Assembly (NCBI RefSeq): GCF_025464835.1
Contig: NZ_JAODMP010000021.1
Span: 62,001 to 126,000, forward strand
Direction: 5' to 3'
DNA length: 64,000 nt
Origin: Mycetocola sp.
Lineage (GTDB): Bacteria > Actinomycetota > Actinomycetes > Actinomycetales > Microbacteriaceae
The notes beneath the pieces are model-generated. The model worked only from the letters and a program-made list of their open reading frames with translations. It was not told the origin of the DNA and searched no databases. The position numbers were made by a program, and so were the translations under genes. Positions 1 to 64,000 of the stretch are shown here, one piece after another (the first letter of the stretch is position 1; the number at the start of each line of letters is the position of its first letter).

Positions 1-1045
1 GCACCGCACCGACACCCTTGGGGGCGTACTTGTTGGCGGCCGCGTACCAGGGGCTGGACGGAAGACCTGAGTAGTTGACGCTCGCGATGTCCGGGTGGCC
101 GTCGAGCCACTCGGCGATCTCCTGCGCGTTCTGCACATGGCGTTCGATCCGGAGAGACAGCGTCTCGATGCCTTGGATGAGCTGCCACGCGCTCGCGGGG
201 GCGATCGCCGAACCGAGGTCACGGAGCAGCTGCACGCGCGCCTTGATGATGTACGCGAGACCGTCACCGACCGCTGTCGTGTAGCTGGCGCCGTGGTAAG
301 ACGGGTCCGGCTCGCTGAGGCCAGGGAACTTCTCCACGTTCTTCGACCACTCGAACGTTCCCCCGTCGACGATCACACCGCCGATGACGGTGCCGTGGCC
401 GCCGAGGAACTTCGTCGCAGAGTGCACGATGATGTCAGCGCCGTGCTCGAACGGGCGGATCAGGTACGGCGTCGCGATCGTGTTGTCGACGATGAGCGGG
501 ATGCCCGCTTCGTGGGCGATGCTCGACACCAGCGCGATGTCGAGGATGTTGATGCGCGGGTTGCCGATGGTCTCGGCGAAGAACGCCTTCGTGTTCGGGC
601 GGATCGCACGGTGCCATTCCTCCGCGTCATCTTGATCCTCGACGAACGTCGTCTCGATGCCCAGCTTCGCGAGCGTGTACTTGAACAGGTTGTATGTGCC
701 GCCGTAGATCGACGAAGAGGAGACGATGTGGTCGCCAGCCTGTGCGATGTTGAGGATCGAGAACGTCGATGCCGCCTGGCCCGATGCGAGCAGGAGGGCG
801 CCTGTGCCCCCTTCGAGCGCAGCGACGCGCTCCTCGACGACAGCCTGGGTCGGGTTCTGGATGCGGGTGTAGATGTTGCCGAACTCAGCCAGCGCGAACA
901 GGTTCTTTGCGTGGTCTGCGCTGTCGAACACGTAACTGGTGGTCTGGTAGATCGGGGTCGCCCGCGCCTTGGTGGTCGGGTCCGGGGCAGCGCCCGAGTG
1001 GATCTGCTTGGTTTCGAACTGCCAGGTGGCGTTGGAATCGGCCAT
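1..1045 (-). CDS. metY: O-acetylhomoserine sulfhydrylase (partial, C-terminus beyond window)
   Basis: Cytoplasmic PLP enzyme of the Cys/Met metabolism family that makes homocysteine from O-acetylhomoserine and sulfide. Reading the minus strand from the ATG at 1045 gives 348 codons with no stop, so the gene runs off the left edge; the family is about 430 residues. The N-terminus (MADSNATWQFETKQIHSG) is typical of this subgroup, and the PLP lysine lies in SATKFLGGHG near residue 212. A GAGGGG stretch precedes the start. It is absent from the ORF track only because it has no stop in the window. It is divergent from the short-chain dehydrogenase, with 129 bp between them. The alternative, cystathionine gamma-synthase, is less likely because of the YGGTYNLFKYTL segment and the expected full length. 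Confidence 0.93.
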   Translation of the reverse strand, partial: MADSNATWQFETKQIHSGAAPDPTTKARATPIYQTTSYVFDSADHAKNLFALAEFGNIYTRIQNPTQAVVEERVAALEGGTGALLLASGQAASTFSILNIAQAGDHIVSSSSIYGGTYNLFKYTLAKLGIETTFVEDQDDAEEWHRAIRPNTKAFFAETIGNPRINILDIALVSSIAHEAGIPLIVDNTIATPYLIRPFEHGADIIVHSATKFLGGHGTVIGGVIVDGGTFEWSKNVEKFPGLSEPDPSYHGASYTTAVGDGLAYIIKARVQLLRDLGSAIAPASAWQLIQGIETLSLRIERHVQNAQEIAEWLDGHPDIASVNYSGLPSSPWYAAANKYAPKGVGAV

Positions 1046-1162
1046 GGAAGCCCCTCGTTTCCTGAAATTGGGCGGAAGATTGCGGATGCTCGTTCCTTCG
1101 AGCCTAGGCACCGAGCGAAACCGGGACAATCCTCACCGCAATAGTACGTAACGCGAGCGTCA

Positions 1163-1168
1163 TAGGCT
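1163..1168 (+). promoter_or_regulatory. -10 element TAGGCT, leaderless start for the SDR gene
   Basis: TAGGCT ends 6 nt before the ATG at 1175, so transcription should begin at or next to the start codon. No Shine-Dalgarno is present. Confidence 0.6.
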
Positions 1169-1174
1169 GAAGCC

Positions 1175-1939
1175 ATGAGTGCACAGCGCGTGATCGTGAC
1201 CGGGGCGAGTTCAGGGATCGGTGCCGCCACCGTGCGGCTGTTCCGGTCGCGAGGCTGGGACGTGGTCGGCGTCGCCCGCCGCGCGGACCGGCTGGAGGCG
1301 CTCTCCGCTGAAACCGGGGCACAGGTGGTTGTCGCCGACCTGACCGTGCAGGAGGATGTCGACGCACTGCGCGACGCCGTGGCGGCATCCGGGGGAGCGG
1401 ACGCCCTCATCTGCAACGCCGGCGGCGCGTTCGGGATGGACACCGTCGAAGCCGGCGACCCCGACGACTGGGCCCGCATGTTCGACATCAACGTGCTGGG
1501 AACCAAGCGGGTGATCTCGGCTCTGCTCCCGATCCTGAGAAAGGCGGATGCCGCGTCGATCGTCGGCGTCACGTCGATCGCCGGCAGCGTCGCGTACGAG
1601 GGCGGAGGCGGTTACAACGCCGCAAAGTTCGCCCAGCGGGCCCTGTTGCAGGTTTTGCGGCTCGAGTTGGCAGGGGAACCGATCCGGGTCATCGAGGTCG
1701 CCCCAGGGATGGTGCGCACCGAGGAGTTCGCTCTCGTTCGGTTCGGGGGAGACCAGGCGAAAGCGGATGCCGTCTACGACGACGTCAGGAACCCGCTCAC
1801 CGCCGAGGACATCGCTGAGACCATCGTCCACGCGGTCGAGCTGCCTGCGCACGTCAACCTTGACTCGATCACGGTGAAGCCGGTCGCGCAGGCGGCGCCG
1901 CACAAGATCATGCGCGGCGACCTGTCGATGAAGGCCTGA
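1175..1939 (+). CDS. short-chain dehydrogenase/reductase (YdfG-like)
   Basis: NAD(P)-dependent oxidoreductase of the classical SDR fold, 254 residues. The cofactor motif TGASSGIG is at residues 9-16, NAG at 81-83, the catalytic Ser is in TSIAG (about 134), and the Tyr/Lys pair is in YNAAK (147 and 151). The overall pattern is that of the YdfG/3-hydroxy acid dehydrogenase subgroup (serine or allo-threonine dehydrogenases), but the substrate cannot be read from sequence. The ATG was chosen because it begins just before the beta1 strand and has a -10 hexamer in leaderless position. It is followed by an acetyltransferase remnant on the other strand. Confidence 0.9.
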   Translation: MSAQRVIVTGASSGIGAATVRLFRSRGWDVVGVARRADRLEALSAETGAQVVVADLTVQEDVDALRDAVAASGGADALICNAGGAFGMDTVEAGDPDDWARMFDINVLGTKRVISALLPILRKADAASIVGVTSIAGSVAYEGGGGYNAAKFAQRALLQVLRLELAGEPIRVIEVAPGMVRTEEFALVRFGGDQAKADAVYDDVRNPLTAEDIAETIVHAVELPAHVNLDSITVKPVAQAAPHKIMRGDLSMKA

Positions 1940-2008
1940 GCACGGACGGCGCCACGGCCGGCGGCAACATGAACGCGGTTCCCCGGGTCGGGGGCACGGT
2001 GCGGCGCG

Positions 2009-2326
2009 GAGCGGGGCCTCGGACGCCGACGGTGCCGCGGTATCAGCGAAACCCTCGGCTGCCGCAAAAGCCAGGTCATCGATCATCGGCCGGCGCAGAA
2101 GTCCGCGACGGCGGTGGTCGGGGCGAACGGTGACCGAGGAGATGAGATGAGACGAGATGAGGTGGGCGGGCAGCATCCGCCCACCGACGTTGAGCGACTG
2201 AGTGACTGAGCGGGATCTGGCGTAGGCGCCGGTGCCCTGGGCATTGGCCTGCAGCCAGCCACGGGTCTCCGGGCTGACGTCCGCCCCTGACGGAGCGAAG
2301 CGGCGGAATTCGTAGTCGTCATCGAC
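2009..2326 (-). pseudogene. Eis-type GNAT N-acetyltransferase remnant
   Basis: One minus-strand frame carries a recognisable piece of an Eis-like acetyltransferase: an N-terminal YEFRRFAPSG segment, then LPAHLISSHLISSVTVRP followed by HRRRGLLRRPMIDDLA, the acetyl-CoA binding region, ending at SASE. The Eis family normally continues for about 270 more residues with a second GNAT and a sterol carrier-like domain, none of which is found. The HLISS-HLISS doubling looks like an in-frame 12-nt duplication. No plausible start or stop frames the piece. This is a decayed gene; it fills most of the 527-bp gap between the SDR and phosphoribosyltransferase genes. Confidence 0.7.
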
Positions 2327-2454
2327 AGCATTCAGCCGAAACCCTATGCTGCAGCATGACAGCGCAGACACCCGCCGGCCGGCCGGTAACCGCCCTTCCT
2401 TGGCGGTGGTCGCGCCTGAGCGCAATCCCCCTCCGGAGCGGCGCAGCCTCGCTG

Positions 2455-2460
2455 TAACGT
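2455..2460 (+). promoter_or_regulatory. -10 element TAACGT, leaderless start
   Basis: TAACGT ends 6 nt before the ATG at 2467 of the phosphoribosyltransferase gene. Confidence 0.55.
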
Positions 2461-2466
2461 GACGTC

Positions 2467-2976
2467 ATGACCACACCGACCACCGAACTCCCGGCGTCTT
2501 TCCCTCCCGAACGGGAGGTGCTCGACTGGGAAGAGTTCGGCCGGGCCTCGCGCGAACTCGCCGTCAAAGTCGTCGAATCCGCGTTCCGCCCAGACATCGT
2601 GGTCGCCGTCGCCCGCGGCGGCCTTCTGCTCGCCGGATCGGTCGCATATGCGCTCGGAACCAGGAACTGCGGCAGCATCAACGTCGAGTTCTACACCGGC
2701 ATCGACGAACAACTTCCCGAGCCTGTGCTGCACCCGCCCCTGCTCGACGCCCCAGCGCTGAGCGGCAAGAACGTGCTCCTCGTCGACGACGTCTCGGACT
2801 CCGGCCGCACGCTCGCGATGGTCCTCGAGCTCCTCCAGGCCCACGGCGCGACGGTCAAAACGCTCACGCTCTACAGCAAGTCCCGCACGGTGCTCGCCCC
2901 CGACTATGTCTGGCGGGACACCGAGAGGTGGATCACCTTCCCGTGGTCGGCGTTGGCACCGCTCACCGCCCCGTAG
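2467..2976 (+). CDS. phosphoribosyltransferase (type I PRTase domain)
   Basis: A 169-residue type I phosphoribosyltransferase. The PRPP-binding loop is VLLVDDVSDSGRTL at about 103-116, and the upstream strand with the PRTase-like ARGGLLLAG turn is at about 49-57. Length and pattern match the hypoxanthine-guanine/xanthine-like actinobacterial group, so a purine salvage role is likely but the base is not determined. The gene stands alone downstream of a leaderless-type promoter. Its stop codon TAG is also the first half of the -10 hexamer of the next gene. Confidence 0.85.
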   Translation: MTTPTTELPASFPPEREVLDWEEFGRASRELAVKVVESAFRPDIVVAVARGGLLLAGSVAYALGTRNCGSINVEFYTGIDEQLPEPVLHPPLLDAPALSGKNVLLVDDVSDSGRTLAMVLELLQAHGATVKTLTLYSKSRTVLAPDYVWRDTERWITFPWSALAPLTAP

Positions 2977-2979
2977 GCT
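2974..2979 (+). promoter_or_regulatory. -10 element TAGGCT overlapping the previous stop codon
   Basis: TAGGCT begins with the TAG stop of the phosphoribosyltransferase and ends 6 nt before the ATG at 2986. Confidence 0.6.
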
Positions 2980-2985
2980 CGAAGC

Positions 2986-3711
2986 ATGAGTGTGCACCTG
3001 GTTGGCGGCGGTTGGTCCGAATCGAACGACGGGGCGGTATACGCCCCCTTCCTTGCCGAAGCTGCCGAGCGTGCGTCCGCTTCAGGCTTCGAGGGAGCGC
3101 CGCGGATCGCCGTGGTCGTCGTCCGCAACGGTGACGGCGCTGACCATGCCGAGAGGCTGATCCAGGCGACCGGTGCACCGGGCGATTTCGAAGCGGTGGT
3201 CACCGCGCTCTCGCACGGTGACGAGGCCACGACGGCGGCGCTCGCCGACGTGCACGGCATCATCGTCGGCGGCGGGCTCACACCCGCGTACCTCGAGGCC
3301 CTTCGGCCGATCTTCGGCGAGATCCGCAGGCAGGTCGCCGCCGGCGTGCCCTATCTCGGTTTCTCCGCAGGGTCATCGATCGCCTCCGAACACGCGCTGG
3401 TCGGCGGCTGGCGGATCGGCGGCGTCGAAGTGAGCCCGGAAGACGGATCGGAGGACCTCGATGAGGTCACCGTCGAAAACGGCATAGGACTCCTCGACAT
3501 CTCGGTCGACGCCCACGCAGTGCAGTGGGGCAACCTGTCCCGGCTCATCGCTGCGACCGAAGCCGGCCTCGTCGCTGGGGGCATTGCCATCGACGAGAAC
3601 ACGGCGTTCATCGTAGGAGAAGGCGCCCTCCGTGCAGTCGGGGCCGGCAACGTGTGGCAGGTTCTTCCCGCCGAGGCAGGTGTGCGCGTCTCGTCGCTGG
3701 CCGCCGGATGA
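2986..3711 (+). CDS. type 1 glutamine amidotransferase-like / peptidase S51 family protein
   Basis: A 241-residue protein of the peptidase E/cyanophycinase fold. The nucleophile elbow LGFSAGSS at about 125-131 has the serine expected for S51, and GIIVGGG before it marks the strand-turn found in the family. Dipeptidase E cleaves Asp-Xaa dipeptides and cyanophycinase cleaves beta-Asp-Arg; which activity this protein has is unknown. The start is fixed by the TAGGCT -10 just upstream. Its TGA overlaps the ATG of ung (ATGA), so the two are translationally coupled. Confidence 0.8.
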
Positions 3712-4418
3712 CGGGCAGGTTCAACGTCGCCGAGCTGGCGGCATCCGGCCGGATGGACGAGGGGTGGGCGCACGCGCTCGCTCCTCTTCAGGCGCAGCTG
3801 GATGCCATCGGGCAGGTCCTTGACGCCGACGCCGCAGCAGGGATCTCCGTGCTCCCCGCTGAGCGGAACATCCTGCGGGCGTTCACCGCACCCCTCGACG
3901 CTGTGCGCGTACTGGTCGTCGGTCAGGATCCCTACCCGACACCCGGGCACTCGATCGGGATGGCGTTCGCCGTCGAACCGCACGTGCGCCCGTTGCCGCG
4001 CAGCCTCGCCAATATCTTCCGTGAACTCGCTGACGACCTGCGAGTTCCGCCGCCCGCATCCGGGGATCTCACCCCGTGGACGAGAAACGGTGTGCTCCTT
4101 CTCAACCGCGTGCTCACCGTCCGCGCGGGAGAATCCGGGTCACACCGGGGAATCGGCTGGGAAGCTGTGACCGACCACGCCATCCGGACACTCGTCGACC
4201 GCGAGCAACCGCTCGTCGCCATCCTCTGGGGCCGCGACGCCCAGGCCCTCACCCCGGTGCTGGGGAGCACCCCGATCGTGGCCAGCGCCCACCCGAGCCC
4301 CCTGTCAGCGTCGCGCGGATTCTTCGGGTCCCGGCCGTTCTCGAAAGCCAACGCTCTTCTCGTGAAACAGGGTGCCGAGCCGGTGGATTGGAATCTCGAC
4401 TCCGCCGGCCTGTGGTGA
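3708..4418 (+). CDS. ung: uracil-DNA glycosylase, family 1
   Basis: Removes uracil from DNA as the first step of base excision repair. The protein is 236 residues. Motif A is [11 protein letters not shown] at about 72-82, with the catalytic Asp at about 74, and motif B is [13 protein letters not shown] near residue 197. Canonical family-1 enzymes have GQDPYH; Pro in place of His is seen here and I believe is usual in actinobacteria. The ORF track starts this frame earlier at 3525, inside the upstream gene; the ATG at 3708 in the ATGA overlap gives the family's normal length. Confidence 0.93.
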
Positions 4419-4442
4419 AACACGCCCGCAACGCAGTTCGTC

Positions 4443-4448
4443 TACGCT
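4443..4448 (+). promoter_or_regulatory. -10 element TACGCT, leaderless start
   Basis: TACGCT ends 6 nt before the GTG start at 4455 of the GNAT gene. Confidence 0.55.
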
Positions 4449-4454
4449 GTATCC

Positions 4455-5033
4455 GTGCTTGAAGAGGAATACCAGCCGCGCAGGAAGCTGCCCCCGCACC
4501 TGCGGAAGAAACCGGAGCCGGAGGCGCCGTTCTCGTACACGATCCGGGACGCGGAACTCGCGGACCTTCCGCACATCCGCGAGATCTACAACCACTACGT
4601 CGCCAACAGCGTCGTCACCTTCGACGAGGAGAAAATGTCCCTCGCGAAGTGGAAGGCGAAGTTCGCTCACCTGCAGAAACTCGGGCTGCCGTTCATCGTC
4701 GCCGAGTCACCGAACAAGGTGATCCTCGGGTACGCACTGGTCTCTCCGTGGAAGGAGAAACGGGCCTACCGGTTCACCGTTGAGAACTCCATCTACCTGG
4801 GGCCCGCGTCAACGGGCAAGGGCCTCGGCCGTGCCCTGCTCGGCGAGCTGATCGACAGGTCAAGGGCCGCCGGTCTCAAAGAGATCCTCGCTGTGATCAG
4901 CGACAGAGGTGCGGAGTCGTCGATTGCGCTGCATGAGTCGTTCGGGTTCACCGAGATCGGCCGGATGGGTCGCGTCGGTTTCAAGTTCGAACGCTGGCTC
5001 GGCACGGTTCTGCTACAGAAGTCCCTCAAATAA
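4455..5033 (+). CDS. GNAT family N-acetyltransferase (phosphinothricin acetyltransferase-like)
   Basis: A 192-residue acetyl-CoA-dependent acetyltransferase. After a charged, proline-rich N-terminal tail of about 28 residues (RRKLPPHLRKKPEPE) the domain opens with YTIRDAELADLPHIREIYNHYV, the usual start of the Pat/bar subgroup. The acetyl-CoA loop is STGKGLGRALL and the C-terminal HESFGFTEIG is typical. The GTG start is chosen from the leaderless-type -10. The charged tail is uncommon for the family. Substrate unknown; amino-acid or amine N-acetylation is the family role. Confidence 0.85.
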   Translation: MLEEEYQPRRKLPPHLRKKPEPEAPFSYTIRDAELADLPHIREIYNHYVANSVVTFDEEKMSLAKWKAKFAHLQKLGLPFIVAESPNKVILGYALVSPWKEKRAYRFTVENSIYLGPASTGKGLGRALLGELIDRSRAAGLKEILAVISDRGAESSIALHESFGFTEIGRMGRVGFKFERWLGTVLLQKSLK

Positions 5034-5053
5034 CGGATGCCGGCCGGCTGCGA

Positions 5054-5059
5054 TAGCGT
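5054..5059 (+). promoter_or_regulatory. -10 element TAGCGT, leaderless start
   Basis: TAGCGT ends 6 nt before the ATG at 5066. Confidence 0.55.
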
Positions 5060-5065
5060 GTCGGC

Positions 5066-5437
5066 ATGCCGAAATCCGCACCATACGACCGCCCGGTAAA
5101 GAACACCGTCCTTCGCTCATACGCTGGGGAGATCCACGCGAATCCGGCCGACGTGTACGCCGCCATCAAGCGAAGGCTGACGCCGCCCGGCCCGGACGTG
5201 TCCGGCTTCACCGCTGATGACGACCAGCGTCTGCTGATCATCCAGGGCGGCTGGTGGTACCGCGGCGAGTACCGGGTGCTGCCGTCTCCAGGTGGTTCCC
5301 GGATCGAACATGAACTCCTCAACGTGGCGCAGGCCGTGCACTGGGCCGGGCCGGTCGCCGGGCGCACGTCGATTCAGCAGTCGGCGCACGTCTTCGGCCG
5401 TCTGCTCACGGAACTGGCGGCCGAACTCGAGGAGTGA
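5066..5437 (+). CDS. hypothetical protein (123 aa)
   Basis: I do not recognise a named family. The product is soluble, has no signal peptide or membrane segment, and contains the patterns GGWWYRGEYRVLP and IEHELLNVAQ. The alternation of short strands with a C-terminal helix (FGRLLTELAAELEE) would fit a START/SRPBCC-like lipid- or ligand-binding fold, but that is only a guess. Codon use matches its neighbours and it has a leaderless-type promoter, so it looks like a real gene. It sits 23 bp before the amidase gene. Confidence 0.75.
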   Translation: MPKSAPYDRPVKNTVLRSYAGEIHANPADVYAAIKRRLTPPGPDVSGFTADDDQRLLIIQGGWWYRGEYRVLPSPGGSRIEHELLNVAQAVHWAGPVAGRTSIQQSAHVFGRLLTELAAELEE

Positions 5438-5448
5438 GCGGTTCGGAA

Positions 5449-5454
5449 TAGGCT
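5449..5454 (+). promoter_or_regulatory. -10 element TAGGCT, leaderless start
   Basis: TAGGCT ends 6 nt before the GTG at 5461 of the amidase gene. Confidence 0.6.
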
Positions 5455-5460
5455 CGAGAC

Positions 5461-6894
5461 GTGACCGAACTGCACGAACTCAGCGCCCTCGACCAGTGGC
5501 TCGCTCTTCAGCGAGGCGAAGTGTCTCCGTCCGAGCTGACGGCGCACTACCTCGAGCGGGTGGAGAAGCTCGACCCTCAACTCGGTGCGTTCGTCACCGT
5601 GACCGCTGATGCCGCCACCCGGCGCGCGCAGGATCTCGAACGCATCGTGCCACGGACCAGTGCGCTGTGGGGGCTGCCGATCGCAGACAAGGACCTCACC
5701 ATGCGTCGGGGGGTCGCCACCGGCTTCGGGTCACGGGCGTTCGCTGGAACGATCTCCCCGCGGTCGGATGAAATCGTCGAGGTGCTCGACGGTGCGGGCG
5801 CGATCAGCCTGGGAAAGACGAACACTCCCGAGTTCGGGATGCACGGCTACACTGAGTCGCTCATCGCTCCGCCCGCACGGAACCCCTGGGATCTCGCATT
5901 CGGTGCCGGCGGATCAAGCGGCGGAGCGGCGTCTGCGGTGTCAGCACGGCTGCTGCCCTTTGCCCCGGGAAGCGACGGCGGCGGCTCCATCCGAATCCCG
6001 GCGGCGGCGTGCGGGCTCGTCGGCATCAAGCCGTCCCGCGGGCTCGTCCCGGCGGGTTCCGGCATCGAATCGATCGGCGGCCTCGCGGTGAAGGGCCCTA
6101 TCGCCCGTTCGGTGACCGACGCTGCGCTGCTGCTGGATGCGATGATCGGCCGAAGGAACGGCCGTATCGATCACCACTTCGCCCTCCGCGCACCCGACGA
6201 GAACGACGGGGACCTGCTGGGCGCCGCCGTTCGGGGCGAGGGCCGGTTTTCGATCGGAGTGCTCGGCAACTCCCCGTTCGAGGACGGCATGGAGATCCGC
6301 GTCGACCCTGAAGCATCCGCCGCCGTCAGCGTCGCACTTGCGCACCTCGGTGCGATGGGACACGGGATCGAAGAGCTGCACCTCCAGCACGACGGCGTCT
6401 ATCCGGATGCCTTCCGACGGCTCTGGCGAGTCTCGGCCGCGTCGATCCCCGTCGACGACGACCGGCTGTCGCTGCTCGAACCAGTGACCAGGCACCTGGT
6501 CGAATCAGGGAGGAAGCTTGGTGCCCGTGAGGTGGCAGAGACGCTGGCCGTCCTGACGGCGTTCGAACGCAGCGTCATCGAGCAGTTCTCGCGGTTCGAT
6601 GTGGTCCTGACACCGACGCTCGCGCAGACGCCACGGCCGGTCGGCTGGTTCGACACCGAGGACGCTGAACGCAACTTCATCCAGCAATGCCAGTACTCGC
6701 CGTTCACCTCTTTCGTGAACGTCGCAGGACTTCCCGCGATCACGCTGCCCGTCGCTGAGACCGCCGACGGTCTGCCGATGGGCGTGCAACTGATCGGCAG
6801 ACCGGGTGGCGAGTCGACGCTGCTCTCGATCGGCAGCCAGCTGGAGCGTCGCATCCGCTGGCAGCTGCGCACGCCGCCGGTCGCCGCACGCTGA
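5461..6894 (+). CDS. amidase (amidase signature family)
   Basis: A 477-residue amide hydrolase with the Ser-cisSer-Lys triad: Lys in WGLPIADKD (about 77), cis-Ser in AGGSSGGAASAV (about 152) and the nucleophile Ser in GSDGGGSIRIPA (about 175). The length agrees with the family. The absence of gatC/gatB neighbours argues against a GatA role, so this is a stand-alone amidase of unknown substrate. The GTG start is supported by the -10 hexamer. Confidence 0.88.
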   Translation: MTELHELSALDQWLALQRGEVSPSELTAHYLERVEKLDPQLGAFVTVTADAATRRAQDLERIVPRTSALWGLPIADKDLTMRRGVATGFGSRAFAGTISPRSDEIVEVLDGAGAISLGKTNTPEFGMHGYTESLIAPPARNPWDLAFGAGGSSGGAASAVSARLLPFAPGSDGGGSIRIPAAACGLVGIKPSRGLVPAGSGIESIGGLAVKGPIARSVTDAALLLDAMIGRRNGRIDHHFALRAPDENDGDLLGAAVRGEGRFSIGVLGNSPFEDGMEIRVDPEASAAVSVALAHLGAMGHGIEELHLQHDGVYPDAFRRLWRVSAASIPVDDDRLSLLEPVTRHLVESGRKLGAREVAETLAVLTAFERSVIEQFSRFDVVLTPTLAQTPRPVGWFDTEDAERNFIQQCQYSPFTSFVNVAGLPAITLPVAETADGLPMGVQLIGRPGGESTLLSIGSQLERRIRWQLRTPPVAAR

Positions 6895-6938
6895 CCCACG
6901 CTGAGAGCGTCAGGAGGTCGATGGGCCACAATGGTCCT

Positions 6939-7406
6939 ATGACCACCGCCGCCCGCGTGCACCTCTCGAAAACCCGCCCGACCGCATACGAGAAGCTTGC
7001 GGCCCTGTCCAAGGAGATCGGCCGCCTCGCTCGTGACGCGGGTATCGAACCGCTCCTGTGTGAGCTGGTGCAGATGCGGGCATCGCAGATCAACGGTTGT
7101 GCGTACTGCCTCCGAGTGCACACGAAGAAAGCCCTGTCGCTCGGAGAGACCACAGAACGGATGACGGTGCTTCCCTCCTGGCGGGAAGCCGGGCTGTACT
7201 CCGAACGGGAGCGCGCAGCCCTCGCACTCACCGAGGCGATCACCCTTGTTTCGCACGGTCACGTTTCCGACGAGGTCTACGCCGCCTCTCTCGAAGTCTT
7301 CGATGAGGAGGAGTTCGCCACGCTGTCCTGGATGATTGTCTCGATCAACGCGTTCAACCGGATCGCCGTGACCAGCAGGTACCTCGTCGACCCGGAGGAG
7401 TCCTGA
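6939..7406 (+). CDS. AhpD-like / carboxymuconolactone decarboxylase family protein
   Basis: A 155-residue AhpD-fold protein. The family's redox motif CxxC with its following His is visible as CAYCLRVHTKK at about residue 54, so peroxidase/disulfide reductase activity is plausible. Two starts compete: ATG 6921 has AGGAGG only 3 nt upstream, while ATG 6939 has CACAAT exactly 6 nt upstream, matching the leaderless pattern seen in neighbouring genes. I prefer 6939 because the protein then begins MTTAARVHLSK, but the longer form (161 aa) cannot be excluded. Confidence 0.85.
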   Translation: MTTAARVHLSKTRPTAYEKLAALSKEIGRLARDAGIEPLLCELVQMRASQINGCAYCLRVHTKKALSLGETTERMTVLPSWREAGLYSERERAALALTEAITLVSHGHVSDEVYAASLEVFDEEEFATLSWMIVSINAFNRIAVTSRYLVDPEES

Positions 7407-7457
7407 CCGGCGCGACGCTGGGAGCCCGCTGGACAGGTTCCCTTCCCTCTGGCCAAG

Positions 7458-7476
7458 TCAGGTAAGGCTTGCCTAT
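7458..7476 (+). promoter_or_regulatory. DtxR/IdeR-type iron box overlapping the -10 region
   Basis: The 19-mer TCAGGTAAGGCTTGCCTAT agrees with the DtxR/IdeR consensus TTAGGTTAGSCTAACCTAA at about 14 positions and has a palindromic core AGGTAAGGCTTGCCT. It overlaps TATACT (7474-7479), a good -10. Binding would block the promoter of the siderophore-interacting domain gene when iron is plentiful. Confidence 0.7.
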
Positions 7477-7488
7477 ACTGGAGGGGAA

Positions 7489-7965
7489 ATGACGATCCGA
7501 CAGACCCGCACCGACCACACCGGTCACCGTGCCAATGAGGCGAACCACAAGCATCGCGTTCAGTTTCTCATCGCCGGGGACGAAACGGTGCTTCCCGAAC
7601 TCGAAGCGATGCTGACGACGCTTCCGCTCTGTGCAACCGGTCGGGTCTTCGTCGAAGTCGCCTCCACAGACGACATCGGTGCGTTACAGGTTCCTCCGCG
7701 GATGACGGTGACCTGGTTGCCGCGCTCCCATCGATCAGGTGCTCCCGGATCCGGCCGGAGCTGCGCACCCGGCGAGGCCGCATCCCGGGCCGTTCGGGCC
7801 TGGGCCGGTGAGATGCTGTGCGAGCACCCGGAAGAGGTTCACGTCTGGCTCGGGGGCCACTACCGCGGCGTTGCCGAGGCTTACGACTACCTCACCGCGG
7901 AGCTCGGAGTCGTTGCGGACGTCATCGAGACTCCTCCGGCTTACCGCCTCGGCGTCTCCCGCTGA
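7489..7965 (+). CDS. siderophore-interacting (SIP) domain protein
   Basis: A 158-residue protein matching the C-terminal NAD(P)H-binding half of siderophore-interacting proteins: the segment FLIAGDETVLPELEAML opens the domain and VHVWLGGHYRGVAEAYDYL closes it. Full-length ViuB-like ferric-siderophore reductases have an N-terminal FAD domain and are about 270 residues, so this is a single-domain form. The iron box upstream supports a role in iron release or reduction. GGAGGGG lies only 2 nt from the ATG, which is unusually close. No siderophore transporter genes are adjacent. Confidence 0.8.
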   Translation: MTIRQTRTDHTGHRANEANHKHRVQFLIAGDETVLPELEAMLTTLPLCATGRVFVEVASTDDIGALQVPPRMTVTWLPRSHRSGAPGSGRSCAPGEAASRAVRAWAGEMLCEHPEEVHVWLGGHYRGVAEAYDYLTAELGVVADVIETPPAYRLGVSR

Positions 7966-7978
7966 TATCCCTTCGGTT

Positions 7979-8412
7979 TCAGCGCTGACGCTCGGTCTCG
8001 TGCTCCGGTTCGAGTGTCGAACGGTGACCTGACACGATGAGATCAACCCGCTCACGCGTTCCGTCGGACGTGGAGAACGCCTCCTCTCCGAACATCCACC
8101 GCTCCCATCGGTGTCGGTGGCTCTCGCCGTCACGCTCGATCCCGCGCTCGAGGCACAGTTCTGCTGGAGCGTCTACCCGGATCGAGTAGGCGAGCGACCC
8201 GGATGCAGCTCTCCGGCAGCAGGTGATGCCCTCGACGACGACGATCGGGGCCCACTGCTCGGTCCGCCAGCCGGCGAGACCACCCAGGAGACGACGTCAT
8301 CGATCTGGATGAGTGGGGCATCGAGGGCGACTGCCACGAGCGCGCCGAGGGTGCTCTAACCTGAACCTGGCGGTCCGTCGATGCCAACGATCCGGATGCC
8401 GCGGATTGCTTT
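7979..8412 (-). pseudogene. uridine kinase-like P-loop NTPase pseudogene
   Basis: Minus strand. One frame begins IRIVGIDGPPGSG, then a TAG stop exactly where the Walker A lysine codon (AAG) should be, then STLGALVAVALDAPLIQIDDVVSW. After a frame change the sequence continues RTEQWAPIVVVEGITCCRRAASG, then SIRVDAPAELCLERGIERDG, RWERWMFGEEAF and ends at TGA 7979-7981. These are the conserved segments of the actinobacterial uridine/nucleoside kinase-like family. The piece between DDVVSW and the EQWAP segment, normally about 40 residues, is missing. So there are at least a nonsense mutation and an internal frame-shifting deletion. Confidence 0.75.
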
Positions 8413-8789
8413 CAGACACGTTCACCTCGTGCACGACCCGAGCGACGGTGGCGGTACCCGGAATACCCCAGAGCGCGTTCGGAGCGTTTCGCGATCACCC
8501 CGGCACCGGCCGCGAGGATCGCGTCGAACTCCGATCGGACCCGGGCGGCATCGGTCAGCAACGCCTGCAACACATCGTTCCCGGCCCGGTCGATCAGCAC
8601 AGACAACGGAACCTCGCCGGCAACCGCGGTCAACGAAGAACCGGTACCGCGGGACCCCGCGAGACCGGTCGAGACAGCGACCGCGGCGGGCGACGATGGC
8701 ACGTTCTGGGCGACCCTGGCCTCGAACAGATCCAGCCGGTGGCACACGCTGAGTGCTACCTTCCTGACCTGCTCTGACCTCTTCGCCAT
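8412..8789 (-). pseudogene. possible fragment of a DUF222/HNH-type gene
   Basis: A 125-codon minus frame (MAKRSEQVRKVALSVCHRLD...) holds the stretch VRSEFDAILAAGAGVIAKRSERALGYSG, which resembles the helical N-terminal part of actinobacterial DUF222 proteins that precede an HNH nuclease domain. No HNH motif follows; the frame runs into the uridine kinase remnant. It could also be a real but unknown small ORF. The start ATG lies in cttcgccat with no clear Shine-Dalgarno. Confidence 0.35.
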
Positions 8790-8877
8790 GCCCCCAAGTT
8801 TACCAAGCGGCCACCAAAATTAGAACGGGTGTTCGAAAATGTGGATAAGTCCTCGAGTCGGAAACGTTGACTGCCGC

Positions 8878-8883
8878 GATAAT
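8878..8883 (+). promoter_or_regulatory. -10 element GATAAT, leaderless start
   Basis: GATAAT ends 6 nt before the ATG at 8890 and selects that start over the upstream in-frame ATG at 8839. Confidence 0.6.
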
Positions 8884-8889
8884 GGGGCC

Positions 8890-9717
8890 ATGTCCTCCGG
8901 CCTTCCTGCCCTCGCCCTCAACGACGGTCACACCATCCCGCAACTGGGCCTCGGCCTCTACAAGGTGCCGGACGACTCCGTCGCGGATGTCGTCACCACC
9001 GCCATCGACGCCGGGTACCGTCACCTGGACACGGCGACGCTGTATGCCAACGAACGTGGTGTGGGGGAAGGGATCCGCCGCTCAGGCATCGAGCGGGACA
9101 CCCTCTTCGTCACCACGAAGGTGTGGAACTCGGACCAGGGTTTCGACAGCACGCTGCGAGCGTTCGAGCACAGCATGGACCTTCTCGGCCTGGACCTGCT
9201 CGATCTCTATCTCATCCACTGGCCTGCACCGAAGCAGAACCGCTACGTCGAGACCTGGCGTGCCCTCGAACGGCTCCAGACCGAGGGGCGGGTGGTGTCG
9301 ATCGGGGTCAGCAATTTCCACCCCCACCACCTGGACCGGCTGTTCGCCGAAACGGGCATCGTGCCCGCCGTCAACCAGATCGAGCTGCACCCGTGGCTGC
9401 CGCAGCGGGAGGCCCGTGCGTTCCATGACGCGAACGGCATCGTGACTGAGGCATGGTCTCCGCTCGCCCGCGGCGGCATCCTGAACAACCCCGCTCTGGA
9501 CCGAATCGCCGGCAAGCACGGTGTCAGCCCGGCGCAAGTTGTGATCCGGTGGCACCTTCACCTGGGCAACGTTGTCATTCCCAAGTCGGCAACCCCCGCG
9601 CGAATCGACGAGAACATCGACGTCTTCGGCTTCGAGCTCGACGAGTCCGACCTGGCCGGCATCGCCTCCCTGGCGTCGGGCGAGCGCACAGGGCGTGACC
9701 CGGACGACCTCGACTGA
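8890..9717 (+). CDS. aldo/keto reductase (2,5-diketo-gluconate reductase-like)
   Basis: NADPH-dependent carbonyl reductase of the AKR superfamily, 275 residues. The catalytic tetrad can be seen as Asp in RHLDTATLYANE (about 47), Tyr in the same segment (about 52), Lys in VTTKVWN (about 77) and His in YLIHWPAP (about 110). The C-terminal NADPH motif VIPKSATPARIDENIDVF is intact. The ORF track extends to 8839; the shorter start fits the promoter. It converges with the LLM oxidoreductase gene, with 6 bp between their stops. Confidence 0.92.
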   Translation: MSSGLPALALNDGHTIPQLGLGLYKVPDDSVADVVTTAIDAGYRHLDTATLYANERGVGEGIRRSGIERDTLFVTTKVWNSDQGFDSTLRAFEHSMDLLGLDLLDLYLIHWPAPKQNRYVETWRALERLQTEGRVVSIGVSNFHPHHLDRLFAETGIVPAVNQIELHPWLPQREARAFHDANGIVTEAWSPLARGGILNNPALDRIAGKHGVSPAQVVIRWHLHLGNVVIPKSATPARIDENIDVFGFELDESDLAGIASLASGERTGRDPDDLD

Positions 9718-9723
9718 TTCGGG

Positions 9724-10761
9724 TCAGTCCAGAGCAGCCCGCACCTGGGGCAGAACCTCGGTGGCGAGCAATTCGATGGAACGCATCACGAGGGCGTGCG
9801 GGACTCCCGACCAGTCCATCTGAAGACAGTGACGGTCGTAGCCGAGGTGTTCGTGCAGGGCGACGATCTTGTCTGCGACCTCGTTCGGGCTGCCGGCGAA
9901 GATCGCTCCACGCTTCGCCGTCTGCGTGTCGTAGCCCAGCCGGCTGGGGGCGGTGAAACCGCGTTCAGCGGCGATCTTCGTCATCGAACTCTTCCAGTAC
10001 GGAAACAGCGTGTCTTTCGCCTCCTGGCTCGTCGGCGCGAGGAAGCCGGGCCCGGAGACGGCTACCTTCAGGTCGGTCGCGTCGTGCCCGGCCTTCTGGG
10101 CAGACTGCCGATACAGCGCCGCCAATGGCGCGAACTGCTCGGGGTAGCCCCCGATGACCGCATAGTTGATCGGCAGGCCGAGGTAGCCGGCGCGCATCGA
10201 TGACTCGGGGTTGCCGCCAGTCGCGATCCAGATGTCGAGCTTCTCGGAATGCGGGCGCGGCAGAATGAGCGCGTCGTTCAGCGCAGGGCGGAACCGCCCG
10301 CGCCAGGTCACTCGCTCGCTTGCGTTGAGCTCGAGCAGCAAACCCAGCTTCTCCTCGTACAGGTCGTCGTAGTCGGCGAGGTTCGCGCCGAACAGCGGGA
10401 ATGACTCGATGAACGAACCGCGACCGGCCGCGAGTTCGACCCGGCCGCCGCTCAGCAGGTCGATCGTCGCGAATTGCTGGAAGACGCGCACCGGGTCCTC
10501 GGTCGAGAGGACCGTCACCGCACTGGACAATCGGATGCTTTTCGTCACCGTCGACGCCGCAGCCAGAACGGTCGCAGGCGAGCTGATCGAATACTCCGCC
10601 CGGTGGTGTTCTCCGATGCCGAACCAGTCGAGTCCGGCCTGATCGGCGAGGCGGATCCGTTCGATCGTCTCGGTGAGCTGCTGTGCAGGGGAGATCAGCA
10701 TCCCCGTCGAGGGATCGGTTGGGATATCACCGAAGGTATAAACACCGAGTTGGAAGGTCAT
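9724..10761 (-). CDS. LLM class flavin-dependent oxidoreductase
   Basis: A 345-residue luciferase-like monooxygenase domain protein that would use FMN or F420. The features are GLDWFGIGEHH near the N-terminus, RIRLADQAG before it, and RVELAAGRGSF at about 115. The start at 10761 has GGAGG 8 nt upstream and gives MTFQLGVYTFGDIP, the usual opening of this subgroup; the longer track ORF starts inside the upstream gene. Its ATG overlaps the TGA of the HExxH gene by 4 nt, so the two form an operon. Substrate unknown. Confidence 0.9.
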   Translation of the reverse strand: MTFQLGVYTFGDIPTDPSTGMLISPAQQLTETIERIRLADQAGLDWFGIGEHHRAEYSISSPATVLAAASTVTKSIRLSSAVTVLSTEDPVRVFQQFATIDLLSGGRVELAAGRGSFIESFPLFGANLADYDDLYEEKLGLLLELNASERVTWRGRFRPALNDALILPRPHSEKLDIWIATGGNPESSMRAGYLGLPINYAVIGGYPEQFAPLAALYRQSAQKAGHDATDLKVAVSGPGFLAPTSQEAKDTLFPYWKSSMTKIAAERGFTAPSRLGYDTQTAKRGAIFAGSPNEVADKIVALHEHLGYDRHCLQMDWSGVPHALVMRSIELLATEVLPQVRAALD

Positions 10762-11150
10762 GAGCGTGCCTCCAGGTGTGCGTGTCTGGCCGGACGGAGA
10801 TAGCCGCCTTTCTCGAGGCCGGCCTCGATCTCGAACCGGTTCCTGAGCGGATTGGTGCCAGCCGAGAGGTAGAGCAGGGGGAAGAGCATGCCGTAACGCT
10901 GCCACTGGCGTTTGTGCACGGCTTCGTGCTCGAGCACGTCGTCAGAGACGTTCGTCCTGGTGAGATAGCAGCCGCCGACACACGAACCGCCTCGCCCGAA
11001 CGTCCAGCTCGGCATCCCGGTGAATACCCACAGACCGTTGCGCCGTTGTACCGGCCCGGTGGACCAGATCGAACCCCAGATCAGTCCGACGAGGTTGGCG
11101 TAGAGGTAGCCGAGCCGGCTGAGGGGAGAGTCGAAGAGCATCCGCTTCAT
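10758..11150 (-). CDS. small HExxH-containing protein of unknown function
   Basis: A 130-residue protein. Residues around 74-80 read LEHEAVHKRQWQRYG, which contains HExxH as in zinc metallopeptidases. The segments YANLVGLIWGSIWSTG near the N-terminus and YGMLFPLLYLSAG after the motif are hydrophobic and could be membrane-associated. It is too short for a known complete peptidase family that I can name. AGGAA precedes the ATG. It is coupled to the LLM oxidoreductase gene by an ATGA overlap. Confidence 0.7.
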   Translation of the reverse strand: MKRMLFDSPLSRLGYLYANLVGLIWGSIWSTGPVQRRNGLWVFTGMPSWTFGRGGSCVGGCYLTRTNVSDDVLEHEAVHKRQWQRYGMLFPLLYLSAGTNPLRNRFEIEAGLEKGGYLRPARHAHLEARS

Positions 11151-11222
11151 CGTTCGTTCCTGGTGTGGCGTGCGGTGTCCGTCATGCTCCGAGGCTACCG
11201 GCCGGTGATGCCCCCGGCATTC

Positions 11223-12041
11223 TCAGCGTGCGAGCGCGCCGAGGATTCTCAGGATGGTGCCGAGGTCGTCGACGGCATGCGTTGCGCTGGCCGGCGCGAA
11301 ACCGGTGATGCCGGCGCCGGCGAGTTCGAACTCTCCACGGACGGCCCCGATCAGTTCGACGAGGGTCGCCGCCGGGAGCCCGAACGGTTCGGCCCAGTCC
11401 GTCCCTGCGATGTCAGCCGGGTCGAGGACATCCAGGTCGACGTGCACATAGACCCGTTTCGCCCCGGATGCCGTCACCGCGTCGACCAGGGCGGCCGCTG
11501 TGGCATCCTCAACGGACAGGGTGCGGATCGCGGAGTCGTCGAGACGGGCCTGCTCGCCAGGGTCGACGTCCCTGGCCCCGATGATCACGAGCCGCTCAGG
11601 CGCCAGCGGGGTCTTCGGCGACAGTTCAGGGATACCCTCACCGATCAGCGCGCGCAGGACCATGCCGTCGAACGACCCGGAGGGGGAGTCGTCCGGGGTA
11701 TTCAGGTCGGGGTGGGCGTCGAACCAGAGCACGCACGTGTCCTCGCCCGACGAGAGAACGTGGTCGACAGCAGCGAGCTCCACGGAGCATCCGCCCCCGA
11801 CGGTGATCACCGGGGCAGCCGCAGCGCGGAGGGCGGCGTTCTGGCGTTCCCGGATGATCCGTAGCGACGACAGCCGATTCACTCCGGTCTCGAGCGACTC
11901 ACCCGCCTCCGCCGGCACATCCACGAGCAGCGTGGCCGATGAGGGGAGGTCCCCGCGGATCGCCTCGGCGCCGTCGATGAGGCGCATCGCGCGAGAGGAA
12001 CCGGAACCCTGCCACGCGGGCACAACCACGAAAGTCGCCAT
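11223..12041 (-). CDS. arginase/agmatinase family hydrolase
   Basis: A 272-residue ureohydrolase-fold protein. The metal-binding motifs are present: WFDAHPDLN (the family's DAHxD) and VHVDLDVLDP (the DxD motif). The first motif, normally GGDHS with a metal-ligand His, reads GGGCSVE here, so one ligand is Cys. Which guanidino substrate is used, or whether the enzyme keeps full activity, cannot be read from sequence. Start 12041 (MATFVVVPAWQG) is preceded by GATACT in leaderless position; the track's longer start is not supported. Confidence 0.85.
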   Translation of the reverse strand: MATFVVVPAWQGSGSSRAMRLIDGAEAIRGDLPSSATLLVDVPAEAGESLETGVNRLSSLRIIRERQNAALRAAAAPVITVGGGCSVELAAVDHVLSSGEDTCVLWFDAHPDLNTPDDSPSGSFDGMVLRALIGEGIPELSPKTPLAPERLVIIGARDVDPGEQARLDDSAIRTLSVEDATAAALVDAVTASGAKRVYVHVDLDVLDPADIAGTDWAEPFGLPAATLVELIGAVRGEFELAGAGITGFAPASATHAVDDLGTILRILGALAR

Positions 12042-12047
12042 TGTCTT

Positions 12048-12053
12048 AGTATC
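12048..12053 (-). promoter_or_regulatory. -10 element GATACT, leaderless start
   Basis: On the minus strand GATACT ends 6 nt before the ATG at 12041 of the arginase-family gene. Confidence 0.5.
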
Positions 12054-12188
12054 CGGTTTTCCCACACGAGGCGCGAGGTAGGCTCGCCATTCGAGCCAGT
12101 ATTGCCGCCTGTTGCAGTGCGCATGGCACGGCGAGGGCGAGCACGGCAGAATGGTTCCCGGGCCACAATCCGAGCGGAAGGAGCCGGC

Positions 12189-12941
12189 ATGAGCGAAAGC
12201 ACCGATGGTCGCCACCTCCTGATGGTCGAGGTGACCGCCCAGCGCGAGAACGCGCCCGCCTACGACGCCTATGTGCGCACCATGATCGACCGGGCAGCTG
12301 CAGAGGCCCGCGCATCCGGCTGGGATGTCTCCCAGGTGTCAGCAGCCGACCTCGGCGTCGACGGGCTCCTGCAGGCGGCGGAGCACGCCGCCGCCGTCGT
12401 CATCATGGGCGGTGAAGACATCGACCCGCAGTTCTACGACGGCCAACGCGGGTATGAGGGTGAGGGGTACCACTTCGAGGTGGCGGATGCCGCCCAGATC
12501 CAACTGGTCCGGCTCGCGGTCGCCCGTTCCCTGCCGGTCCTCGGCATCTGCCGGGGGCACCAGGTCATCAACGTCGCCCTCGGCGGAAGCCTCCTTCAGC
12601 ATGTCGAGGACGCCGGGCACCGGAACATCGACCTGCCCGTCGAATATGCCCTCGTCGAACACCCGGTCCGGCTCGAGCCCGGCAGCAACCTGGGCGAGCG
12701 GTTCGGTCGTGACCACATCGTCGTGCAGAGCGCCCACCATCAGGTCGTCGACCGGCTCGGCGCCGGACTCCGCGCGGTTGGCTGGGCTCACGACGGGCAT
12801 GTCGAAGCGATCGAGCACGAGAGTCTGCCGATCGTCGGTGTGCAGTGGCACCCTGAGGCGCTCCTCGCGCCGGCCGGGCAGTTGCGTGTGCTGCTTGACG
12901 GCCTCGCCGCCCAGGCCGGTGCCGTCCTCGAAAGCGCCTGA
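12189..12941 (+). CDS. gamma-glutamyl-gamma-aminobutyrate hydrolase family (class I amidotransferase-like)
   Basis: A 250-residue peptidase C26-type hydrolase. The nucleophile is the Cys in LGICRGHQVINVALGG (about 120), and the His-Glu of the triad is in VGVQWHPEA near residue 220; GGEDIDPQFY is a typical early motif. The family includes PuuD, which releases GABA from gamma-glutamyl-GABA, so a polyamine or gamma-glutamyl amide catabolic role is plausible. The GGAAGGAG Shine-Dalgarno 6 nt before ATG 12189 fixes the start; the track ORF begins too early. It is divergent from the arginase-family gene, which could supply agmatine- or guanidine-derived substrates (inference). Confidence 0.87.
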   Translation: MSESTDGRHLLMVEVTAQRENAPAYDAYVRTMIDRAAAEARASGWDVSQVSAADLGVDGLLQAAEHAAAVVIMGGEDIDPQFYDGQRGYEGEGYHFEVADAAQIQLVRLAVARSLPVLGICRGHQVINVALGGSLLQHVEDAGHRNIDLPVEYALVEHPVRLEPGSNLGERFGRDHIVVQSAHHQVVDRLGAGLRAVGWAHDGHVEAIEHESLPIVGVQWHPEALLAPAGQLRVLLDGLAAQAGAVLESA

Positions 12942-12966
12942 CCGGCATCCGTTCGCCCGCTGAACG

Positions 12967-13029
12967 AGGACATCGCACGCTTATCAGGGCCGAATCCGGA
13001 GAAGCGGCCTGACAACCGTGCGATGTCCT
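12967..13029. terminator. nested inverted repeat between convergent genes
   Basis: AGGACATCGCACG and CGTGCGATGTCCT form a perfect 13-bp stem. Inside it TCAGGGCCG and CGGCCTGA form a second near-perfect stem. There is no U-tract. The position between two converging genes fits a bidirectional terminator. Confidence 0.65.
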
Positions 13030-13066
13030 GCTAAAGATGCGTCGCCCTCTGCACGAGGGGCATCGG

Positions 13067-13855
13067 TTACTGGTTCGGCGTGTACGGCGCGCTCTGGGTC
13101 GCCTCAACCGCGGGCTGGGTCTGTCCACCTGAGATCGGGGACGGGCCGCCGGACTTCATCGCTGCGAGTCGCGCCTCGACCTCGGTGAGCTCACCGATGT
13201 CCTCGAGCGACTCGAACTGGGCGTCGAGGCTCGACGCAGCAAGCTCCTGCTGGCCACGCACCCTGGCTTCCTCGCGGCGGATCTTGTCTTCGAACCGGCT
13301 GACCTCGCTGGTCGGATCCATGATGTCGATGCTCTTGACGGCATCCGCGACCTTCCGCTGGGCTTCGGCGGTCTTGGAACGGGCAACGAGCTCGCTGCGC
13401 TTCGACTTGAGCTGCTCCAGCTTCTGCTTCATGCCGTTGAGGCCGTTCTTCAACTGGTCGACGACCTGCGTCTGCGCGACGATCTGCGGTTCGGCCATCT
13501 TCGCCTCGTTCTCAGAGGTGATCTGGCGCTGCAGCGCGACCTTGGCGAGGTTGTCGAACTTGTCGGCGTCGGACGCGTTGCCCGAGGCGCGGTACTCGTC
13601 GGCCTTGCGGCTCGCTGCAAGGGCCTTGTTGCCCCAGTCGCTCGCAGCACGCACGTCTTCTGAGTGGTCCTCTTCGAGGAGGCGGAGGTTGCCGATCGTC
13701 TCGGCGATGGCGCTTTCGGCCTCGGCGATGCTGTTGGTGTAGTCGCGAACCATCTGGTCCAGCATCAGCTGGGGGTCCTCGGCCTGGTCGATGAGTGCGT
13801 TGATGTTCGCTTTCGCGAGCTGGGCGATGCGCCCGAAGATCGATTGCTTGGTCAT
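13067..13855 (-). CDS. pspA: PspA/IM30 family membrane-stress protein
   Basis: A 262-residue PspA/Vipp1 family protein that binds the inner face of the membrane and protects it under stress. The sequence begins MTKQSIFGRIAQLAKANINALID (the amphipathic helix 0 and helix 1 of the family), followed by long helical coiled-coil segments (QMVRDYTNSIAEAESAIAETI, then a Gln/Lys/Glu-rich middle). The C-terminal tail of about 35 residues is Pro/Gln/Gly-rich. GGAAG lies upstream of the ATG at 13855. It is 43 bp downstream of the TPM-domain gene on the same strand and probably co-transcribed with it. Confidence 0.9.
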   Translation of the reverse strand: MTKQSIFGRIAQLAKANINALIDQAEDPQLMLDQMVRDYTNSIAEAESAIAETIGNLRLLEEDHSEDVRAASDWGNKALAASRKADEYRASGNASDADKFDNLAKVALQRQITSENEAKMAEPQIVAQTQVVDQLKNGLNGMKQKLEQLKSKRSELVARSKTAEAQRKVADAVKSIDIMDPTSEVSRFEDKIRREEARVRGQQELAASSLDAQFESLEDIGELTEVEARLAAMKSGGPSPISGGQTQPAVEATQSAPYTPNQ

Positions 13856-13898
13856 GGGATTCTTCCTCTCGATCGGTATCTGTGTTCTGTTTCGGTCG

Positions 13899-15947
13899 TC
13901 AGAAACGGCCGCCACCCCGTCGGGAGCGTGTGCCGCCCCCGCCGAAACTTCCTGCGCTGCGGCCCCCGCGGGAGCCTCCGCCGAATCCGCCGCCGAGCCC
14001 GCCGCCGAAACCGCCGAACCCGCCGCCCGAACGGCCTCCGCCGCTGAGTACGGAGTTGATGATGATGCCGCCGAGGATGGCGCCCATCATGCCGCTGCCC
14101 GACTGCTGGCCGCCGCCCATGAGCCCTCCGCCGCCGAACCCGCCGGGCTGCATCCCGAAACCGGAGACGTCCGACTGGGCGGAGTCGATCGCGGCGCGGG
14201 CGAGCTGGTTGGAGGTCTGTGCGTAGGTGAGCGCTGACACCGGGTCGGATGCCGCCAACTGCTGCGCCTCAACCAGGTTGCGTCCCGCTTCGGCCAGCCG
14301 GGTGCGTGCGTCAGGGCCGACAGCGCCCCTGCGGGCTGTGATGTAGTCCTCGGCCGCTGACACCTGTGCTCCTGCGGCGGAGAGAGCGTGGCCGAGCTGG
14401 GACTGTGCCCGCTGGAACTGGGCCTGCGCATCCCGCACCCGCTGGAGGATCCCATCGATCGACGTGTTCGCGGCCTGAAGCCGACGAAGCAGTTCGAGTG
14501 GGTTATGGATCCTCGCGCGCTGCTGCTCGACCTCGGCAACGGCGTTCTCCGTCTCCCGGATCACGTTGACGAGTGAGCCATCCGCGTCCGGCTGCGACCT
14601 GGCGAGCTGGAGGTCACTGCGCAGATCCGCCACAGCATCGGAGATCGAACGCTGGGCGGCGTCCAGGTCCGCGCCGAGCTTGTCGATGGCGTCGAGCAGC
14701 AAAGCGGCCTGGTCGATGGCCTCTTCTGATGCCCGGATGTCGACCGCGGCCGCGCCGAGCTGGTCGGCGGCGACGTCCTCGGCGGCGGCGTTGAGGTTCT
14801 CGCTCGCGAACGCGAGCCGTTCCCCGGACTGTGCCACGTTGTCCCTGACCGTGCTCAGGGCGGCAGCGTCATAGCGCACCGAGAGCGACTGCAACGTGGC
14901 GGATGCTGTGGAGAGGCGGTCAGTCACCTGCCGATGCTCCGCGCGCAGCTTCTCGACGGCCGCTGGAGCGTTCTGCTCCAGTTGTCTCAGTTCGTCGAAC
15001 GCCTCCGCCTCCCGGTCGAGCGCGGCGTTCGCGTCGATGCACAGCCGGATGATCTCGGCGTTCCAGGCGCGCACCTGCTGCTCGGTGTCAGGCTCGGCGT
15101 CCGCCAGCTTCTGCCGGATGGTGAACGCTCGCGAAAGGCTACCCTTCGCCGCGGCGATTGCGGAACGGAACGCGGTGACCGTCTCCTCGCCGTACTGGGC
15201 GACGGCGAAGCCGAGTTCTTCCTCGCTGGTCTTCACTGCATCGTCCGTCTCCACGAGGGCGCTCCCGGCCTGGCGCTCGAGGTCTGCCGTCTCAACGGCC
15301 GCAAGGTCGGCCGGCTCTCCTGCACGGGGATCGAGAGCCTTCTTCTTATTGCGCTTGCGGAGGGTCGAGGCGATGACGATGATCCCGATGACCACGATCA
15401 GGCCGATCACCAGCCACACCACCGAATTCGACACACCGGCGCCCCCGCCAGGTGAGGCGGCGACGTCGTCGCCGGCGATCGCGTTGCCGAGACCGGAGGC
15501 CGCAGCCACCGCGGCGCCTGCCCAGTCCTCATCGCTCAGGCGCGGCTGGACCAGCTGCTGTTCGATGGCGCCGAGCTGTTCGTTGTTCACCGGCCCGCCG
15601 GTCGCGCCCGAGAGGTAGTAGGTGCGCTGCTCGGTGGCCACCGCAAGCAGGTACTGCGACGGGCCGAGGCCGTTCGCCTCCGCCGTCGTGTTCGTCCACT
15701 CGGCTGCATCGCTCGGATTCGTGAACTCGTCGACGTAGACAACCCAGAGGTCGGCCCCGGAATCGGAATTGAGGGCATCGATCGCGGATTCGATCTCGGC
15801 GGCATCTGAACCGCCCAGCACGCCGGCCTCGTCGAGCACGCGCCCAGAGCCAAGCTGAACCGGATCGGTGGCGATCGCGGCGGCAGGGGTCCCCAGCACA
15901 AGAGCGGCCGTGACGGCCGCAAGGGCCCAGAGTGAGCGTGCCCGCAT
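13899..15947 (-). CDS. TPM domain-containing membrane protein
   Basis: A 682-residue secreted/membrane protein. Residues 1-27 form a signal peptide (LWALAAVTAALVLGTPAAAIA). The TPM (Psb32/MOLO-1) domain covers about 35-150 (VLDEAGVLGGSDAAEIESAI to ATEQRTYYLSG). One membrane segment, WLVIGLIVVIGIIVIAST, lies near 180-197. The region from about 210 to 590 is Ala/Glu/Gln-rich and coiled-coil-like. The last 75 residues are Gly-rich and end in Arg/Gly-rich sequence. The track's 927-aa frame starts far upstream; ATG 15947 starts the signal peptide. TPM proteins often accompany PspA, which follows here, so a role in envelope stress is inferred. Confidence 0.88.
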   Translation of the reverse strand: MRARSLWALAAVTAALVLGTPAAAIATDPVQLGSGRVLDEAGVLGGSDAAEIESAIDALNSDSGADLWVVYVDEFTNPSDAAEWTNTTAEANGLGPSQYLLAVATEQRTYYLSGATGGPVNNEQLGAIEQQLVQPRLSDEDWAGAAVAAASGLGNAIAGDDVAASPGGGAGVSNSVVWLVIGLIVVIGIIVIASTLRKRNKKKALDPRAGEPADLAAVETADLERQAGSALVETDDAVKTSEEELGFAVAQYGEETVTAFRSAIAAAKGSLSRAFTIRQKLADAEPDTEQQVRAWNAEIIRLCIDANAALDREAEAFDELRQLEQNAPAAVEKLRAEHRQVTDRLSTASATLQSLSVRYDAAALSTVRDNVAQSGERLAFASENLNAAAEDVAADQLGAAAVDIRASEEAIDQAALLLDAIDKLGADLDAAQRSISDAVADLRSDLQLARSQPDADGSLVNVIRETENAVAEVEQQRARIHNPLELLRRLQAANTSIDGILQRVRDAQAQFQRAQSQLGHALSAAGAQVSAAEDYITARRGAVGPDARTRLAEAGRNLVEAQQLAASDPVSALTYAQTSNQLARAAIDSAQSDVSGFGMQPGGFGGGGLMGGGQQSGSGMMGAILGGIIINSVLSGGGRSGGGFGGFGGGLGGGFGGGSRGGRSAGSFGGGGTRSRRGGGRF

Positions 15948-16075
15948 TTGCCGCCTTCTGTCGTCGGTCGAGAACACCTGCGAGTCTAGGGTTGCCTGGC
16001 TGAGCGCGTCCAGCGAGTCGGTGTGAGCCTCCCGGGGTCGCCGCGTGGCATCCTCCTGTGCTATGAATTCCGGTC

Positions 16076-16081
16076 TAACCT
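16076..16081 (+). promoter_or_regulatory. -10 element TAACCT, leaderless start
   Basis: TAACCT ends 7 nt before the GTG at 16089 of the DUF3097 gene. Confidence 0.5.
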
Positions 16082-16088
16082 TGCCCGG

Positions 16089-16928
16089 GTGAGCAACGAC
16101 CGTTACGGATCCGACGTGCTGGCGACCAACTGGCGCGCAAGCAAAACGCCCCCTCCGCTCGAAGAGGAGGCAACAACCGACCTCGTCGTCGAAGAGGCCT
16201 CGACCGGCTGGTGCGGTGCGGTCACCGGGATCGAAGGCAAGACCGTCCAACTCGAGGACCGCCACGGCAAACGCCGGGTGTTCCCGCTGGGCGGTGGATT
16301 CCTGATCGACGGCAAACCGGTGATCCTCGTCGCGCCGAAAAAGAAGAAGCCGGCCGGCCCAACCCGCACGGCCTCCGGATCCTTCGCCGTCGCCGATTCC
16401 CGCGCCAGGGTCGCGTTGCCCTCCCGCATCTACGTCGAGGGCCGGCACGACGCCGAGCTCGTCGAAAAGGTCTGGGGCGACGACCTCCGCGTCGAGGGTG
16501 TCGTCGTCGAGTACCTCGGCGGGATCGACGACCTCGCGGCGATCATCACCGACTTCGCACCGACCCCTCAACGAAAAGTCGGTGTGCTCGTCGACCACCT
16601 CGTTCCCGGCTCGAAGGAGTCGAGGATCGCGGATGCCGTGATGCGCGGCAGCCACGGAGGGAACGTGCTCGTTGTCGGGCATCCGTACATCGACGTCTGG
16701 CAGTCGGTGAAACCGGCCAGGGTCGGCCTGAAAGCATGGCCGGACATCCCCAGGTCGATCGAGTGGAAGAAGGGCATCTGCGCGGCCCTCGGGCTGCCGA
16801 ACGAGAGCCAGGCCGACATCGCCAGGGCCTGGCAGGCCATCCTCGGGCGGGTCCGCAACTACTCAGATCTCGAGCCCGCATTCCTCGGCCGGGTCGAGGA
16901 GCTCATCGACTTCGTCACCGCTCCGTAG
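16089..16928 (+). CDS. DUF3097 family protein
   Basis: A 279-residue protein of an actinobacterial family with no assigned function. Features include DRYGSDVLATNW at the N-terminus, an SH3-like stretch (GAVTGIEGKTVQLEDRHGKRRVFPL) and a Toprim-like part with IYVEGRHDAELVEKVWGDDLR and VGVLVDHLVPGSKESRI, which suggests a nucleic-acid-related fold. GTG 16089 is chosen because VSNDRYGSD follows and a -10 hexamer precedes it. It is followed by two tandem hairpins. Confidence 0.85.
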   Translation: MSNDRYGSDVLATNWRASKTPPPLEEEATTDLVVEEASTGWCGAVTGIEGKTVQLEDRHGKRRVFPLGGGFLIDGKPVILVAPKKKKPAGPTRTASGSFAVADSRARVALPSRIYVEGRHDAELVEKVWGDDLRVEGVVVEYLGGIDDLAAIITDFAPTPQRKVGVLVDHLVPGSKESRIADAVMRGSHGGNVLVVGHPYIDVWQSVKPARVGLKAWPDIPRSIEWKKGICAALGLPNESQADIARAWQAILGRVRNYSDLEPAFLGRVEELIDFVTAP

Positions 16929-16960
16929 AGCGCAGCTTCCGTCTGCGCCCATCAGGGATC

Positions 16961-17010
16961 GTCCCGGTCGCCAGAGCGATCGGGACGGCGTCCGCGGCGT
17001 TTCGCGGACG
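16961..17010. terminator. two tandem hairpins downstream of DUF3097 / tRNA-Arg
   Basis: Hairpin 1 (16961-16986): GTCCCGGTCGC, loop CAGA, GCGATCGGGAC, 11 bp with one G-T pair. Hairpin 2 (16989-17010): CGTCCGC and GCGGACG, 7 bp. They lie between a + strand gene end and the 3' end of the minus-strand tRNA, so they probably serve both. Confidence 0.65.
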
Positions 17011-17034
17011 TCGTTCGGCGCGTGGAGAAAAGTG

Positions 17035-17107
17035 TGCCCTCGGCAGGATTCGAACCTGCGACCTGCGGTACCGGAAACCGACGCTCTATCCCCTGAGCTA
17101 CGAAGGC
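17035..17107 (-). tRNA. tRNA-Arg (anticodon CCG)
   Basis: On the minus strand GCCTTCG-TA-GCTC-AGGGGATA-GAGC-G-TCGGT-TTCCGGT-ACCGC-AGGTC-GCAGG-TTCGAAT-CCTGC-CGAGGGC-A folds as a cloverleaf of 73 nt. The acceptor stem is 7 bp with one T-G pair; the anticodon stem has one mismatched closing pair at 27-43. The anticodon loop TTCCGGT gives CCG, which reads CGG arginine codons. CCA is not encoded. Confidence 0.95.
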
Positions 17108-17207
17108 GTGCACCACAAAACTATCAGAATTCTGCGCCGGCAAATCTCCGTCGCTGGGAGCACCACGAGCGGCGGATGCCGCTGTGACCCCGTGTGTTGA
17201 TGGACGG

Positions 17208-17760
17208 ATGCATCGCACCGTCTCCGCTCACCTGGAAATCCGGCCGGGCGGGCCGAGCGATGTCGTTCTTCCCCTCGCCGTCGCCGCGGGGACGCCCATC
17301 CTCTCCGAGACCCTGGCGATCCGTTCCGGTGGCAGCAGATCGCCCCGCTGGAGCTGATCGACCGCCACGGAACACGACGGCATCGTTTCGCCGGGCAGCC
17401 CGGTCCCGTTCACGTGCACGACCACTCTGTGGTCGCCGGGCAGCGTCCCATCGAGCCGCTACGCGGAATCAGGCGAACTGCAGCGTGTGGCGGCGAGCGG
17501 TTCGGGGGCTCGGCGGCCAGATGCTCCTGGACGGGTCGCCTGGTGCGTTCAGGACGGCCTCAGCTCCGTCCCCGGCTCGAGCGACAGCGCCGCCACCACA
17601 CGCGCATCCGGGCAGGGTGGCTGCCGGGATTACGCCCACCTGGTGATCGCGCTGCTCCGCGTGCGACACCCAGCCTGCAGGGTGTCTGCCTTTGCGCCGG
17701 CCTGAAGCCGACGAACTTCCACGTGCTCGACCATCGAACACCGGTGCTGCCGCCCCGACG
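17208..17760 (+). pseudogene. transglutaminase-like protein pseudogene
   Basis: The + strand carries pieces of an actinobacterial transglutaminase-like enzyme in several frames. It opens MHRTVSAHLEIRPGGPSDVVLPLAVA, shifts frame at APLELIDRHGTRRHRFAG, and later reads SSVPGSSDS, then GQGGCRDYAHLVIALLR with the catalytic Cys region, then a frame change to LKPTNFHVLDH. The order and spacing match the family, but at least three frame changes are needed and the C-terminus is missing. This explains most of the 660-bp gap between tRNA-Arg and the lipoprotein gene. Confidence 0.72.
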
Positions 17761-17769
17761 CTGTCCGCG

Positions 17770-18387
17770 CTAGGACAGGTGTGCGATCGCAGCCTCGGCC
17801 AGCTGCTCGGCATCGCCAGGCTCGGAGAAGTCGATGGCGCGAATGGTGATCCAGTACGGCCCGGTGAAGACCTGGGCTTCTCCCTCGTTTTCCACCATCG
17901 TGAAATAACCCTCGACAGGGGGAGCGGCATAGGTGGGCACCTGCTTGCTCTCGGTGACCGCACGGTTCTTCAGATCCGTCAACGCGGCGTCACCGAGCCT
18001 GGCGACGGCCACATCGATGGTGGTGTTGCTCGAGTTGTTGGCCCACTGGCAGAACTGGCCACCCATTGCGGCGATCTCGCTCGCTTTGCTGCCCGCCTTC
18101 GGCGTGGCTTCCGCCACCATGCTGATGTTGGGGTTGAACGCGTACATGTCCGCCGGGGTGATCAGGGCTTCACAGGCGATCTCGACCGGTTCGCTCGCGA
18201 CCGCTGTCTCAGCCGGCGACGGGGTCGGCGCGCCGCTCGCTGCGGGGCCTGACTCAGTCGGACCAGTGGTCGGCGACGAGGACGCCGCCGGCGCCGGAGT
18301 GCAACCGGCGAGGAGGAGTGAGCCGAGAAGCGCGGCGGTGACGGCGAGCGGGCGGAGCGCGTGTGTGCGGGCGAACGTGGAAGCCAT
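17770..18387 (-). CDS. predicted lipoprotein, unknown function
   Basis: A 205-residue secreted lipoprotein. The signal peptide ends in the lipobox LLLAGC, followed by a low-complexity Pro/Ser/Thr/Ala linker to about residue 75. The mature domain contains [19 protein letters not shown] and [12 protein letters not shown], with two Cys that may form a disulfide. I know similar actinobacterial lipoproteins only as hypothetical proteins. The track starts at 18447; [14 protein letters not shown] at 18387 begins a normal signal peptide and has AGAGAG upstream. It is divergent from argS. Confidence 0.8.
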
Positions 18388-18478
18388 ATCCATCTCTCTG
18401 TGGGGGATGGTTCGACCATAACAACTGTCACAGGTGCGATCGCGCATACGCCGCGCGAGGCGGATTCACGGGTCCGGA

Positions 18479-18484
18479 TAGAAT
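18479..18484 (+). promoter_or_regulatory. -10 element TAGAAT upstream of argS
   Basis: TAGAAT ends 7 nt before the GTG at 18492, consistent with a leaderless or near-leaderless argS transcript. Confidence 0.55.
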
Positions 18485-18491
18485 CGGTTGT

Positions 18492-20159
18492 GTGACCCCA
18501 GACGACCTTGCCGCCGCCCTGTTCGAACTCGTCGTGCCGCTCGCTGAGAACCGCCGCGCTGGAGCCGGAGCAGAGATCAGCCGCGACGACGTCGTTCTCG
18601 AGCGTCCGCGCAATCGCGACCATGGCGACTGGGCCTCCAACGTCGCCATGCGGATCGCCAAGCGGATCGGTGCCAACCCTCGTGAGGTGGCAGCCGAACT
18701 GGCCGAAGGGATCGCTTCGGTTCCCGGCGTCGCCACTGCTGAGGTCGCGGGGCCAGGGTTCCTCAACGTCCGCCTCGACGCTGCGGCGACAGGCGCCCTC
18801 GCCAAGGTCATCGTCGAAGCCGGGAACGCGTACGGCCACAACGTCTCGCTCGCCGGCCAGTCGATCAACGTCGAGTTCGTCTCAGCCAACCCGACGGGGC
18901 CGCTCCACATCGGGCACACCCGCTGGGCTGCGCTCGGCGACTCCATCGCCCGCGTGCTGAAGGCATCGGGTGCGACCATCGCCAGCGAGTATTACATCAA
19001 CGACGCCGGCAGCCAGATGGACACGTTCGGTGCCTCCATTCTCGCGGCGATCAAGGGGGAGGAGACGCCGGAGGGCGGCTACCCCGGCGCATACATCGCC
19101 GAACTCGGCCGCCAGGTGCTCGAGATGGAGCCGAAGCTCCTCGACCTGCCCGACGAGGAGGCGCTCCCCGCCGCCCGAGAGCTCGCATACAAACTGCAGC
19201 TCGTCGAGATCGAGAAGTCCCTGGCGAGCTTCAACGTGCACTTCGACGTCTGGTTCTCCGAGCGGGAACTTCATGCCACGAACCCCGAGACGGGCCACAG
19301 CGCCATCGACGACGCCGTCGAGCGCCTTCGCGAGCAGGGTCACGTCTTCGACGAGGACGGTGCCGTCTGGGTGCGCACCACCGACTTCGGCGACGACAAG
19401 GACCGGGTGATCCGCCGCGGAAACGACATCTACACCTACTTCGCAGCGGATGCCGCCTATTACCTGTCGAAGTCCGACCGCGGGTTCGCGCATAAGATCT
19501 ACCTGCTCGGCGCCGACCACCACGGTTATGTGCACCGCCTCAAGGCGCTCGCGGGAGCAGCCGGTGACAACCCCGACATCGACATCGAGATCCTCATCGG
19601 ACAGCTGGTCAGCGTCAACGGTGCCAAGCTCTCGAAGCGTGCAGGCAACATCATCGAACTCGACGACCTCCAGGCCTGGCTCGGCACCGACGCCCTGCGT
19701 TACTCGCTTGGGCGCTACCCGGCGGATTCCCCACTGACCCTCGACCCCGAGCAGCTGCGCAAACGCAGCAATGACAACCCGGTTTTCTACGTGCAGTACG
19801 CCCACGCGCGCACGCACTCGGTCGCCCGCAACGCCGAGGTGGCTGGGGTCGACCGCAGCGCTTTCGTGCCAGAGCTCCTCGAGCATGAAACCGAACGGGC
19901 GCTGCTCGGCGCGCTGCAGGAGTTCCCGCGGATCGTTGCCCAGGCCGCGGAACTGCGCGAGCCCCACCGTGTCGCCCGGTTCATCGAAGAGGTCGCCGGT
20001 CTGTATCACCGCTGGTATGACAACTGCCGCGTGATTCCGCTCGGTGACGAGCCGATCGGGGATGTGCACCGCAGCCGGCTCTGGCTCAACGACGCGACAG
20101 GCCAGGTGGTCCGCAACGGCCTCGACCTTCTCGGCGTTTCGGCTCCGGAGCGGATGTAA
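18492..20159 (+). CDS. argS: arginyl-tRNA synthetase
   Basis: Class I aminoacyl-tRNA synthetase charging tRNA-Arg, 555 residues. After the N-terminal Add-1 domain the HIGH motif is [13 protein letters not shown] at about 140, the KMSK-like motif is AKLSKRAGN at about 380, and the C-terminal DALR anticodon-binding domain begins near 440 and ends [12 protein letters not shown]. The ORF track starts at 18363 inside the divergent promoter region; GTG 18492 ([14 protein letters not shown]) is the family start. It heads the argS-DUF2993-lysA-hom-thrC-thrB cluster. Confidence 0.95.
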
Positions 20160-20160
20160 C

Positions 20161-20979
20161 GTGTCCGACGCGGACGGCTGGACGCGATTACAGCGGGCGG
20201 CAGAATCCGACGGCGGACCGGCCAGGAAGCCGGCACGCCGGCGCGTGCTCACCGGTGTGATCATCCTCGTCGTTGCGGTTCTCGTCGTGGTGAGCGGCGC
20301 GTTCCTCGCCGAATATCTCACCCGCGGCATCGCCGAGGACACGGTGGCCGCCGCCGTGGAGTCCAACCTGCCTGCGAACGTCGACGGAACGGTCGATGTG
20401 GACATCGCCGGGGACTGGGTGCTCCTTCAGCTGTTCAGCGGACGGATGCACGAGGTGACCCTCTCTTCCGACGACATCCGCTTCGACGGCATCCCCATCG
20501 AGAAGATGACGGTGACGGCATCCGGGGTCCCGATCGACCTCAAGGCCGCTGTCGAGGACATCGACGCGACGGTGACGCTCGACGAATCAGCACTCAACGA
20601 ACTGCTGACCCTGCCGGAGAACGATGCGGTGATCACGCTCGGGAATGGCACCGTTGGGTATGACGGCTCGACGACGGTGTTCGGGGTGCCCATCGGTTAC
20701 GTCGTCACCGCTTCGCTCGCCCCGGACGGCACGGACGTGCTCGTCACCCCGCAGGGTGCCGAAGTGACGTCAGCCGTTGGCGACCTCGACCTGTCCGGGC
20801 TTGTGAACCGGGTCGTCGGCTCGGAGCCCGTGAGGATCTGCCTCGCGGAGAAGCTTCCTGTGGGCGTCTCGATCTCAGCGATCGAGGTCCGCAACGGCGA
20901 AGCGACGCTGAGCTTCGCCGCGTCCGACTTCACGCTCTCCGGTGGTTCGCTTCGGTCGACGGGGGAGTGCCCCGCCTGA
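20161..20979 (+). CDS. LmeA-like DUF2993 protein
   Basis: A 272-residue membrane-anchored protein. A basic N-terminal stretch is followed by one membrane segment (GVIILVVAVLVVVSGAFLAEYLT, about 33-55). The rest is a periplasmic domain of the DUF2993/LmeA type with repeated beta strands (FDGIPIEKMTVTASGVPIDLKAAV). In mycobacteria LmeA binds phospholipid and affects lipomannan elongation; here the role is only inferred. GTG 20161 lies one base after the argS stop, so the genes are coupled. Confidence 0.8.
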   Translation: MSDADGWTRLQRAAESDGGPARKPARRRVLTGVIILVVAVLVVVSGAFLAEYLTRGIAEDTVAAAVESNLPANVDGTVDVDIAGDWVLLQLFSGRMHEVTLSSDDIRFDGIPIEKMTVTASGVPIDLKAAVEDIDATVTLDESALNELLTLPENDAVITLGNGTVGYDGSTTVFGVPIGYVVTASLAPDGTDVLVTPQGAEVTSAVGDLDLSGLVNRVVGSEPVRICLAEKLPVGVSISAIEVRNGEATLSFAASDFTLSGGSLRSTGECPA

Positions 20980-21120
20980 CGGATGCCGCCGGCTGGATAC
21001 CCTGCCCCGCATACGTCGCGTGCCACAATTTCACGAGGGGCCACGAGCTCTCAGTAGAATTGAATTGTCTCCACCGCTCATCCGCGCGGTACATTCCCCT
21101 CCGCACGATTGGTTCCTGCC

Positions 21121-22524
21121 GTGGCTTCTCACCCACTCGCCCCGTCATGGCTGCGCGCGCCCGATGACGCGAATGCGCTCGCAGCAGCAGTCTGGCCCGC
21201 CCATGTCTCCCGGGCGCCGACCGGCGAACTCACCGTCGCCGGCGTCTCAGCACCAGACATCGCCGCCCGTTTCGGCACCCCGGTATACGTCGTCGATGAG
21301 GCGGATGCCCGCGACCGCGCCGCAGGCGTTCTCGCTGCCTTCCAGCGGGAATTCACCGCGATCGGCAGCTCCGCCACCGTCTACTACGCAGGAAAAGCGT
21401 TCCTCTGCGCCGAGGTGGCCCGCTGGGTCACCGAAGCCGGCCTCAACATCGATGTCTGCTCCGGTGGCGAACTGGCCGTCGCCCTCGCTGCCGGTGTCGA
21501 CGCCTCCCGCCTCGGCCTCCACGGCAACAACAAATCCATCGCTGAGATCGACCGTGCCGTCGAAGCCGGCATCGGCGCCATCGTCATCGACAGCCTGCAG
21601 GAGATTCCGCGCGTCGCGGCGGCCGCGGAGCGCCATGGTCGCAAGCAGCGGGTCCGTCTTCGGGTCAACAGCGGCGTGCACGCACACACCCACGTCTTCC
21701 TGGCGACGGCACACGAAGACCAGAAGTTCGGTCTTCCGCTCGAGCACGCTGCGGACGCGGTCGCGAGCATCCGGGGCTTCGACTCCCTCGAATTCCTCGG
21801 CCTGCACTGCCACATCGGTTCGCAGATCTTCGGATCGGACGGGTTCGCTGAGTCAGCCGCGCGGCTGCTCACCGTGCACAGGGACCTGCTCGCCGCAGGC
21901 CCCGTACCCGAACTCAACCTCGGCGGCGGCTTCGGCATCGCCTACACCGACGTCGACGACCCCACACCGATCGACGAGCTCGCCCGCGAGATCGCACGGA
22001 TCGTCGCCACCGAATGCGAGCGCCTGGGCGTGCCCATTCCGCGCGTGGCGTTCGAACCCGGCCGTGTCGTGATCGGTCCGAGCACGTTCACGCTGTACGA
22101 GGTCGGAACGACCAAGGACGTCGAACTGCTGACGGATGCCGGTGGCTCGGCCACGAGGCGCTACGTCAGCGTCGATGGCGGAATGAGCGACAACGCCAGG
22201 CCGGCCCTGTACGGCGCCGACTACTCTGTCCGGCTGGCCGGGCGCGCCTCAGACGCGGAACCGGTGCTCGTCCGGCTGGCGGGTAAGCACTGCGAATCCG
22301 GAGACATCGTCGTCCAGGACGACTACCTGCCAGGCGACGTCGCCCCTGGCGACCTCGCGGCTGTCCCGGCGACCGGCGCATACTGCTGGTCTCTCGCGAG
22401 CAACTACAACTACCTGGGACGCCCGCCGGTCGTCGCTGTCCGAGATGGCGTCGCCCGCGTGATCGTCCGTGGCGAGACCGAAGCCGACCTGCTGGCGCGA
22501 GACGCCGGATTGGATGCACGATGA
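21121..22524 (+). CDS. lysA: diaminopimelate decarboxylase
   Basis: PLP-dependent alanine-racemase-fold decarboxylase that makes L-lysine from meso-DAP, 467 residues. The PLP lysine is in VYYAGKAFLC near residue 90. Other conserved segments are GLHGNNKS, LGLHCHIGSQI, LNLGGGFGIAY and CESGDIV. The start is uncertain: TTG 21109 and GTG 21121 are both in frame, and GTG gives VASHPLAPSWL as in relatives. The 141-bp upstream gap has TAGAAT near 21054 as a possible promoter. The stop overlaps the start of hom (ATGA). Confidence 0.93.
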   Translation: MASHPLAPSWLRAPDDANALAAAVWPAHVSRAPTGELTVAGVSAPDIAARFGTPVYVVDEADARDRAAGVLAAFQREFTAIGSSATVYYAGKAFLCAEVARWVTEAGLNIDVCSGGELAVALAAGVDASRLGLHGNNKSIAEIDRAVEAGIGAIVIDSLQEIPRVAAAAERHGRKQRVRLRVNSGVHAHTHVFLATAHEDQKFGLPLEHAADAVASIRGFDSLEFLGLHCHIGSQIFGSDGFAESAARLLTVHRDLLAAGPVPELNLGGGFGIAYTDVDDPTPIDELAREIARIVATECERLGVPIPRVAFEPGRVVIGPSTFTLYEVGTTKDVELLTDAGGSATRRYVSVDGGMSDNARPALYGADYSVRLAGRASDAEPVLVRLAGKHCESGDIVVQDDYLPGDVAPGDLAAVPATGAYCWSLASNYNYLGRPPVVAVRDGVARVIVRGETEADLLARDAGLDAR

Positions 22525-23828
22525 CCGAATACCGCACTGTCCGAGTGGCGCTGCTCGGGGCCGGCTCCGTCGGCTCCCAGGTGGCAAGGCTGCTCCTCGC
22601 CAACGGGGACGAGCTCGCCGCCCGCGTCGGCGCGAGACTCCAGCTCGTTGGGATCGGCGTCCGTGACCTCGACGCGCCCCGCGACGTCGAGCTGCCCCGT
22701 GAACTGCTGACAACGGATGCCGAGTCCCTCGTCGTCGGCGCCGACATCGTCATCGAGCTCATCGGCGGGATCGAACCGGCCCGGACACTCATCCTGCAGG
22801 CCATCAACGCCGGGGCCGATGTCGTCACGGGAAACAAAGCGCTCCTCGCCGCGCACGGCCCGGAGCTCTTCGACGCCACCGAACAGGTCGGCGCCGAGAT
22901 CTACTACGAAGCCGCCGTCGCCGCCGCGATCCCGATCATCCGGCCCCTCCGTGACAGCCTCGCCGGCGACAACGTCAAACGCATTCTCGCGATCGTCAAC
23001 GGCTCGACCAACTTCATCCTCGACCGGATGGACCGGTTCGGCGACAGTATGGAAGCCGCCCAGAAGACGGCGTTCGAGCTCGGGTTCCTGGAAGCGGATC
23101 CGACGCTTGACGTCGACGGCTACGACGCCGCCCAGAAAGCCACCATCCTGGCCAGCCTCGCCTTCCACAGCACGGTTCCCGCGGACGGCGTCTACCGCGA
23201 AGGCATCGCCGACATCACGCCCGCCCAGATCGACGCCGCCCGAGCCGCCGGCTATGTCATCAAACTGCTGGCCATCGCTGAACGGATCACCGCCGACGAC
23301 GGCACCGAGGGGATCTCGGCACGGGTGTACCCCGCGCTCGTCGCCCGTGAGCATCCGCTCGCCGCTGTGCACGGAGGAAACAACGCGGTCTTCGTCGAAG
23401 CCGAAGCAGCAGGGTCCCTGATGTTCTACGGAGCAGGAGCCGGGGGAGTGCAGACGGCGTCAGCAGTCCTCGGCGACCTCGTCTCGGCTGCGCGCCGCCA
23501 CATTGCCGGAGGCCCCGGTCTTGGCGAGTCCACGCACGCCGACCTCCCTCTGCTGCCGATCGGCGCCGTGATCACCAAGTACCAGATCACCCTGCGGGTG
23601 AGTGATCTTCAGGGGGTCCTCGCCGAGGTGGCGATGATCTTCGCCAACGGCGGCGTCTCGGTCGAGACCGTCGAGCAGACGGTCGATTCGGTCGACGCGG
23701 GAACGGCATTCCTGGTGATCGGCACGCACGCTGCCCGTGAGCGCGCGCTCCAGGCCACCGTTGCCGCGCTGAAAGCCAGCGATGTAGTGGATTCAGTTGT
23801 CAGTGTTCTACGAGTTGAAGGAGTCTAG
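22521..23828 (+). CDS. hom: homoserine dehydrogenase
   Basis: Reduces aspartate semialdehyde to homoserine, feeding threonine and methionine; 435 residues. The Rossmann motif [15 protein letters not shown] is at about 9-23, GNKALLA follows near 112, the catalytic region [19 protein letters not shown] is near 190, and a C-terminal ACT domain begins at about 354 ([19 protein letters not shown]), where threonine would act as feedback inhibitor. It overlaps lysA by 4 nt and is followed 2 bp later by thrC. Confidence 0.95.
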
Positions 23829-23830
23829 AT

Positions 23831-24913
23831 ATGGCGAAGCAGTGGCGCGGAGTTTTGCACGAGTACGCAGACCGTCTCGATGTGACCGACAAGACACCCA
23901 TCATCAGCCTCGGTGAGGGCGGCACCCCGCTCATCTACGCGGCAGCCCTGTCCGCCAGAACCGGCGCGAAGGTGTGGGTCAAGTACGAAGGCATGAACCC
24001 CACAGGTTCCTTCAAGGACCGCGGAATGACCATGGCGGTATCGAAGGCTGTCGAGGCGGGAGCGAAAGCGGTCATCTGCGCCTCCACCGGCAACACGTCG
24101 GCGTCTGCGGCTGCCTACGCAGCCCACGCCGGCATCACCGCAGCCGTCCTCGTCCCGGAGGGCAAGATCGCGATGGGCAAGCTCGCCCAGGCGATCGCAC
24201 ACAACGCCCAGCTGATCCAGGTCCGGGGCAATTTCGACGACTGCCTCGACATCGCACGTGAGCTGTCCGCGAACTACCCGGTTCACCTGGTGAACTCGGT
24301 CAACAACGACAGGATCGAAGGCCAGAAGACCGCGGCATTCGAGGTCGTCGAAGTACTCGAGGACGCCCCTGACTTCCACTTCATCCCCGTCGGCAACGCC
24401 GGCAACTACACCGCGTACACCCGCGGTTACACCGAGGAACTCGAACGGGGGATCAGCACGAAACTGCCCCGGATGTTCGGATTCCAGGCTGCAGGAAGCG
24501 CCCCGCTGGTCACCGGCAGCGTCGTGAAGAACCCGGAGACGGTGGCAAGCGCCATCCGCATCGGCAACCCGGCGTCCTGGGACCTCGCGCTCGCTGCCCG
24601 GGAGGCAACGGACGGTTACTTCGGCGCCATCGAGGACGACATGATCCTCGCCGCGCAGCGCATACTGTCGACCGAGGTCGGCATCTTCGTCGAACCGGCG
24701 TCGGCGATCAGCGTCGCCGGCCTGCTCGAACGGTCTGAGGCCGGTGAGGTGCCGGCAGGGTCGACCGTCGTGCTCACCGTCACCGGTCACGGTCTCAAGG
24801 ACCCGCAGTGGGCGCTCCGCAACGCAGACGGCGGCGAAATCACTCCGACGATCGTCCCCGTCGACGTCAACGAGGTCGCCAGCGTCCTCGGGCTGGCCAA
24901 GGACTCCGCGTGA
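23831..24913 (+). CDS. thrC: threonine synthase
   Basis: PLP enzyme converting O-phosphohomoserine to threonine, 360 residues. The PLP lysine is in [18 protein letters not shown] near 60, and the phosphate-binding loop is [14 protein letters not shown] near 86. The AAGGAG Shine-Dalgarno lies 7-8 nt upstream of the ATG, at the end of hom. The 3' end overlaps the GTG of thrB by 4 nt, giving strict coupling of the last two steps of the pathway. Confidence 0.95.
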
Positions 24914-25827
24914 GTCCGACGGGCCGCTCCGTCACGGTTCGCGTTCCGGCCACTTCGGCCAACCTTGGGCCAGGTTTCGACACGCTCGGGCTCGCCCTCA
25001 GCGTCTATGACGAGGTCACGGTCACCGTTCGCGACGAACCAGGCGCTTTCGTCGAGATCCACGGCGTCGGCGAGTCGGTCGTCCCCACCGACGCGTCGAA
25101 CCTGGTCGTCCGTTCGCTCGCCCACACGTTCGAAGCGATGGGCCGGCCGGTGCCGGGGGTCGACCTCGTCGCCCACAACGTCATTCCGCACGGAAGGGGC
25201 CTCGGCTCCTCTGGCGCCGCCGTCGTCGCTGGAATCGTCGCAGCCAAGGGGCTCCTCGAGGGAATCGTCGACGTCGACAGCGACACGCTCCTGCGGCTCG
25301 CCACCGAATTGGAGGGGCACCCGGACAACGTGGCGCCCGCCCTGTTCGGCGGTCTGACCATCGCGTGGGTCGAAGGATCAGGGCCACAGCACAAGAAGCT
25401 GCTCGTCCACCGGGGTGTTTCACCGCTCATCCTCGTTCCCCAGCACACGCTCTCCACGAAGCTCGCGCGGAGCCTGCAACCGGCCAGCGTGCCGCATGAA
25501 GACGCTGTGTTCAACGTCTCCCGGTCGGCCCTGCTCATCGCCGCCCTCACCCAGAGTCCCGAGCTGTTGTTCGCAGGGACCGAAGACCGGTTGCACCAGA
25601 GCTACCGGGCTTCTGCGATGCCTGAAACGGACCGGCTGGTGACGCTTCTGCGTGGCCACGGCCACGCCGCTGTCGTATCCGGCGCCGGCCCATCGGTACT
25701 CGTCCTCGCCGACGGTCCAGGCCAGCGGCTCGAGGCGGCGGAACTCGTGGCGAGGGAATCCGAGTCTCCGTGGGAAAGCAAACTCCTTGCTGTGGATGTG
25801 CGTGGAGCGACGATCGTTTCGGACTGA
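24910..25827 (+). CDS. thrB: homoserine kinase
   Basis: GHMP-family kinase phosphorylating homoserine, 305 residues. The N-terminal [21 protein letters not shown] and the ATP-binding loop [16 protein letters not shown] near 97 are diagnostic. The C-terminal motif 3 is [18 protein letters not shown] 24910, overlapping the thrC stop, is chosen over the upstream track start at 24808. It is the last gene of the threonine operon and is followed by a terminator-like hairpin. Confidence 0.95.
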
Positions 25828-25911
25828 GTAAGTCACCGGGTGACGGGCTTCGCTGGGCAAAGGTGGCTGGGGAACGCCGTCTCGTTTTCGAGGTTGCCTG
25901 AGTGAGCGCTG

Positions 25912-25947
25912 CCGCCACTCCGAACGCTCCGCGTTCGGGGGGTGCGG
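25912..25947 (+). terminator. hairpin after thrB
   Basis: CCGAACGC, loop TCC, GCGTTCGG is a perfect 8-bp stem that extends outward with imperfect pairing (CCGCCACT with GGGTGCGG). It has no strong U-tract. It ends the thr operon just before the rho promoter. Confidence 0.6.
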
Positions 25948-25966
25948 CCCGCCGGTGCGGAAGTGA

Positions 25967-26182
25967 TAGAGTTGGCTCGATCCCGACAGGCAAGCCGAAT
26001 AGGTAAATCTGGCCTTCGGGTGATTTCTGCAAACCCAACGCCATCGCCGACTGCATTGTGCGTCTCCGTTCTGGGGCACACACGGCGCGCAGGGTGCGAG
26101 TCAATCTGACGGACTCTCCTGCCCACGCGATGTGCTCTCCTGACGTGTATTCCGCGGTTCAGGGGGAAGGAACCCACTCTCA
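25967..26182 (+). promoter_or_regulatory. rho promoter and about 200-nt leader with an upstream reading frame
   Basis: TAGAGT at 25967-25972 is a plausible -10, giving a leader of about 205 nt. The leader has a small hairpin (CC-TTCG-GG inside AAATC/GATTT). An open frame with a GTG at 26058 codes VRLRSGAHTARRVRVNL and continues without a stop to the TGA at 26184-26186, which overlaps the rho GTG (GTGA). Such a layout would couple leader translation to rho expression. Apart from this the 355-bp gap has only the thrB terminator. Confidence 0.45.
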
Positions 26183-28396
26183 GTGACCAATGTCAACATC
26201 CGTTTCGATACGGAATCAGGCGCAAACCTGACCTCACTCAAGGTCTCAGACCTTCAGCTGCTCGCCAGCCAGTGGGGCATTCAGGGCGCATCCAAACTTC
26301 GCAAGGGGGACCTCGTGGCGAGAATCTCAGAGGCTCAGGCCGCTGCCGAGGTCGACGGGGCGACGCTGCCCGTCGAGCCGGAGGCCGACGGTCAAGCTGA
26401 GGCTCCGGCGCAGGCTGAGGCTCCGGCGCAGGCAGAGGCACCCACCCTCGTGGAAGCCCCCGCAATCGTGGCCGAGCAGCCGCAGGCCGAGGTTCCCGCC
26501 GAGCAGGCCGCCCCGGTGGTCAAAAAGCGTGCACCGCGGCGGGCGACGACCCAGTCCGCGAAAGAGGCTGCCGTTGTCGCACCAGGCAACAACGAACTCG
26601 AAGCAGCCGTGTCGGCTCCTCCGGCTGTCGAGGCTCCGGCCGAGAACGTCGCAGCGACCGAGGCGGCAGAAGCAACTCCGGCCGAACAGAAGCCGGCCGA
26701 GTCGGGGGACGAGGCTGGCGCTCAGCGCCCCAAGAAGAACAACCGGCGCGGACGCGGCTCGAGAGCCGACCGTGCCGAGGCGGAATCCGCCGAGCAGTCC
26801 GTCGAATCCGTAAGCGTCGACGCCGAGCCTTCCGAGCAGGGCGAATCGGACGACTCGCAAGAGCCACGCCAGGGACGCGGACGTAACCGTAACCGAAACC
26901 GCAACAGCGACCAGGCGACGGACGAGAAGCAAGGCGGACAGAACGACCGCAGCCGGAACACGGACCGTGGAAGCAACGCCGGCAACGACCGCACCAACAA
27001 CGACCGCGCTGACCGCACCAACACCGAGCGCAGCGTCGGCAACGAACGCCAGGCCGACCGTGACAACGACCGTCAGGGCGGCGACCGCAACGGCAACCGT
27101 GACCAGCAGCGCGAGCAGCAGGACGACGGCAGCAGGAACGGCCGCAACCGCTACCGTGACCGCAAACGCCGTGGCGGCACGGACAACGCCGACTTCGAGC
27201 CGGAGATCTCCGACGACGACGTGCTCCTGCCTGTCGCAGGCATCCTCGACGTGCTTGACAACTACGCGTTCGTTCGCACCTCCGGCTACCTGCCCGGCTC
27301 CAACGACGTCTACGTCTCGCTCGGACAGGTCAAGAAGTACAACCTGCGCAAGGGTGACGCCGTCGTCGGCGCGATCCGCCAGCCGCGGGAGAACGACACC
27401 AACGCTCGCCAGAAGTACAACGCGATCGTCAAGGTCGACTCCGTCAACGGACAGAGCGTCGACGAGGCAGCTGCCCGTGTCGAATTCGGCAAGCTCACCC
27501 CGCTCTACCCGCAGGACCGCCTGCGGCTCGAGACGGAACCGGGCAAGCTGACCCAGCGCATCATCGACCTGATCGCCCCGATCGGCAAGGGACAGCGCGG
27601 ACTCATCGTCGCCCCGCCCAAGGCAGGCAAGACGATCGTGCTCCAGCAGATCGCCAACGCCATCTCGATCAACAACCCCGAGGTTCACCTCATGGTCGTC
27701 CTGGTTGACGAGCGCCCCGAGGAAGTCACCGACATGCAGAGCACGGTGAAGGGTGAGGTCATCGCCTCCACCTTCGACCGTCCGGCCGAGGACCACACCA
27801 CGGTGGCGGAGCTGGCCATCGAGCGCGCCAAGCGGCTCGTCGAGCTCGGGCACGACGTTGTCGTCCTCCTCGACTCGATCACCCGCCTGGGTCGCGCGTA
27901 CAACCTGGCAGCACCGACCTCGGGACGCATCCTGTCCGGTGGAGTCGACGCATCCGCCTTGTACCCGCCGAAGCGTTTCTTCGGCGCCGCGCGCAACATC
28001 GAGAACGGTGGCTCGCTCACCATCCTCGCAACCGCGCTCGTCGAGACCGGGTCGAAGATGGACGAGGTCATCTTCGAGGAATTCAAGGGAACGGGTAACT
28101 CCGAACTCCGCCTGTCGCGCCAGCTGGCCGACAAGCGCATCTTCCCCGCCGTCGACGTGAACGCGTCCTCGACGCGCCGTGAGGAGATGCTCCTCGGAGC
28201 AGACGAAGTCCGCGTCACATGGAAGCTGCGCCGCGCGCTCGCCGGTCTCGACCAGCAGCAGGCGCTCGAGGTTGTCCTCGGCAAGCTCAAGGAGACCCAG
28301 TCGAACGTCGAGTTCCTTGTTCAGATGCAGAAGACGATGCCGGCGCCTGTCGCGGGCACCGGCCGCAGCCACGACCACGAGCGCGACCACCGCTAG
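26183..28396 (+). CDS. rho: transcription termination factor Rho
   Basis: Hexameric RNA helicase that terminates transcription, 737 residues (E. coli Rho is 419). The N-terminal helical part (LTSLKVSDLQLLASQWGI) is followed by about 280 residues of insertion: first Ala/Glu/Pro-rich with three QAEAPA-like repeats, then Arg/Asn/Asp-rich (NDRTNNDRADRTNTERS). The RNA-binding CSD begins near 345 (DNYAFVRTSGYLPGSNDVYVS). Walker A is APPKAGKTIVL near 475, and the Q/R-loop region SGGVDASALYPPKRFFGAARN is intact. Such insertions are typical of high-GC Gram-positives. GTG start with AAGGAA upstream. Confidence 0.95.
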   Translation: MTNVNIRFDTESGANLTSLKVSDLQLLASQWGIQGASKLRKGDLVARISEAQAAAEVDGATLPVEPEADGQAEAPAQAEAPAQAEAPTLVEAPAIVAEQPQAEVPAEQAAPVVKKRAPRRATTQSAKEAAVVAPGNNELEAAVSAPPAVEAPAENVAATEAAEATPAEQKPAESGDEAGAQRPKKNNRRGRGSRADRAEAESAEQSVESVSVDAEPSEQGESDDSQEPRQGRGRNRNRNRNSDQATDEKQGGQNDRSRNTDRGSNAGNDRTNNDRADRTNTERSVGNERQADRDNDRQGGDRNGNRDQQREQQDDGSRNGRNRYRDRKRRGGTDNADFEPEISDDDVLLPVAGILDVLDNYAFVRTSGYLPGSNDVYVSLGQVKKYNLRKGDAVVGAIRQPRENDTNARQKYNAIVKVDSVNGQSVDEAAARVEFGKLTPLYPQDRLRLETEPGKLTQRIIDLIAPIGKGQRGLIVAPPKAGKTIVLQQIANAISINNPEVHLMVVLVDERPEEVTDMQSTVKGEVIASTFDRPAEDHTTVAELAIERAKRLVELGHDVVVLLDSITRLGRAYNLAAPTSGRILSGGVDASALYPPKRFFGAARNIENGGSLTILATALVETGSKMDEVIFEEFKGTGNSELRLSRQLADKRIFPAVDVNASSTRREEMLLGADEVRVTWKLRRALAGLDQQQALEVVLGKLKETQSNVEFLVQMQKTMPAPVAGTGRSHDHERDHR

Positions 28397-28407
28397 CGAA
28401 ATCGACG

Positions 28408-28470
28408 AACCCGTTTGCCCGGGCTGTGCCGCTCCGAGAAGAGCCGGCCGGCCGGGGCAGGCGGGTTTTG
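28408..28470 (+). terminator. terminator hairpin between rho and prfA
   Basis: AACCCGTTTGCCCGG pairs with CCGGGGCAGGCGGGTT (about 14 bp with two mismatches and a bulge), with a GC-rich loop and TTGTC following. It would separate rho from prfA or allow partial read-through. Confidence 0.6.
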
Positions 28471-28514
28471 TCATTAGCTGGCCGGCAGGATGAAACGCAA
28501 AGGACGGATGAGAA

Positions 28515-29594
28515 ATGTTTGAATCGGTACAGGTACTGATCGACGAGCACAAGGACCTGCAGGAACAGCTCGCTGACCCCGCGGTGCACGCTGACCCGGC
28601 TCGGTCGAAGAAGATCAACCGGCGCTACGCCGAGTTGTCGAAGATCCTCGCTGCGCACAATGCGTGGATCGAGGCGCAGGATGACCTCACCGCCGCGCGC
28701 GAACTCGCGAAGGAGGACGACGCGTTCGCCGCGGAGGTCCCCGGACTCGAGGAGGGCCTCGCGACGGCACAGGAGAAACTGCGCCGGCTGCTCATCCCAC
28801 GCGACCCGGACGACGGCCGTGACGTCATCATGGAGATCAAGGGCGGAGAGGGCGGCGCTGAGAGCGCGCTGTTCGCCGCCGACCTGCTGCGGATGTACCT
28901 GCACTACGCAGAGTCGAAGGGGTGGAAGACGGAACTCCTCGAGCGCACCGAGAGCGACCTCGGCGGCTACAAGGACGTTCAGGTCGCCATCAAGTCCAAC
29001 GCGACCGACCCGTCGCAGGGTGTCTGGGCGCACCTCAAATACGAGGGCGGCGTCCACCGCGTCCAGCGGGTCCCTGCGACAGAGTCGCAGGGACGCATCC
29101 ACACGTCGACAACAGGTGTCCTCGTCTTCCCGGAGGTCGACGCCCCTGAAGAGGTCGAGATCAGCCAGAACGACCTGAAGATCGACGTCTATCGGTCGAG
29201 CGGCCCTGGCGGACAATCAGTCAACACGACAGACTCCGCCGTGCGCATCACCCACCTGCCGACCGGCATCGTCGTTGCCATGCAGAACGAGAAAAGCCAG
29301 CTGCAGAACCGTGAGGCAGGCATGCGTGTGCTTCGGGCCCGCATCCTCGCCCGCAAGCAGGAGGAGCAGGCGGCGCTCGACAGCGCCCAGCGCAAAACCC
29401 AGATCCGCACGATGGACAGGTCGGAGCGCATCCGCACGTACAACTTCCCCGAGAACCGGATCGCCGACCACCGCACCGGTTACAAGGCGTACAACCTCGA
29501 TGCCGTCATCAACGGCTCGCTCGGTCCTCTGATCGAGTCCGCGATTCGGGCCGATGAAGAGGCACGCCTCGCAGACATCGGCGATCAGAGCTGA
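28515..29594 (+). CDS. prfA: peptide chain release factor 1
   Basis: Recognises UAA/UAG stop codons, 359 residues. The codon-recognition motif PxT is PAT in [10 protein letters not shown] near 188, and the peptidyl-tRNA hydrolysis motif GGQ is in [15 protein letters not shown] near 233. Its glutamine is the target of PrmC, whose gene lies 1.9 kb downstream. The ATG at 28515 has GAGAA upstream. It is the last + gene before the opposite-strand cysK-cysE pair. Confidence 0.96.
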
Positions 29595-29611
29595 ATTCGA
29601 CGCTCAGTTGT

Positions 29612-29651
29612 GCCGAAAGCCGGTCATTCCGTGGAATGACCGGCTTTCGGC
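29612..29651. terminator. perfect bidirectional terminator between prfA and cysE
   Basis: GCCGAAAGCCGGTCATTCC, 2-nt spacer GT, then GGAATGACCGGCTTTCGGC: a 19-bp perfect stem between two convergent genes. Confidence 0.85.
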
Positions 29652-29674
29652 GTTGACAGCGACTGGCGCAACCG

Positions 29675-30238
29675 TCAGATGTGGTACTCCGGTTCGGTGA
29701 GGCCGTAGGTCTTGCCTGGTTCACGGGGACGGGCCTGGGCCGGAACCCCGACGAGCAATGACATGGCCGGGGCATCCTTCGTCACAACGGCGTTCGCGCC
29801 GACGATGCTGCCTGCGCCGACCGTGATCGGACCGATGATCTTGGCGCCAGCGCCGACCTGAACACCGTTGCCGAGCGTCGGGTGCCGTTTCTCCCGCCCC
29901 TTCGACTTACCGCCGAGCGTGACGCTGTGGAACAGCATGACGTCGTCGCCGACCTCGGCCGTCTCGCCGATGACGACCCCCATGCCGTGGTCGATGAAGA
30001 ATCGCCGGCCGATGACGGCTCCAGGGTGGATCTCCACCCCGGTGAGGAACCGGGTGAACTGCGAGAGCATGCGTGCCGGCATCCGGGCGCCACGCGCCCA
30101 CAGCCTGGATGTCAGCCGGTACGCCCAGATCGCGTGGAGGCCTGAGTAGGTGAGGAAGATCTCCACGGATCCGCGCGCGGCTGGGTCGTGCACACGTGCG
30201 GCCGAGATGTCTTCCCGGATTCGGGAGAGAACGGGCAT
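29675..30238 (-). CDS. cysE: serine O-acetyltransferase
   Basis: Makes O-acetylserine for cysteine synthesis, 187 residues (the short form). The N-terminal helical part ([23 protein letters not shown]) is followed by hexapeptide repeats of the left-handed beta helix ([30 protein letters not shown]). The catalytic His/Asp pair is in DHGMGVV. The C-terminus ends EPEYHI; the terminal Ile is the residue that inserts into CysK in the cysteine synthase complex. It starts 3 nt after the cysK stop. Confidence 0.94.
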
Positions 30239-30241
30239 CGT

Positions 30242-31180
30242 CTAGTCGGCGAGATCTGACCAGAGAGGCGTCGAGATGTAGCGTTCCCCCGTGTCGCAAA
30301 CCACGGCAACGATGCGCTTGCCGGCGTTCTCCGGGCGCTTCGCGAGTTCGATCGCCGCCCAGATGATCGCTCCTGAAGAGATTCCGCCGAGGATGCCCTC
30401 CTCAGCCGCCAGGCGCTTCGCGACCCGGATGGAATCCTCGAAGCTGACGTCGATGACCTCGTCGTAGATGGTGGTGTCGAGGACTTCGGGCACGAAGTTC
30501 GCGCCGATGCCCTGGATCTTGTGCGGGCCAGGAGCGCCGCCGTTGAGGATGGGGGAGTCGATCGGTTCGACAGCGACGACCTGCACGTCGGGTTTGCGCT
30601 GCTTGAGAACCTGCCCGACCCCGGTGATGGTCCCTCCGGTGCCGACGCCGGCGACGAAAATATCGACGTTGCCGTCGGTGTCGCGCCAGATCTCCTCAGC
30701 GGTGGTCTTGCGGTGAATCTCCGCATTGGCTTCGTTCGCGAACTGCCGGGCGAGAATCGCACCCGGGGTCGATTCCACGATCTCCTCCGCGCGGGCGACG
30801 GCGCCCTTCATGCCGAGCGCCGGCTCGGTGAGGACGAGCTCAGCGCCGAACGCACGCAGCAGGACCCGGCGTTCGGTGCTCATCGACGCGGGCATCGAGA
30901 GGATCACCTTGTAGCCCCTGGCGGCGCCGACGAGGGCGAGGGCGATCCCGGTGTTGCCACTGGTTCCCTCGACGATCGTCCCGCCGGGTTTCAGCGCACC
31001 GGCGGCCTCTGCGGCGTCGACGATCGCGACGCCCAGGCGGTCTTTCACGCTTGAGCCGGGGTTGTAATACTCCAACTTCGCGAGAACGGTGGCCCCAGCG
31101 CCATCGGTCACTCGGTTCAGCTGTACAAGAGGGGTGTTGCCGAACGCCTCGGTGATATTGGCGTAGATTTTTCCGGCCAC
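30242..31180 (-). CDS. cysK: O-acetylserine sulfhydrylase (cysteine synthase)
   Basis: PLP enzyme forming cysteine from O-acetylserine and sulfide, 312 residues. The PLP lysine is in [14 protein letters not shown] near 44, the substrate loop is [12 protein letters not shown] near 72, and GTGGTITG near 178 binds the PLP phosphate. The start is GTG 31180 with AAGGAG 8 nt upstream. It forms a two-gene operon with cysE, and the CysE C-terminus is compatible with complex formation. Confidence 0.95.
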
Positions 31181-31508
31181 GTATATGCTCCTTGGGTTAT
31201 GGTCCGCGCTCAGCGCAGTCGACTGGATTACAGCTTATTGCCCGGTGCAACCGCTGACTGCTTCGTGTCATTCCTCCCGCGGTCCGAGTGATGCTTCCAG
31301 CCCGGAGCGGCGCTGGAACATTGTGCTCCTCAGCTCGAAACTCGACACCCCGCACAACGCTTCAGCGTCTCACGGCGGCCGCTCGCGGTACTGTCGCGTA
31401 CTGTCCGCAGCTGACGAATACCCAGCTGACAACGCAGGCGGGTAGGCTCGAAGATCGGCGGCTTCCCCTTTTCCCCCTCTATCCCCGACAGGCAAGGCCC
31501 GGCACTTC
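31181..31508. other. intergenic region between divergent cysK and prmC
   Basis: No gene is seen in these 328 bp. TAGGCT at about 31443-31448 could be the prmC -10, giving a leader of about 55 nt. The cysK promoter must lie on the minus strand nearby. I saw no remnant or clear riboswitch. Confidence 0.5.
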
Positions 31509-32381
31509 ATGACCTCGAGACCCGTAACCGTCGGCTCGCTCGTTCGCGCGATCACGGACGTTCTGGCGAAGGCGGGAGTTCCCAGTCCGGAGGTCGACGC
31601 CGAACTCCTGATCGGCCACGTGCTCGATCTCGGCAGGGGAGAGATCCAGGCCGCCGGGCTCACCGGCCGTGCCGTGGCCGAGCCCCAGGCTGAGGTCGTC
31701 CTGCTGCTCGCCGAGAGACGCGCCCAGCGTGAACCGCTCCAGCACATCCTCGGCCGGGCCGCGTTCCGGTCGCTGTACCTCGCCGTTGGCCCCGGGGTCT
31801 TCGTCCCGCGGCCGGAGACCGAACAGGTGGTCCAGTTCGCGATCGATGCGTTGCGATCGGTGCCGGACCCCGAACCGATCGGCATCGACCTGGGGACCGG
31901 TTCAGGCGCCATCGCGCTGGCGATGGCGACCGAAGTGCCGAACGCCCGCATCTACGCCGCCGAGAACTCGGTCGACGCGTTCCTCTGGGCTCGGCAGAAC
32001 TTCACCGAGACGTCGGCAGCCAACGCCACCCTCGTCTTCGACGACCTGGCGGGCGCGTTCCCCGAACTCGACGGGCTGGCATCCGTTGTCATCTCCAACC
32101 CGCCGTATGTTCCGGATGCCGCGATCCCGCGCGACCCCGAGGTCCGCTTCTACGATCCAGCGGCAGCACTGTACGGGGGAGAGGACGGCCTGGACGTCGT
32201 GCGCCAGCTCTCCGAGACCGCCGCACGCCTGCTCCGGCCGGGCGGCACCCTCATTCTCGAGCACGGGGAACTGCAGGGGGAGGCGATCCGCGAGATCCTC
32301 ACCGGTGACGGCTGGCGGGCCGCAGCGACGTTCCGGGACCTGACCTCACGGGATCGGACGACGACAGCGCTTCGCGGGTAA
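31509..32381 (+). CDS. prmC: peptide chain release factor N5-glutamine methyltransferase
   Basis: SAM-dependent methylation of the GGQ glutamine of release factors, 290 residues. The N-terminal helical domain is about 1-90, the SAM motif is GIDLGTGSGAIALAMA near 121, and the catalytic NPPY is in VISNPPYVPDA near 196. The start ATG has only a weak AAGG upstream. It begins the prmC-tsaC-wecA-atpI-atp run. Confidence 0.93.
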   Translation: MTSRPVTVGSLVRAITDVLAKAGVPSPEVDAELLIGHVLDLGRGEIQAAGLTGRAVAEPQAEVVLLLAERRAQREPLQHILGRAAFRSLYLAVGPGVFVPRPETEQVVQFAIDALRSVPDPEPIGIDLGTGSGAIALAMATEVPNARIYAAENSVDAFLWARQNFTETSAANATLVFDDLAGAFPELDGLASVVISNPPYVPDAAIPRDPEVRFYDPAAALYGGEDGLDVVRQLSETAARLLRPGGTLILEHGELQGEAIREILTGDGWRAAATFRDLTSRDRTTTALRG

Positions 32382-32490
32382 CCGCGCCGACGAGCTGTGA
32401 AAGGTCGTCCGGCCGGGGGCCTCCGGTGCCCAGCCGTATCGATTCGGGAACAGCACGGGTGTTCCCGGGCTCCTCCCACCGGCTCCGGGA

Positions 32491-32496
32491 TAGAAT
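32491..32496 (+). promoter_or_regulatory. -10 element TAGAAT, leaderless start of tsaC
   Basis: TAGAAT ends 7 nt before the ATG at 32504. Confidence 0.55.
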
Positions 32497-32503
32497 CGGC
32501 GAG

Positions 32504-33190
32504 ATGTCTCGCCTCTTCGACTGCTCCCAGGATTCCGACCTCCTTGCCGGCATGCGCCTCGCTCGCGCTGCCGTGCGCAAGGGAGATCTCGTCGTGATCC
32601 CCACAGACACGGTGTACGGCGTCGCCGCCGACGCCTTCTCACCTGCTGCCGTGCAGAAGCTGCTCGACGCGAAGGGCCGCACCCGGCAATCGCCTCCACC
32701 CGTTCTCGTGCCGGGGATCGCTACCCTCGAGGCCCTGGCCGCAGAGATCCCTGAAGCCGTCCGGAACCTCGTCGACGCGTTCTGGCCCGGGGGACTCACC
32801 ATCGTCCTGCCAGCCCAGCCTTCGCTGGCATGGGACCTCGGCGACACAGAGGGAACCGTTGCCGTCCGGATGCCGGACAACCGCATCGCCCTTGAGCTGC
32901 TCGAAGAGACCGGCCCGCTGGCCGTCTCCAGCGCCAACCGCACCGGGATGCCGGCGGCCACAACGGCGCAGGAAGCCATGGACATGCTCGGGGAATCAGT
33001 CGAGGTCTACCTCGACGGCGGTGAGAGCGAGTCGACGGCATCCACCATCGTCGACGCGACCGCGCTCGTCGCGCCAGGCGGCAAAGTGACGATTCTTCGG
33101 GAAGGCGCGATCACCCGCTCTCAACTGCGCGAGGTCCTCGGCGACCTGCTCGACGAGCCGGCGGCCGTCGACGGTGTGTCAACGGCATGA
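32504..33190 (+). CDS. tsaC: L-threonylcarbamoyladenylate synthase
   Basis: YrdC/Sua5/YwlC-type enzyme making threonylcarbamoyl-AMP for the t6A37 tRNA modification, 228 residues. It shows GDLVVIPTDTVYGVAADA near 28, AKGRTRQSPPPVLV (the family's KxR...S..P pattern) and WPGGLTIVLP near 87, and VSSANRTGMPAATTA near 147. The length shows it has only the YrdC domain, not the Sua5 C-terminal domain. Start 32504 replaces the earlier track start. Its last 4 nt overlap the next gene (ATGA). Confidence 0.92.
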   Translation: MSRLFDCSQDSDLLAGMRLARAAVRKGDLVVIPTDTVYGVAADAFSPAAVQKLLDAKGRTRQSPPPVLVPGIATLEALAAEIPEAVRNLVDAFWPGGLTIVLPAQPSLAWDLGDTEGTVAVRMPDNRIALELLEETGPLAVSSANRTGMPAATTAQEAMDMLGESVEVYLDGGESESTASTIVDATALVAPGGKVTILREGAITRSQLREVLGDLLDEPAAVDGVSTA

Positions 33191-34473
33191 TCCTCTACGC
33201 CCTGATCGCCTGTGCAACCGCGCTCATCACGTTCGTCCTCTCGCTCATCGTCTACAAGGTTGCGTTGCGGTACGAGCTCTACCCGGGCATCCGGGAGCGC
33301 GACGTGCACACCCGGCCCACCCCGCGACTCGGCGGCGTGGCCATGTTCATCGGGGTGGTCGCCGCCTTCGGGCTCGCCTATCTGATCTCCAGAATCACCC
33401 CGTTCTTCGAGCAGACCTTCAACCCGCCCGGGTCCATCCTTGCCATCCTCGGCGCCTCACTCCTGATCGTCGTCATCGGCATCGCCGACGACATCTGGGA
33501 CCTCGACTGGATGATCAAACTTGCCGGCCAGTTCTTGGCAGCAGGTCTCATCGCCTGGCTGGGGGTGCAGATCTACTCCCTGCCGATCGGCGGACTCACC
33601 GTTGGCTCCTCATGGATGTCAGCGGCACTCGCCGTGTTCGCCATCGTGCTCGTCATGAACGCCGTGAACTTCATCGACGGCCTCGACGGTCTCGTCGCCG
33701 GCGTCGGACTCATCGCCAACGGGGTGTTCCTCGTCTACGGTTACCTCCTCGTCCGCGACCTCGGGCAGTCGACGTACTTCAACCTCTCTCTGCTGATATC
33801 CGCCGTCCTCGTCGGCGCGTGCGCCGGTTTCCTGCCGATGAACTGGCATCCGGCCAAAATGTTCATGGGAGACGCGGGGGCGCTTCTGGTCGGTCTCCTG
33901 ATGGCGACGTCAGCTGTCGCCATCACCGGGCAGATCGACCCGTCGGCGCTCAACGCCGACCCCAGCAGCGGCGGGGGAGTCGGGCGCAGTCAGCTGATCG
34001 GTGCGTTCATCCCGATCATCCTGCCGTTCGCGATCCTCGTGGTTCCGCTCGTCGACTTCGCGCTCGCCGTCATCCGTCGGCTCCGGGCCGGAAAATCGCC
34101 CTTCAGTGCCGACCGGATGCATCTTCACCACCGCCTCCTCGACATGGGCCACTCGCACCTCCACGCGGTGCTGATCTTCTATGCGTGGACGGCCGTCATC
34201 GCGCTGTCGTGTCTGCTGTTCTTCGTCTTCCAGCCGTACTGGTTCGCGCTCGGTTTCCTCATCGTCGGCGTCATCGTCTGCACCGTGTTCACCCTCGCCC
34301 CGCTCGGTCGCCGCAAGTCAGCGGAGATTCGAGCGCAGGCGGCGCCCGAGGGCACGGGCCGTGCCGACACGCTCGCCGTGTACGACCCGCTCGACGAGGC
34401 CTCCGACCTCAGAGACCGGGACCTGCCCATCGCCGATGAGAACCTCGCAACCCCAGACAAGGAACCCCGATGA
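33187..34473 (+). CDS. WecA/TagO-type undecaprenyl-phosphate GlcNAc-1-phosphate transferase
   Basis: Polytopic membrane enzyme of the MraY/WecA family, 428 residues with about 10-11 membrane segments. It would start cell-wall polymer or glycan synthesis by loading a sugar phosphate on undecaprenyl phosphate. The motifs are RDVHTRPTPRLGGVAMF near 38, the acidic DDIWDLDW near 101, NAVNFIDGLDGLVAG near 158 and the HLHHRLLDMGHSH loop near 316. The last 50 residues are a charged cytoplasmic tail. It overlaps both neighbours by 4 nt, a conserved actinobacterial order before the atp operon. Confidence 0.9.
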   Translation: MILYALIACATALITFVLSLIVYKVALRYELYPGIRERDVHTRPTPRLGGVAMFIGVVAAFGLAYLISRITPFFEQTFNPPGSILAILGASLLIVVIGIADDIWDLDWMIKLAGQFLAAGLIAWLGVQIYSLPIGGLTVGSSWMSAALAVFAIVLVMNAVNFIDGLDGLVAGVGLIANGVFLVYGYLLVRDLGQSTYFNLSLLISAVLVGACAGFLPMNWHPAKMFMGDAGALLVGLLMATSAVAITGQIDPSALNADPSSGGGVGRSQLIGAFIPIILPFAILVVPLVDFALAVIRRLRAGKSPFSADRMHLHHRLLDMGHSHLHAVLIFYAWTAVIALSCLLFFVFQPYWFALGFLIVGVIVCTVFTLAPLGRRKSAEIRAQAAPEGTGRADTLAVYDPLDEASDLRDRDLPIADENLATPDKEPR

Positions 34474-34916
34474 AGTCAGCAGAGATCCTCAAAGCCAGCC
34501 TTAAATGGGGTGGCGTCCTCGCCGTCGCGATCGCGGTGGTCGGCGGCGGGCTGGGTTACCTCTTCGACGGAAGCCGCGGGCTGACGAGCGCGTTGATCGG
34601 AACGGCCATGTCGATCCTCTTCCTGGGGATCACGGCAGCAAGCATCCTGTTCGCGAACCGGTGGTTCGGGACCGACCTTTTCGTACCGATCTTCTTCGGC
34701 ATCGTCATGGGGGGCTGGCTGGTCAAGTTCGTGCTCTTCCTCGTGCTCGCCGTGCTCCTCAGAGACCAGCCATGGATCAACCCCACGGTGCTCTTCCTGA
34801 GCATCATCGCCGGGGTGATCGCGGCACTCACCGTCGACGTCATCGTCGTGTCCAGGTCGCGGATGCCGTACGTCAGCGACATCTCCCTCCCCGGCGACGA
34901 GAACCGGCCCAAATAA
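34470..34916 (+). CDS. atpI: AtpI-like membrane protein
   Basis: A 148-residue membrane protein with four hydrophobic segments (about 13-32, 39-60, 71-97 and 105-125) and a short polar C-terminal tail. The position directly before atpB and the size agree with the ATP synthase protein I that helps c-ring assembly, though sequence conservation in this family is low. It begins in an ATGA overlap with the WecA-type gene. After it lie 165 bp with the presumed atp promoter and leader. Confidence 0.75.
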   Translation: MKSAEILKASLKWGGVLAVAIAVVGGGLGYLFDGSRGLTSALIGTAMSILFLGITAASILFANRWFGTDLFVPIFFGIVMGGWLVKFVLFLVLAVLLRDQPWINPTVLFLSIIAGVIAALTVDVIVVSRSRMPYVSDISLPGDENRPK

Positions 34917-35081
34917 ACGGGCTCTCAATTCGTCCGGCCACGCATCGTTTGATAGTGTTATCGGAGATTCCCCGCCCGAACATGTCGCAAGAAGTATGTG
35001 CGTCGGGCACTTCCCACCGTTCGTCGTCGCGAGAGCCTAGCTCCCCGCCCGAAACAGGAGAGCGCGCTGTTAGCTAACGCT

Positions 35082-35879
35082 GTGAACTTACTGGTTCAGA
35101 CCTCAACCGACGACGGGACCTTCCACGGGCCGTCGATCATGGAATTCTTCCCGGACATTATTTTGTTCGAGGGTACCGGATTCGACATCAACCGGATCAT
35201 GCTGATCCGCTTCCTCGCGGTTCTCGCGCTGCTGGTCGTCTTCTGGCTCGGCACGCGGAACATGAAGATCGTCCCGAGCAAATTCCAGAGCCTGATCGAG
35301 ATGGCGCTCGACTTCGTCCGCGTCAACATCGCCGAGGACCTCCTCGGCAAGGTGGACGGCAAGCGCTTCCTTCCGATCCTCACGACGATGTTCTTCATGG
35401 TCTTCACCATGAACATCACCGGCATCATCCCGTTCCTCAACATCGCGGGAACGTCGGTCATCGGTGTGCCGCTTGTGCTGGCGCTGATCTCGTACGTCAC
35501 GTTCATCTACGCGGGCATGAAGAAGAGTCCTGGGAAGTTCTGGAAGAACTCGCTGTTCCCCACCGGAGTGCCGTGGCCGGTGTACATCATCGTCACGCCG
35601 ATCGAGTTCATCTCGACCTTCGTCATCCGGCCGGTGACTCTGACTCTCCGACTCCTCATGAACATGGTCGTCGGTCACCTCCTGCTTGTGCTGTTCTTCG
35701 CAGCCACCCAGTTCTTCGTCGTCACCCTCGGTGGATGGTTCATCCCGCTCGGCGGCGTCACGCTCGCCTTCGGATTCGCCTTCACCCTGTTCGAAATCCT
35801 GGTCGCACTGCTCCAGGCCTATGTCTTCACCCTGCTCACCGCGGTTTACATCCAGCTCGCGGTAGCTGAAGAGCACTAA
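35082..35879 (+). CDS. atpB: ATP synthase Fo subunit a
   Basis: Proton channel subunit, about 265 residues from GTG 35082. The essential Arg is in TLTLRLLMNMVVGHLLL, and five or six membrane segments can be seen. The start is uncertain. The track uses GTG 34998 with an un-family-like basic N-terminus. AGGAG at 35056-35060 lies exactly 6 nt before CTG 35067, which is in frame, whereas GTG 35082 is 21 nt away from it. A CTG start (270 aa, beginning LLANAVNLLVQ) should therefore be considered. Confidence 0.93.
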   Translation: MNLLVQTSTDDGTFHGPSIMEFFPDIILFEGTGFDINRIMLIRFLAVLALLVVFWLGTRNMKIVPSKFQSLIEMALDFVRVNIAEDLLGKVDGKRFLPILTTMFFMVFTMNITGIIPFLNIAGTSVIGVPLVLALISYVTFIYAGMKKSPGKFWKNSLFPTGVPWPVYIIVTPIEFISTFVIRPVTLTLRLLMNMVVGHLLLVLFFAATQFFVVTLGGWFIPLGGVTLAFGFAFTLFEILVALLQAYVFTLLTAVYIQLAVAEEH

Positions 35880-36161
<282 letters not shown>

Positions 36162-36190
36162 ACCTCTTTCACCCCTCGTAAGGAGGCAAG

Positions 36191-36742
36191 ATGCTACACG
36201 CACTCGTTGCGGCGGCTGAAGAGGGCGCTACTCAAAACCCTCTGATTCCCGCGACCTACGACATCGTCTGGTCAGCGGTGTGTTTCGCCATCCTCTTGGT
36301 GTTCTTCTGGAAGAAAATCCTCCCGAAGATGCAGACCATGCTCGAAGAGCGTTCTGCGGCCATTGAGGGCAACATCGCCAAGGCGGATGAGGCACAGCGC
36401 CAGGCAGAGGCAGCGCTCGAGCAGTACACCGCTCAGCTCGCCGAAGCACGCCAGGAGGCCGGCCGCATCCGTGAGGCCGCTCGCGAAGACGGCAAGCAGA
36501 TCGTCACCGAGGCTCGCAGCCAGGCGATGGTCGAAGCTGCACGAGTGACGGCAGGCGCCCAGGCGCAGATCGAAGCCGAGCGACAGGCTGCTCTCGTCTC
36601 TCTTCGGAGCGACGTCGGCACCCTCGCCATCGACCTCGCCGGCAACGTCATCGGCGAGACCCTCGCTGACGACGCCAAGGCGACTGCCATCGTCGACCGT
36701 TTCCTCGCTGAACTCGAAGCTTCGGAGAAGGCCACCAAATAA
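36191..36742 (+). CDS. atpF: ATP synthase Fo subunit b
   Basis: Peripheral stalk subunit, 183 residues: one N-terminal membrane segment (IVWSAVCFAILLVFFW, about 20-36) and then a long Ala/Glu/Gln-rich helix to the end. AAGGAGG lies 4 nt before the ATG. Its stop TAA shares one base with the ATG of atpH. Confidence 0.95.
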   Translation: MLHALVAAAEEGATQNPLIPATYDIVWSAVCFAILLVFFWKKILPKMQTMLEERSAAIEGNIAKADEAQRQAEAALEQYTAQLAEARQEAGRIREAAREDGKQIVTEARSQAMVEAARVTAGAQAQIEAERQAALVSLRSDVGTLAIDLAGNVIGETLADDAKATAIVDRFLAELEASEKATK

Positions 36743-37536
36743 TGGGAAGCGCAACTCGGGAAGCTATCGCATCCTCGAAAAGGGCCCTGTCTGACACCGG
36801 GCGCATCGACCTGGCCACCGCTACGGATCTTTTCGCAGCCGGCCGGGTCGTCGGCGAGTCCGGTCAGCTGCGTTCGCTCCTCGCCGATCCGTCGGCCGCG
36901 AGCAGCGTGAAGGTCTCGGTCGTCGACCGGGTCTTCCGCACGCAGCTCAGCGCGCAGGCGCTCGACCTCCTCCGGGAGATCGTCTCCGCGCGCTGGTCGA
37001 ACGCGGACGACCTTCTGGGCGGGATCGAAGAGCTCGGCCTCCGGGCCGCTGCGGTTGCAGCCGGGCCGGACGCCCGGCTGGAGGCACAGCTCTTCACGTT
37101 CGGCCAGTCCGTCTCCTCCGACTCGGGACTCGAGCTCGCGCTCGGCTCGAAGCTCGGTGCACAGGATGCGAAGAGCACGCTCGTCGAGAAACTCCTCAGC
37201 GGCAACGGCTCAGTGGAAACCGTCGAGATCGTCAAGCACCTCGTGTTGCAGCCTCGCGGCCGTCGTATCGGAGAGCTTCTCCGCCACGCTGCTTCCGTCA
37301 TCGCTGACCAGCAGGGTTACATCGTCGCCAACGTCACCAGCGCTTTCCCGCTCGGGGCGGCTCAGGTGGAGCGACTCGAAAAGGGACTCGCGGCGCAGTA
37401 CGGCCGCAAGCTCCGACTCAACCAGATCGTCGATCCGAGCGTCATCGGCGGCCTGCGCGTGCAGGTCGGCGACGATGTCATCGACGGCAGTATCGCCTCA
37501 CGCCTCAGCGAACTTAGACTTCAGCTTGCTGGCTAG
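36742..37536 (+). CDS. atpH: ATP synthase F1 subunit delta
   Basis: Links the peripheral stalk to F1; 264 residues, longer than the roughly 180 of E. coli but usual for actinobacteria. The C-terminal signature LRLNQIVDPSVIGGLRVQVGDDVIDGS is clear. It overlaps atpF by one base and is followed by 51 bp before atpA. Confidence 0.94.
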   Translation: MGSATREAIASSKRALSDTGRIDLATATDLFAAGRVVGESGQLRSLLADPSAASSVKVSVVDRVFRTQLSAQALDLLREIVSARWSNADDLLGGIEELGLRAAAVAAGPDARLEAQLFTFGQSVSSDSGLELALGSKLGAQDAKSTLVEKLLSGNGSVETVEIVKHLVLQPRGRRIGELLRHAASVIADQQGYIVANVTSAFPLGAAQVERLEKGLAAQYGRKLRLNQIVDPSVIGGLRVQVGDDVIDGSIASRLSELRLQLAG

Positions 37537-37587
37537 CGCCAGTAGACAACGTAGGGGACATCCGTCCCCACACAGATAGGGAAGAAG

Positions 37588-39225
37588 ATGGCAGAACTTA
37601 CGATCAGCCCCGACGAGATTCGGGATGCTCTCAAGGACTTCGTCACGGCTTACGAGCCGGGTAAGGCCACAACCACTGAGGTCGGCTACGTCACCGACGC
37701 TGGTGACGGCATCGCCCACGTTGAGGGTCTGCCAGGCGTGATGGCCAACGAGCTCATCCGTTTCGCGGATGGAACGCTCGGGCTCGCACAGAACCTCGAT
37801 GAGAACGAGATCGGCGTGGTCGTGCTCGGCGAGTTCAACGGCATCGTCGAAGGCATGGAAGTCACCCGCACGGGAGAGGTGCTCTCGACCCCGGTCGGCG
37901 ACGCGTTCCTCGGCCGCGTGGTGGACCCGCTCGGTGCTCCGATCGACGGCCTCGGCGAGATCAAGGCGGAGACCCGCCGCGCCCTCGAACTGCAGGCCCC
38001 TGGTGTCATGCAGCGCAAGAGCGTGCACGAGCCGATGCAGACCGGTATCAAGGCGATCGACGCCATGATCCCGATCGGCCGCGGCCAGCGCCAGCTGATC
38101 ATCGGTGACCGCCAGACCGGCAAGTCAGCGATCGCGATCGACACCATCATCAACCAGAAGGCGAACTGGGAGACCGGCGACCCGAACAAGCAGGTTCGCT
38201 GCATCTACGTCGCCATCGGCCAGAAGGGTTCGACGATCGCCGCCATCAAGGCAGCGCTTGAAGAGTCCGGCGCCATGGAGTACACGACCATCGTCGCAGC
38301 TCCGGCATCCGACCCGGCCGGCTTCAAGTACCTCGCCCCTTACACCGGTTCTGCCATCGGCCAGCACTGGATGTACGGCGGCAAGCACGTCCTCATCGTC
38401 TTCGATGACCTGTCGAAGCAGGCAGAGGCCTACCGTGCCGTCTCGCTGCTGCTGCGCCGTCCGCCAGGACGCGAGGCGTACCCCGGTGACGTGTTCTACC
38501 TGCACTCCCGTCTGCTCGAGCGTTGTGCCAAGCTCTCGGACGAGCTCGGCGCCGGATCGATGACCGGTCTTCCGCTCATCGAGACCAAGGCGAACGACGT
38601 CTCCGCATACATCCCGACCAACGTGATCTCGATCACCGATGGCCAGATCTTCCTCCAGTCCGACCTGTTCAACGCCAACCAGCGTCCGGCAGTCGACGTG
38701 GGAATCTCGGTCTCGCGAGTCGGTGGTGACGCCCAGGTCAAGAGCATCAAGAAGGTTTCGGGAACGCTGAAGATCGAGCTCGCTCAGTACCGGTCGCTCG
38801 AGGCATTCGCGATGTTCGCGTCCGACCTCGACCCGGCCAGCCGCCGCCAGCTCGCTCGTGGTGCCCGACTGACCGAGTTGCTGCGCCAGCCGCAGTACTC
38901 GCCGTTCCCCATCGAGAACCAGGTCGTCTCTTTCTGGGCCGGTACCAAGGGCAAGCTGGACGAGGTCCCTGTAGAGGACATCCTGCGGTTCGAAAGCGAA
39001 CTGCACGACTACCTCGGCCGGAACACCCAGGTCCTGACCAAGCTCCGCGACAGCAACGTGCTGAGCGATGACATCGTCGACGAACTCGATGCTGCCGTCG
39101 ACCGGTTCAAGCAGGAGTTCCAGACCGGTGCGGGCAAGCCCCTCAGCGGCCCGGGCTCCGAGCAGTTCAGTGAGCTGCCGGCTGAAGACGTCAACCAGGA
39201 AAAGATCGTCAAGGGACGTCGATAA
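37588..39225 (+). CDS. atpA: ATP synthase F1 subunit alpha
   Basis: Non-catalytic nucleotide-binding subunit, 545 residues. Walker A is [10 protein letters not shown] near 172, and the Arg finger lies in the [13 protein letters not shown] region near 370-380. The C-terminal extension of about 35 residues beyond E. coli ([14 protein letters not shown] end) is usual in actinobacteria. GGGAAG lies upstream of the ATG. Confidence 0.97.
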
Positions 39226-39228
39226 GTA

Positions 39229-41620
<2,392 letters not shown>

Positions 41621-41622
41621 GA

Positions 41623-41886
41623 ATGGCGTCGCTCAAGGTCAGCGTTGTCGGTGCCGACCAGGAAGTCTGGTCGGGCACCGCCTCCATGGTCATCGCCAGG
41701 ACGGTCGAAGGAGAGATCGGTATTCTCCCCGGCCATGAGCCGATGCTGGCCATCCTCGCTGAAGGTGAAGTGCGCGTGACCGCCGAAAACGGCGATAAAA
41801 TCACCGCACGGGCGGCCGATGGTTTCCTTTCCGTCGACAACAACATCGTCACCGTCGTGGCCGGCAACGCCAGCCTCGTCAAGTAG
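41623..41886 (+). CDS. atpC: ATP synthase F1 subunit epsilon (short form)
   Basis: Only 87 residues; E. coli epsilon is 139. The beta-sandwich domain is complete (SLKVSVVGADQEVWSGTASM, GEIGILPGHEPMLAIL, GFLSVDNNIVTVVA), but the C-terminal two-helix domain that inhibits ATP hydrolysis is absent. The gene ends cleanly at TAG and the following sequence shows no continuation, so this is a natural short form, not a frameshift. It is the last gene of the atp operon. Confidence 0.94.
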   Translation: MASLKVSVVGADQEVWSGTASMVIARTVEGEIGILPGHEPMLAILAEGEVRVTAENGDKITARAADGFLSVDNNIVTVVAGNASLVK

Positions 41887-41905
41887 CCCGCCGCAAGGCC
41901 CCCGT

Positions 41906-41968
41906 AACGCCCCGTGTTGATCCTGCTCCCTCCGTCTGAGACGAAGAGAGCGGGTGGCACGGGGCGTT
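41906..41968 (+). promoter_or_regulatory. inverted repeat enclosing the yaaA start codon
   Basis: AACGCCCCGTG (41906-41916) and CACGGGGCGTT (41958-41968) are perfectly complementary over 11 bp with a 41-nt loop. The 5' arm includes the GTG start codon at 41914-41916. It could hide the start codon in atp read-through RNA or act as a terminator. Confidence 0.5.
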
Positions 41969-42654
41969 CGTTGTCGCTCGAACAGTTGCGTTTCCCTGCT
42001 CTGACGGATGCGCGTCGTGCGCTCATCGAGGATGTCGTGACCCTGTCGCAGGATCCGGATGCCGCGATCGCCGCCCTGAAGCTGGGCCCGAAACAGCACG
42101 GTGAGGTCGAGACGAATCGCGGGCTGTGGCAGTCACCGACGATGCCTGCTCTCGATCGCTACACCGGAGTGCTGTTCGACGCACTGGACCCGGCAACGCT
42201 CGGTGCCGAGGCCCGCTCGTTCGCCGGGCGGCATCTGGTTATCCACGCGGCGCTGCTCGGACCGATCGGGGCGCTCGACCCGATTCCGTCTTACCGCCTT
42301 TCGCATGACTCGCGGGTGCCAGGCCGTCCGCTCAAGCGTCACTGGCGGGCCGTCGTCGAGGTGGCGCTCGGCACAGAGCCCGGGCTCGTGCTCGATCTGC
42401 GCTCGGAGGCGTACGTCGGTCTCGGGCCGGCACCGTCCGGGTCACGCTTCCTCAGGGTGCTCACCGAGGGGCAGGGCGGCACACGGCGCGCGCTCAACCA
42501 CTTCAACAAGCAGGCGAAAGGCCGCTTCACCCGAGCGCTGCTTCAGGCCGGCGTCGCGTTTTCCGACGTCGGCGAACTGCTCGACTGGGCTGCGAGTGCC
42601 GGGTTCCAGCTCGAACGCCAGCCAGACACGACCGACCTGGCACTCGTCGTCTGA
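41914..42654 (+). CDS. yaaA: YaaA-type peroxide stress protein
   Basis: A 246-residue member of the YaaA/DUF328 family. E. coli YaaA limits free iron and DNA damage during hydrogen peroxide stress. The family opening LILLPPSETKRAGG is clear, with DRYTGVLFDALD, YRLSHDSRVPG and LNHFNKQAKGRFTRALL (the family's NhynK-AKG-ar segment). GTG 41914 is the only sensible start; no Shine-Dalgarno is evident. It converges with tag, 11 bp between stops. Confidence 0.9.
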   Translation: MLILLPPSETKRAGGTGRSLSLEQLRFPALTDARRALIEDVVTLSQDPDAAIAALKLGPKQHGEVETNRGLWQSPTMPALDRYTGVLFDALDPATLGAEARSFAGRHLVIHAALLGPIGALDPIPSYRLSHDSRVPGRPLKRHWRAVVEVALGTEPGLVLDLRSEAYVGLGPAPSGSRFLRVLTEGQGGTRRALNHFNKQAKGRFTRALLQAGVAFSDVGELLDWAASAGFQLERQPDTTDLALVV

Positions 42655-42665
42655 ATCGGCCAGGC

Positions 42666-43247
42666 TCAGCCTGCGGCGCGCCAGCAGCCCGCGACGTGGT
42701 CGTCGACGAGACCGGCGGATTGCATCAACGCGTACATCGTGGTCGGGCCGACGAACCGGTAGCCCCGCCGCCGCAGCTCCGCGCTCAACGCGGAGGACTC
42801 GGTGGTGACGGCGGGGATGTCGCCCAGCTGCGTCGGGCGCGGACGCCCCGGTGCCGGCTGGAAGCTCCAGACCAGGTCGGACAGGCTCTCGCCCAGTTGC
42901 TGAGTGACGCGAGCGTTGCCGATCACGGCGTTTATCTTGCCGCGGTGGCGGATGATCGTCGCGTCCAGGACGAGACGATCGACGTCAGCCTCCGTCATCG
43001 CCGCGACGCGGTCGATGTCGAACTCGGCGAATGCCGCCCGGAAGGCCGGGCGCCGGCGGAGGATCGTGATCCATGAGAGCCCCGCCTGGAAACCCTCGAG
43101 GCTGATCTTCTCGAATACGGGGCGGTCACCGAGAAGCGGGGTTCCCCATTCCTCGTCATGGTATCTCTGATACTCCGGATCGGATCCCGCCCAGGCGCAG
43201 CGCGAGCGGCCATCCGCGCCGACGACCAGCGATCGGGAGTCGGTCAC
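42666..43247 (-). CDS. tag: DNA-3-methyladenine glycosylase I
   Basis: Excises 3-methyladenine from alkylated DNA, 193 residues. The N-terminal signature RCAWAGSDPEYQRYHDEEWGTP (part of the zinc site and active region), ISLEGFQAGLSWITILRRR near 55 and C-terminal HVAGCWR are typical of Tag. The Glu of SLEGFQAGLSW is the catalytic-pocket residue. GTG start at 43247. It lies 54 bp downstream of ogt on the same strand, so the two alkylation-repair genes may be expressed together. Confidence 0.93.
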   Translation of the reverse strand: MTDSRSLVVGADGRSRCAWAGSDPEYQRYHDEEWGTPLLGDRPVFEKISLEGFQAGLSWITILRRRPAFRAAFAEFDIDRVAAMTEADVDRLVLDATIIRHRGKINAVIGNARVTQQLGESLSDLVWSFQPAPGRPRPTQLGDIPAVTTESSALSAELRRRGYRFVGPTTMYALMQSAGLVDDHVAGCWRAAG

Positions 43248-43301
43248 AGCTGGGTCCTTCGGGTCGCGGCAAGAATGGGGGCGTCGTCAGGATAGCCGAC
43301 G

Positions 43302-43835
43302 CTAGCGGTGGGGGATGCCCTCGTGGTCGAGGAGCCACAGCTTGGTCGACACGCCGTCGCCCTGGCTGTAGCCGACCACCCCTCCCGCGCCCGACAGGAC
43401 CCGGTGGCATGGAACCAGCAAGGGAAGCGGGTTCGCACGGATCGCGCCGCCGACAGCGCGCCCTGAAGGGCCCGAACCGACGCCGTGACCGAGAAGTCCG
43501 TAGGTGCTCGCCGTGCCGAACGGGATGTCGGCGAGAGCTGACCAGACCCGGATCTGGAACGGTGTGCCTTCAGCGGCAATCGGGATGTCGAAGAGCCGCC
43601 GCTCACCGTCGAAGTATTCGGCCAGCTGTTCGGCGGCCGTCATCAGCACGTCGATCGCCGTTTCACGATAGCCGTCTCGAGGCAACCGTCCGCCACGTTC
43701 GATCTGCACGCCGGTGACAGCGGCGCCGTCGCTCGTGAGCTCGATCCGCCCGAGTGGGCTCGTCATTCGTACGAGACCGACCGGCCGGTCGAACAGGGTG
43801 GGCTGAGGCTCTTGGGGAAGTGTGCGAGGTGTCAT
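43302..43835 (-). CDS. ogt: methylated-DNA-protein-cysteine methyltransferase
   Basis: Direct reversal of O6-alkylguanine, 177 residues. The acceptor Cys is in LLVPCHRVLSGAGGVVGYSQG near 145, and the helix-turn-helix recognition segment is in TASTYGLLGHGVG. The first 20 residues (MTPRTLPQEPQPTLFDRPVG) are an extra tail. On the minus strand TACTGT ends 6 nt before the ATG, so the gene has its own leaderless-type promoter upstream of tag. Confidence 0.93.
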   Translation of the reverse strand: MTPRTLPQEPQPTLFDRPVGLVRMTSPLGRIELTSDGAAVTGVQIERGGRLPRDGYRETAIDVLMTAAEQLAEYFDGERRLFDIPIAAEGTPFQIRVWSALADIPFGTASTYGLLGHGVGSGPSGRAVGGAIRANPLPLLVPCHRVLSGAGGVVGYSQGDGVSTKLWLLDHEGIPHR

Positions 43836-43841
43836 GGACCG

Positions 43842-43847
43842 ACAGTA
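43842..43847 (-). promoter_or_regulatory. -10 element TACTGT, leaderless start of ogt
   Basis: On the minus strand TACTGT ends 6 nt before the ATG at 43835. Confidence 0.5.
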
Positions 43848-43931
43848 CGAGTGCGCGGCCAGCCGATCCGTTGCTCGACCGTTTCGGGGGAGAAGATGCC
43901 TCCGGAACGCCCTGTGGAGGAACCGCCCCGC

Positions 43932-43937
43932 TAGCCT
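43932..43937 (+). promoter_or_regulatory. -10 element TAGCCT, leaderless start
   Basis: TAGCCT ends 6 nt before the ATG at 43944 of the second aldo/keto reductase. Confidence 0.55.
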
Positions 43938-43943
43938 TGGGGG

Positions 43944-44921
43944 ATGGCAGACATCGAATACCGCACCCTTGGCAATAGCGGCCTCCGCGTTTCAACGATC
44001 GGGCTTGGCTGCAACAACTTCGGCAGGCTTGGCACCGCCACTGAGACCCAGCAAGGCACCGACGCCGTCCTGTCCGCGGCCCTGGACGCCGGAGTCACCC
44101 TGCTCGACACGGCAGACATGTACGGCAAAGCGCCTGGCCTCAGTGAAACCCTGATGGGGAACGCTCTTCGCGGCCGCCGCGACCAGGTGGTGCTCGCGAC
44201 GAAGTTCGGCCATTCAGGCGCCGATGTGGGCATCGAGGGCTGGGGGGCGAAGGGGTCGAGACGATACGTCCGCCTCGCCGTCGAAGCTTCCCTCAGGCGA
44301 CTGCAGACCGACTGGATCGACCTGTACCAGTTGCACACGCCAGACCCCGTCACTCCGATCGAGGAGACACTCGCGGCGCTCGACGACCTGATCCGCGAGG
44401 GCAAAGTTCGCTACATCGGTTCCTCGAACCTCGCCGGCTGGCAGATAGCCGAGGCGGAGTTGACCGCCGAGCTTTCCGGGCACCCGAAATTCATCTCGGC
44501 GCAGAACGAGTTCAGTCTCATCGTGCGTGACGCCGAGCGGGAGGTGCTTCCGGCGGTCCGGCACTTCGGGCTCGGCTTCCTGCCATACTTCCCGCTGTAC
44601 AACGGCCTCTTCACCGGCAAATTCGGCCGGGAAGGCGGACCGCTCGATTCCCGGATCATGCGCCAGCGCAGCCACCTTCTCGACAGTGCTCCGTGGGACG
44701 CGATCGACGCGTTCCAGGCGTTCTGCGACGAACGCGACATCACGATGCTGCAGGCGACGTTCGCCTGGCTGCTTGCCCAACCCGCGCTCACGAGCGTCAT
44801 CGCGGGGGCAACCCGACCGGAGCAGATCGCGCAGAACGCGGATGCCGCGACGGCGTGGCATCCGTCGCCTGAGGATGTGGAGGCCATCTCGGCCCTGTTC
44901 GCTCCGGCCGCCGACGCCTGA
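43944..44921 (+). CDS. aldo/keto reductase
   Basis: A 325-residue NADPH-dependent reductase of the AKR superfamily, closer to the YghZ/general stress group than to the first AKR in this window. The opening is YRTLGNSGLRVSTIGLGCNNFGR. The tetrad residues are seen in LLDTADMYGKA (Asp, Tyr), VVLATKFGHSG (Lys) and LYQLHTPDP (His). The C-terminal VIAGATRPEQIAQNADA binds NADPH. Substrate unknown. Confidence 0.92.
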   Translation: MADIEYRTLGNSGLRVSTIGLGCNNFGRLGTATETQQGTDAVLSAALDAGVTLLDTADMYGKAPGLSETLMGNALRGRRDQVVLATKFGHSGADVGIEGWGAKGSRRYVRLAVEASLRRLQTDWIDLYQLHTPDPVTPIEETLAALDDLIREGKVRYIGSSNLAGWQIAEAELTAELSGHPKFISAQNEFSLIVRDAEREVLPAVRHFGLGFLPYFPLYNGLFTGKFGREGGPLDSRIMRQRSHLLDSAPWDAIDAFQAFCDERDITMLQATFAWLLAQPALTSVIAGATRPEQIAQNADAATAWHPSPEDVEAISALFAPAADA

Positions 44922-44984
44922 AACCGGGCGACGGCCCCGGCGACGGGAACGTTCGCTGGAGGCGGAGAGAAGTCGGCCTCGAGT

Positions 44985-45010
44985 CAGCTGAGTGAGCACT
45001 CACTCAGCTG
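44985..45010. promoter_or_regulatory. 26-bp perfect palindrome, probable TetR-family operator
   Basis: CAGCTGAGTGAG-CA-CTCACTCAGCTG: 12-bp arms with a 2-bp centre. The core TGAGTGAGCACTCACTCA is like operators of TetR-family regulators. It lies directly upstream of a TetR remnant, so it was probably that regulator's own site. Confidence 0.65.
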
Positions 45011-45039
45011 GAACCGCCGGGTTCCCTTCCCCGAATCGA

Positions 45040-45635
45040 CTCTCGACCAACCCGCCGCGCGGCGCCACTCTCTCCCGAAGACCGGCGCTCGATGTTCGTC
45101 GACGCGGTTCTTTCGCTGATCCTCGAACGGGGCAGCGAAGTCGCCTCCCGCCAGCTCGCCGAGAAGACGGAGCCGCCGAACGAACGGTCTTCCTGGCGTT
45201 CGGCGTCAAGAACAGCGTCCTCACCGGGGCGGTAGCCCGCTTCCTCGACCGGGAACCCCCGCTCACCGAACTGGCCGCCATCAACCCCGCCCGGCCGTTG
45301 GAGCAGAAGATCCGGTCGATCGTCGCAGCACTTCACCGTCGCTTCGAAGGAGTCTTCCGCCTGATGTCCACGCTCGACGAAGAGGACCGCCCGACCCCGG
45401 CGTCCGTCCGGGAGGACATCGAGCGACTCGTCGGCGCGGCGCTCGCCCCCGACTCGGAGAAGCTTCGGTGGAGCGCGGCGCAGATCGCCCAGCTTGCTCG
45501 ACTCTTGCCTTCTCGAGTTCGTTCCCACTCCTCCGCGACGCCGACGTCATCCTCGTCATGGAGGCTGGACGGATCGTCGAGCAGGGCACCCACGACTCGC
45601 TGCTGGCCCAGGGCGGCGCCTACGACAGCCTGTGA
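45040..45635 (+). pseudogene. TetR regulator remnant fused by deletion to the C-terminus of an ABC exporter ATPase
   Basis: The first frame has a TetR helix-turn-helix start (FVDAVLSLILERGSEVASRQLAEK), shifts to TVFLAFGVKNSVLTGAVARFLDR and continues through IRSIVAALHRRFEGVFRLMS, SVREDIERLVGAAL and WSAAQIAQLARLL. A second shift gives FSSSFPLLRDADVILVMEAGRIVEQGTHDSLLAQGG, ending at TGA. The part from RDADVILVM onward is the end of an ABC exporter ATPase domain, just after its switch region. So a regulator and a downstream transporter were joined by deletion, with two frameshifts in the TetR part. Confidence 0.72.
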
Positions 45636-45762
45636 AACTGGCCGTTCGCTGCCCCGGTGAGCGACGGGGCGTAATCCTCCCCAGGCGGCACCCCCGCTGG
45701 GGCTGTCCACAGATTGCCTGGGTTCTGCGGGGGAGGCGCCCGCATAACTCAGGCTTTCCGGC

Positions 45763-46917
45763 ATGACCACCATCATCAAGGCTTCCGAAGCGCAGGACTT
45801 CCTCGCCCTTGTCCCGCACCTGACCGGCTTCCAGCCGGAACAGAGCATCGTCCTCGTTGCGTTTCGCGGAAACCGCACCTGCGGGGCGCTGCGCCTCGAC
45901 CTTCCGGCAGCGGACGCTACCGTTGCGGCTCGCCGTCGCGCTGCCACAACGATGCTCGGAATGGTCTGCAGGATCCCGGACGCCGACGCACTCGTCCCCG
46001 TCGTCTACACGCACGCCTCGTTCACCTCCCGAGACCGGATGCCGTACCGGACCGTGATCGACAACGTCCTCACCAGGGCCAGATACTCGGGTTTCCTGGT
46101 GCGCGACGCCCTGTGCGTGGCGTCGGATGCCTGGGGTAGCTACCTCGACGAGGACTGCCCGGCACAGGGCCGGCCACTCGAACTGATCGCCGCTTCGCCG
46201 GCCAGACGCACGCTCGCCCGCACGGCAGAGCCTCCACGTCTCGTCGATGTGGAGGCGGAGTCCCGGCTGCCGGTACCGGATTTCCCGACACGTGAACAGA
46301 CGGCCACACGTTATACCGAGCTGGACTCCCTGCGCGGATCTGCGGAACTCGGGCCGGCACTCATGTTCGACCACTCTTTCGGAGGCGACGTCGTCGCATT
46401 CGCCGACGCGCTGCTCGTCGGCGCCGATGAGTCGGTCTCACCTCACGATGCCGCTCTTCTGGGCTTTCTTGTGCAGGCGCCTGCCCTTCGCGACGAAGTG
46501 CTCCTGACCTGGGCCTGGGGTCCGGAATTCGGGGTGTCGGTCGGTGAGATGAACGCCAGGTATTCCGCCGGCGAAGACATCAGCATGGTGCCCGGCGCGA
46601 TGGCGCTCGGGGGTTTCGGCATGCCGAGACCGGATCCGCGACGGCTGAAGACAGCCATCCGGGTTCTTCGGTACACGACCCCCCGGCTTCCCCGCCGTGC
46701 GCAGGCACCGCTGCTCACCATGCTCGCGTGGGCGCACTGGTCGCTGGGCTCGGGAACCCTCGCCTCGCGCTGGGTGGCGCAGGCTCGGACCCTCGACCCG
46801 GAGCACGGCCTTGCCCGACTTCTCGATCAGATGCTCTCGGCCGGCCGGCTCCCGGATTGGGCGTGGGACGTCCCCCCGGACGCCACGGCTGGGACGACAA
46901 TCGACGCCAGAGGGTAA
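45763..46917 (+). CDS. DUF4192 domain-containing protein
   Basis: A 384-residue actinobacterial protein of unknown function. The DUF4192 opening is IIKASEAQDFLALVPHLTGFQPEQSIVLVAF, with an RG-N-RTCGALRLDLP stretch next and LLTMLAWAHWSLGSGTLASRWVAQA, a TPR-like helix pair, at about 325-345. There is no signal peptide or membrane segment. CAGGCT ends 7 nt before the ATG. It is 80 bp upstream of the PP2C gene. Confidence 0.85.
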   Translation: MTTIIKASEAQDFLALVPHLTGFQPEQSIVLVAFRGNRTCGALRLDLPAADATVAARRRAATTMLGMVCRIPDADALVPVVYTHASFTSRDRMPYRTVIDNVLTRARYSGFLVRDALCVASDAWGSYLDEDCPAQGRPLELIAASPARRTLARTAEPPRLVDVEAESRLPVPDFPTREQTATRYTELDSLRGSAELGPALMFDHSFGGDVVAFADALLVGADESVSPHDAALLGFLVQAPALRDEVLLTWAWGPEFGVSVGEMNARYSAGEDISMVPGAMALGGFGMPRPDPRRLKTAIRVLRYTTPRLPRRAQAPLLTMLAWAHWSLGSGTLASRWVAQARTLDPEHGLARLLDQMLSAGRLPDWAWDVPPDATAGTTIDARG

Positions 46918-46996
46918 GCCTCGTCTCCGGTCGTCTGCCGCGACCGCTATTATCGACGCAGGCCACACGTTCGTGAGGCATCGAAAGGATGATTGC

Positions 46997-47809
46997 GTGA
47001 CCGCCATCGACGTGCGCACCGGATCGCGAGTCGTCGACGTGCCCAGCAGGGCACCATTGGCGTTGTCCTGGGCGTCGGTCACCGACACCGGACGAAAGCG
47101 CCAGGTCAATCAGGACGCTCTCATCGTCGACTACCCGATCTTCGCGGTCGCAGATGGCATGGGCGGCCACGACGCGGGTGAGGTGGCCAGCGCCGCCGTC
47201 ATCGCCCGGCTTGCCGAACGTGTCGCATCGGGCGACACGGTCGACCGGGGAGCTGTTGAGAACGCCCTCCGCGCGGCCGTCGACGACATGTTCGAACAGG
47301 TCGGCAAGTCAGCACTCGGCACGGGCACCACAGTGACGGGGATCGTTTTCGGTTTCTCGGGGCCGGATGGCGACGTCCCGGCCTGGACCGTCTTCAACAT
47401 CGGTGACTCCCGTGTGTACAGGCTCCTCGGCGATGAACTCATCCAGGTGACCCTCGACCATTCGGTTGTGCAGGAACTCATCTCGATCGGCGCAATCACC
47501 CCGGACGAAGCAGAGTCCCACCCGCACGGCAACGTGATCACAAGGGCGGTCGGATTCTCCGACGACCCGCTGCCCGACTACACCGATGTACCCTCGGCGG
47601 ATCGCACGCGGTGGCTGGTCTGCTCGGACGGGCTCACCAAGGAACTCACCGACTTCGGGCTTCGCCACTTCCTCATGCAGAGCAGAACCCCTGAGGAAGC
47701 TGTGCGCAGCCTCGTCGGCGCAGCGCTCGAGAACGGCGGCCGTGACAACGTCAGCGCCATCGTCCTCGACGAACTCCTGATCGACCCGGTCGAGCCGGCC
47801 GACGCTTAG
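46997..47809 (+). CDS. PP2C-family serine/threonine phosphatase
   Basis: Metal-dependent protein phosphatase, 270 residues. The motifs run in order: SVTDTGRKRQVNQDALIVD (near 28), VADGMGGHDAGEVAS with the metal-binding DGMGGH (near 53), TVFNIGDSRVYRL (near 133), WLVCSDGLTKEL (near 211) and GGRDNVSAIVLD (near 250). All metal-ligand Asp residues are present. It is soluble, with no sensor domain. GTG 46997 with AAAGGA upstream is chosen; the track frame starts inside DUF4192. A partner kinase is not in the window. It precedes the FtsK/EccC-like gene by 134 bp. Confidence 0.9.
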   Translation: MTAIDVRTGSRVVDVPSRAPLALSWASVTDTGRKRQVNQDALIVDYPIFAVADGMGGHDAGEVASAAVIARLAERVASGDTVDRGAVENALRAAVDDMFEQVGKSALGTGTTVTGIVFGFSGPDGDVPAWTVFNIGDSRVYRLLGDELIQVTLDHSVVQELISIGAITPDEAESHPHGNVITRAVGFSDDPLPDYTDVPSADRTRWLVCSDGLTKELTDFGLRHFLMQSRTPEEAVRSLVGAALENGGRDNVSAIVLDELLIDPVEPADA

Positions 47810-47943
47810 CACGCGCAGGGTGCTCCCGGGAACGGCCACGTGTGGCCGCGCCGGTCGTCCTCCACCGACCGTCTCGGGACCCCGGTTCTCCACCTCGTGC
47901 CGGTTCCCGGCCCGGACTGGAACGGTCCTGCTTGGCTTGAGGT

Positions 47944-50835
47944 ATGCACGAATCCAGCGACGAAACGATCTCCGTTCCCGCCGAGCCGGCCCCAGTGGCC
48001 GGGTCCCCGTTCCCGGTCGTCGCAAGCATCGCACCCGTCGTCGCATCCGTTGTCATCTGGCTGCTCACCCGATCACCGTTCGTTCTCATCTTCGCGTTCC
48101 TCGGCCCGGTCATCGCCGGAGCGAGTCTCGTCGACAACCGCTGGTCTGCCCGTCGGCGCCTGCGTACAGCCACTGCGGCTTACCGGGCCGAACTCGACAG
48201 GCTTTCCGGCCAGATCGACGACAGGCACGCCGCCGAGCGTCGTGGCCGGGACGCCACCTCCGTCGGTGCCCGGCGGATCATCGACGCACCGGATGCCCCG
48301 GAGACCGGTTTCGCCCGGTGGCGGGCGTCGCCCGAACGGCGGTTCGTCGTGGTCGCCGGGCGGGGGGAACAACCCAGCGCCGTGCGGGTGGACGGTCCGC
48401 CGGGGAATGGTGCCGCTGGATTGAGGGAGCGCGCCAGGACGATATCGGATGTGCCGGTCGAGGTGGACGCCTCAGCCGGCATCGGTGTCGTCGGACCCCC
48501 GATCATCACCCATGCCTTTGCCCGCGGGCTCCTCGTTCAGCTCTGTGCCGCAAGCAGCCCCGAGGTGCTCACTGTCGTCGGTGTTCCGACGGGCTGGGAG
48601 TGGGCGTCTGCCCTTCCCCATAGCCGGAGGCGGAACGGATCTTCGTCCCTGCTGGTTGCCGAGGTGTCACCGGATGCTGCGGCGCCCATGTCGGCGGACC
48701 TCCTGGTGGTTCTCGCCGACCGGCTGGACCGGATTCCCCCACGGTGTTCGGCCGTGATCGAACTGACGGGGGTGGCGACAGCCGTCCTCCGCCGCACGAC
48801 CGGCGCCGGGCCGGGTGGGCCTCTTCGCTTGACGGTCGAACTGATCTCCGCTGCGGAATCCCGGCGGTTCGCCGAGAAGCTCGCGACGCTCGCGCGCCAG
48901 GCCGGCACGGGGCTCAGCGACGCCGAACCGCCCGACACGGTCGGCTTCTCCGAAGCGTCGGCTGGAGCACCCGCACCGGCCGGTGGCCCGTCCCTGTCCG
49001 CCGTCCTCGGAGCGACGGCCAGCGGGCCGCTGTGCGTCGACATCGTCTCCGACGGCCCGCACGCCATCGTGGGGGGCACGACCGGCAGTGGCAAGAGCGA
49101 GCTGCTGGTCACCTGGGTGACGAGTGTCGCCGAACGATACCCGCCGAGCGTGGCGAATCTGCTGCTGGTGGATTTCAAGGGCGGTGCGGCGTTCGCGCCG
49201 TTGCTCGGTCTCCCTCACGTGGTCGGTGTCCTGACCGACCTGGATTCCAGTTCAGCCGCCAGGGCGCTGGAAAGTCTGCGCGCAGAGGTGCGCGTGCGGG
49301 AACGGCACCTCCGAGAGCTCGGAGTCCGTGACATCGCCCAGGCTCCTGATTTGACCAGGCTCGTCATCGTCGTCGACGAGTTCGCGGCGATGCTCGACGG
49401 CTTCCCGGACCTCCACGCGTTGTTCGTCGACATCGCCGCTCGGGGCCGTTCTCTCGGGATGCACCTCATCCTCTGCACCCAACGACCGGCCGGTGTCGTG
49501 AAGGACTCACTCCTCGCGAACTGCGGATTGCGGATGTCCCTCCGCGTGAACAACCGGGCAGACAGCGCAGCGGTGATCGGGACGGATGCCGCCGCCTTCC
49601 TGCCCGCGGCAGTGCCCGGCCGGTTGGTTCTCGCCGGCGCTTCCGGCGCCGTTCGGCTGCAGGTCGCCAGCACCACCGAAGCCGACATCACCCGCGTTGA
49701 GAAGCGCTGGCCGCAGATCACAGCGGTGCGACGGCCGTGGCTGGATCCTCTGCCGGCGTGGGTGGAGCGCGAGAGCCTTGACATGTCGATCGGCGGCATC
49801 CGTGTCGGGCTCGCCGACCTGCCCGCCGAGCAGCGCCAGGACACTGCCGTGTGGGACCCGGAAACCGACGGGAGCATGCTCGTGATCGGCATGGCGCGCA
49901 CCGGCAAGACGACGCTTCTCGACACCATCGCCGCCGAAGCGGCACGGCTGGGCACTGTGGTCCTCGAGCGCATCGGCCCGGACGCGGAACGGGCGTGGGA
50001 CGTTGTGCATTCCCTCACCACAGCTCTAACGTCTCCGACGGTCGACGCTCCCGGAGTGCTGGTGCTCGTCGATGACCTCGATTCGCTCCTCGCCGGGATC
50101 GATGCCGACGACGCAGTCGCGTTGCGCGACGGCATCCTGACCCTTCTCCGCGACGGTCCACGCCATCGGGTTCACGTGGCGGTAGCGGTGCAGCGGCTGG
50201 CAGGGCCAACGGTGTCCATCAGCGGCCTCGTCGGCTCCACAGTGCTCCTCGGCACAGCGAACCGGCAGGAGCACATGCTCGCCGGCGGGGAAAGCACCGC
50301 CTGGGTCGAGGGCCGCCGGCCGGGCAGCGCCATCTGGCGGGGCGTGCCGGTGCAGCTCTGTGCTCCGGAAACGTTGGTGAGCCGCACGCCCCGGCATGGG
50401 GCCAGCCGGACGGTTCGCCCGGTCGACTGGGCCGATCACCCGGTCTGGCTGGTCGTGTCAGGGGCGCCGGGGCGCCTGGTCGACGAAATCCTGGCCCGCA
50501 ACACCGAATCGCCGGCCGGGCCGCCGGTTCGCGTTGCAGCCCTCGCTGACGCGCCGTCCGGCCTGGTCACAGCCGAGCAGGTTCGCCGGAGTGCTGACAG
50601 CCCCGTCGTGATCGTCGGCGACAGCGAACAGTGGCAGGCGCACTGGCCGCTCCTCACCGCCTTGCGCGCCGATGCCGCCGTGCTGGTCGAAGGATGCTCG
50701 GTGGCCGAGTTCCGATCGCTCACCCGGATCCGGGATCGACCGCCCCTGCTCGCGCGGCAGTCAGGCAGGGCATGGCTCGTGGAACCCGCCGGTACGGTCA
50801 GGCGGGTCAGCGTTCGCTCGCCCGCTACCGGCTAG
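47944..50835 (+). CDS. FtsK/SpoIIIE-type (EccC-like) membrane ATPase
   Basis: A 963-residue protein. Two membrane segments are near the N-terminus (VVASIAPVVASVVIWLL and FVLIFAFLGPVIAGA, about 22-55). The first FtsK ATPase domain has Walker A GGTTGSGKSELL near 378 and Walker B LVIVVDEFAAM near 474. A second, weaker ATPase domain has GMARTGKTTLLD near 646 and VLVLVDDLDSLL near 706. The N-terminal position of the membrane helices and tandem ATPases is like EccC/EssC of type VII secretion rather than DNA-translocating FtsK, which ends with a gamma winged-helix domain not seen here. No WXG100, EccB, EccD or MycP gene is nearby. TTGGCT stands 6 nt before the ATG. Confidence 0.85.
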   Translation: MHESSDETISVPAEPAPVAGSPFPVVASIAPVVASVVIWLLTRSPFVLIFAFLGPVIAGASLVDNRWSARRRLRTATAAYRAELDRLSGQIDDRHAAERRGRDATSVGARRIIDAPDAPETGFARWRASPERRFVVVAGRGEQPSAVRVDGPPGNGAAGLRERARTISDVPVEVDASAGIGVVGPPIITHAFARGLLVQLCAASSPEVLTVVGVPTGWEWASALPHSRRRNGSSSLLVAEVSPDAAAPMSADLLVVLADRLDRIPPRCSAVIELTGVATAVLRRTTGAGPGGPLRLTVELISAAESRRFAEKLATLARQAGTGLSDAEPPDTVGFSEASAGAPAPAGGPSLSAVLGATASGPLCVDIVSDGPHAIVGGTTGSGKSELLVTWVTSVAERYPPSVANLLLVDFKGGAAFAPLLGLPHVVGVLTDLDSSSAARALESLRAEVRVRERHLRELGVRDIAQAPDLTRLVIVVDEFAAMLDGFPDLHALFVDIAARGRSLGMHLILCTQRPAGVVKDSLLANCGLRMSLRVNNRADSAAVIGTDAAAFLPAAVPGRLVLAGASGAVRLQVASTTEADITRVEKRWPQITAVRRPWLDPLPAWVERESLDMSIGGIRVGLADLPAEQRQDTAVWDPETDGSMLVIGMARTGKTTLLDTIAAEAARLGTVVLERIGPDAERAWDVVHSLTTALTSPTVDAPGVLVLVDDLDSLLAGIDADDAVALRDGILTLLRDGPRHRVHVAVAVQRLAGPTVSISGLVGSTVLLGTANRQEHMLAGGESTAWVEGRRPGSAIWRGVPVQLCAPETLVSRTPRHGASRTVRPVDWADHPVWLVVSGAPGRLVDEILARNTESPAGPPVRVAALADAPSGLVTAEQVRRSADSPVVIVGDSEQWQAHWPLLTALRADAAVLVEGCSVAEFRSLTRIRDRPPLLARQSGRAWLVEPAGTVRRVSVRSPATG

Positions 50836-51958
50836 GCCCGCGCACCTGACACGAGGTCGACAGCTCCTCATGGCGGAGACCGTGCGCCGTGGCCACCGGT
50901 TCGCTGTAGACCGCGCCCCCGTGAACGTTCAGCCCGAGAGCCAGGGCCGGATCGGCGGCGAACGCGTCGCGCCAGCCGGCATTCGCGATCGCGCGGGCGT
51001 ACGGCAGGGTCGCGTTGGTCAGGGCGTACGTCGAGGTGTGCGGCACAGCACCGGGCATGTTGCCGACGCAGTAGAACACCGAACGGTGCACGGGGAAGGT
51101 CGGGTCGGCGTGCGTGGTGGGGTGGGAGTCCTCGAAACACCCACCCTGGTCGACCGAGATGTCGACAAGCACGCTGCCGGGCTTCATCTTCGCAACCAGG
51201 GCGTTGCTGACCAGCTTCGGTGTCTGCGCTCCGGCAACGAGAACCGAGCCGATCACCAGATCAGCGCTCAGGAGAGAATGCTCGATCTCGAACGTGTTGC
51301 TCGCGATGGTCTTGATCCGTCCGGCGTACAAGGCGTCGAGTTCTCGAAGCCGCGCGATGTTCGTGTCGAGCACGGTGACGTCGGCGCCGAGTCCGACCGC
51401 GACAGAGGCCGCGTTGGTCCCAGCGACCCCGCCGCCGAGAACGGTGACTCGGGCAGGCGATGTCCCAGGCACACCAGGGACCAGAAGGCCAGGACCGCCG
51501 TTGGGTTTCAGCATGGTGTTGGCGCCGACGATCGTCGCCAGCCGGCCGGCGACCTCACTCATCGGCGCGAGCAACGGGAGCGAGCGGTTCGGCAGTTGCA
51601 CGGTCTCGTACGCGATCGCCGTGATGCCCGAGTCCACCAGCGCCTGCGTCAGCTCACGTTCCGCCGCCAGGTGCAGGAAGGTGAACAGCACCAGGTCTGA
51701 ACGGAAATACCCGTACTCGGATCGGATCGGTTCCTTCACCTTGAGCACCAGGTCTGCCCGTCCCCACGTCGACGCGGCATCCGGGAGGATGGTGGCCCCC
51801 GCCGCGGCGTACGCGTCGTCCGGGATCGATGACCCCTCGCCTGCGCCTTTCTCGATGAAGACCTCGTGACCGTGGACGGTGAGGTCGTGGACTCCTGCCG
51901 GGGTGATGGCTACGCGGAACTCGTTGTTCTTGACCTCACGGGGGATGGCGACTCGCAT
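50825..51958 (-). CDS. ald: alanine dehydrogenase
   Basis: NAD-dependent reversible deamination of L-alanine to pyruvate, 377 residues. The start MRVAIPREVKNNEFRVAITPAGV, the catalytic Lys in LVLKVKEPI near 75, the His in FTFLHLAAE near 96 and the NAD motif VTVLGGGVAGTNAASVAVGLGADVTVLD near 170 are all typical. ATG 51958 with AAGGAG 4 nt upstream replaces the earlier track start. Its 3' end overlaps the convergent FtsK-like gene by 11 bp. Confidence 0.95.
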   Translation of the reverse strand: MRVAIPREVKNNEFRVAITPAGVHDLTVHGHEVFIEKGAGEGSSIPDDAYAAAGATILPDAASTWGRADLVLKVKEPIRSEYGYFRSDLVLFTFLHLAAERELTQALVDSGITAIAYETVQLPNRSLPLLAPMSEVAGRLATIVGANTMLKPNGGPGLLVPGVPGTSPARVTVLGGGVAGTNAASVAVGLGADVTVLDTNIARLRELDALYAGRIKTIASNTFEIEHSLLSADLVIGSVLVAGAQTPKLVSNALVAKMKPGSVLVDISVDQGGCFEDSHPTTHADPTFPVHRSVFYCVGNMPGAVPHTSTYALTNATLPYARAIANAGWRDAFAADPALALGLNVHGGAVYSEPVATAHGLRHEELSTSCQVRGPSR

Positions 51959-52081
51959 GGTGCTCCTTTGTCCTGGCCGCTCCTGGTGGGAGCGGCGCAC
52001 GAGGGAAATGCCTCGCACCCCGATGAGAGGTCCGACGGCACTGTCAGGCGGGCATGACTGCCCGAGGCCAGCCTAGCCAGA

Positions 52082-53104
52082 TCAGGCCTGTTCGAGCAGA
52101 GGTGAGACGCGGATCTCTCCGACGGTGCGATCGCCGCCCAGGATCGACAGCTTCAGGTCAGGGAGCACAGCGTCGACGGCGTCCCGGTCGAGAGCGCCGG
52201 CATCCGCGAGCAGGCTCAGGCCGACGAGGGTTGCGGCGCGCAGGCTCCCGTCGAGCATCTTGAGAGCGACGGTCGTTCCATCGGGAGCGGCTATCACCAT
52301 GACCCCCTCGGCGCCGAGCTTCGCGAACACGCCGAGACGGTCGATCACAATCGTATTGGCGCGGCCTGCGCCATCGATCGCCCACCCGTTCTCGAGAACG
52401 GCGGCGCACAGGATCCCGGCGTTGCGGTAGATGGCGAACGGCGAGGTGGGTGACGACGTGCGGATGCGACCTATTCCCCTGGCGAGGCCGGAGAGGGACA
52501 GCGCGTGGACAGGAGTGCCGCACCCGTCGACGCCGGTGAGTACCGGGCGTTCCCCGGTGAACCTCTCGAGAACATCCCGGACCTGCACCTGCATCGGGTG
52601 GTCGTTCTCCAGATACGTCTCGATCGGCCAGCCGTTGGTGACACAGGCGAGGAGCATGGCCGCGTGCTTGCCTGAGCAGTTCATGTAGATAGGAGACGCT
52701 GTGCTGTTGTCCCGCACGAGCTCCATCCGGGCGGCATCGTCGGTCGGCCAGTCCGCCGGGCACTGCAGGGCGACCTCCGTGAGCCCGGCCTGAGCCAGAA
52801 TGCTCCGGACGACCGAGATGTGACGCTGGGTCCCCGCGTGGCTCGCGGCCGCAAGGACGGCTGCGGCCCCGCGGAGCCCAACGCCCGCGTTCATCACCGC
52901 GATCGCCTGGAACGGTTTGAGGGCTGAACGGCCGAACACCGGAGCCGCCGGGTCCCCGAGGGTACGGATCACATCGGCGTGCTGGTTGAGGACGATGGCC
53001 GAGCCGGAGTGGCGTGACTCGACGAAACCGCTGCGGGTGACGATGGCGAGTTCGGCGGCGCTCGCCGATGAGAAGGTTTCAACGAGGTCGGGTGCAGTAG
53101 TCAC
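52082..53104 (-). CDS. L-asparaginase (Rhizobium etli-type)
   Basis: A 340-residue asparaginase of the class typified by R. etli, which uses tandem Ser-Lys pairs rather than the Thr triad of the E. coli type. The nucleophile motif is GRSALKPFQA near 59, the second Lys and a metal-linked Cys are in YMNCSGKHAAML near 141, and the second Cys is in TGVDGCGTPVHA near 194. GTG start at 53104 is preceded on the minus strand by TACCCT in leaderless position. It is upstream of ald on the same strand, 123 bp apart. Confidence 0.9.
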   Translation of the reverse strand: MTTAPDLVETFSSASAAELAIVTRSGFVESRHSGSAIVLNQHADVIRTLGDPAAPVFGRSALKPFQAIAVMNAGVGLRGAAAVLAAASHAGTQRHISVVRSILAQAGLTEVALQCPADWPTDDAARMELVRDNSTASPIYMNCSGKHAAMLLACVTNGWPIETYLENDHPMQVQVRDVLERFTGERPVLTGVDGCGTPVHALSLSGLARGIGRIRTSSPTSPFAIYRNAGILCAAVLENGWAIDGAGRANTIVIDRLGVFAKLGAEGVMVIAAPDGTTVALKMLDGSLRAATLVGLSLLADAGALDRDAVDAVLPDLKLSILGGDRTVGEIRVSPLLEQA

Positions 53105-53110
53105 CGGTCA

Positions 53111-53116
53111 AGGGTA
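53111..53116 (-). promoter_or_regulatory. -10 element TACCCT, leaderless start
   Basis: On the minus strand TACCCT ends 6 nt before the GTG at 53104. Confidence 0.55.
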
Positions 53117-53154
53117 GCCCTGATCTCCACCGCGGGGCGTGACAGACTGGGGCC

Positions 53155-53625
53155 ATGTTGGGCACGCATGAGTACACCGTCGGCGTCGAATGGCACGGAA
53201 ACCGCGGCACAGGCACGAGCGGGTACCGCGACTACAGTCGCGAGCTCATCGTGTCGGCGGAGGGGAAGCATCCGCTCGAGGGATCGGCTGACAAACCGTT
53301 TCGGGGCGACCCGGCGAGGTGGAACCCTGAGGAGTTGCTCCTCGCTGCACTCGCGCAGTGCCACCTGCTGTCGTACCTGCACGTCGCCGTCACCGTCGGG
53401 GTCGTTGTCACCGCCTACGAGGACGACGCCCGCGGCACGATGGTCGAGGACGGCATGGGAGGCGGCGCGTTCACCGAGGTGGTGCTCCGACCCAGGGTGA
53501 CGGTCGCTGACCGGTCGATGGCGGATGCCGCGCGTGCGGCACATCAGCGGGCTTCCGAGCTTTGCTTCATCGCCAACTCGGTGAACTTCCCGGTGCGTCA
53601 TGAACCGGAGATCCTCGTCGCCTGA
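53155..53625 (+). CDS. OsmC family protein
   Basis: A 156-residue OsmC-like thiol peroxidase. Both redox Cys are visible: LAQCHLLSYLHVA near 74 and SELCFIANSVNFPV near 142. It would reduce organic hydroperoxides in the cytoplasm. CAGACT lies 6 nt upstream of the ATG, with no Shine-Dalgarno. It is divergent from the asparaginase gene (50 bp) and convergent with plsC (22 bp). Confidence 0.9.
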   Translation: MLGTHEYTVGVEWHGNRGTGTSGYRDYSRELIVSAEGKHPLEGSADKPFRGDPARWNPEELLLAALAQCHLLSYLHVAVTVGVVVTAYEDDARGTMVEDGMGGGAFTEVVLRPRVTVADRSMADAARAAHQRASELCFIANSVNFPVRHEPEILVA

Positions 53626-53647
53626 CGACGTGGCGGATGCTGCCGGG

Positions 53648-54412
53648 TCAGAAGCGCTCGGGGCGAAGTACCGCGCGCTTCAACTTCTCGATGGCGTGCG
53701 CCGGCGGAGCCTCGTTGTACGAGTCTGCACGCTCCTGCCCGGTGAGGGCGTGGATGGCGGCCATGATCTCATCGGTGGCGTGTCGCCTGGCCTTGCCGCT
53801 CGAGGCAGGTCCGTGGGCGCTGAGGTCGAGGGGTTCACCGAAGATCACGGTCACGCGCTTGAGCTTCGGGACGGTGCTTCCCACCGGCATGAGCTCGTCA
53901 GTGCCGATCAGCCCGACGGGGACGACGGGGGAGCCAGTGGAGAGGGCGAGCCAGGCGACGCCTGTGCGTCCCTTGTACAGCCGGCCGTCCAGCGAGCGGG
54001 TGCCCTCCGGGTAGATCGCGAACGCGCTCTCGTTCTCGAGAATCCTTTTACCGGCATCCAGTGCTTCAGTCGCGGCCGCTCCCGCCCCCCGCTCAACGGC
54101 CACAGCACCGATCGAAGAGAAGAACGTGCGGGAGACCCACCCTTTCAACCCGGTTCCGTCGAAGTAGCTCGATTTGGCGAGGAACTGCACCCGACGCGGC
54201 GCGACGACGGGAATGGCGATGCTGTCGATGAACGACAGGTGGTTGCTGGCCAGGATGACACGGCCCGATCTCGGAACATTCGACCGTCCGAGAATCCGCG
54301 GGCGGTACACCAGGCGGGCGACCGGGATCAGCACTGCACGCCCGAGGTGGTAGACCAGCCCAGGAGCTGTGGCCGCGTTGTCGTCGGCGACGCCGGGTTC
54401 CGTGATTGACAC
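53648..54412 (-). CDS. plsC: 1-acyl-sn-glycerol-3-phosphate acyltransferase
   Basis: PlsC/LPLAT-type acyltransferase of phospholipid synthesis, 254 residues. The catalytic HX4D is in ASNHLSFIDSIA near 57, the substrate-binding motif in AIYPEGTRSLDGRLYKG near 130, and VPVGLIGTDELMPVG further on. An N-terminal hydrophobic stretch (LGRAVLIPVARLVY) likely anchors it to the membrane. GTG start at 54412 with TACGCT 8 nt upstream. Confidence 0.92.
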   Translation of the reverse strand: MSITEPGVADDNAATAPGLVYHLGRAVLIPVARLVYRPRILGRSNVPRSGRVILASNHLSFIDSIAIPVVAPRRVQFLAKSSYFDGTGLKGWVSRTFFSSIGAVAVERGAGAAATEALDAGKRILENESAFAIYPEGTRSLDGRLYKGRTGVAWLALSTGSPVVPVGLIGTDELMPVGSTVPKLKRVTVIFGEPLDLSAHGPASSGKARRHATDEIMAAIHALTGQERADSYNEAPPAHAIEKLKRAVLRPERF

Positions 54413-54536
54413 AAATGATGAGCGTAGTTCCTGACGTATTCCTCCTTGCGCATGAGGTCACCGGGAGCCTTTGCAGGCAACGACAGGGTTGGTGCGGCAG
54501 ACTTGCGGTTCCACCCCTCTGTGAAAGCGATTCCCT

Positions 54537-55514
54537 GTGCGCACTTCCCTTCCCGTTCTCGTCGCAGCCGCGGCGGCATCCGCCCTCGTCCTTGCGGGCT
54601 GCGCTTCACCGGAACCGGCTCCGCAAGCGAGCGCCGAACCGGCTGGGCTCAGCTGTGACGACACGCCGGGCGGGTCGGTTGTCGACTCGGTGACGGCGAC
54701 AGGCGACTTCGGCGTCGCACCGGCCGTGGACTTCCCGGAACCGCTCCGTGTCGACGCCTCCCAACGCTCCGTGGTGATCGAGGGCACCGGCGCTGAGGTG
54801 CAGCCGGGCGACATCGTCAACTTCGAGGTGTCGATCTTCAACGGAACCAGCGGAACTCTCGTGTCGCAGAGCGCCTATTCCGGTGGCGGCTGGGGCGCAA
54901 TCGAAGTCAACGACACCAAGTTCATCCCCGGTCTGGTGCGCACCCTGGAGTGCGTCAACGAAGGCTCTCGCGTGGTGAGCGTCGTGCCGGCTGAGGACGG
55001 GTTCGGTGACACCGGTTCCCCCGATGGCGCGGTCGGGCCTGGTGACCCCCTCGTCATCGTCGCCGATGCCGTCGGTATCGTCCCCGCCACAGCGACCGGC
55101 ACCCCGCAGCCGCCGGTGGAAGGCATGCCGGGTGTGAAGCTCGACTCGGAGGGAGTGCCGACGGTCACGATCCCGGACGGTGAAGCTCCAGCGGAACTGC
55201 AGCTCGCGACCCTGAAGCAAGGCACGGGCGAACTGGTCCAGGAAGGTGACAGCGTCACCGTTCAGTACCAGGGAGTGAACTGGCGCACCGGCAAGGTCTT
55301 CGATCAGAGCTGGGGCAAAGGCGCGGCCACCTTCCCGACGACCGGTGTCGTCCCCGGGTTCTCCGCAGCCCTCGTCGGTGCTGCTGTCGGGTCGCAGGTC
55401 CTCGCTGTGCTCCCGCCGTCGCAGGGTTATGGCGAGGCGGGCCAGCCCAGCGCCGGGATCGAAGGGACGGACACGCTCGTCTTCGTCGTCGACATCCTCG
55501 CCACCAGCCGCTAG
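54537..55514 (+). CDS. FKBP-type peptidyl-prolyl isomerase lipoprotein
   Basis: A 325-residue exported prolyl isomerase. The signal peptide ends in the lipobox ALVLAGC (Cys about 22). There are two FKBP-like domains: a degenerate one at about 65-180 (VQPGDIVNFEVSIFNGTSG to DPLVIVADAVGIVP) and a complete C-terminal one (LVQEGDSVTVQYQGVNWRTGKVFDQSW to DTLVFVVDILATSR). It would assist folding outside the membrane. GTG 54537 starts the signal peptide. The 267 bp after it contain no gene; a short stem GGCAGG/CCTGCC at 55525-55541 may act as terminator. Confidence 0.9.
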   Translation: MRTSLPVLVAAAAASALVLAGCASPEPAPQASAEPAGLSCDDTPGGSVVDSVTATGDFGVAPAVDFPEPLRVDASQRSVVIEGTGAEVQPGDIVNFEVSIFNGTSGTLVSQSAYSGGGWGAIEVNDTKFIPGLVRTLECVNEGSRVVSVVPAEDGFGDTGSPDGAVGPGDPLVIVADAVGIVPATATGTPQPPVEGMPGVKLDSEGVPTVTIPDGEAPAELQLATLKQGTGELVQEGDSVTVQYQGVNWRTGKVFDQSWGKGAATFPTTGVVPGFSAALVGAAVGSQVLAVLPPSQGYGEAGQPSAGIEGTDTLVFVVDILATSR

Positions 55515-55769
55515 GTGTTCGTTCGGCAGGGGTTTCCTGCCGGGCGCACGCCGAACAGGAGAATACGGACCTTTTCGGGCCCGTGCCCCTGTCCAACGGC
55601 GCCGGACGTCGCTGCCGACGGGTCGACGCGACGAGGGAGAGGGCCAACGACGGGACACCGGCAGCTGATGCGCGTCGGACAGGAGATACCGCTCCCGGCG
55701 CAGGGTGAACAGGAGCAATGGCGGCGTCGGATGAGACCCCTTGTTGACGGAGCACTCGGAGCTCGCCGC

Positions 55770-55775
55770 TAGGCT
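55770..55775 (+). promoter_or_regulatory. -10 element TAGGCT, leaderless start of dxr
   Basis: TAGGCT ends 6 nt before the GTG at 55782. Confidence 0.6.
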
Positions 55776-55781
55776 GGCCCT

Positions 55782-56867
55782 GTGCGACGCGTCATACTTC
55801 TCGGATCAACCGGCTCGATCGGGACCCAGGCCCTGGACGTCATCCGGGCCAACCCTCGACGCTTCGAAATTGTCGGCCTCTCGGCGCACAGCAACCGTGA
55901 TCTGCTCCAGGCGCAGGCCGACGAATTCCGCGTCGAGGACACCGCTCTCGGTGCCGATGAGGCCGAACGCCTTGTCCGCTCCGTCGACGCCGATGTCATC
56001 CTCAACGGAATCACGGGTTCTGTCGGCCTCGGCCCGACGCTCGCTGCGCTCGAGACCGGGCGCACCCTCGCTCTCGCCAACAAGGAGTCACTCATCGTCG
56101 GGGGAGACCTCGTCAGCCGGATGGCGAAACCCGGCCAGATCGTGCCCGTCGACTCCGAGCACTCCGCGATCGCGCAGGCGCTTCGCTCGGGAACGAAAGA
56201 GGAGGTCCGTCGACTCGTGCTGACGGCATCCGGTGGTCCGTTCCGGGGAAGCAGCAGGCAGTCCCTGGCGAAGGTCACGCCGGCGGAGGCCCTCGCCCAT
56301 CCGACCTGGGACATGGGACGCGTGGTCACCACCAACTCGGCGACCCTCGTCAACAAGGGGCTCGAGGTCATCGAAGCGCACCTGCTGTTCGATGTGCCAT
56401 ACGAGCGGATCGAGGTGGTCGTGCACCCCCAGTCGATCGTGCACTCGATGGTCGAATACGTCGACGGGTCCACCATCGCCCAGGCGTCACCGCCGGACAT
56501 GCGGCTGCCGATCTCGCTCGGCCTCGACTGGCCCGCCCGTGTCGCCGGTGCCGGGAAACCGCTGGACTGGACCCGCGCCCAGAACTGGACGTTCGAGCCG
56601 CTCGACGACGCGGCGTTCCCCGCGGTCGAGCTGGCGAAAACCGTCGGCCGTGCCGGTGGCACGTACCCTGCAGTGTTCAACGCGTCGAACGAACAGCTCG
56701 TGGCGGCGTTCCACGCCGGCGCCATCGGATTCCTGGACATCGTCGACACGATCTCCCGCGTCGTCGACGCGCACCGCCCGGATGGCGAACTCACCCTCGA
56801 GACTCTTTCTGCGGCAGAGACGTGGGCTCGCGATGAGGCCGATCGGGCGATCGCAAACCTGCGTTAG
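55782..56867 (+). CDS. dxr: 1-deoxy-D-xylulose 5-phosphate reductoisomerase
   Basis: Second step of the MEP isoprenoid pathway, NADPH-dependent, 361 residues. It shows the NADPH motif [17 protein letters not shown] at about 4-20, [14 protein letters not shown] near 103, the metal/substrate motif [12 protein letters not shown] near 125 and the flexible loop [23 protein letters not shown] near 174. It is near a site-2 protease gene as in many bacteria, but here the MurE-like gene is between them. Confidence 0.96.
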
Positions 56868-57022
56868 CCGCTGCCGCCCGCCTGTTCACGCGTTCCGCAC
56901 GAGTACACGCGGCACCCCGGGTGTTCCGGTCCGGGTCGGGTGTTTTCGCCCCCGCCGATCGGGGGATCGCGGAGATGCGCTGAGCAGTCGCCCGCATCCG
57001 GACTCCGCCCTCCTTGTTTCAC

Positions 57023-57118
57023 ATTCAGCAGAATTGAGTGACACGCCGTGCGAAACGGACCTCGCGTCGGCGTGTCGCGAGAATCTGCTGAATTTGAGGG
57101 CCGTTGCTGAATTTGAGG
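57023..57118. repeat. compound inverted and direct repeat (REP/MITE-like) after dxr
   Basis: ATTCAGCAGA (57023-57032) pairs with TCTGCTGAAT (57084-57093); inside it GACACGCCG (57040-57048) pairs with CGGCGTGTC (57068-57076). The 14-mer TGCTGAATTTGAGG occurs twice, at 57086-57099 and 57105-57118. The whole dxr-murE gap (56868-57167) has no gene, only this element. It could be a REP-like or non-autonomous mobile repeat. Confidence 0.55.
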
Positions 57119-57167
57119 TCTGCCGGTGAGCTGCTGGGCCCCGCGGTGGCGAGCGGGGTGCTGGGGT

Positions 57168-58667
57168 CTAGACCCAGCCGGCCTCAGCCAGTGCGGCCCG
57201 CGTCTCGACGAGCACCGAGAAAGGGATCCTGACTCCGGCGACTTCGCGGTAGTCCTTCTCGGCGAGACCAGCCCAGAGGATCGTGTCTGCGGCGGTCGCC
57301 TCTCGGACGGCGACGCGAATCGCCTCCTCAGGCGCGGCGACCTCACGGATGTCTCCCGCCGGTTTGGCAGCGCGCGCTCCTGCGAGCACCGCCTCGCGAA
57401 TGAGGGCCGGGTCCTCGGACCGTGGCTGGTGGTCGGTGACGATGAGCAGGTCGCTGCCCAGGGCGGCCTCACGCCCCATCTCGGGGCGTTTGGACTGGTC
57501 GCGGTCACCGTTGGCGCCGGCGACCATGATGACGCGCCCGGTGGTGAGGTGACGGACCGCCTCGAGCGTTTTCGCGAAGGCCTGTGCCGTGTGCCCGGAG
57601 TCCACGTACACGGCGGGACCGCCGGGCACAGGAACCTGCACGGCGCGCCCAGGCAGGGAGGCGGTGATGCCCCCGTCCCGCCGGAGAACGGCTTCGATGT
57701 CGGCGAGTGGGACGCCTGATTCGACGAGCATGGCGACAGCGAGTCCGCCGTTCGCGGCCATATGCCTGCCGATCACCGGAACCCGGCTGGAGAGCGTCCC
57801 GTGTTCCCTGTGCCGAAGCGTGAAGGCGGTGTACGACGGTTTCTCCTCATCGACGGTGACGGTCCAGTCGGCTGCCGCGTCCTCGATCGAGGTGATGGTG
57901 GTCACCGGGATGCCGGCACGCTCAACGACCACCGACCCGGCAGGAGTGTCGAGGGAGACGACCCCGTGCCTGGCATGAGCCGGCGTGAAAAGCTCCAGCT
58001 TGGCCGCGAAGTAATCGTCCATGTCGGTGTAGTCGTCGAGGTGATCCTGGCTGAGGTTCGTGAAACCGGCGACGTCGAAGACGAGTCCGTCGACCCGGTG
58101 CCGTGTGAGGGCGTGCGCGCTGACCTCGACGATCGCCGCATCCACACCGGACTCACGCATCCGTGCAATCAGGGCATGCAATTCGGGGGACTCCGGCGTC
58201 GTCATCGAACTAGGGACGACCTCTGCGCCGATCCGGCGCTCTGCGCTCGAGCTCAGTCCGGTCGACCGCCCCAGCTGCCGAAGAACGGAGTCGAGGAAAT
58301 GCGCCGTCGACGTCTTCCCGTTGGTGCCGGTCATGCCGAAAAGCTGCGGCGCGTCCCGGTCGGTCTGGTAGAGCCATGCCGACATCTCACCGACGAGGAT
58401 GCGCGGCGATTCCACAGTGACCAGCACCGGCACTCCGGATGCCGTCGCCTCGACCAGGCCGGCGGCATCCGTGAGGATGGCGACCGCTCCGCGCTCGACT
58501 GCCTCGACGGAGAACGTGGCGCCGTGGAATCGCGCCCCTGGTACGGCGACGTAGAGGTCACCCGGTTGGACGGCACGACTGTCCATCGTGATGCCGGTCA
58601 GGGTCACCGGCTGGAGCTCATCATGCACCGCGAGGCAGAACCGGGCAGCGAAGGCGTCGAGGGTCAT
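57168..58667 (-). CDS. MurE-like Mur ligase with atypical substrate loops
   Basis: A 499-residue Mur ligase by domain order: UDP-binding start (TLTGITMDSRAVQPGDLYVAVPGARFHG), ATP loop GMTGTNGKTSTAH near 111, NLSQDHLDDYTDMDDYFAAKLELF with the carbamylated Lys near 223, and GANGDRDQSKRPEMG near 385. In MurE the DAP-binding loop is DNPR; here it is DHQPRSEDP (near 412). The second DAP contact loop GKGHE reads AGLAEK (near 466), and DYAHTPD reads DSGHTAQ. It may add another diamino acid, or be a paralogue with another acceptor. The ATG at 58667 is a family-like start; no Shine-Dalgarno was seen. Confidence 0.82.
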   Translation of the reverse strand: MTLDAFAARFCLAVHDELQPVTLTGITMDSRAVQPGDLYVAVPGARFHGATFSVEAVERGAVAILTDAAGLVEATASGVPVLVTVESPRILVGEMSAWLYQTDRDAPQLFGMTGTNGKTSTAHFLDSVLRQLGRSTGLSSSAERRIGAEVVPSSMTTPESPELHALIARMRESGVDAAIVEVSAHALTRHRVDGLVFDVAGFTNLSQDHLDDYTDMDDYFAAKLELFTPAHARHGVVSLDTPAGSVVVERAGIPVTTITSIEDAAADWTVTVDEEKPSYTAFTLRHREHGTLSSRVPVIGRHMAANGGLAVAMLVESGVPLADIEAVLRRDGGITASLPGRAVQVPVPGGPAVYVDSGHTAQAFAKTLEAVRHLTTGRVIMVAGANGDRDQSKRPEMGREAALGSDLLIVTDHQPRSEDPALIREAVLAGARAAKPAGDIREVAAPEEAIRVAVREATAADTILWAGLAEKDYREVAGVRIPFSVLVETRAALAEAGWV

Positions 58668-58763
58668 GGGGAGGGGCTGGGAGGGTCGCACAGCCCATGT
58701 TCTCACAGGCGCATCGGAGCGTCCCTCACAGCGCGCCACCAGCATCCATACAGCGCCGGGCGC

Positions 58764-58769
58764 TACTCT
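58764..58769 (+). promoter_or_regulatory. -10 element TACTCT, leaderless start of the site-2 protease
   Basis: TACTCT ends 6 nt before the GTG at 58776, selecting this start within the much longer track ORF. Confidence 0.6.
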
Positions 58770-58775
58770 CTGGGA

Positions 58776-60104
58776 GTGGAATCCGTGCTGCTGTACATCC
58801 TCGGCGTGCTGATCATTCTGATCGGTGTCGCCGTGTCGATCGGTCTGCACGAAATCGGGCACCTGATTCCCGCCAAGCTGTTCGGCGTCAAAGTCACCCA
58901 GTACATGATCGGGTTCGGCAAGACCCTCTGGTCGACGAGGAAGGGCGACACCGAATACGGCATCAAGGCGATCCCGCTCGGCGGCTACATCTCCATGATC
59001 GGCATGTACCCGCCAGGGAAGGACGGCGCCACCCGCAGCTCAAGCACCGGTTTCTTCCAGACCCTGGTGCAGGACGCCCGCTCGGCGAGCGCCGAGACCG
59101 TCGGCGACGGCGACGAGCACCGGACCTTCTCCGGGCTCCCCGTGTGGAAACGCGTCATCATCATGCTCGGCGGGCCCGCCATGAACCTGCTCCTCGCGAT
59201 CGTGCTCGTCGCGATCGTGCTGATGGGCTTCGGCATCCCGCAGTCCACGCCGACGCTCGCGTCGGTGAGTCAGTGTGTGCTTCCGGCGACGAGCGAGAAG
59301 ACCGCGTGCGAGGCAGGGGATCCGCTCGCCCCGGGCGCCGCGGCAGGTCTCAAGCCCGGTGACACAATTCTCTCCATCGATGGAACGAACATCGACTCGT
59401 GGGCCGATGCGACCGAGATCATCCGCACCTCGCCAGGCACCGAACTCGATGTCGCCGTCTCGCGCGACGGCGCCGAGCTCGCGGTGACACTGACGCCGCT
59501 GCTCACCGAACGGTACGCGATCGACGCGGACGGCGAACAAGTGACGGATGCCTCGGGCGAGCCGGTAACGGAGGAGGTCGGTTTCGTGGGCATCGCCTCC
59601 CAGACCGAGCTCGTGCCGGAGCCGCCCACCGCGGTTCTCCCCGCCGTCGGCGACAACATCGGCCACGTCGCGAACATGATCGTCAACCTGCCCGACCGCC
59701 TCGTCGACGTGGCCAACGCCGCATTCGGGCCGGGGGAGCGCGACCCGAACGGGCCGATCAGCGTTGTCGGCGTCGGCCGGATCGCCGGTGAAGTGGCCAG
59801 CCTCGAAGAGGTTCCGCTGGCGAGCAAAGTGCAAACCATGGTCGGCATCGTCGGCTCGCTCAACGTCGCCCTGTTCGTCTTCAACCTCATCCCGCTCCTG
59901 CCGCTCGACGGCGGCCACGTCGCAGCAGCACTGTGGGAGTCGATCCGTCGGGGCTTCGCGAAGCTGTTCCACCGTCGCGACCCGGGCCCCGTCGACGCTG
60001 CGAAACTGATGCCGGTTACGTTCCTTGTCGTGATCCTGCTCGGCGGAATGAGCGTGCTCCTGATCTTCGCCGACATCGTCAAGCCGGTTAACCTCTTCGG
60101 CTGA
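58776..60104 (+). CDS. site-2 intramembrane zinc metalloprotease (RseP/Rip1-like, M50)
   Basis: Regulated intramembrane protease, 442 residues. The zinc motif HEIGH is at about 25-29 in the first membrane helix, followed by the conserved loop GFGKTLWSTRKGDTEYGIKAIPLGGYISMIGM. A PDZ domain spans about 190-290 (PGAAAGLKPGDTILSIDG), and the third zinc ligand motif NLIPLLPLDGGHVAAAL is near 370. In mycobacteria Rip1 cleaves anti-sigma factors. The track ORF begins 1 kb upstream in the antisense of the MurE-like gene; GTG 58776 is the true start. Confidence 0.93.
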   Translation: MESVLLYILGVLIILIGVAVSIGLHEIGHLIPAKLFGVKVTQYMIGFGKTLWSTRKGDTEYGIKAIPLGGYISMIGMYPPGKDGATRSSSTGFFQTLVQDARSASAETVGDGDEHRTFSGLPVWKRVIIMLGGPAMNLLLAIVLVAIVLMGFGIPQSTPTLASVSQCVLPATSEKTACEAGDPLAPGAAAGLKPGDTILSIDGTNIDSWADATEIIRTSPGTELDVAVSRDGAELAVTLTPLLTERYAIDADGEQVTDASGEPVTEEVGFVGIASQTELVPEPPTAVLPAVGDNIGHVANMIVNLPDRLVDVANAAFGPGERDPNGPISVVGVGRIAGEVASLEEVPLASKVQTMVGIVGSLNVALFVFNLIPLLPLDGGHVAAALWESIRRGFAKLFHRRDPGPVDAAKLMPVTFLVVILLGGMSVLLIFADIVKPVNLFG

Positions 60105-60180
60105 CCTCGTACTCCGCACGGAGTAGCCGGTCGCGTCGCCGGAGGATGTCGGCACACCGGCAGGTCACGACGCTGAGGGG

Positions 60181-60643
60181 ATGCTCCGAGGGGCGGTCGA
60201 CTCCGAACTCGGAGACCGGTTTGCTCGCTGGGGAGGCCGCCCGCCGTTCCAGGAACTTCCCGCGCCGATGAGGCTCTGGCTCCCGGCCATCCTCTCCTTC
60301 GTCGTTCAGGTGCCGGCCACGATCGCCATCCTGTGGCGAATCGCGCCGGTCGGCTCCGCATGGCTCGAAACGGCGAGTGTCGGTAAAGCACGCCGCAAAA
60401 CCGTCGAGCACAGGCAGTCAGCCGAGCAGGCGAAACGGCGCAGCGCCGGGAACTACACGAGGTGCTCGCGCACTCCCTCTCGCAGATCCACGTCCAGGCG
60501 GGAGTCGGGCTGCACCTCATGAACAGTCAGCCGGACACGCTCGCGCGGCGCTTGTGAATGTCACGTCATCGAGCAAGACGGCGCTCGATGAGGTGTGCGC
60601 TGTTCTCACCGCGGTGACACTGGCAACGGCATCCTGGGCATGA
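60181..60643 (+). pseudogene. sensor histidine kinase pseudogene
   Basis: The first frame from ATG 60181 gives RFARWGGRPPFQELPAP and a membrane segment LWLPAILSFVVQVPATIAILW. After a frame change the dimerisation/phosphoacceptor part reads ELHEVLAHSLSQIHVQAGVGLHLMNSQPDT, with the His of a HisKA_3-type box, then another shift to ALVNVTSSSKTALDEV. There is no ATP-binding domain, and sequence between the membrane part and the H-box is much too short. This fills the gap between the protease and DUF2277 genes. Confidence 0.72.
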
Positions 60644-60675
60644 CCGAACGGAAACCCGTTCTCCCCGCGTAAGGG

Positions 60676-60948
60676 CTACGCGCGGGCAAACCGGCTCAGC
60701 GACCGCGCCCTGGCCTTCTCCGCTTCGACCTCGCGGTCCTTCGGCGGCGCCGTGGTCACGAGGTCCTCGATCAGGTGCCTGGTGATGTGGGCGATCTGGG
60801 CGACAGCCTGGTCGAACACCTCGGCGTTCGCCTTGGACGGTTTCGTCGACCCGCTGACCTTGCGGACGTACTGGAGGGCGGCTGCATGAACTTCGTCGTC
60901 CGTTGCTGCTGGCTCGAAGTTGTGGAGCTGGTGGATGTTTCGGCACAT
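60676..60948 (-). CDS. DUF2277 family protein
   Basis: A 90-residue protein of unknown function. The family start MCRNIHQLHNFEPAATDDEV and the helical HAAALQYVRKVSGSTKPSKAN are characteristic. It is small, soluble and widespread in actinobacteria. TAATCT is 6 nt before the ATG on the minus strand, so its transcript is probably leaderless. Confidence 0.88.
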   Translation of the reverse strand: MCRNIHQLHNFEPAATDDEVHAAALQYVRKVSGSTKPSKANAEVFDQAVAQIAHITRHLIEDLVTTAPPKDREVEAEKARARSLSRFARA

Positions 60949-60954
60949 GGCTTC

Positions 60955-60960
60955 AGATTA
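60955..60960 (-). promoter_or_regulatory. -10 element TAATCT, leaderless start of DUF2277
   Basis: On the minus strand TAATCT ends 6 nt before the ATG at 60948. Confidence 0.55.
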
Positions 60961-60988
60961 ATCACTGCAGACGCGTTCCGGAAGGGTG

Positions 60989-61426
60989 TCAGCCTTCCAT
61001 GCCGCCGGTGTCGGCGCCGCTCCCGGCGATGTTCACCAGCCAGGAAACACCGTAGCGGTCGACCAGCATCCCGAAGGTGTCACCCCACGGGGCGGCGACG
61101 AGGGGCTCGACGATCGTGGCGCCTTCCGCGAGTCCGTCCCAGTAGCCGCGCAGCTCGGAGTCGTCGTCGCCGCTGAGCGAGACGGAGAAATCGGTCCCTC
61201 GCGTGTACTCCATCCCCTCCATCACATCCGCCCCCATGAGGCTCAGCCCGTCGGTGGTCACCAGTTCTCCGTGCATGATGTTGTCAGCCTGGGCCGGGTC
61301 CTCGTTCATCTGGAACTCACCGAATGTGCTCAGCGTGAGTTCGCCACCGAAGACGTCGCGGTAGAAGGTCATTGCTTCACGGGCGTTGCCTTGGAAGTTG
61401 AGGTACGGGTTGAGTCTCGTAGGCAT
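60989..61426 (-). CDS. VOC family protein (PhnB/YjdN-like)
   Basis: A 145-residue vicinal oxygen chelate-fold protein. The start TRLNPYLNFQGNAREAMTFYRDVFGGELTL and the C-terminal WGDTFGMLVDRYGVSWLVNI match the PhnB/3-demethylubiquinone-methyltransferase-like group. Members have no single known activity. ATG 61426 has AGGGAGA upstream and is preferred to the track start at 61486. Confidence 0.9.
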   Translation of the reverse strand: MPTRLNPYLNFQGNAREAMTFYRDVFGGELTLSTFGEFQMNEDPAQADNIMHGELVTTDGLSLMGADVMEGMEYTRGTDFSVSLSGDDDSELRGYWDGLAEGATIVEPLVAAPWGDTFGMLVDRYGVSWLVNIAGSGADTGGMEG

Positions 61427-61537
61427 CGCTTTCTCCCTCGTCTGTTCGCCGGGTGTGACCGATCCGTGGCCTCGATTATTGACCAATGGCAGGGCGAAGC
61501 AGAAGTCCCCATTTTCGCCGTTCGGTCTCAGGGGCCA

Positions 61538-62917
61538 TCAGCCGGCAGCGGCCATCGCCCGGCGGACCGCGTCGATCGAGGCGGCGACGTCCGTGGCGTC
61601 CGTCGACCAGTTGCTGACCGAGATGCGAAGCACCTCCCGACCCTGCCAGCGTGAACCTGACATCCAGACTGCGCCGTCGGCGATGAGCGCCTGGGTCACG
61701 TCGCGGGTGCGTTCGTCGGTGCCGAAACTGAGACAGACCTGCGTGAACACGACCTCGTTGAGAACCTCGACACCCGGCAGGGCACTCAGGCCCTGCGCGA
61801 GTTCCCTCGCGTTCCTGGCGAGGCGCTCAACAAGGGCGATCGTGCCCTCCCGGCCGAGGGAACGCAGAGCCGCCCAGACGGGGATGCCGCGGGCGCGGCG
61901 GGACATCTCCGGAACGCGTTCAAACGGGTCACCATGCGCATCGAGGATGAGGTAATCGGTGTGGGCGCCGAACTCCGACCTCAGGAGAGCGCGGTCGGCA
62001 ACGATGGCGACGCCGCAGTCGTATGGCACGTTGAGGGTCTTGTGAGCGTCGGTCGCCCAGGAGTCGGCCAGTTCCAGTCCGTTGAGAGCCGGGGCCCAGC
62101 TGCGGCTCACAGCCGCCCACAGGCCGAATGCACCGTCGACGTGCACCCATGCGCCCCGCGCACGGGCCAGTTCGATCGCCTCGAGAAACGGGTCGAACGC
62201 GCCTGAGTGCAGGTTCCCGGCTTGAAGGCAGAGGATCGTCGGTCCTGACGCGGCGTCGAGAGCCTCCTTCAGCGCATCGACCCGAATCCGGCCCTGGTCG
62301 TCGGCGGCGACCGGTGTCGCGAGGCCCAGCCCGAGGTAGCGCAGCGCCATGTCGACGGAAACGTGACTTTCCGCACCGGCGAGCACGGTGATCCGTGGAG
62401 ATCCGGAGAGACCGTCTGCCCGCAGATCCCAGCCAACGTCGTCCAGTGCCTTCTTCCTCCCAGCCGCGAGACCAACGAAGTTCGCCATGGTCGCGCCGGT
62501 GGTGAACCCGACCCCCGACGACGCCGGGAGGCCCAGCAGGTCGAGGAGCCAGTCCTCGGCCGCCTCTTCGATCGACGCCGTCGCCGGTGTCGCGAAGCGC
62601 ATCGCCGCGTTCTGGTCCCACGCGCTCACGAGCCAGTCAGAGGCGAGGGCGGATGGGAGGGTGCCTCCCATCACCCAGCCGAAGAACCGGCCGGACGGTA
62701 TCCCCATCAGCCCTGGTTCAGCGAAGGTGGCGAGTTCATCGATGACCTCCGCCGGGTCGATGCTGCTCTCCTGCAGAGGCACCCGGAAGTGTTCAGCGAC
62801 CTCGTCGGCCTTCTGCCGTGGCGCGACCGGGCGCGTCGTGAGCGATTCCAGCCACTCGATCGAGTGGTACCGAGCTCGATCGAGAGCGTCGCGATAGTCG
62901 TCCGGCTGCGCTGTCAC
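61538..62917 (-). CDS. PLP-dependent decarboxylase, group II (DDC-like)
   Basis: A 459-residue fold-type I PLP enzyme related to aromatic amino-acid and glutamate decarboxylases. The entry signature GRFFGWVMGGTLPSALASDWL, FTTGATMANFVGLAAGR near 140, HVDGAFGLWAAVS near 265 and the PLP Lys in DSWATDAHKTLNVPYDCGV near 295 are all present. The substrate is not determined. The track start at 62980 is rejected; GTG 62917 has TACCCT in leaderless position. It is divergent from the S9 peptidase gene. Confidence 0.88.
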   Translation of the reverse strand: MTAQPDDYRDALDRARYHSIEWLESLTTRPVAPRQKADEVAEHFRVPLQESSIDPAEVIDELATFAEPGLMGIPSGRFFGWVMGGTLPSALASDWLVSAWDQNAAMRFATPATASIEEAAEDWLLDLLGLPASSGVGFTTGATMANFVGLAAGRKKALDDVGWDLRADGLSGSPRITVLAGAESHVSVDMALRYLGLGLATPVAADDQGRIRVDALKEALDAASGPTILCLQAGNLHSGAFDPFLEAIELARARGAWVHVDGAFGLWAAVSRSWAPALNGLELADSWATDAHKTLNVPYDCGVAIVADRALLRSEFGAHTDYLILDAHGDPFERVPEMSRRARGIPVWAALRSLGREGTIALVERLARNARELAQGLSALPGVEVLNEVVFTQVCLSFGTDERTRDVTQALIADGAVWMSGSRWQGREVLRISVSNWSTDATDVAASIDAVRRAMAAAG

Positions 62918-62923
62918 AGTGGA

Positions 62924-62929
62924 AGGGTA
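62924..62929 (-). promoter_or_regulatory. -10 element TACCCT, leaderless start
   Basis: On the minus strand TACCCT ends 6 nt before the GTG at 62917. Confidence 0.55.
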
Positions 62930-62999
62930 GACCCGGATCCGACCGCGGAACAGCCCCCAGCACCCGACGGAGAAGACCACCGTCGGGCTGACGGCCTCC

Positions 63000-63005
63000 T
63001 AGGCT
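63000..63005 (+). promoter_or_regulatory. -10 element TAGGCT, leaderless start
   Basis: TAGGCT ends 7 nt before the ATG at 63013 of the S9 peptidase gene. Confidence 0.55.
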
Positions 63006-63012
63006 TGAGCGT

Positions 63013-64000
63013 ATGACCGTCGCCGAACATGACCCTTACCTCTGGCTCGAAGAGATTGACAGCGAAGCAGCGCTGGACTGGGTCCGCGCCCGCAACGCGG
63101 AGACGGTCGGCAGTCTTGTGGCCACCGAGGCGTTCGCCGGCACCGAGAGGGCGATTCGTGAGGTGCTCGACTCGGATGCCAAGCTTCCGATGGTGCAGAA
63201 GGTCGGCGAGTACTACTACAACTTCTGGACGGATGCCGCCCACCAGCGTGGCCTCTGGCGGCGCACGACTCTCGACGAGTACCGCAAACCGCAGCCTGCC
63301 TGGCAGATCGTCCTCGACATCGACGCACTGAACGAAGCCGAGGGGGAGGACTGGGTCTGGCACGGGGCAAGCATTTTGCGCCCGGGGTACCGCAAGGCGC
63401 TGATCGACCTCTCGCATGGCGGGTCCGACGCGGATGTGACGCGCGAGTTCGACCTCGACAGCTTCCGGTTCGTTCCCCCGGAAGACGGGGGTTTCTTCCG
63501 TCCTGAGGCGAAGGGCGGCCTCGGCTGGATCGACGACGACACCGTGTACCTGTGCTCGGAACTCGGTGAAGGCTCGCTGACCTCGTCCGGGTACCCGAGG
63601 GTCGCCCGTCGCTGGCGCCGGGGGACCCCGATCGAGTCGTCTGAGGTGGTCTTCGAAGGCGAGGTGACCGACGTGTCTGTTCGGGCCTTCCGGAGCCACA
63701 CGCCCGGCTACATCCGTGACTTCTACTGGCGGGCGCCCACCTTCTACACGTCGGAAGTGTTCGTTCTTCTCCCAGGCGGACCGACACGGATCGACGTCCC
63801 GGACTCCGCCGAGATCGGGTTCTCGCGGCAATGGCTGCTCATCGAATTGCGGGAGAACTGGACCCCTGACGACATCACCTACCGAGCGGGCTCGCTGCTC
63901 GCCGCCGATTTCGACGGCTTCCTCGCCGGTGACCGCGGGTTCGAGGTCGTGTTCGAACCGACACCGACCACCTCTCTCGCCGGCGCGGCGTGGACACGCG
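63013..64000 (+). CDS. prolyl oligopeptidase family (S9) peptidase, N-terminal part
   Basis: The gene runs off the right edge; 329 codons are visible of an expected 680-720. The start MTVAEHDPYLWLEEIDSEAALDWVRARN and KVGEYYYNFWTDAAHQRGLWRRTTLDEY are the typical opening of S9 prolyl oligopeptidases, where residues up to about 400 form the beta-propeller. The catalytic Ser/Asp/His domain lies outside the window. It is not in the track because it has no stop here. Confidence 0.9.
   Translation, partial: MTVAEHDPYLWLEEIDSEAALDWVRARNAETVGSLVATEAFAGTERAIREVLDSDAKLPMVQKVGEYYYNFWTDAAHQRGLWRRTTLDEYRKPQPAWQIVLDIDALNEAEGEDWVWHGASILRPGYRKALIDLSHGGSDADVTREFDLDSFRFVPPEDGGFFRPEAKGGLGWIDDDTVYLCSELGEGSLTSSGYPRVARRWRRGTPIESSEVVFEGEVTDVSVRAFRSHTPGYIRDFYWRAPTFYTSEVFVLLPGGPTRIDVPDSAEIGFSRQWLLIELRENWTPDDITYRAGSLLAADFDGFLAGDRGFEVVFEPTPTTSLAGAAWTR

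Follow-up and report, generated by a model that had tools for sequence, protein, structure and literature searches.

Which amino acid does the MurE-like ligase encoded at this locus place at position 3 of the peptidoglycan stem peptide, and is this ligase the main MurE of the cell or an additional one? The third residue has been used for decades to classify Microbacteriaceae. We examined the gene in the context of the window (the whole stretch of Mycetocola sp. DNA analysed, 64,000 nucleotides), of its genome and of the family.

The relocated murE is the only MurE gene of the genome

The gene and the two neighbours that mark its new location are:
55782-56867, (+) strand: dxr (neighbour gene)
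57168-58667, (-) strand: murE, the sole MurE of the genome (open reading frame list, profile searches and structure match)
58785-60104 (start approximate), (+) strand: rseP-like site-2 protease gene (neighbour gene)

The murE product is a complete open reading frame of 499 amino acids flanked by dxr and the site-2 protease gene; the reading frame, its coordinates and its neighbours were as the earlier note had given them. Its nearest named relatives belong to Mycetocola (89% and 81% identity), and the dN/dS ratio was 0.072 in comparison with Mycetocola miduiensis and 0.129 in comparison with M. manganoxydans. At a dN/dS of about 0.07 purifying selection on the gene is strong, and this value ruled out a pseudogene or a drifting gene.

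The enzyme had been suggested to be a possible paralogue with a new acceptor, and a search for a second, canonical murE in the dcw cluster had been proposed. Searches with the window protein and with TIGR01085 did not find a second MurE in the assembly, which is rated 99.97% complete. The weaker matches on contig C17 corresponded to murF, murD and other parts of the dcw cluster, and those on other contigs to other ligase-like or unrelated genes. The cluster reads mraZ, rsmH, ftsL, ftsI, murF, and passes from ftsI to murF with no murE between them: murF starts about 75 bases past ftsI, at the spot occupied by murE in most relatives. Since there is no second MurE in the assembly and none in the dcw cluster, murE is the housekeeping, essential MurE of this genome, relocated to the dxr-rseP interval. 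The position outside the dcw cluster and the unusual loops would agree with a paralogue that has its own role alongside a canonical MurE, but such a paralogue is hardly tenable against the sole MurE of a nearly complete assembly, a dcw cluster devoid of murE and five further genomes of the genus with one MurE apiece. The earlier note had counted against its own reading the lack of a canonical MurE elsewhere, combined with the same loops in relatives with meso-DAP walls; the former was indeed observed, whereas no such meso-DAP-walled relatives were seen.

The new location is not restricted to this strain. In the remaining five genomes of the genus and in genera g2, g17, g54 and g76, murE adjoins rseP together with dxr or an FKBP gene, and in genus g102 it adjoins dxr. 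The move from the dcw cluster into the dxr-rseP interval would have taken place in an ancestor.

The enzyme has the MurE fold and an altered acceptor pocket

The window protein passed the TIGR01085 (murE) model with 337.7 bits (cut-off 257.3) and contains all three domains Mur_ligase, Mur_ligase_M and Mur_ligase_C. Its predicted structure (pLDDT 87.4) gave MurE structures as the top matches: the meso-DAP-adding enzymes of mycobacteria and E. coli (8g6p, 2wtz and 1e8c; TM 0.88-0.91, 29-39% identity in structural alignments) and the L-lysine-adding MurE of S. aureus (4c12; TM 0.90). It missed the cut-offs of the DAP equivalog models (411.6 vs 476 bits for NF001124). It also missed NF010628, the model of L-lysine-adding MurE (199.9 vs 536 bits), which is centred on another lineage and is weak evidence alone. 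Homoserine-adding MurE is a functional class without a curated model.

The following elements were located in the gene:
58308-58328, (-) strand: ATP loop GTNGKTS, residues 114-120, canonical (sequence, invariant columns)
57999-58001, (-) strand: K223, equivalent of the carbamylated lysine (E. coli K224; alignment)
57582-57602, (-) strand: D-S-G-H-T-A-Q, residues 356-362, in place of D-Y-A-H-T-P-D; Tyr357 replaced by Ser (alignment)
57420-57431, (-) strand: H-Q-P-R, residues 413-416, in place of D-N-P-R; amine-binding Asp gone, Arg retained (alignment)
57255-57269, (-) strand: G-L-A-E-K, residues 467-471, in place of G-K-G-H-E; Lys471 stands where E. coli has the amine-binding Glu, E468 (alignment)

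The domain order, the ATP loop, the carbamylated lysine, R389 and P415-R416 are shared with the meso-DAP enzymes, and the catalytic set is intact (E181, H209, K223, R341, H359, R389 and D390 in the numbering of the window protein). The retention of the ATP loop and of the carbamylated lysine, which had been noticed from the sequence, held on alignment, where GTNGKTS and K223 form invariant columns. The changes reported earlier as DHQPR, AGLAEK and DSGHTAQ are likewise real when aligned to E. coli MurE. The first of them is not a longer loop, though: D412 is the usual residue before position 413, so the E. coli DNPR reads HQPR and an insertion was ruled out. In E. coli numbering, used below for positions 357, 413 and 468, Y357 is replaced by S, D413-N414 by H-Q and K465-G466-H467-E468 by L-A-E-K, with G464, P415 and R416 retained. 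The meso-DAP contact loops DNPR and GKGHE are therefore absent, the enzyme reading HQPR and GLAEK instead.

Arg416 of E. coli MurE binds the distal carboxylate of DAP; its counterpart in S. aureus MurE is Ala409, whereas the window enzyme keeps the arginine. In the S. aureus enzyme, the residues matching D413 and E468 (Asp406 and Glu460) hold the side-chain amine of lysine (PMC3829189). This acidic pair for the epsilon-amine has no acidic counterpart in the window MurE, which has His413 and Lys471 in the respective places.

Loss of the acidic residues across Microbacteriaceae

We compared 129 MurE sequences from 126 Microbacteriaceae genomes of 78 genera. The altered loops are not confined to the window gene: the acids at 413 and 468 were both absent in 62 of the 129 sequences, mostly with HHPR and GPGHQ. 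An acid at 468 only was found in 52, mostly with FHPR or YHPR and GPGHE, both acids in 14, and an acid at 413 only in one. Outside the family, both acids were present in all MurE sampled (28/28). Because none of the 12 window-clade sequences has either acid, the dN/dS is as low as 0.072 and all 28 outsiders have both, the motif changes in the window MurE are more than chance.

Residue 357 was Tyr in 49/49 sequences of the set with F or Y at 413 and E at 468 (F/Y-E), Phe in 39/41 sequences of the set with H at 413 and Q at 468 (H/Q); the window clade has Ser or Ala there. Since the F/Y-E and H/Q sets were picked by positions 413 and 468, the extra information lies in residue 357 and a few other columns, and the relatives are not independent. 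Phe357 alone is not diagnostic, being also present in sampled MurE with both acids.

Ten of the 14 sequences with both acids formed one divergent DDVH/GKGHE clade (L094, L095, L097-L100, L062, L076, L077 and L081), apart from the native family clade, which looks like a gene replacement. This lineage is the only MurE in several Microbacteriaceae genera, and among the species of the Aurantimicrobium-like genus g79 both DDVH/GKGHE and YHPR/GPGHE occur. In some genera a second MurE with neither acid is encoded outside the dcw cluster, of the H/Q type in g65 and with Y/R and GHGHR in g91 and g20; in g65 and g91 it accompanies a dcw MurE of the Dab type (F/Y-E). Such genera may possibly use two third residues or make another product. 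The loci concerned are L117 (G071a), L156 (G071b), L169/L170 (G097), L079 (G024b) and L187 (G120). A strongly altered MurE with GHSR/GFGDD (L073), located after mraY in the wall cluster and not between ftsI and murF, was seen in G019, presumably Tropheryma whipplei Twist.

Relation to published wall types

In the Schleifer and Kandler scheme, position 3 is said to be L-homoserine in B2beta walls and L-Dab in B2gamma walls. Rhodoluna lacicola, with a B2beta wall containing homoserine and D-Dab (PMC4156110), has the MurE loops HHPR/GPGHQ and hence, like the window enzyme, lacks both acids. Clavibacter nebraskensis, with a B2gamma wall containing Dab (PMC5358740), has YHPR/GPGHE. Both enzymes are native Microbacteriaceae MurE, as is the window enzyme, and both are encoded in the dcw cluster, in contrast to it. 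The Rhodoluna MurE shares H413 and P415-R416 with the window MurE and differs in Q468, in GPGHQ instead of GLAEK and in F357 instead of S357, whereas the Clavibacter MurE also lacks the acid at 413 but retains E468 and Y357. Both species fit a rule that pairs an acidic residue 468 with a third amino acid bearing a side-chain amine. In the comparison with the wall types of relatives, advised in the earlier note, the loss of acids follows the published types of the two clearest anchors. Pontimonas salivibrio (genome, PMC6106888), reported to be without homoserine (PMC4156110), has DDPR/GPGSQ, with D413 retained and Q at 468, and obeys the rule only if D413 alone suffices.

In the literature searched, we found nothing usable on the wall structure of Mycetocola, either for the strain or for the genus, no paper on sequence determinants of homoserine-adding MurE and no published rule for predicting homoserine or Dab addition from sequence. 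Homoserine as the third residue has long been known and is listed as such (PMC3681970); what is added here is the sequence signature and the relocation of murE.

A foreign MurE in genus g78 and the phylogeny of the native enzymes

One of the three g78 genomes examined (G145, locus L130) has a native dcw MurE with F357/H413/Q468. In the two others (G084, L110; G270, L102) the dcw murE is replaced by a foreign MurE, the only one of the genome, with F357/S413/K468. The 15 nearest relatives fetched for this foreign enzyme, all from other families, retain Y357, D413 and E468 (15/15); they are only about 40% identical, and the donor was not found among them. The replacement in g78 thus reached the same acid-free pocket by different substitutions, with the Lys at 468 recurring as in the window enzyme. 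This is the strongest individual argument for the view that the changes may serve one acceptor type, and the foreign MurE offers a second, independently evolved test case. It also bears on the idea that the loops drifted without meaning and that substrate pools set the specificity. In S. aureus, the active site has limited specificity for lysine and the cytoplasmic pool plays a role (PMC3829189); the purifying selection, the conservation within clades and the convergent triple change in g78 nevertheless make drift highly improbable.

In a FastTree phylogeny with the two loops removed, the window clade was nested among the H/Q sequences (support 98). In the mixture-model tree the clade itself was supported at 100/100 and its joining to the H/Q set weakly, at 57/83; the alternative joining to the Dab-type set was not rejected (p-AU 0.32), and the backbone nodes of the gene tree are weakly supported. 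The dxr location common to g102 and the window clade is a hint, separate from the tree, of a link with the H/Q set. As g102 has murE at dxr and yet carries HHPR/GPGHQ, the GLAEK loop seems to have arisen after the move of the gene.

The probable acceptor amino acid

We propose that the window MurE works as Mur ligases usually do, with ATP, an acyl phosphate and the carbamylated lysine, and couples the third amino acid to D-Glu of the UDP-MurNAc dipeptide; this mechanism is suggested by residue conservation. The pocket lacks both carboxylates that hold the amine of DAP or lysine in known MurE, His413 and Lys471 replacing D413 and E468, and Tyr357 is gone as well; such a pocket probably takes an amino acid without a side-chain amine, most likely L-homoserine. 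We therefore favour, with some confidence, a housekeeping MurE that builds a group-B wall and uses L-homoserine as its acceptor. The homoserine-adding activity of group-B bacteria is known biochemically, and the same chemistry is predicted here. Of the earlier suggestion of a different third residue or a paralogue, the former gains support by inference, from the loss of the amine-binding acids in much of the family and its agreement with the wall types of the two clearest anchors, and the latter does not. The genome encodes a homoserine dehydrogenase; its only match to this domain lies in the window at 22932-23483, about 34 kb from murE, and this shared location is probably fortuitous.

Several points speak against homoserine, and the named anchor genomes are few. 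Pontimonas is without it and has Q at 468, with D413 retained; no role is obvious for the retained Arg416; position 468 is Lys in the window clade vs Gln in Rhodoluna; and the joining of the clade to the H/Q set is weak, with the Dab-type joining still allowed. Moreover, Mycetocola has been described with lysine as the wall diamino acid, and the enzyme could add L-lysine (or another diamino acid such as Orn or Dab) by reading the amine through residues other than 413 and 468. In the same direction, Lysinibacter contains L-Lys in a wall of unknown structure (PMC7033078). However, the positive or neutral His413 together with Lys471 would be unfavourable to an amine, the S. aureus E460A variant is almost without lysine activity (Km for lysine >20 mM; PMC3829189), and the Micrococcaceae-like and replacement MurE sampled retain both acids. 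Frigoribacterium and Parafrigoribacterium have B2beta walls with lysine (PMC7033078), hence lysine can be a bridge residue in such a wall. Lysine or another diamino acid as the acceptor is thus not very likely, and under the homoserine reading any wall lysine would be in the interpeptide bridge.

The acceptor could also lack a side-chain amine without being homoserine, e.g. L-Glu, L-Ala or L-Ser, with Lys471 pairing with a side-chain carboxylate. Schleifer and Kandler reportedly included group-B walls whose third residue is Glu or Ala, and the window clade has gone past the Rhodoluna pattern, exchanging a GPGHQ-like loop for GLA(S/G/E)(Q/K) and F357 for S357. On the other hand, Glu470 next to Lys471 may neutralise it, K468 arose also in g78, where a congener shows the H/Q pattern, and we know of no relative near Mycetocola with Glu, Ala or Ser as the third residue. 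We consider this option quite improbable. There is a similarly slim chance that specifically the GLAEK pocket (Lys468, Glu467 and Ser357) takes a third residue other than homoserine, e.g. an acidic or small neutral one; if so, the stem-peptide chemistry would be one not recorded for Mycetocola and its neighbours.

A signature at 357, 413 and 468 that separates walls whose third residue bears a side-chain amine from those where it does not would allow this residue to be predicted from genomes, including those of uncultured bacteria. It would also shed light on the making of stem peptides that lack a side-chain amine and so leave the group-B cross-link via D-Glu as the route.

A dispersed intergenic element

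Between murE and dxr, at 57010-57117 of the window, we noticed a hairpin element of a dispersed intergenic type. It consists of CTCAAATTCAGCA, a stem around GACACGCCG...CGGCGTGTC, and TCTGCTGAAT-TTGAG or a close variant. The 13-base core is present in 15 copies in the genome, compared with 0 for the reversed control, and folding of the window copy gave a z-score of -4.5.
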